A DNA stretch of 15,650 nt from Thiobacillus sp. (GTDB taxonomy: Bacteria; Pseudomonadota; Gammaproteobacteria; Burkholderiales; Thiobacillaceae). The position numbers were made by a program, and so were the translations under genes. Below, one piece after another: positions 1 through 15,650 of this stretch. The stretch is from NCBI GenBank assembly GCA_024710445.1, contig JANJUT010000283.1, forward strand, positions 1 through 15,650, in the 5' to 3' direction. Position 1 is the first letter of the stretch. The number at the start of each line of letters is the position of its first letter. The notes below the pieces were generated by a model. It was not told the origin of the DNA. It searched no databases and saw only the letters and a list, made by a program, of their open reading frames with translations.

Positions 1-363
1 ATCGTCGCGCAGCGTCTGCTGCGGATGAATTGCCCGCAATGCGCCACGCCGGCAACGCCGTCTGACGAATTGCTGGAGCTGTCCGGCCTGACCACCGATA
101 AAACGCGCGATTTCAAATTCAGCCAGGGCAGCGGCTGCGGCCACTGCCGGGGTACCGGCTACAAGGGCCGCCGCGCCATCGCCGAAATCCTGCTGCTGAC
201 CGATGAACTGCGCGAACTGATCGTGGCCCGCGCACCCATCGGACAAATCAAGGAAGCCGCCATTCGCGGCGGCACCCACAGCTTGCGCGAGGCCGCGCTC
301 GCACTGGTGAAATCGGGCGACACCACGCTGGAGGAGATCAACCGTGTCACGCTGGTTGGCTGA
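1..363 (+). CDS. gspE: GspE-type secretion/pilus assembly ATPase, C-terminal part only
   Basis: This is the last 120 codons of a type II secretion/type IV pilus assembly ATPase; the start lies before the window and the frame is open from base 1. These cytoplasmic hexameric ATPases power pseudopilus assembly. The visible part begins IVAQRLLRMNCPQC, the stretch that follows the Walker B and His-box region in the family. It contains the tetracysteine zinc-binding module (CPQC, then CGHC about 31 residues on), followed by GTGYKGRRAIAE and the C-terminal helices usual in GspE/PilB. The catalytic Walker motifs are outside the window. Its stop overlaps the next gene by 20 bases, so it leads the operon seen here. 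GspE versus PilB/MshE cannot be decided from this fragment; the neighbours favour a T2SS-like machine. Confidence 0.93.
   Translation: MVAQRLLRMNCPQCATPATPSDELLELSGLTTDKTRDFKFSQGSGCGHCRGTGYKGRRAIAEILLLTDELRELIVARAPIGQIKEAAIRGGTHSLREAALALVKSGDTTLEEINRVTLVG
330..336 (+). promoter_or_regulatory. Strong ribosome-binding site for the GTG start at 344
   Basis: GGAGGAG lies 7 nt before GTG at 344, inside the end of the ATPase gene. It supports the non-ATG start and translational coupling of the two genes. Confidence 0.75.
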
Positions 364-1111
364 TTCCCTGCGCATTGCACTCGCGCCGGGCGAAGTGGCC
401 TTGCTGCGTCCACGCGGCACCCCCGCCAGCCGGGTGCTGACCACCGGCGAGCCTGGCGTGGCCGGCCTGCTGCCCTTGCTGGATGAAGCGCTGGCCGATC
501 CGGACTGGCACGGCCGCCGGGTCGAGGTGGTGGTGTCGCAGCACTTTGTGCGCCACGTGCTGACGCCGCCCCCCGGCAAGGCACTGTCCAGTGCAGAAGA
601 ACAGGCCCTGGTGATGGGCAGCCTGCGCGGCATTTATGGCGACGAGGCCGGGCAGTGGCAGGTAGAGGTCATGAGCCAGCCCCCGAACCATGGCCTGGTC
701 GGTGCGGCGATGGACGCTGTGTTTGTGCAGCGACTGGATGCGCTGCTGGCCCGTCACGGCTTTCGCGACATCGCGATCCACCCGCTTGCCAGCGCCGCAG
801 CCCGCCATCTACCCAACAACTACGCAGGATGGTGGGTACTGGCCGAGCCGGGCTGGCTGAGCCTGTTTGGCGGCACCCGGCGGGCCTGGCAACACCTTGC
901 CGCCCAGCCGGCCGACACGGACTGGATCGCCACCCTGCCGGAACTGATCGAGCGCGAAGCCGGCCTGGCCACCTGCACGCCGCCCGCCGCGGTGTGGATA
1001 CAGGCGGTGGGAACGGGGGCCGTTTCAGCGCCGGTTTCCAGCCACACGCGCTGGCAGGTGCTGCCGCACGACCGGGAGGCCAGCGGCGCGCTGGCCTTGC
1101 TGAGGCTTTAA
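344..1111 (+). CDS. PilM/GspL-like cytoplasmic protein of the secretion platform
   Basis: A 255-residue soluble protein with no signal peptide or membrane segment. Its position between the GspE ATPase and a PilN-like gene, its size, and its weak actin-like layout suggest the cytoplasmic PilM / GspL N-terminal role of linking the ATPase to the inner-membrane ring. Segments resembling strands of that fold are VEVVVSQHFVRHVLTPP, WWVLAEPGWLSLF and VWIQAVGTGAV. No strong catalytic motif is visible and none is expected. The GTG start at 344 is chosen because a GGAGGAG sits 7 nt upstream and no other good start exists nearby. The gene overlaps the ATPase gene by 20 bases and ends 2 bases before the next start. 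Assignment rests on context more than on diagnostic motifs. Confidence 0.68.
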   Translation: MSRWLADSLRIALAPGEVALLRPRGTPASRVLTTGEPGVAGLLPLLDEALADPDWHGRRVEVVVSQHFVRHVLTPPPGKALSSAEEQALVMGSLRGIYGDEAGQWQVEVMSQPPNHGLVGAAMDAVFVQRLDALLARHGFRDIAIHPLASAAARHLPNNYAGWWVLAEPGWLSLFGGTRRAWQHLAAQPADTDWIATLPELIEREAGLATCTPPAAVWIQAVGTGAVSAPVSSHTRWQVLPHDREASGALALLRL

Positions 1112-1113
1112 GC

Positions 1114-1659
1114 ATGGCACGGCTCGATTTCGATTTTCATGCGCGCCCCGCCCGATTCGGCAAGCTGGGAATGGGCTTGCTGCTCGCAGGCTTGGTCGCT
1201 TTGACCTGGGTGTGGATGAACTGGCAGGCAGCGCGCGCAACCGGGGCTGGCCTGGCTTTGCAGATTGCCGCCATCGAGCAGACCCGTCCCGCGTCGGCAA
1301 GCCGGCCCCGCGCACGCACCGACGACGCCGCGCTGGTCACCCAGACCCGGGTGGCGGCGCAGCTGCGGTATTCCTGGCAGCCGGCATTCGAGGCACTGGC
1401 CGCTGCCAGCAACCAAAAAATCGCACTGGTTTCACTCGACGCGGCGCAGGCCAAATCACAGCTGAAACTGGTGGCCGAAGCGCGGCAACTGGCCGATGCC
1501 GTTGCATTCATCGACGCGTTGCAGCAGCAACCCGGGGTGAAGCGTGCCGAATTGCTGCAGCATGAAGTCCAGGCCGACGATACCTATAAGCCGGTGCGCT
1601 TCAATATCCTGATTGAATTAGACGCAGCCGCATTGTCGCCAGTGGAGGACACCCCATGA
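1114..1659 (+). CDS. PilN/GspL C-terminal-like inner-membrane protein
   Basis: A 181-residue bitopic membrane protein. A short cytoplasmic N-terminus (MARLDFDFHARPARFG) is followed by one hydrophobic helix at about residues 17-35, then a periplasmic part with a ferredoxin-like look (AFEALAAASNQKIALVSLD; residues around AVAFIDALQQQPGVKRAELL). That matches PilN, or the C-terminal half of GspL. Together with the preceding gene it looks like a GspL split in two, the arrangement used in type IV pilus systems. The frame is open far upstream of 1114, but ATG 1114 is chosen because it lies 2 bases after the previous stop and gives the canonical short cytoplasmic lead before the helix; the ribosome-binding site is weak (GAGG around 1100). 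The stop overlaps the next start as ATGA. Confidence 0.8.
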   Translation: MARLDFDFHARPARFGKLGMGLLLAGLVALTWVWMNWQAARATGAGLALQIAAIEQTRPASASRPRARTDDAALVTQTRVAAQLRYSWQPAFEALAAASNQKIALVSLDAAQAKSQLKLVAEARQLADAVAFIDALQQQPGVKRAELLQHEVQADDTYKPVRFNILIELDAAALSPVEDTP

Positions 1660-2183
1660 GCGCCTGGCTGTGGCAGCTTCGGCAATGGGCACGCGTCCTT
1701 GGCGTGCCGGGCCTGATCGGGCTGGGTTTGCTGGCCACCGCGCTGCTCGTGCAACTGAGCCAGGTCGACTCGCTGCAACAGGCGGCCATTGCGCAGCAAG
1801 CCAGACTGTCGGACCTGCGTCTGGCAGCCACGGTGCGTGAAGTCGCACCAGCGGCGCCGCTCAATCCCCTGGCAAGCCTGCCGCCGACAGGCGAAGCCGC
1901 GCAACTGATTGGCGAACTGGAACAACTGGCGCGGGCGCACGAACTGGAACTGCCGCGCGGCCAATACAGCGTAACGTCGCTCAAGGGCACCGCGCTGCAG
2001 CACTGGCGGCTGGTGCTGCCCATTGAAACCGACTACCCGACCTTGCACGCCTTTTTGGCGGCGGCGCTGGAGCGCTTGCCCAACCTGGCACTGGATGAAC
2101 TGAAGCTGAAACGCGACCGCATCGAATCCGATGAATTGCAGGCCGAACTGCGCCTGAGCCTGTTTGTGGAGGCAGCGCCATGA
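1656..2183 (+). CDS. PilO/GspM-like inner-membrane protein
   Basis: A 175-residue protein with one membrane helix at about residues 15-32 (VPGLIGLGLLATALLVQL), a short likely coiled coil (SLQQAAIAQQARLSDLRLA) and a C-terminal ferredoxin-like domain (ALQHWRLVLPIETDYPTLHA... LALDELKLKRDRIESDELQ). This is the usual layout of PilO/GspM, which pairs with PilN/GspL in the periplasm. ATG at 1656 overlaps the previous stop by four bases (ATGA) and is preceded by GGAGG about 9 nt upstream. The next gene overlaps its stop the same way, so the three inner-membrane genes are translationally coupled. Sequence conservation in this family is low, so the call rests on topology and order. Confidence 0.8.
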   Translation: MSAWLWQLRQWARVLGVPGLIGLGLLATALLVQLSQVDSLQQAAIAQQARLSDLRLAATVREVAPAAPLNPLASLPPTGEAAQLIGELEQLARAHELELPRGQYSVTSLKGTALQHWRLVLPIETDYPTLHAFLAAALERLPNLALDELKLKRDRIESDELQAELRLSLFVEAAP

Positions 2184-2704
2184 ACGACTCCAGGCGGCGC
2201 GCGGTACTGTTTCTGGCACTGGCTGGCGTGGTCGGCTGGTCGGGCTGGCTGGCGATCAACGGCCCGGCCACAGACGACACGAAGATTGAACTGGCAAAGC
2301 CTGTTGCCCAGATGCGAGGCCTTCCAGCCCTCGCACCCGCCACGGCAACCGCTGCTGCACCTGCAAAAATCCAGGAAGCCGCCCCCCGATTGGCGCTCAC
2401 CCAGACCAACCTGTTCCCCGAGCAGACCTGGTATGTGCCGCCGCCCCCGCCACCGCCACTCCGTTATGTGCCCCCGCCGCCCCCGCCGCCGCCCCAGGCG
2501 CCGCCGCTGCCATTCAGCTATATGGGACGCTGGCAGGAAGCCGGGCAGACGACGTACTACCTGACGCGCGGATCGCTGCCGGTCAGCGTGCGCCCCAACC
2601 AGGTTCTGGATGGCGTGTGGCGGCTTGAACCGGTGACCGGCGGCATGCTGAATTTCACCTATATACCGCTGAACCAGACGCGCAGCCTGCGCACAGGAGA
2701 ATGA
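2180..2704 (+). CDS. PilP/GspC-like periplasmic linker with polyproline repeat
   Basis: A 174-residue protein. It has an N-terminal membrane anchor (about residues 8-27, AVLFLALAGVVGWSGWLAI), an Ala/Pro-rich spacer, a duplicated polyproline block at about residues 85-106 (two units starting YVPPPPPPP), then a compact domain of about 65 residues (PFSYMGRWQEAGQTTYYLTR, then GVWRLEPVTGGMLNFTYIPL). The FSYMGR...YYLTRG pattern resembles the homology-region domain of GspC/PilP, which contacts the N0 domain of the secretin. Its place directly before the secretin gene fits that role. The start overlaps the previous stop (ATGA) and has GGAGG upstream. The polyproline block probably acts as a stiff spacer across the periplasm (inference). 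GspC versus PilP is not resolved. Confidence 0.75.
   Translation: MNDSRRRAVLFLALAGVVGWSGWLAINGPATDDTKIELAKPVAQMRGLPALAPATATAAAPAKIQEAAPRLALTQTNLFPEQTWYVPPPPPPPLRYVPPPPPPPPQAPPLPFSYMGRWQEAGQTTYYLTRGSLPVSVRPNQVLDGVWRLEPVTGGMLNFTYIPLNQTRSLRTGE
2432..2497 (+). repeat. 33-bp tandem duplication encoding polyproline
   Basis: Two 33-bp units, 2432-2464 and 2465-2497, each begin TATGTG followed by a run of CCN proline codons. They encode YV plus seven or eight prolines. The repeat lies inside the PilP/GspC-like gene and keeps frame. Confidence 0.8.
2695..2700 (+). promoter_or_regulatory. Ribosome-binding site deciding the TTG start of the secretin
   Basis: AGGAGA ends 5 nt before TTG 2706. No ATG in the frame gives an equally complete lipoprotein signal, so the TTG start is supported. 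Confidence 0.7.
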
Positions 2705-2705
2705 G

Positions 2706-4640
2706 TTGAAACTCACCCACACTATTGGCCTGACCGCCCTGTTGCTTGCGATGACTTTGGCTGGCTGCGCCAGCAAGGGCTTGACCGAAGGCCGGGAATT
2801 GATCGCTTCCGGGCAGGCTGAAGCCGGCATTGCCCGCCTGCGCGCCGGCCTGACCGAAGAACCCGGCAACATCGATCTCAAGATGACCTACCACACCCAG
2901 CGCGAGCGCCTCAGCAACGACCTGCTGGCGCAGGCGCAACAGGATGTGGATGCCGGACGCTTTGATGTCGCCCAGAGCGCGCTGGAAAAAGTGCTCAGCA
3001 TGCACCCGGAAAACCCGCGTGCCAGAACCATGCTCGATAGTCTGGCCACGCTGCGCCAGCTCCAGCAGAACCTGCAGGCTGCCAGCCAGGCGCTGACCAA
3101 AGGCCATCCTGAAGAAGCCGAGCAGGCGGCGCGTTTGATACTGGCACAATCCCCCGGCCACATCGGCGCGCAGGCCTTGCTGCAACAAATCCAGGCTGAT
3201 CGCGCCTCCGATGAACTCGGTTCACGCGAACTGGCTGCGATGTACCGCAAACGCATCACGCTGGAATTCCGGGATGCACCGCTGCGCAATGTGTTCGACA
3301 TGATCGCGCGGCAGTCGGGCATCAATTTTGTGTTCGACAAGGATGTCCGGCTGGATGCGAAAGCCACGCTGTTCGCGCGCAATTCGCCGATATCCGAATC
3401 GATCGACATGCTGCTGGCAACGGGACAGTTCGACAAGAAAGTCGTCAACGCCAACACCCTGCTGATTTATCCCGACCTGCCGCAAAAGAAACGGGTCTAT
3501 CAGGAACTGATGGTGAAAGGCTTTTACCTGGGCAATGCCGACGCCAAGGCCACCATGGCCATGCTGCGCATGCTGGTCAAGACCAAGGATGTCTATGTCG
3601 ACGAACGGCTGAACCTGCTGGTGATGCGCGATACGCCCGAGGCCATTCGCCTGGCCGAAAAAATCATCGCCGTGCAGGACCTGGCCGAGCCGGAAGTGAT
3701 GCTCGATGTCGAGATTCTCGAAATCAAGCGTGGGCGATTCATGGATCTGGGGGTGCAGTACCCGAGCCAGTTTTCGCTGCTGAACACCATAACCACCGAA
3801 ACCGCAACCTCGTCGACCGTAGGCGCTCCGGTTGTCACCACCAGCACCTCGCTTTCGCCCTTGCCTCTCACGCTGGAAAGCCTGCGCCATATCACACGCG
3901 GCAGCATTGCCATCAACAACCCCCAGGTGAATCTGAAAAAAGAAGACAGCGATGTCAACATCCTGGCCAATCCGCGCATCCGGGTGAAAAACCGCGAAAA
4001 AGCCAAGGTCCATATCGGCGACAAGGTCCCGGTCATCACCTCGAACACCACCGCTACCGGCGTGGTGTCGGAGTCGGTATCGTATCTCGACGTGGGTCTG
4101 AAACTGGATGTCGAGCCCAGCGTGATGATGCGCGACGATGTCCAGATCAAGGTCGGTCTGGAAGTCTCCAACATCGTGCGCGAAATACGCAGCAGCAACG
4201 GCACCCTCACCTATCAGATCGGCACCCGCAACGCAGGTACCACGCTGCGGCTCAAGGATGGCGAGACCCAGGTGCTGGCCGGCCTGATTTCGGACGAGGA
4301 CCGCAAATCGGCCAGCCGCATTCCAGGACTGGGCGATATCCCGCTGCTGGGACGCCTGTTTTCCGATCACCGCGACGAACGCAACAAGACCGAGATCGTG
4401 CTGCTGATCACCCCGCGCGTATTGCGCAGCGACGCCACGCGTCAGCCTGCCATGACCGAATTCCGTGGCGGGACTGAAAACGCGATTGGCGGTGGGCTAA
4501 GCTCGCCCTACACCCCGGCGCCGGAACAAGACATTTCGGCACCGCCCTTGCCTCAGGCTGCCCCGGCCGGGCCAGCGGAGGAGCCGGCTGCGCCACCAGC
4601 CGTCCCGGCCGTCCCCGCTCCGCCGGAACCAACCGAATAA
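2706..4640 (+). CDS. gspD: Outer-membrane secretin (GspD/MshL/PilQ family), lipoprotein
   Basis: A 644-residue secretin forming the outer-membrane gate. Visible parts: a lipoprotein signal peptide with lipobox LAGC (Cys21); a TPR-like helical region at about 25-165; an N0/STN-like domain from ITLEFRDAPLRNVFDMIARQ; an N1-like domain around YLGNADAKATMAMLRMLV; and the secretin core with VEILEIKRGRFMDLGVQ, VPVITSNTTATGVVSE, VGLKLDVEPSVM and the signature GLISDEDRKSASRIPGLGDI...LLGRLFS...TEIVLLITPRVLR. A Pro/Ala-rich tail of about 45 residues follows. The N-terminal TPR-like region and the short N-domain set resemble MshL/PilQ-type or Tad-like variants more than classic GspD with N0-N3. Start TTG 2706 is set by AGGAGA 5 nt upstream and one base of spacing from the previous stop. 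The gene symbol is by role only. Confidence 0.93.
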   Translation: MKLTHTIGLTALLLAMTLAGCASKGLTEGRELIASGQAEAGIARLRAGLTEEPGNIDLKMTYHTQRERLSNDLLAQAQQDVDAGRFDVAQSALEKVLSMHPENPRARTMLDSLATLRQLQQNLQAASQALTKGHPEEAEQAARLILAQSPGHIGAQALLQQIQADRASDELGSRELAAMYRKRITLEFRDAPLRNVFDMIARQSGINFVFDKDVRLDAKATLFARNSPISESIDMLLATGQFDKKVVNANTLLIYPDLPQKKRVYQELMVKGFYLGNADAKATMAMLRMLVKTKDVYVDERLNLLVMRDTPEAIRLAEKIIAVQDLAEPEVMLDVEILEIKRGRFMDLGVQYPSQFSLLNTITTETATSSTVGAPVVTTSTSLSPLPLTLESLRHITRGSIAINNPQVNLKKEDSDVNILANPRIRVKNREKAKVHIGDKVPVITSNTTATGVVSESVSYLDVGLKLDVEPSVMMRDDVQIKVGLEVSNIVREIRSSNGTLTYQIGTRNAGTTLRLKDGETQVLAGLISDEDRKSASRIPGLGDIPLLGRLFSDHRDERNKTEIVLLITPRVLRSDATRQPAMTEFRGGTENAIGGGLSSPYTPAPEQDISAPPLPQAAPAGPAEEPAAPPAVPAVPAPPEPTE

Positions 4641-4645
4641 TCGCC

Positions 4646-5122
4646 ATGTCGCTGCAGCGTCGCGGATTCAGCCTGATTGAATTGATGGTCACGATGGCCA
4701 TCCTCGCGCTGCTCGCCAGCGTGGCCGTACCGTTTGCGCAACTGACCCAGCAGCGTTACAAGGAAACCGAGCTTCGCGATGCGCTGCGCAAGATTCGCAG
4801 CGCACTCGATGCCTATCGCCAAAGCGTCAAGGAAGGCCGTGTGGATTCGCCCGCCGACAGCAGCGGCTATCCGCCCAGCCTCGATGTCCTGTGGCAAGGC
4901 GTGGCCGACAAGACCAAGCCGGACGCAAGCAGGATTTATTTCCTGCGCCGCCTGCCGCGCGACCCGCTCTACCCCGACTCGGCGGCCGATCCCGCTTCAA
5001 CCTGGGGACTGCGCAGCTATGCCAGTCCGCCCGATGCCCCGTCAGCGGGGCGTGATGTTTACGACGTGTATTCGCTCTCCCCCGCCACCGGACTGAATGG
5101 CATTGCGTATCGTGAATGGTGA
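4646..5122 (+). CDS. Type II secretion pseudopilin (GspG-like)
   Basis: A 158-residue pseudopilin with a class III leader MSLQRRG, cut before FSLIELMVTMAILALLASVA. Glu at mature position 5 is present, as required for N-methylation and assembly. The hydrophobic helix is followed by a GspG-like stalk (LRDALRKIRSALDAYRQSV), a loop with YPPSLDVLWQG, then LRRLPRDPLYPD, which recalls the LPxDPW motif of GspG. The C-terminus (DVYDVYSLSPATGLNGI) is characteristic of pseudopilins in these hybrid clusters. The start is 5 bases after the secretin stop; the ribosome-binding site is weak, suggesting coupling. It is likely cleaved by a prepilin peptidase encoded outside the window. Confidence 0.9.
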   Translation: MSLQRRGFSLIELMVTMAILALLASVAVPFAQLTQQRYKETELRDALRKIRSALDAYRQSVKEGRVDSPADSSGYPPSLDVLWQGVADKTKPDASRIYFLRRLPRDPLYPDSAADPASTWGLRSYASPPDAPSAGRDVYDVYSLSPATGLNGIAYREW

Positions 5123-5132
5123 CCCCATCTTG

Positions 5133-5510
5133 ATGAACCGGATCCGGCGCGGCTTCACGCTGGTCGAACTCATGGTGGTCATGGCCATCATCGCGCTGCT
5201 GCTGGCGCTGGCGCTGCCGCGCTATTTCAACCATCTGGAAACCTCGCGCGAAACCATCCTCAGGCAGGATCTCGCCGTGATGCGCGACGCCATCGACAAA
5301 TACCATGGCGACCGCGACCGCTACCCTGACAGCCTCGGCGAACTGGTTGATGCGCGCTATTTACGCAGCCTGCCGGTTGACCCCATTACCGACCGGGCAG
5401 ATAGCTGGGTGGCGGTAGCGCCCCCCGGTGGCGAGGCCGGCAACGTATACGACATCAGGAGCGGCGCGCCAGGAACGGCGCGCGACGGCAGCGCCTATGC
5501 CGACTGGTAA
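5133..5510 (+). CDS. Type II secretion pseudopilin (GspG-like, second copy)
   Basis: A 125-residue pseudopilin. ATG 5133 gives the leader MNRIRRG before FTLVELMVVMAIIALLLALA, with Glu5 present. An in-frame ATG at 5097 would add 12 residues and overlap the preceding gene, but the shorter leader is the normal form and is preferred. The mature protein has the pilin helix, RQDLAVMRDAIDKYHGDR, LVDARYLRSLPVDPITD (the GspG-type LPxDP motif) and a C-terminus DGSAYADW. It probably arose by duplication of a GspG-type gene with its neighbour. Ten bases separate it from the gene before, and it overlaps the next by 14 bases. Confidence 0.88.
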   Translation: MNRIRRGFTLVELMVVMAIIALLLALALPRYFNHLETSRETILRQDLAVMRDAIDKYHGDRDRYPDSLGELVDARYLRSLPVDPITDRADSWVAVAPPGGEAGNVYDIRSGAPGTARDGSAYADW

Positions 5511-5997
5511 ATCTGTCCAGTCTGGTTTCACCTATCTGTTCGTGCTGATGCTGATCGCGCTCATCGGCATGGGGCTGGCGGCGGCGGGAAGCCTCTGGCG
5601 CACCGATGCGCAGCGCGCGCGCGAAGTCGAATTGCTGTTCATTGGCAGCCAGTACCGCCAGGCCATCCGCAGCTATTATGAATTCGACCGTGCGCAACCA
5701 CGCTTGCCACAGGGTATCGACGACCTGCTGGAAGACCATCGCCGCCCGGAAATCGTGCGTCACCTGCGCCGTGCCTATCGCGATCCATTCACCGGCAGCG
5801 AGTTTGTGCTCATACGCGATCCCGACACCGAGGGCATCCTGGGCGTTGCCAGCCAGTCGACAGCTGTCCCCTTCAAAACGGCAGGATTCCCACCGGAATA
5901 TGAGGGATTTTCCGGTACCGCCAGTTATGCCGAATGGCGCTTTGTTTTTACGCCTCCCCTCAGCCAGCCGGTTCAGCCACGGCCACCCAAACCCTGA
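5497..5997 (+). CDS. Divergent pseudopilin lacking Glu5
   Basis: A 166-residue protein with leader MPTGKSVQSG followed by FTYLFVLMLIALIGMGLAAA, so the prepilin cleavage site and helix are present but position 5 of the mature protein is Phe, not Glu. After the helix comes RTDAQRAREVELLFIGSQYRQAIRSYYEF, with a stretch typical of a pseudopilin subfamily in betaproteobacterial secretion clusters, then LPQGIDDLLEDHRRP, RRAYRDPFTGSEFVLI and a Gly-rich end. Lack of Glu5 is the hallmark of the tip pseudopilin GspK in T2SS, so a tip or initiating role is possible (inference). The start at 5497 overlaps the previous stop by 14 bases; an earlier in-frame ATG at 5428 would give an implausibly long leader. 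It is the last gene before the hairpin at 6012. Confidence 0.82.
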   Translation: MPTGKSVQSGFTYLFVLMLIALIGMGLAAAGSLWRTDAQRAREVELLFIGSQYRQAIRSYYEFDRAQPRLPQGIDDLLEDHRRPEIVRHLRRAYRDPFTGSEFVLIRDPDTEGILGVASQSTAVPFKTAGFPPEYEGFSGTASYAEWRFVFTPPLSQPVQPRPPKP

Positions 5998-6011
5998 CTG
6001 GCAGCAAAACA

Positions 6012-6041
6012 AAAAGCCCCTGCCAGATGACAGGGGCTTTT
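6012..6041 (+). terminator. Bidirectional rho-independent terminator
   Basis: A perfect 11-bp inverted repeat (AAAAGCCCCTG, loop of 8, CAGGGGCTTTT) lies 14 bases after the last pseudopilin stop. It is A-rich on one side and T-rich on the other, so it can end the secretion operon and also the facing PhoX-like gene whose stop is at 6074. Confidence 0.88.
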
Positions 6042-6073
6042 CCGTGAGGGGCTGAAGCACCCCTCTCGTTTGG

Positions 6074-7453
6074 TCAGTCCTTGTGATGCCCGTGATGCGT
6101 GTGATGACCTTTGCTCTGCCGGGTGATGGCCATGGTCTTGTCGTTGCCGGTGCCGGAATGCTGCACGTTGACGAACAGGGTGTCCGGATCCTTGCCGAAA
6201 TAAATCCCGCTACCCTCGGCCGGCTTGTCCTTCAGCGAGGCGAACAGATGCACGCCGTCCTTGTAGCCGTCGCCGTTGGCGTCTTCCGAACGCGGGTCAT
6301 ACACCCAGATGTCGCTGTAGTCGTTGTCTTCCACCATCCACAGCTTGCCATCAGGGCCGTTGGCCAGGTTGTCAACCTTGGCGAAGCCAGTGGTGGCAGT
6401 TGCATGGTTCTCGTACGGCGTGTTCTTGCCGGACGCGACGACATAGCTGGCGGAAGTCTTTTCACCCAGTTCCACGGCCAGCACGGCGCCGACGTTGTAA
6501 CCGGCAGCGTTCTTGCCGCTGGTGTTGGCGGGGTTGTCGACGTCTTCGCAGGTCAGCGCCACATACAGGGTGCTGTCGATGCGCTCGATGTCTTCGGGAC
6601 GGCAGTACTCGGTGGCGCCAACCGCAGTCGCGGCAGCATGCGCCTTGATCTGGGCCTGGGTCATGTCGAGCGCAACCCATTCGGCAGCGCCGGTCTTGCC
6701 GCCGTTGATCACCTTCAGGGCATACAACTGGCCGCTGGAAAGATCACCGTAGGTGGTCGGCACGAATTTGTAGATCGAACCCTTGCGGTCTTCGTCGATA
6801 ACGTAGACGTTGCCTTCGGCATCGATTTCGAGACCTTCGTGGGCCAGTGCGCCGAGCATGGGACGCACGGTCACGCTCTCGGCGGACATGGGGTCATGCT
6901 TGTCGAGCTTGAGCTCGTACACCAGGCCAGCCTGGGCTTGGGGTGCATCGGGATCGGGGCGCGCAGCGGTGCCGGCTTCCTCGGCGAACAGCACGGTCTG
7001 CCACGGCGTCCAGACGATGCCGTCGAGTGCTTCCCAGTCGGCACGGCCAACGACTTCTTTGGCGATACCGGTCTTCAGGTCCACCACGGACACGGCGCCA
7101 CCACTGCCGCCGTCGTTACGCAATGAATTTCCGTCGTTGCCGATAGCGCCACCGCGCACTTCATGGGTACGGTACAGGTAACGGCCGGCGTGCTTGCCGG
7201 TCTCGTTGACGGTGTTCATGTCCTGCCAGTCGTTGGCGACATAGATATCCAGGTTGGACTCGTCGGAGACGATGGACTGAACATAGCCCCGGGGAATCAC
7301 GTAAGGGGTGGTGGCGATGTCGGCATCATTCTCCATGCCGTACGCTGAGCTGGCGATGGGATTGAACGACATGGGGCCGTTTACGACAGAGTCTGCCTGG
7401 GCATGGGCCGCGAAAACCGCGACCAGGGACAGGGCCAGTGTGGAAATCTTCAT
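6074..7453 (-). CDS. Exported PhoX-like (DUF839) protein with His-rich tail
   Basis: A 459-residue secreted protein of the DUF839/PhoX beta-propeller family, whose characterised members are Ca/Fe-dependent alkaline phosphatases. A Sec-type signal peptide MKISTLALSLVAVFAAHAQA is followed by propeller-like repeats: WEALDGIVWTPWQTVLFAEE, HEGLEIDAEGNVYVIDED, TEYCRPEDIERIDSTLYVAL and LANGPDGKLWMVEDNDYSD. The CRPEDIE segment matches the metal-ligand region expected in PhoX. The protein is shorter than classic PhoX and has no twin-arginine signal. The C-terminus (KGHHTHHGHHKD) is an extra His-rich, likely metal-binding tail. ATG 7453 is chosen over an upstream TTG (7486) because AGGAGA (7460-7465) sits 6 nt before it. 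Phosphatase activity is inferred from family only; a different hydrolase or lactonase-like role is possible. Confidence 0.82.
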   Translation of the reverse strand: MKISTLALSLVAVFAAHAQADSVVNGPMSFNPIASSAYGMENDADIATTPYVIPRGYVQSIVSDESNLDIYVANDWQDMNTVNETGKHAGRYLYRTHEVRGGAIGNDGNSLRNDGGSGGAVSVVDLKTGIAKEVVGRADWEALDGIVWTPWQTVLFAEEAGTAARPDPDAPQAQAGLVYELKLDKHDPMSAESVTVRPMLGALAHEGLEIDAEGNVYVIDEDRKGSIYKFVPTTYGDLSSGQLYALKVINGGKTGAAEWVALDMTQAQIKAHAAATAVGATEYCRPEDIERIDSTLYVALTCEDVDNPANTSGKNAAGYNVGAVLAVELGEKTSASYVVASGKNTPYENHATATTGFAKVDNLANGPDGKLWMVEDNDYSDIWVYDPRSEDANGDGYKDGVHLFASLKDKPAEGSGIYFGKDPDTLFVNVQHSGTGNDKTMAITRQSKGHHTHHGHHKD

Positions 7454-7459
7454 TAAAAC

Positions 7460-7465
7460 TCTCCT
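7460..7465 (-). promoter_or_regulatory. Ribosome-binding site deciding the PhoX-like start
   Basis: AGGAGA on the - strand, 6 nt from ATG 7453. If the upstream TTG at 7486 were used, these bases would be translated as Arg-Arg and falsely mimic a Tat motif. Confidence 0.8.
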
Positions 7466-7492
7466 GAAACTAGTTGTAGTGGGCAAAGGCTG

Positions 7493-7510
7493 GCGGCATG
7501 GCTATGCCGC
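7493..7510. repeat. 7-bp perfect inverted repeat in the nadE-phoX gap
   Basis: GCGGCAT, 4-base loop, ATGCCGC, about 40 bases upstream of the PhoX-like start. There is no T-run on either side, so a terminator is unlikely. It may be an operator or a leader hairpin. The rest of the 142-base gap (7454-7595) shows no promoter or Pho box I can support. Confidence 0.35.
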
Positions 7511-7595
7511 ACCTCGCATTGTTCTCAGGATGTGTTTCGAAGATGTGATGGTTTTGTGAAGCTTGATCAACAGGCCTTCCGGTGAGGAGAAGGTG

Positions 7596-9263
7596 TCAGG
7601 GCAACACTTCTTCGGGCCGGTATTTCGAGGTGATGGGATAACGGCGGTCCTTGCCGAAATTACGCGGCGTGATGCGCGGCCCGGGTGGCGCCTGGCGTCT
7701 TTTGTATTCGGAAAAATCCACCATGCGAATGACCTTGCGCACGATGGCCGCATCGTATCCCAAGGCAACGATGTCGTGCGCCGACAGGTCACGTTCGACA
7801 TAGGCAGCCAGAATCGCATCCAGCACATCGTAGGGCGGCAGGCTGTCCTGATCGGTCTGGTCAGGCCGCAGTTCAGCCGACGGCGGGCGATCGATGATGC
7901 GTTGCGGGATGACCCCGGACAGGCTGTTGCGGTAGTTCGACAGCCGGTACACCAGGGTTTTGGGCACATCCTTCAGCACGGCAAAGCCACCGGCCATGTC
8001 GCCGTACAGCGTGGCATAGCCCGTCGCCATTTCACTCTTGTTGCCGGTGGTCAGCACCAGCGTGCCGAGCTTGTTCGACAGTGCCATCAGCAGCGTGCCG
8101 CGCGTGCGGGCCTGCAGGTTTTCCTCGGTCGTATCGTTAATCGGTGTGGGCTTAGCGTTCGCCCCCTCCCCCACCGGGGGAGGGTTGGGGAGAGGGCTGT
8201 CCGCAAACTCTGGCGCAAGCTGCGCGCGGAAAGTATCGAAAATGGGCTTGATCGCAATTTCGGAATAACGCACGCCCAACCGCTTCACCATGTCGCGCGA
8301 GTCCTCCACGCTGATGGAGGCGGTGTAGTCCGACGGCATCATCACCGCGTGCACCTTGTCCGCACCTAAAGCATCGGCGGCAATCGCCAGGGTAAGTGCC
8401 GAATCGATGCCGCCCGACAGGCCCAGATGCACGCCCTTGAAACCGTTCTTGCCGACGTAGTCACGCACCGCCATCACCAGCGCATCGTAGGCCGCAGCCT
8501 CTTCGCCAGGCAAGGCGTGCCGTGGGCCGCTGCAGGTCGCACCATCCAGTTCCAGATAAAACAGGTCCTCGCGCCAGGCAGGGCATTGCACCACGATCTC
8601 GCTATCGGCATTCATCGCAAACGACGCGCCATCGAACACCAGTTCGTCCTGCCCGCCGACCATGTTGGCGTAGACGATCGGCAGCCCGGCTTCGACGATC
8701 CGCGCGCGTGCAACCCTGGCGCGGTCGTGCTCCTTGTTGAGGTGAAAGGGCGAAGCGTTCGGCACCAGCAACCAGTCCGCGCCTGCCTCCATCGCACGCT
8801 GAGCCGGTCCCGCTTCCCAGATGTCGCCACAGATCACCAGACCGAAGTTCAGCCCGCCGCAGGCAAACACGCAGGGCATGTCGCCGCTATCGAACACGCG
8901 CTGTTCATCGAATACGGAATGGTTGGGCAGATGATGCTTGCGATACACCGTCTCGACCCGGCCACCGCGCAACAGTGCGGCCGAATTGAACAGTTCGTCG
9001 CCGCTGCGTTCGGGGTAGCCCACAATCAGGGCGAGTTCGGGCGGTGCCGCTGCTGCCAGTTGATGCAGCGCCACTTCGCACGCAGCGGTGAAATCGTGTC
9101 GCAGCACCAGGTCTTCTGCCGGGTACCCGCAAATCGACATCTCCGGGGTGAGCAGCAGGTCTGCGCCTGCGCCACGGGCTTCATGCGCAGCCGCCTGCAA
9201 GCGGGCCGTATTGCCCGCGATGTCGCCGACGACGAGGTTGAGTTGGGCAATGCCAAGTTTCAT
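7596..9263 (-). CDS. nadE: Glutamine-dependent NAD+ synthetase
   Basis: A 555-residue two-domain enzyme making NAD+ from deamido-NAD+, ATP and glutamine in the cytoplasm. The N-terminal nitrilase-type glutaminase carries the Glu-Lys-Cys triad: Glu41 (LLLTPEMSICGYP), Lys109 (YRKHHLPNHSVFDEQ) and Cys145 (LVICGDIWE). The C-terminal synthetase has the PP-loop LSGGIDSALT (residues 282-291), LVLTTGNKSEMATGYATLYG, GGFAVLKDVPKT and a C-terminal IIDRPPSAELRPDQTDQDSL. ATG 9263 starts at the conserved MKLGIAQLN; the frame stays open upstream only by chance. It begins 10 bases after the sucD stop, so it is probably in the sucCD operon. Oddity: an in-frame insert at about residues 355-376 (SPLPNPPPVGEG...) derived from a palindromic repeat, in a loop before TTEENLQAR. 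All catalytic motifs survive. Confidence 0.96.
   Translation of the reverse strand: MKLGIAQLNLVVGDIAGNTARLQAAAHEARGAGADLLLTPEMSICGYPAEDLVLRHDFTAACEVALHQLAAAAPPELALIVGYPERSGDELFNSAALLRGGRVETVYRKHHLPNHSVFDEQRVFDSGDMPCVFACGGLNFGLVICGDIWEAGPAQRAMEAGADWLLVPNASPFHLNKEHDRARVARARIVEAGLPIVYANMVGGQDELVFDGASFAMNADSEIVVQCPAWREDLFYLELDGATCSGPRHALPGEEAAAYDALVMAVRDYVGKNGFKGVHLGLSGGIDSALTLAIAADALGADKVHAVMMPSDYTASISVEDSRDMVKRLGVRYSEIAIKPIFDTFRAQLAPEFADSPLPNPPPVGEGANAKPTPINDTTEENLQARTRGTLLMALSNKLGTLVLTTGNKSEMATGYATLYGDMAGGFAVLKDVPKTLVYRLSNYRNSLSGVIPQRIIDRPPSAELRPDQTDQDSLPPYDVLDAILAAYVERDLSAHDIVALGYDAAIVRKVIRMVDFSEYKRRQAPPGPRITPRNFGKDRRYPITSKYRPEEVLP
8164..8184. repeat. Palindromic repeat inserted inside nadE
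   Basis: A perfect 9-bp inverted repeat, CCCTCCCCC, 3-base loop ACC, GGGGGAGGG, within a C/G-run block spanning about 8160-8202. On the coding strand it is read as SPLPNPPPVGEGA, a peptide pattern typical of dispersed GC-rich intergenic repeats. It interrupts nadE without breaking frame. Confidence 0.8.
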
Positions 9264-9273
9264 GTATTGAACT

Positions 9274-10167
9274 TCATCGCGCCGCAAGTGCGGCCTGAAC
9301 GGCCTCGCCCAGCCCCGCCGGGCTTTGCGCCACCACCACCCCGGCGGCTTCGAGCGCGCGAATCTTGGCATCGGCTGTGCCCGCGCCACCGGCGATGATC
9401 GCGCCGGCGTGGCCCATGCGCTTGCCCTTGGGTGCGGTGCGCCCGGCAATGTAGGCCGCAACCGGCTTCTTCATGTTCGAACGGATGTACTCGGCGGCCT
9501 CTTCCTCGCGGCTGCCGCCAATTTCACCCACCATGATGACCGCTTCGGTCTGCGGGTCGGCCTCGAACAACTCCAGGCAATCGATGAAATCGAGCCCCTT
9601 GATCGGGTCGCCGCCGATACCGACGCAGGTTGATTGACCCAGCCCCAGTTGCGTGGTCTGGTGTACCGCCTCGTAGGTCAGCGTACCGGAGCGCGACACG
9701 ATGCCGATCCGGCCCTTCTGGTGGATGACGCCGGGCATGATGCCGATCTTGCATTCGCCCGAGGTGATGATGCCGGGACAGTTGGGGCCGATCAGCCTGG
9801 CGCCGTTCGCCTTGAGTGCGGCCTTCACATTCAGCGCTGCTTTAACTTGAAGCATATCGAGCACCGGAATGCCCTCGGTGATGCAGACGATGATCTTGAT
9901 GCCCGCATCGGCCGCTTCGAGGATCGAATCGGCGGCGAATGCGGCCGGCACATAGATCATCGTCGCCTGCGCGCCGGTCTGCCGCACCGCATCGCGCACG
10001 GTGTTGAACACCGGCAGATTGAGGTGCGTCTGCCCGCCCTTGCCCGGCGTCACGCCGCCGACCATCTGTGTGCCGTAGGCGATCGCCTGCTCGGAATGGA
10101 ATGTGCCCTGCTTGCCGGTGAAGCCCTGGCAGATCACTTTGGTGTCTTTGTTGACCAGAATACTCAT
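9274..10167 (-). CDS. sucD: Succinyl-CoA ligase, alpha subunit
   Basis: A 297-residue alpha subunit of succinyl-CoA synthetase (TCA cycle, ADP/GDP-forming step between succinyl-CoA and succinate). It carries the CoA-binding N-terminal Rossmann domain ([32 protein letters not shown]), [41 protein letters not shown] and the phosphohistidine loop [10 protein letters not shown] (His253). Compared with the E. coli protein the frame up to the active site is six residues longer, which is exactly explained by a tandem [12 protein letters not shown] duplication at residues 108-119. The start overlaps the sucC stop by four bases (ATGA on the - strand). It is co-translated with sucC and probably nadE. 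Confidence 0.97.
9811..9846 (-). repeat. 18-nt tandem duplication in sucD with third-position divergence
   Basis: Two adjacent 18-nt units (9846-9829 and 9828-9811, - strand) encode VKAALN and VKAALK. All six codon pairs differ, and every difference is at the third position (GTT/GTG, AAA/AAG, GCA/GCC, GCG/GCA, CTG/CTC, AAT/AAG). Confidence 0.75.
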
Positions 10168-11324
10168 GCTGCTGCTCCCACTGCGCGCTTTGCCGCATCC
10201 GTCAAACTTTCTGCCGCAATGATCGCCAGTCCCGACTCAGCCAACAAGGCCCGGCCCTGTTCCGCGTTGGTACCTTCCAGCCGCACGATCACCGGCACCT
10301 TCACGCCGACTTCTTTCACCGCCTGGATGATGCCTTCGGCAATCACGTCGCAGCGCACGATGCCGCCGAAGATGTTGATCAGAACGGCACGCACATTGGG
10401 GTCGAGCAGGATGATCTTGAAGCCCTGCGCCACGGTCTCCGGGGTGGCGCCGCCGCCGACATCGAGAAAGTTGGCCGGGGTGCCGCCTTCCAGCTGGATC
10501 AGGTCCATCGTCGCCATCGCCAGCCCGGCGCCGTTGACCATGCAGCCGATATTGCCGGTCAGCGCGACGTAGTTCACGTTGGCGGCATTGGCTGCGGCTT
10601 CCTTGGCGTCAATCTGGCTGTCGTCGCGCAGCTCGGCCAGCGCCTTGCGACGATACAGCGCGTTGTCCTCAACGCTCATCTTGCAGTCGAGCGGCAGCAC
10701 GCGGTTGTCGCTGGTCACCACCAGCGGATTGATTTCGAGCAGGCTCAAATCGTTGGCGAGGAACAGGCGATACAAAGCGGGCAGCAGGCGACAGAAATCC
10801 TTGTAGGCGTCGCCCTTCAATTCCAGCGCGAACGCCAGCGCGCGACACTGGAAATCCTGCACGCCGAGCAGCGGGTCGCAGATCTCGGTCAGCACTTTTT
10901 CCGGGGTGGCATGGGCCACTTCCTCGATGTCCATGCCGCCAGCGGCCGACGCCACGATCGCGACCCGTTCGGTTTCACGGTCCACCAGCAGCGACAGGTA
11001 AAGCTCGCGTGCAATCGGCAGGGTTTCTTCCACCAGCACCTGATTCACCGGCTGGCCGTCGGGTGCGTTCTGGTTGGTCACCAGTTGCTTGCCCAGCAGG
11101 CTCGCCGCCATCGCGCGCACATCATCAAGGCTTTTGACGACCTTGACGCCGCCGACCTTGCCGCGCCCGCCGGCGTGGATCTGCGCCTTGACCACCCAGG
11201 CCTCGCCGCCCAGTTCGTTAGCCGCAACTGCAGCCGCGTCGGCGCTTGCCGCAGCGATACCACGTGGCGTGGTAATGTTGCCTGATCGCAATAGTTGTTT
11301 GGCCTGGTATTCGTGCAGGTTCAT
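10164..11324 (-). CDS. sucC: Succinyl-CoA ligase, beta subunit
   Basis: A 386-residue ATP-grasp subunit that, with SucD, forms succinyl-CoA synthetase. The canonical N-terminus [12 protein letters not shown] fixes the start at 11324. The ATP-grasp domain shows [43 protein letters not shown] and [14 protein letters not shown]. The C-terminal CoA-ligase domain shows [44 protein letters not shown] and VIVRLEGTN. Length equals the E. coli protein within two residues. No clear ribosome-binding site is visible, and the start codon lies five bases from the divergent start of the COG3146 gene, so its promoter must lie inside that gene. It overlaps sucD by four bases. Confidence 0.97.
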
Positions 11325-11329
11325 GTTTG

Positions 11330-12592
11330 ATGGACGCTAAGCAAAACGCGCATTTTGAAGCAAAGCCCGCCGATGCGGAAGCCGCAGGCACCGTCATTCG
11401 AGTGATTCCACGCATGGCCGACCTCGATCCGGCAGCCTGGAACACCCTCGCCGGCGAATCGCCCTTCGTGCAGCATGCCTTTTTGCATGCGCTGGAAACC
11501 ACCGGCTGCGTCGGCCCCGACATCGGCTGGGAGCCGGTGCACCTCGCCCTGTTTCGCGATGGCCAGCTTGAAGCCGCCATGCCGCTTTACGTCAAGCACC
11601 ACTCCTGGGGCGAGTTCGTGTTCGACTGGGCCTGGGCCGACGCCTACCGCCGCCACGGCCTCAACTACTACCCCAAGCTGGTGTGCTGCGTGCCCTTCTC
11701 GCCCGTACCCGGTCCGCGCCTGCTGGCGAAGAACGACGACGACCGCGCCACGCTGATCCAGGCCGCGCTCAAGCTCACGCAGGACATGGGGTTTTCCTCC
11801 TTCCACATCCTGTTCCCGACCGAGCCCGACCATGCGGCACTCAACGCTGCCCCACTCGCACCGCTCGGGGACTCCGACTTGCCAGGGGCTAAAGCCCCTG
11901 CAAGATCGTATGCACCGTTAATGCACCGCAGCGGCTTCCAGTTCCACTGGAATAACGCCGGCTACGCCAGCTTCGATGACTTTCTGATGGCGATGACGCA
12001 CGACAAGCGCAAGAAAATCCGTCAGGAGCGAAAGAAGCTGGACAAGCTCGGCGTCACCTTCCGCTGGATCGAAGGCCGCGACAGCACCGACGAAGACTGG
12101 GACCATTTCATGCGCTGCTACGCCGACACCTACGCCCGCCACCGCAGCGACCCGCACCTCAACCGCGCCTTCTTCGCCGACCTGCGAACGAACATGCCGG
12201 ACAACGTGGTGCTGATCATGGCCGACCGCAACGGCCTGCCCATCGCCTGCTCGTTCTGCATCAAGGACAGCCAGCGGCTCTACGGCCGCCACTGGGGCAC
12301 GCTGGAATACGTCCCCGGCCTGCACTTTGAAACCTGCTACCAGCAAGGCATCGAATACGCGATTGCCCATGGCCTGCAGGTATTCGAAGGCGGTGCGCAA
12401 GGCGAACACAAGCTCGCGCGGGGACTGGTGCCCACCGCCACGCATTCGTGGCATTGGCTGGAGCATGAGGAATTCCGGAATGCGGTTGACCGCTTCCTGG
12501 AACGGGAAACCGACGCGATTGGACATTACATGGATGAGATGGAGGGACCGTTTCGTCGTGAGCCTGCTCCACCCACCGAACCGGCCGCTTAA
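11330..12592 (+). CDS. COG3146/DUF482 FemAB-GNAT-like acyltransferase protein
   Basis: A 420-residue cytoplasmic protein of the COG3146 (DUF482) family, distantly related to FemAB/GNAT acyltransferases and often labelled a putative peptidoglycan biosynthesis or N-acetyltransferase protein; its substrate is unknown. Recognisable family segments are LDPAAWNTLAGESPFVQHAF near the N-terminus, FVFDWAWADAYRRHG, LNYYPKLVCCVPFSPVPGPR, ILFPTEPD, FHWNNAGYASFDDFL, DKRKKIRQERKKL, LYGRHWGTLEYVPGLHFETC and FEGGAQGEHKLARGL. An insert encoding about GDSDLPGAKAPARSYA (near residue 183) comes from a palindromic repeat. The start is uncertain: ATG 11330 (with TTG 11327 beside it) is adopted, but the conserved part begins about 25 residues later, so GTG 11402 or ATG 11414 are possible. 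No good ribosome-binding site is seen for any of them. Confidence 0.85.
   Translation: MDAKQNAHFEAKPADAEAAGTVIRVIPRMADLDPAAWNTLAGESPFVQHAFLHALETTGCVGPDIGWEPVHLALFRDGQLEAAMPLYVKHHSWGEFVFDWAWADAYRRHGLNYYPKLVCCVPFSPVPGPRLLAKNDDDRATLIQAALKLTQDMGFSSFHILFPTEPDHAALNAAPLAPLGDSDLPGAKAPARSYAPLMHRSGFQFHWNNAGYASFDDFLMAMTHDKRKKIRQERKKLDKLGVTFRWIEGRDSTDEDWDHFMRCYADTYARHRSDPHLNRAFFADLRTNMPDNVVLIMADRNGLPIACSFCIKDSQRLYGRHWGTLEYVPGLHFETCYQQGIEYAIAHGLQVFEGGAQGEHKLARGLVPTATHSWHWLEHEEFRNAVDRFLERETDAIGHYMDEMEGPFRREPAPPTEPAA
11878..11904. repeat. Palindromic repeat inserted inside the COG3146 gene
   Basis: CTTGC, one extra C, AGGGGCT, AA, AGCCCCT, GCAAG: a 12-bp imperfect palindrome with one bulged base. It lies in a loop region of the protein and keeps the reading frame. 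Its arms share eight bases with the terminator at 6012-6041. Confidence 0.75.
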
Positions 12593-12710
12593 GCAGTCTA
12601 TCCAAAGCGCACAACGATCTTCCGCTTCTCGGCCAATCCGGCCGTTGGAGGTGGCCCGGCTGAGTGGCCGGTATAGTGCAGGCTGCTGTCGTTGCGGCCC
12701 AATCAGACGC

Positions 12711-12729
12711 AAATGTCGCGGACATTTTT
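12711..12729. terminator. Possible weak terminator or operator between convergent genes
   Basis: AAATGTC, GCG, GACATTT followed by TT: a perfect 7-bp inverted repeat 118 bases after the COG3146 stop and 5 bases after the RNA-ligase stop. It could end both transcripts, but the stem is short and AT-rich. The rest of 12593-12734 holds several short GGCC-based hairpins (for example near 12639-12653) and no gene I can support. Confidence 0.4.
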
Positions 12730-12734
12730 GACCG

Positions 12735-13433
12735 TCATTCCATAGCCCCTGCTGAATAGTCGATGCGATTCCACTCTATCGCCCGCTTGCGCCAGTGGCT
12801 GTCGATGGCCTGAGTGAAATCGGGGCGAACCAGCTTGGCGCGGGCTTCGCACCAGTCGGCCGATTCGCGGCGAATGACCACGCCTTCCAGCGGGCCTTGG
12901 CGGTAATGGCTGGGGGTGTTTGCGACCAACTGCCTTAATGCGGAAGTCGTGGTTTTTCCCTGTAGCACCTGCGACACTGTCATCACCCCCGCACTTCTTG
13001 CCAGCGCATTGCGGCGCGAACTGCTCCAGAAGCGGCCTGCACTGCGGTCATACACATCAAACAGCAGAAACCAGTCCGGCAGCGCGGCGTAGTCCAGCGA
13101 ATGGCGCGCAGCACACCACTCGCCAAAGAGAATCAGGTTGGGCGTGAGCACCGCGCGTAAGCCTACGCCGTGTTGTGCCAACCAAGCGGGCAAGCGGGCA
13201 AACTGCCCAGCATGGGGCTCCGCCAGATATTGCCCCCGGTTCTGCGCACGCAGGCCACCATCCGGGGCGAGAGACAGGCCGATGTTTGCGCCGTCCAGCT
13301 TTTCCTCCACCACCACATCACCCACAAGCAAGGCAGTCACCTCATTGGGTGACAACACCTTGTCATCGCGCGGAGAGCCTTCACCCAGCCAGGCAAGGTG
13401 CGGGGTGTGGGGGAAACGAAAGAAGTCGGTCAT
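12735..13433 (-). CDS. Minimal ATP-dependent RNA ligase (Rnl2-like nucleotidyltransferase)
   Basis: A 232-residue protein with the covalent nucleotidyltransferase motifs of ATP-dependent nucleic-acid ligases: motif I EEKLDGANIGLS with nucleophile Lys45, motif III LFGEWCAARHSL, motif IIIa FLLFDVYDR, motif IV LEGVVIRRE and motif V AKLVRPDF. This set fits the T4 Rnl2-type RNA ligase family. There is essentially no extra C-terminal domain, so it is a bare catalytic core. Such enzymes join 3'-OH and 5'-phosphate RNA ends through an adenylated intermediate. It is the last gene of the - strand module: its ATG is 3 bases after the PIN gene's stop, implying coupled translation. Base composition is nearer to the chromosome than the two genes upstream. 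A DNA-nick substrate cannot be excluded. Confidence 0.85.
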   Translation of the reverse strand: MTDFFRFPHTPHLAWLGEGSPRDDKVLSPNEVTALLVGDVVVEEKLDGANIGLSLAPDGGLRAQNRGQYLAEPHAGQFARLPAWLAQHGVGLRAVLTPNLILFGEWCAARHSLDYAALPDWFLLFDVYDRSAGRFWSSSRRNALARSAGVMTVSQVLQGKTTTSALRQLVANTPSHYRQGPLEGVVIRRESADWCEARAKLVRPDFTQAIDSHWRKRAIEWNRIDYSAGAME

Positions 13434-13436
13434 GAA

Positions 13437-13970
13437 TCACACCGGCAACGCAGGCAAAGGCTTGCCGGGAAACTTGTTGCTATAAAACCGGCAAGCGTCG
13501 TCAGGACACAAGAACTCGACTCGAACGCCCTTCACCTGAAGGGCGGGCCACCAATCCAGCCACTTGCAGTCGGCCGCTTGCCAAATCGGTGGCTTTTCCA
13601 CATGAGCATGGGCCACTGCGGCAAACATACGATCAGGTGCATCGAAGTTGGGTTCCAGCGCTGGATCAGGAAACTCAGCAAAACAATTTGTCGCTGTTTC
13701 TGTCAGCGACACCTGTTCCACCCGCTTTCTACTCCCTGCCTCGCGCAATAACCATTTAAGGAATACATCGCCAACTCCTTTGGGTGGGTTGAGGCTTGTT
13801 TTATGTTGATATTCACCCAGTATCCGGTAGCCATCATCAATCACGGTGATGCCCGACTTTTGCATCGCCTGCAAACGCCGCACACATTCGGTTACACAGT
13901 CCGTCGATACATCAGCATGCTGACCATTGGCCACCAACAATACATTGGTATCAATGACTGCCCGCGTCAC
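13437..13970 (-). CDS. PIN-domain nuclease-like protein
   Basis: A 177-residue protein beginning TRAVIDTNVLLVANG, the first strand of a PIN domain with Asp7. Other candidate metal ligands are Glu53 (ILGEYQHK), Asp110 or Asp113 (NFDAPDRMFAAVAHA) and Asp134 (AADCKWLDW). PIN enzymes are Mg/Mn-dependent nucleases, many acting on RNA (VapC type). It is larger than typical VapC toxins (about 130 residues), and no VapB-like antitoxin gene adjoins it. The start is GTG at 13970, overlapping the ATPase stop as GTGA; an ATG start is not available nearby. It sits between an ATPase and an RNA ligase, so it is most likely the effector of that module (inference). Base composition is lower in GC than the housekeeping genes. 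Confidence 0.82.
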   Translation of the reverse strand: MTRAVIDTNVLLVANGQHADVSTDCVTECVRRLQAMQKSGITVIDDGYRILGEYQHKTSLNPPKGVGDVFLKWLLREAGSRKRVEQVSLTETATNCFAEFPDPALEPNFDAPDRMFAAVAHAHVEKPPIWQAADCKWLDWWPALQVKGVRVEFLCPDDACRFYSNKFPGKPLPALPV

Positions 13971-15361
13971 TTGCCTGCCTCCTTGGCGAGGTCTTTCTTA
14001 CGCTGCATAGCAGCCAAGGTACGGCCCGCAATGTCTGCCATTTCATCGCCGAAGAAATTTTCTGGCCAGTTTTCGATTTCGCCAAACATGTTCAGGCGCA
14101 GTGGTTCCAGCTCAGTAGCGGAACCAGCACGGCGGCAGAAGTACACGGCTACCTCTTCGGGCGCTACCGTGCCTTCAGCAACGCGACGTTGCAGGCGGTT
14201 GAGAAAATGTTCGGAATGGCTTTCAACAATCAATTGAACATTTCGTTCCTTGCCATTTTCGCGGGCTTGCGTGGCAGAAATAAACACATCGGCCAGCTCG
14301 GCCTGCACCTGAGGATGCAAATGAATTTCTGGTTGTTCCATCCAGATAGTGGAATTCGGTGGGCAATAGAACGACTGAACCAGTGCCGGCAAGACCTGGG
14401 AGACACCAAACCCAACATCGGTAATTTTCACCTCGCTGGCTGTTGCATGCGTTTTGACCACAACCTCATATTCTTTCCTGCCTTCAGCGACAGGCTTCAC
14501 CGCAAAGCTTTCGATGATTCCCAGGTCTTTGAGCCATTGCGCGATAAAGGCATCAAAGCGTGTCAGATGTCGCTTAGCGCCACGATTAATTTTCCGGTCT
14601 TGCGCACTTGCTGCCAGAATGGCGGCCACGGCAAACTCACCCTTTTGCCCAACGCTTTCAGGCGTCTCCCCTGACCATGAATAGATGCGTTTTGGGTGCT
14701 CGCGTAGTGGCCCAAGGTAGTAAACACTATTCAGTGCCGCCTCCGTATTCAGTGCAAAATCCGACAAGAATTCCGCATTCTGAAATCGAGCACGGCTTTG
14801 GTCGGAGATACGATAAAACTTGTCTGGCTCATCCAGTGGCCAACTTCTACCCGTATTGCGTACAAACTTGTTCTCGTTTGATGCAATTTCAAGTTTGCCT
14901 TTTGCATCCCTGCTGTAATCAACTGCAAGCTGGGTGTCTTTATCACGCAGGAGTTGATAGGTCAGCTTATCTATTCTCGGCTGCTCCTTGGCATCCGCCG
15001 AGAGCGCGACTAAAAGCCTTAATTCATCGCCCGCAAATTTCTTCTTGCTGAGCGGGTCTCGCACCTCCAGATCTTTACCTGGCGTTTTCCATCCCAGCTC
15101 AAATTCCAGCTCACTCTGCAAATCGTGGTTATGCAGGCATTCTTTAAACGTGCCCAAATCAATCAAGGCATTTTCGTCACCCAAATGGAGTGGGCGTTTT
15201 CGATCAGCAGATAAGGTGGTTTGTTTGAGCGCCAGCAATAAATGGCCAAGGCTGCTTTTGCCCGCGCTATTGGCTCCAAAAATTACCGTTAAGGGGGCGA
15301 GACGAATGGCACCCGTGTCTTTCCAGGCTTTAAAGTTTTTAATGTGCAGTGTGGTTAACAT
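13967..15361 (-). CDS. AAA15-type ABC-like ATPase (resembles DUF3696 proteins)
   Basis: A 464-residue ATPase of the OLD/AAA15 group, seen as the sensor or motor in many defence operons. Motifs: N-terminal LHIKNFKAWKD, Walker A FGANSAGKSS (residues 28-37), signature-like VGFGVSQVLPALVQ, Walker B TIWMEQPEIHLHPQVQ with catalytic Glu, and the switch region LIVESHSEHFLNRLQRRV. The C-terminus (MFGEIENWPENFFGDEM) resembles DUF3696. There is no TOPRIM nuclease domain, so a separate nuclease is expected; the PIN gene follows with a 4-base overlap. ATG 15361 is chosen: AGGAGA lies 9 nt upstream and TGATG couples it to the preceding methyltransferase-like frame. The frame is open upstream to 15562, but that part is the methyltransferase tail in another frame. 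GC content is clearly lower than in the housekeeping genes. Confidence 0.88.
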   Translation of the reverse strand: MLTTLHIKNFKAWKDTGAIRLAPLTVIFGANSAGKSSLGHLLLALKQTTLSADRKRPLHLGDENALIDLGTFKECLHNHDLQSELEFELGWKTPGKDLEVRDPLSKKKFAGDELRLLVALSADAKEQPRIDKLTYQLLRDKDTQLAVDYSRDAKGKLEIASNENKFVRNTGRSWPLDEPDKFYRISDQSRARFQNAEFLSDFALNTEAALNSVYYLGPLREHPKRIYSWSGETPESVGQKGEFAVAAILAASAQDRKINRGAKRHLTRFDAFIAQWLKDLGIIESFAVKPVAEGRKEYEVVVKTHATASEVKITDVGFGVSQVLPALVQSFYCPPNSTIWMEQPEIHLHPQVQAELADVFISATQARENGKERNVQLIVESHSEHFLNRLQRRVAEGTVAPEEVAVYFCRRAGSATELEPLRLNMFGEIENWPENFFGDEMADIAGRTLAAMQRKKDLAKEAGK

Positions 15362-15650
15362 CAGTGCAATTCTCCTGTTTCCAATTGGCCCCACGCGGCC
15401 AGCACCAGCCGTTGGGTGCGGTACTCGCCATATTCTCGCATTTCTTTGTTTTTGAGCACGCGGAAGGTTTCTGACGGGTAGTCGGCCCCATGATGTCGGC
15501 GGGGTCGAGGATGTAGCGCAGTTCATCGCGGGGCAGGCCGTAGAGATTGGCGTAGTAGGCATCGAGTTCGGCGCGCAACCGGGCGCGGCGGGTGGGGTTG
15601 AAGCGACGTCTCCCCCTATTTGAGTAGCACATAGCTTTGGAGTCCAATCC
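15361..15650 (-). pseudogene. C-terminal tail of an Eco57I/type IIG-like methyltransferase, frameshifted
   Basis: The tail of a large protein entering from beyond the window end. One frame reads FNPTRRARLRAELDAYYANL, then YGLPRDELRYILDPADIMGP. The neighbouring frame continues it with YPSETFRVLKNKEMREYGEY and RTQRLVLAAW, ending at 15361. This composite is the C-terminus I associate with large Eco57I-type (COG1002-like) restriction-modification methylases. One base appears missing near 15483: the + strand reads GTCGGC where GTCCGGC would keep frame (IMGPDYPSETF). Without correction, translation would run on to 15339. The corrected stop and the ATPase start form TGATG. The first residues in view (before FNPTRR) do not look like the family. 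The identification is from memory of the tail motif; the catalytic domain is not visible. Confidence 0.6.
15371..15376 (-). promoter_or_regulatory. Ribosome-binding site for the ATPase start
   Basis: AGGAGA on the - strand, 9 nt from ATG 15361 and inside the end of the upstream frame. It supports the internal start and coupling. Confidence 0.7.

Follow-up and report, generated by a model that had tools for sequence, protein, structure and literature searches.

PrrC unites its ATPase and its nuclease in one protein. The parts of PMC2610378 consulted here describe it as an ABC-ATPase tRNase that is silenced by a linked type I restriction enzyme, and report rloC from a transposon beside the relic of an hsdR gene. 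The PrrC nuclease is of the HEPN type and produces ends with a cyclic phosphate; the phage is the source of the RNA ligase in that case (PMC2610378 and PMC12409363, in the parts consulted). In PARIS, the ABC ATPase AriA sequesters the tRNase AriB, a Toprim protein and not a PIN protein, and the consulted passages of the source describe no ligase for this system (PMC12409363). HARP RNase P, a PIN-fold RNase, is genetically linked to the ATP-dependent RNA ligase Rnl3, without an ATPase and typically in bidirectional orientation, according to excerpts of PMC12153264. Finally, the PADLOC candidate HEC-03 ('Hma-embedded candidate', from guilt-by-embedding work) consists of a PIN protein (HEC-03A) and an ATPase (HEC-03B) encoded side by side.

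In a window of 15,650 nucleotides from Thiobacillus sp., which is a whole contig and stops at position 15650, we found the same ATPase and PIN families as neighbours, followed by an RNA ligase without a model in PADLOC-DB 2.0.0. A preliminary description had not recognised the set as a named system, which holds for the ligase and not for the other two genes, these being HEC-03. The ligase widens this listed candidate by a third gene, and the trio was not found in the published literature searched. It resembles PrrC-EcoprrI in coupling an ABC-type ATPase to a probable RNase with links to type I restriction loci, PARIS in combining a probable ABC ATPase sensor with a small nuclease that may act on tRNA, and HARP/Rnl3 in linking a PIN-fold protein to an ATP-dependent RNA ligase. 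The features concerned are:

11327..12592, + strand: conserved chromosomal gene marking the island edge, outside the cassette (same-genus comparison)
12735..13433, - strand: ATP-dependent RNA ligase of minimal size (232 aa) that consists of the adenylyltransferase domain alone
13437..13970, - strand: PIN-fold nuclease (PADLOC HEC-03A), 177 aa, probable effector
13967..15361, - strand: AAA_15/DUF3696 ABC-type ATPase (PADLOC HEC-03B), 464 aa, probable sensor or gate
15361..15605, - strand: non-functional relic of the C-terminus of a DNA methyltransferase resembling Eco57I/DrmMI, spread over two frames
15372..15376, - strand: AGGAG, read from the sequence as the likely ribosome-binding site of the ATPase gene, within the methylase relic
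15604..15650, - strand: end of an IS3-like insertion element in which the contig stops (match to the same-genus genome G022)

The ATPase and PIN genes share a 4-nt GTGA overlap and a gap of 3 nt separates PIN from ligase, the ATPase start being set at 15361 because its relatives open with MLTxLxIKNFKAW. Such 4-nt overlaps are typical among the loci examined (ATPase-PIN 39/74, PIN-ligase 38/74). Among loci near the window's PIN, 77 are long enough to hold the three genes, and 76 of these keep the order ATPase-PIN-ligase on one strand; of six plasmid regions inspected, five show the same order, one of them from Actinomycetota. In less biased genome samples, HEC-03A matched 20 other genomes. All 20 have ATPase and PIN side by side, an adjacency that had been named beforehand as a point on which the proposed system could fail, and 12 of them also have the ligase behind PIN; together with the 76/77 loci this supports a co-inherited operon of these genes. 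The unit comprises three genes and not four. For these three, the chance cluster that had been offered as the main alternative falls away. Pairwise-distance correlation was highest for PIN and ligase (r 0.79, versus 0.63 and 0.59 for the other pairs), a value as high being reached in none of 1000 permutations.

The ligase might instead serve RNA repair in general and only hitchhike with the pair of ATPase and PIN. Of 15 further genomes in which the ligase was matched, 4 hold a longer form (307-347 aa) and show neither a PIN nor an ATPase model inside 1.5 kb of it, and in L105, L106 and L108 the ligase has PIN and ATPase partners of quite distinct lineages. However, wherever another genome has the short ligase in full length, PIN and ATPase lie directly upstream (10/10; an eleventh is a fragment), which, with the gene overlaps and the distance correlation, makes such hitchhiking unlikely.

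As to the fourth frame, the methyltransferase tail that had been joined to the module consists of two pieces (15480-15605 and 15364-15504) in different frames, 79% and 74% identical to residues 1252-1293 and 1286-1332 of the methylase of locus L079 and matching 12 and 13 frames among the loci, respectively. The full-length L079 protein matches Eco57I, DrmMI and type IIG models. Homology to the methylase begins at approximately 15602-15605, where the insertion element ends; its end motif occurs at two places in G022, beside an IS3-like orfA frame and beside the decayed start of such a frame, with unrelated sequence beyond it on the other side. We assume the name IS3 on the appearance of orfA. 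When a full-length relative was searched against the assembly, which is 76.6% complete, no further methylase piece came up. Among 80 other loci, similar methylase-tail relics lie upstream of the ATPase in 8 and a long methylase homologue in 11, some of the 80 having too little upstream DNA to tell. The four-gene system first proposed, whose methylase would mark self DNA, could draw on loci such as L009, L066 and L079, which have an entire homologous methylase upstream of the cassette, but is highly improbable given the count of 11/80 and the occurrence of other host systems, and is already contradicted in this genome. The cassette does not include the methylase, which is here a dead, truncated, frame-broken remnant cut by the IS3-like end.

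The window ATPase matches AAA_15 (E 1.3e-23) and DUF3696 (E 1.2e-9) in Pfam and, in PADLOC, HEC-03B over residues 1-457 (E 2.6e-135), NsnB (4.6e-59), PDC-M55A (6.6e-57) and AriA (4.1e-26); the MAD3 ATPase model of MADS stayed below its cut-off (22.3 vs 420 bits). PARIS was rejected, since three models outscore AriA and the neighbour has a PIN fold, and so was PrrC, since ATPase and PIN are separate proteins. The PIN protein is matched by HEC-03A over residues 4-161 (E 2.6e-25), a model that scores ligase-free copies far better (G099 3.9e-72, G092 1.4e-70, G740 1.5e-74, versus 2.5e-24 for the window). It has no match of its own to any Pfam PIN model, and weak matches were obtained for PIN_3 in four and for PIN in two of its 56 relatives. 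Its predicted structure (pLDDT 96.9) aligned best with VapC toxins in a second-look aligner, Foldseek alone giving no PDB match at E 0.001. A VapBC toxin-antitoxin pair was rejected, no small VapB gene adjoining PIN between the 464-aa ATPase and the 232-aa ligase.

The ligase matches PF09414 (E 2.5e-32) and carries Rnl2-type conserved motifs, which we take to be I (KxDG), III, IIIa, IV and V, with residues invariant in 45 sequences; the Walker, PIN acidic and ligase residues to which the preliminary description had pointed are indeed invariant or nearly so among aligned relatives. It shares the adenylyltransferase fold and conserved residues with T4 Rnl2, Naegleria Rnl and REL1, but these are longer and have an extra domain, whereas its alignment to the T4 Rnl2 and Naegleria Rnl chains ends at residue 206-211, leaving no C-terminal accessory domain. 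The Rnl3 model TIGR01209 reached 16.7 bits on it against a cut-off of 136.9. Five of the eight HEC-03A matches without a ligase form one ligase-free clade. Within the main ligase-bearing group the ligase is missing from L053, L090 and L112 despite a full-length PIN, so that it is not indispensable; the ATPase is split into two frames in L112 and looks whole in L053 and L090. That a separate clade manages without the ligase and that it is sporadically lost count against a module with matched repair.

Similarity of the window to same-genus genomes stops at 12555-12624 in 11/11 loci read. Elsewhere some copies of the cassette lie between modification and restriction genes, as prrC lies within the EcoprrI locus: hsdM-hsdS-[trio]-hsdR (type I) in L011, L012 and L018 (3/80 relatives), type III mod-[pair]-res in L088, and methylase-[trio]-HNH, an Eco57I-like methylase/HNH operon, in L009, L066 and L079. 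The trio is a mobile unit, often within or beside DNA restriction systems. Many copies adjoin no recognised restriction gene. The window itself shows no PrrC-like placement inside a type I locus, and embedding in Hma was rejected, the window holding the methylase relic only and the host operon of close relatives not being Hma; the helicase at L079 scores 2.3e-212 with DpdE versus 3e-57 with HmaA. PIN matches on 12 plasmid records, six of them typed conjugative, the many different neighbours and the VapC-like fold would also suit a selfish addiction module that keeps plasmids and restriction islands, with ATPase and ligase as antitoxin functions and phage defence as a side effect or absent. We consider this improbable, as the restriction-modification slots recur and the three window genes leave no space between them for a VapB-like antitoxin gene.

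The restriction-system setting suggests an RNA-cutting defence with its own repair enzyme. What the data show are the genes with their conserved residues and folds, their co-inheritance and mobility, and the restriction-system slot of some copies; a defence role, an RNA target, ATPase control and a repair role are inferred. We favour a mobile three-gene anti-phage module (probability about 0.5) in which an ATPase like those of PrrC and PARIS keeps a PIN ribonuclease under restraint and the ligase can reseal the cuts of that nuclease, because the trio order and active-site residues are kept, restriction-modification slots recur and PrrC and PARIS provide precedents. The ATPase would sense infection, either directly or through the inhibition of an adjacent restriction-modification system, and, much as the preliminary description presumed in having it license the nuclease, would hold PIN in check until triggered; PIN would then stop translation by cutting an RNA essential to the cell, with tRNA the likeliest target. 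Cuts by PIN enzymes probably carry a 5'-phosphate and a 3'-hydroxyl. An Rnl2-type ATP-dependent ligase would join these without kinase or phosphatase and could therefore be the matched repair enzyme, neutralising leaky cutting and letting survivors recover. The passages searched in two papers do not state this end chemistry, and one of the two, on a VapC study (PMC12321070), describes a kinase step converting 5'-OH to 5'-phosphate in RNA fragments for sequencing, a reason for caution on the 5'-phosphate end.

Alternatively, cutting and resealing might together be the weapon, PIN, on phage attack, excising from or cutting tRNA or other RNA and the ligase sealing a shortened, rearranged or circular product beyond phage repair. 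Of the three pairs, PIN and ligase show the tightest co-inheritance, one source names some ligase relatives RNA circularization proteins, and RloC, in the consulted part of PMC2610378, excises the wobble nucleotide and is proposed to resist phage repair. The ligase-free clade, the sporadic ligase losses and the lack of a second nuclease in the trio nevertheless render this quite unlikely.

The classical case divides the work, the bacterium cutting tRNA and the phage bringing the RNA ligase; here one bacterial cassette carries both cutter and ligase, the latter suited to the probable PIN product ends, and some copies occupy the same restriction-system slots as that case. If the repair reading is true, the module would arrest translation reversibly and carry the off-switch itself, and this family of bacterial ATP-dependent RNA ligases would gain a directly testable substrate.

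The apparent new element of this cassette is its third gene, as the literature searched, whose coverage of the relevant papers is incomplete, held no mention of an RNA ligase as partner of the ATPase-PIN pair. The pair itself is a listed candidate (HEC-03 in PADLOC, with HEC-03A for the PIN nuclease and HEC-03B for the ATPase), and the HEC-03A model scores ligase-free copies highest. Several HECs, HEC-06 being the one named, were active in assays, with HEC-03 unmentioned in the passages concerned (PMC12988326); a passage on HEC-03 elsewhere gives just its sites of detection (PMC13356809).

Comparing the window's PIN protein with the contigs of 84,980 species genomes yielded 83 loci, of which the best 80, a set selected by likeness to the window, were kept. 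In three of these, L059, L074 and L084, the contig stops within the PIN gene or next to it. Among the 77 with room for all three genes on the contig, 76 carry ATPase, PIN and ligase in constant order and strand, L053 being the sole exception, without ligase; the contig end truncates one of the outer genes in L052 and L067. The most frequent spacing is a 4-nt overlap, found at 39/74 measurable ATPase-PIN and 38/74 measurable PIN-ligase junctions. Pairwise distances were correlated over 80 loci with three full-length genes each, a set distinct from the 80 scan loci that takes in plasmids and later loci, and gave r 0.79 for PIN-ligase, 0.63 for ATPase-PIN and 0.59 for ATPase-ligase; none of 1000 permutations reached these values, to which shared host ancestry also contributes. 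Over all 106 loci examined, 83 hold three full-length genes (a single match to >85% of the profile each) and 12 have no evident ligase, two of them (L059, L084) at contig ends.

The preliminary description had counted a methylase as fourth component of a candidate operon. Co-inheritance is supported for ATPase, PIN and ligase and fails for the methylase, which is no part of the cassette: 11 of the 80 scan loci (L009, L010, L013, L014, L021, L032, L038, L056, L066, L079 and L080) have a long homologue upstream, matched over >750 model positions, and the window holds a mere tail, which matches the C-terminal end of an Eco57I/DrmMI-like methylase (cluster c4) and lies in two different frames:

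Methylase tail pieces upstream of the ATPase gene
15480-15605, - strand, first piece
15364-15504, - strand, second piece, in another frame

No further pieces of this methylase were found on searching the window's assembly. In 8/80 scan loci (L008, L021, which also has a long methylase, L031, L036, L040, L067, L069 and L086) the ATPase directly follows a methylase remnant, either a short tail or a form with an internal deletion, and such remnants are likewise seen in plasmids L109 and L110; in these counts L026, which begins within the methylase, is not scorable, and several more loci are short of upstream DNA. An AGGAG inside the window relic, 10 nt upstream of the ATPase start, may explain why such tails survive. 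Methylase homology starts at about 15602-15605, and the adjoining motif at 15604-15650 is present twice in a same-genus genome, with unrelated sequence on its other side; one copy flanks an orfA frame, presumably IS3-like from its appearance, the other the decayed start of such a frame, and a shorter portion of the motif lies at C33:8169. In L067, a frame upstream of the ATPase (1314-1751) matches both the HNH family, at its start, and the methylase family, in the region of its last 28 positions, as if host-operon remnants had recombined.

Host operons differ between loci. The fullest (L009, L066, L079; families assigned from L079, the first gene running to the locus edge) comprises an MZB protein, a DpdE/DrmD-like helicase, methylase, trio and HNH nuclease, while L011, L012 and L018 read hsdM-hsdS-trio-hsdR (families assigned from L012) and L088 has type III mod, ATPase, PIN and type III res, without ligase. 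One set of gammaproteobacterial loci shares a Na+/H+ antiporter neighbourhood (L049-L055 in part, and L059), and most remaining loci have no neighbour cluster in common. An extra protein separates methylase from ATPase in L010, L014 and L056, and likewise, with more genes, in L080; it belongs to the following family:

Family of 647-740 aa upstream of the ATPase
L010, 6586-8580
L014, 6592-8535
L056, 6592-8571
L053, 81-2078
L080, 3283-5505
L082, 221-2362

Since the family sits after the methylase wherever a locus has one, and the L056 member, the only one scanned, is weakly similar to Lamassu LmuB (3.6e-12), the host slot may be open to a second insert.

Less biased samples of relatives, class and phylum (199, 369 and 398 genomes, partly overlapping) gave HEC-03A in 20 distinct genomes besides the window's. 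The ATPase adjoins PIN in all 20 and the ligase is next in line in 12, the eight without it being G092, G099, G129, G268, G437, G576, G630 and G740. The reverse search, with the ligase at E 1e-15, gave matches in 15 other genomes out of 398: ten have PIN and ATPase immediately upstream, G205 has a ligase fragment next to an HNH gene, and four have longer ligases (307-347 aa; L133-L136, in G421, G740, G763 and G871) with no PIN or ATPase model within 1.5 kb. In a midpoint-rooted PIN tree of 101 rows, where L114 forms a very long branch, ligase-free L088, L089, L093, L098 and L099 cluster, four on a starred branch and the fifth at 97/33, with the bootstrap not yet converged. Of the other ligase-free copies, L094 branches off at the main group's base, L053, L090 and L112 nest within that group, and L107 falls in a small distant group alongside three ligase carriers. 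Ligase presence and absence requires 6 changes on this tree versus 9.7 in shuffles. We read the tree as pointing to an older ATPase-PIN pair that acquired a ligase and thereafter mostly retained it, a direction of gain that we infer, since the root is a midpoint.

The cassette also occurs on plasmids. PIN matches were found in 12 plasmid records, and five of the six inspected carry the trio, three of them typed conjugative; among the five is a Rhodococcus plasmid whose PIN is 31% identical. The Acinetobacter soli plasmid L112 holds helicase, methylase, ATPase, PIN and HNH genes without ligase, methylase and ATPase being broken over several frames and PIN and HNH whole. In the window, the stretch at the island edge is matched by 50 other same-genus genomes, a few through a short piece only; similarity stops at 12555-12624 in all 11 same-genus loci inspected, five of which, as judged by eye, share a membrane-protein frame beyond that point. 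G+C drops from about 0.62 to 0.49-0.54 across the ATPase and PIN genes, and HEC-03A has no match in other same-genus genomes of the relatives sample (199 genomes). Elsewhere in the window, 1-6000 (+ strand) was identified by eye as a type II secretion or MSHA-type pilus-like cluster, with a secretin-like gene at 2706-4640 and pseudopilin-like frames.

Parts of the trio vary separately. A compact ATPase of 331 aa in L041, L043 and L045, next to full-length PIN and ligase, is conserved over 45-47 residues at its start and 118-130 at its end, with the centre (about residues 48-326) replaced by a much shorter segment, which we read as a natural swap or deletion of the sensor domain. Identity to the window's ATPase is just 32-33% in L112 and L113, versus about 58% for PIN, one end piece of the L112 ATPase matching better; together with the compact form, this suggests that the sensor part is exchanged. 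The ligases of L105, L106 and L108 are 58-60% identical and their PIN proteins 26-32%. PIN is split over two frames in L070 and lacks its start in L087.

PIN enzymes probably depend on metal and produce ends with a 5'-phosphate and a 3'-hydroxyl. This chemistry was not found stated in the literature checked for it, where a kinase step in one study leaves room for other ends. Because such ends would be direct substrates for an Rnl2-type ligase and the trio contains no end-healing enzyme, we read the ligase as probably serving a repair or safety function for the PIN nuclease. The main alternatives are that it hitchhikes with the pair, that it helps the attack, or that the cassette is an addiction module. 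Ribotoxin ends are mostly 5'-OH and cyclic phosphate, some metal-dependent enzymes being named as exceptions (PMC4411300).

The arrangement resembles two studied systems. PrrC, an ABC-ATPase tRNA nuclease, is silenced by a genetically linked type I enzyme and freed by a phage peptide, T4 countering it by means of a kinase/phosphatase plus an RNA ligase; the Geobacillus rloC gene lies in a transposon next to an hsdR relic (PMC2610378). In PARIS, AriB is the tRNA nuclease and AriA the ABC ATPase that sequesters it, up to the point where a phage protein binds (PMC12409363). In the cassette, the ATPase would be the sensor, tRNA the probable target of PIN, and the module as a whole would act in stopping phages.
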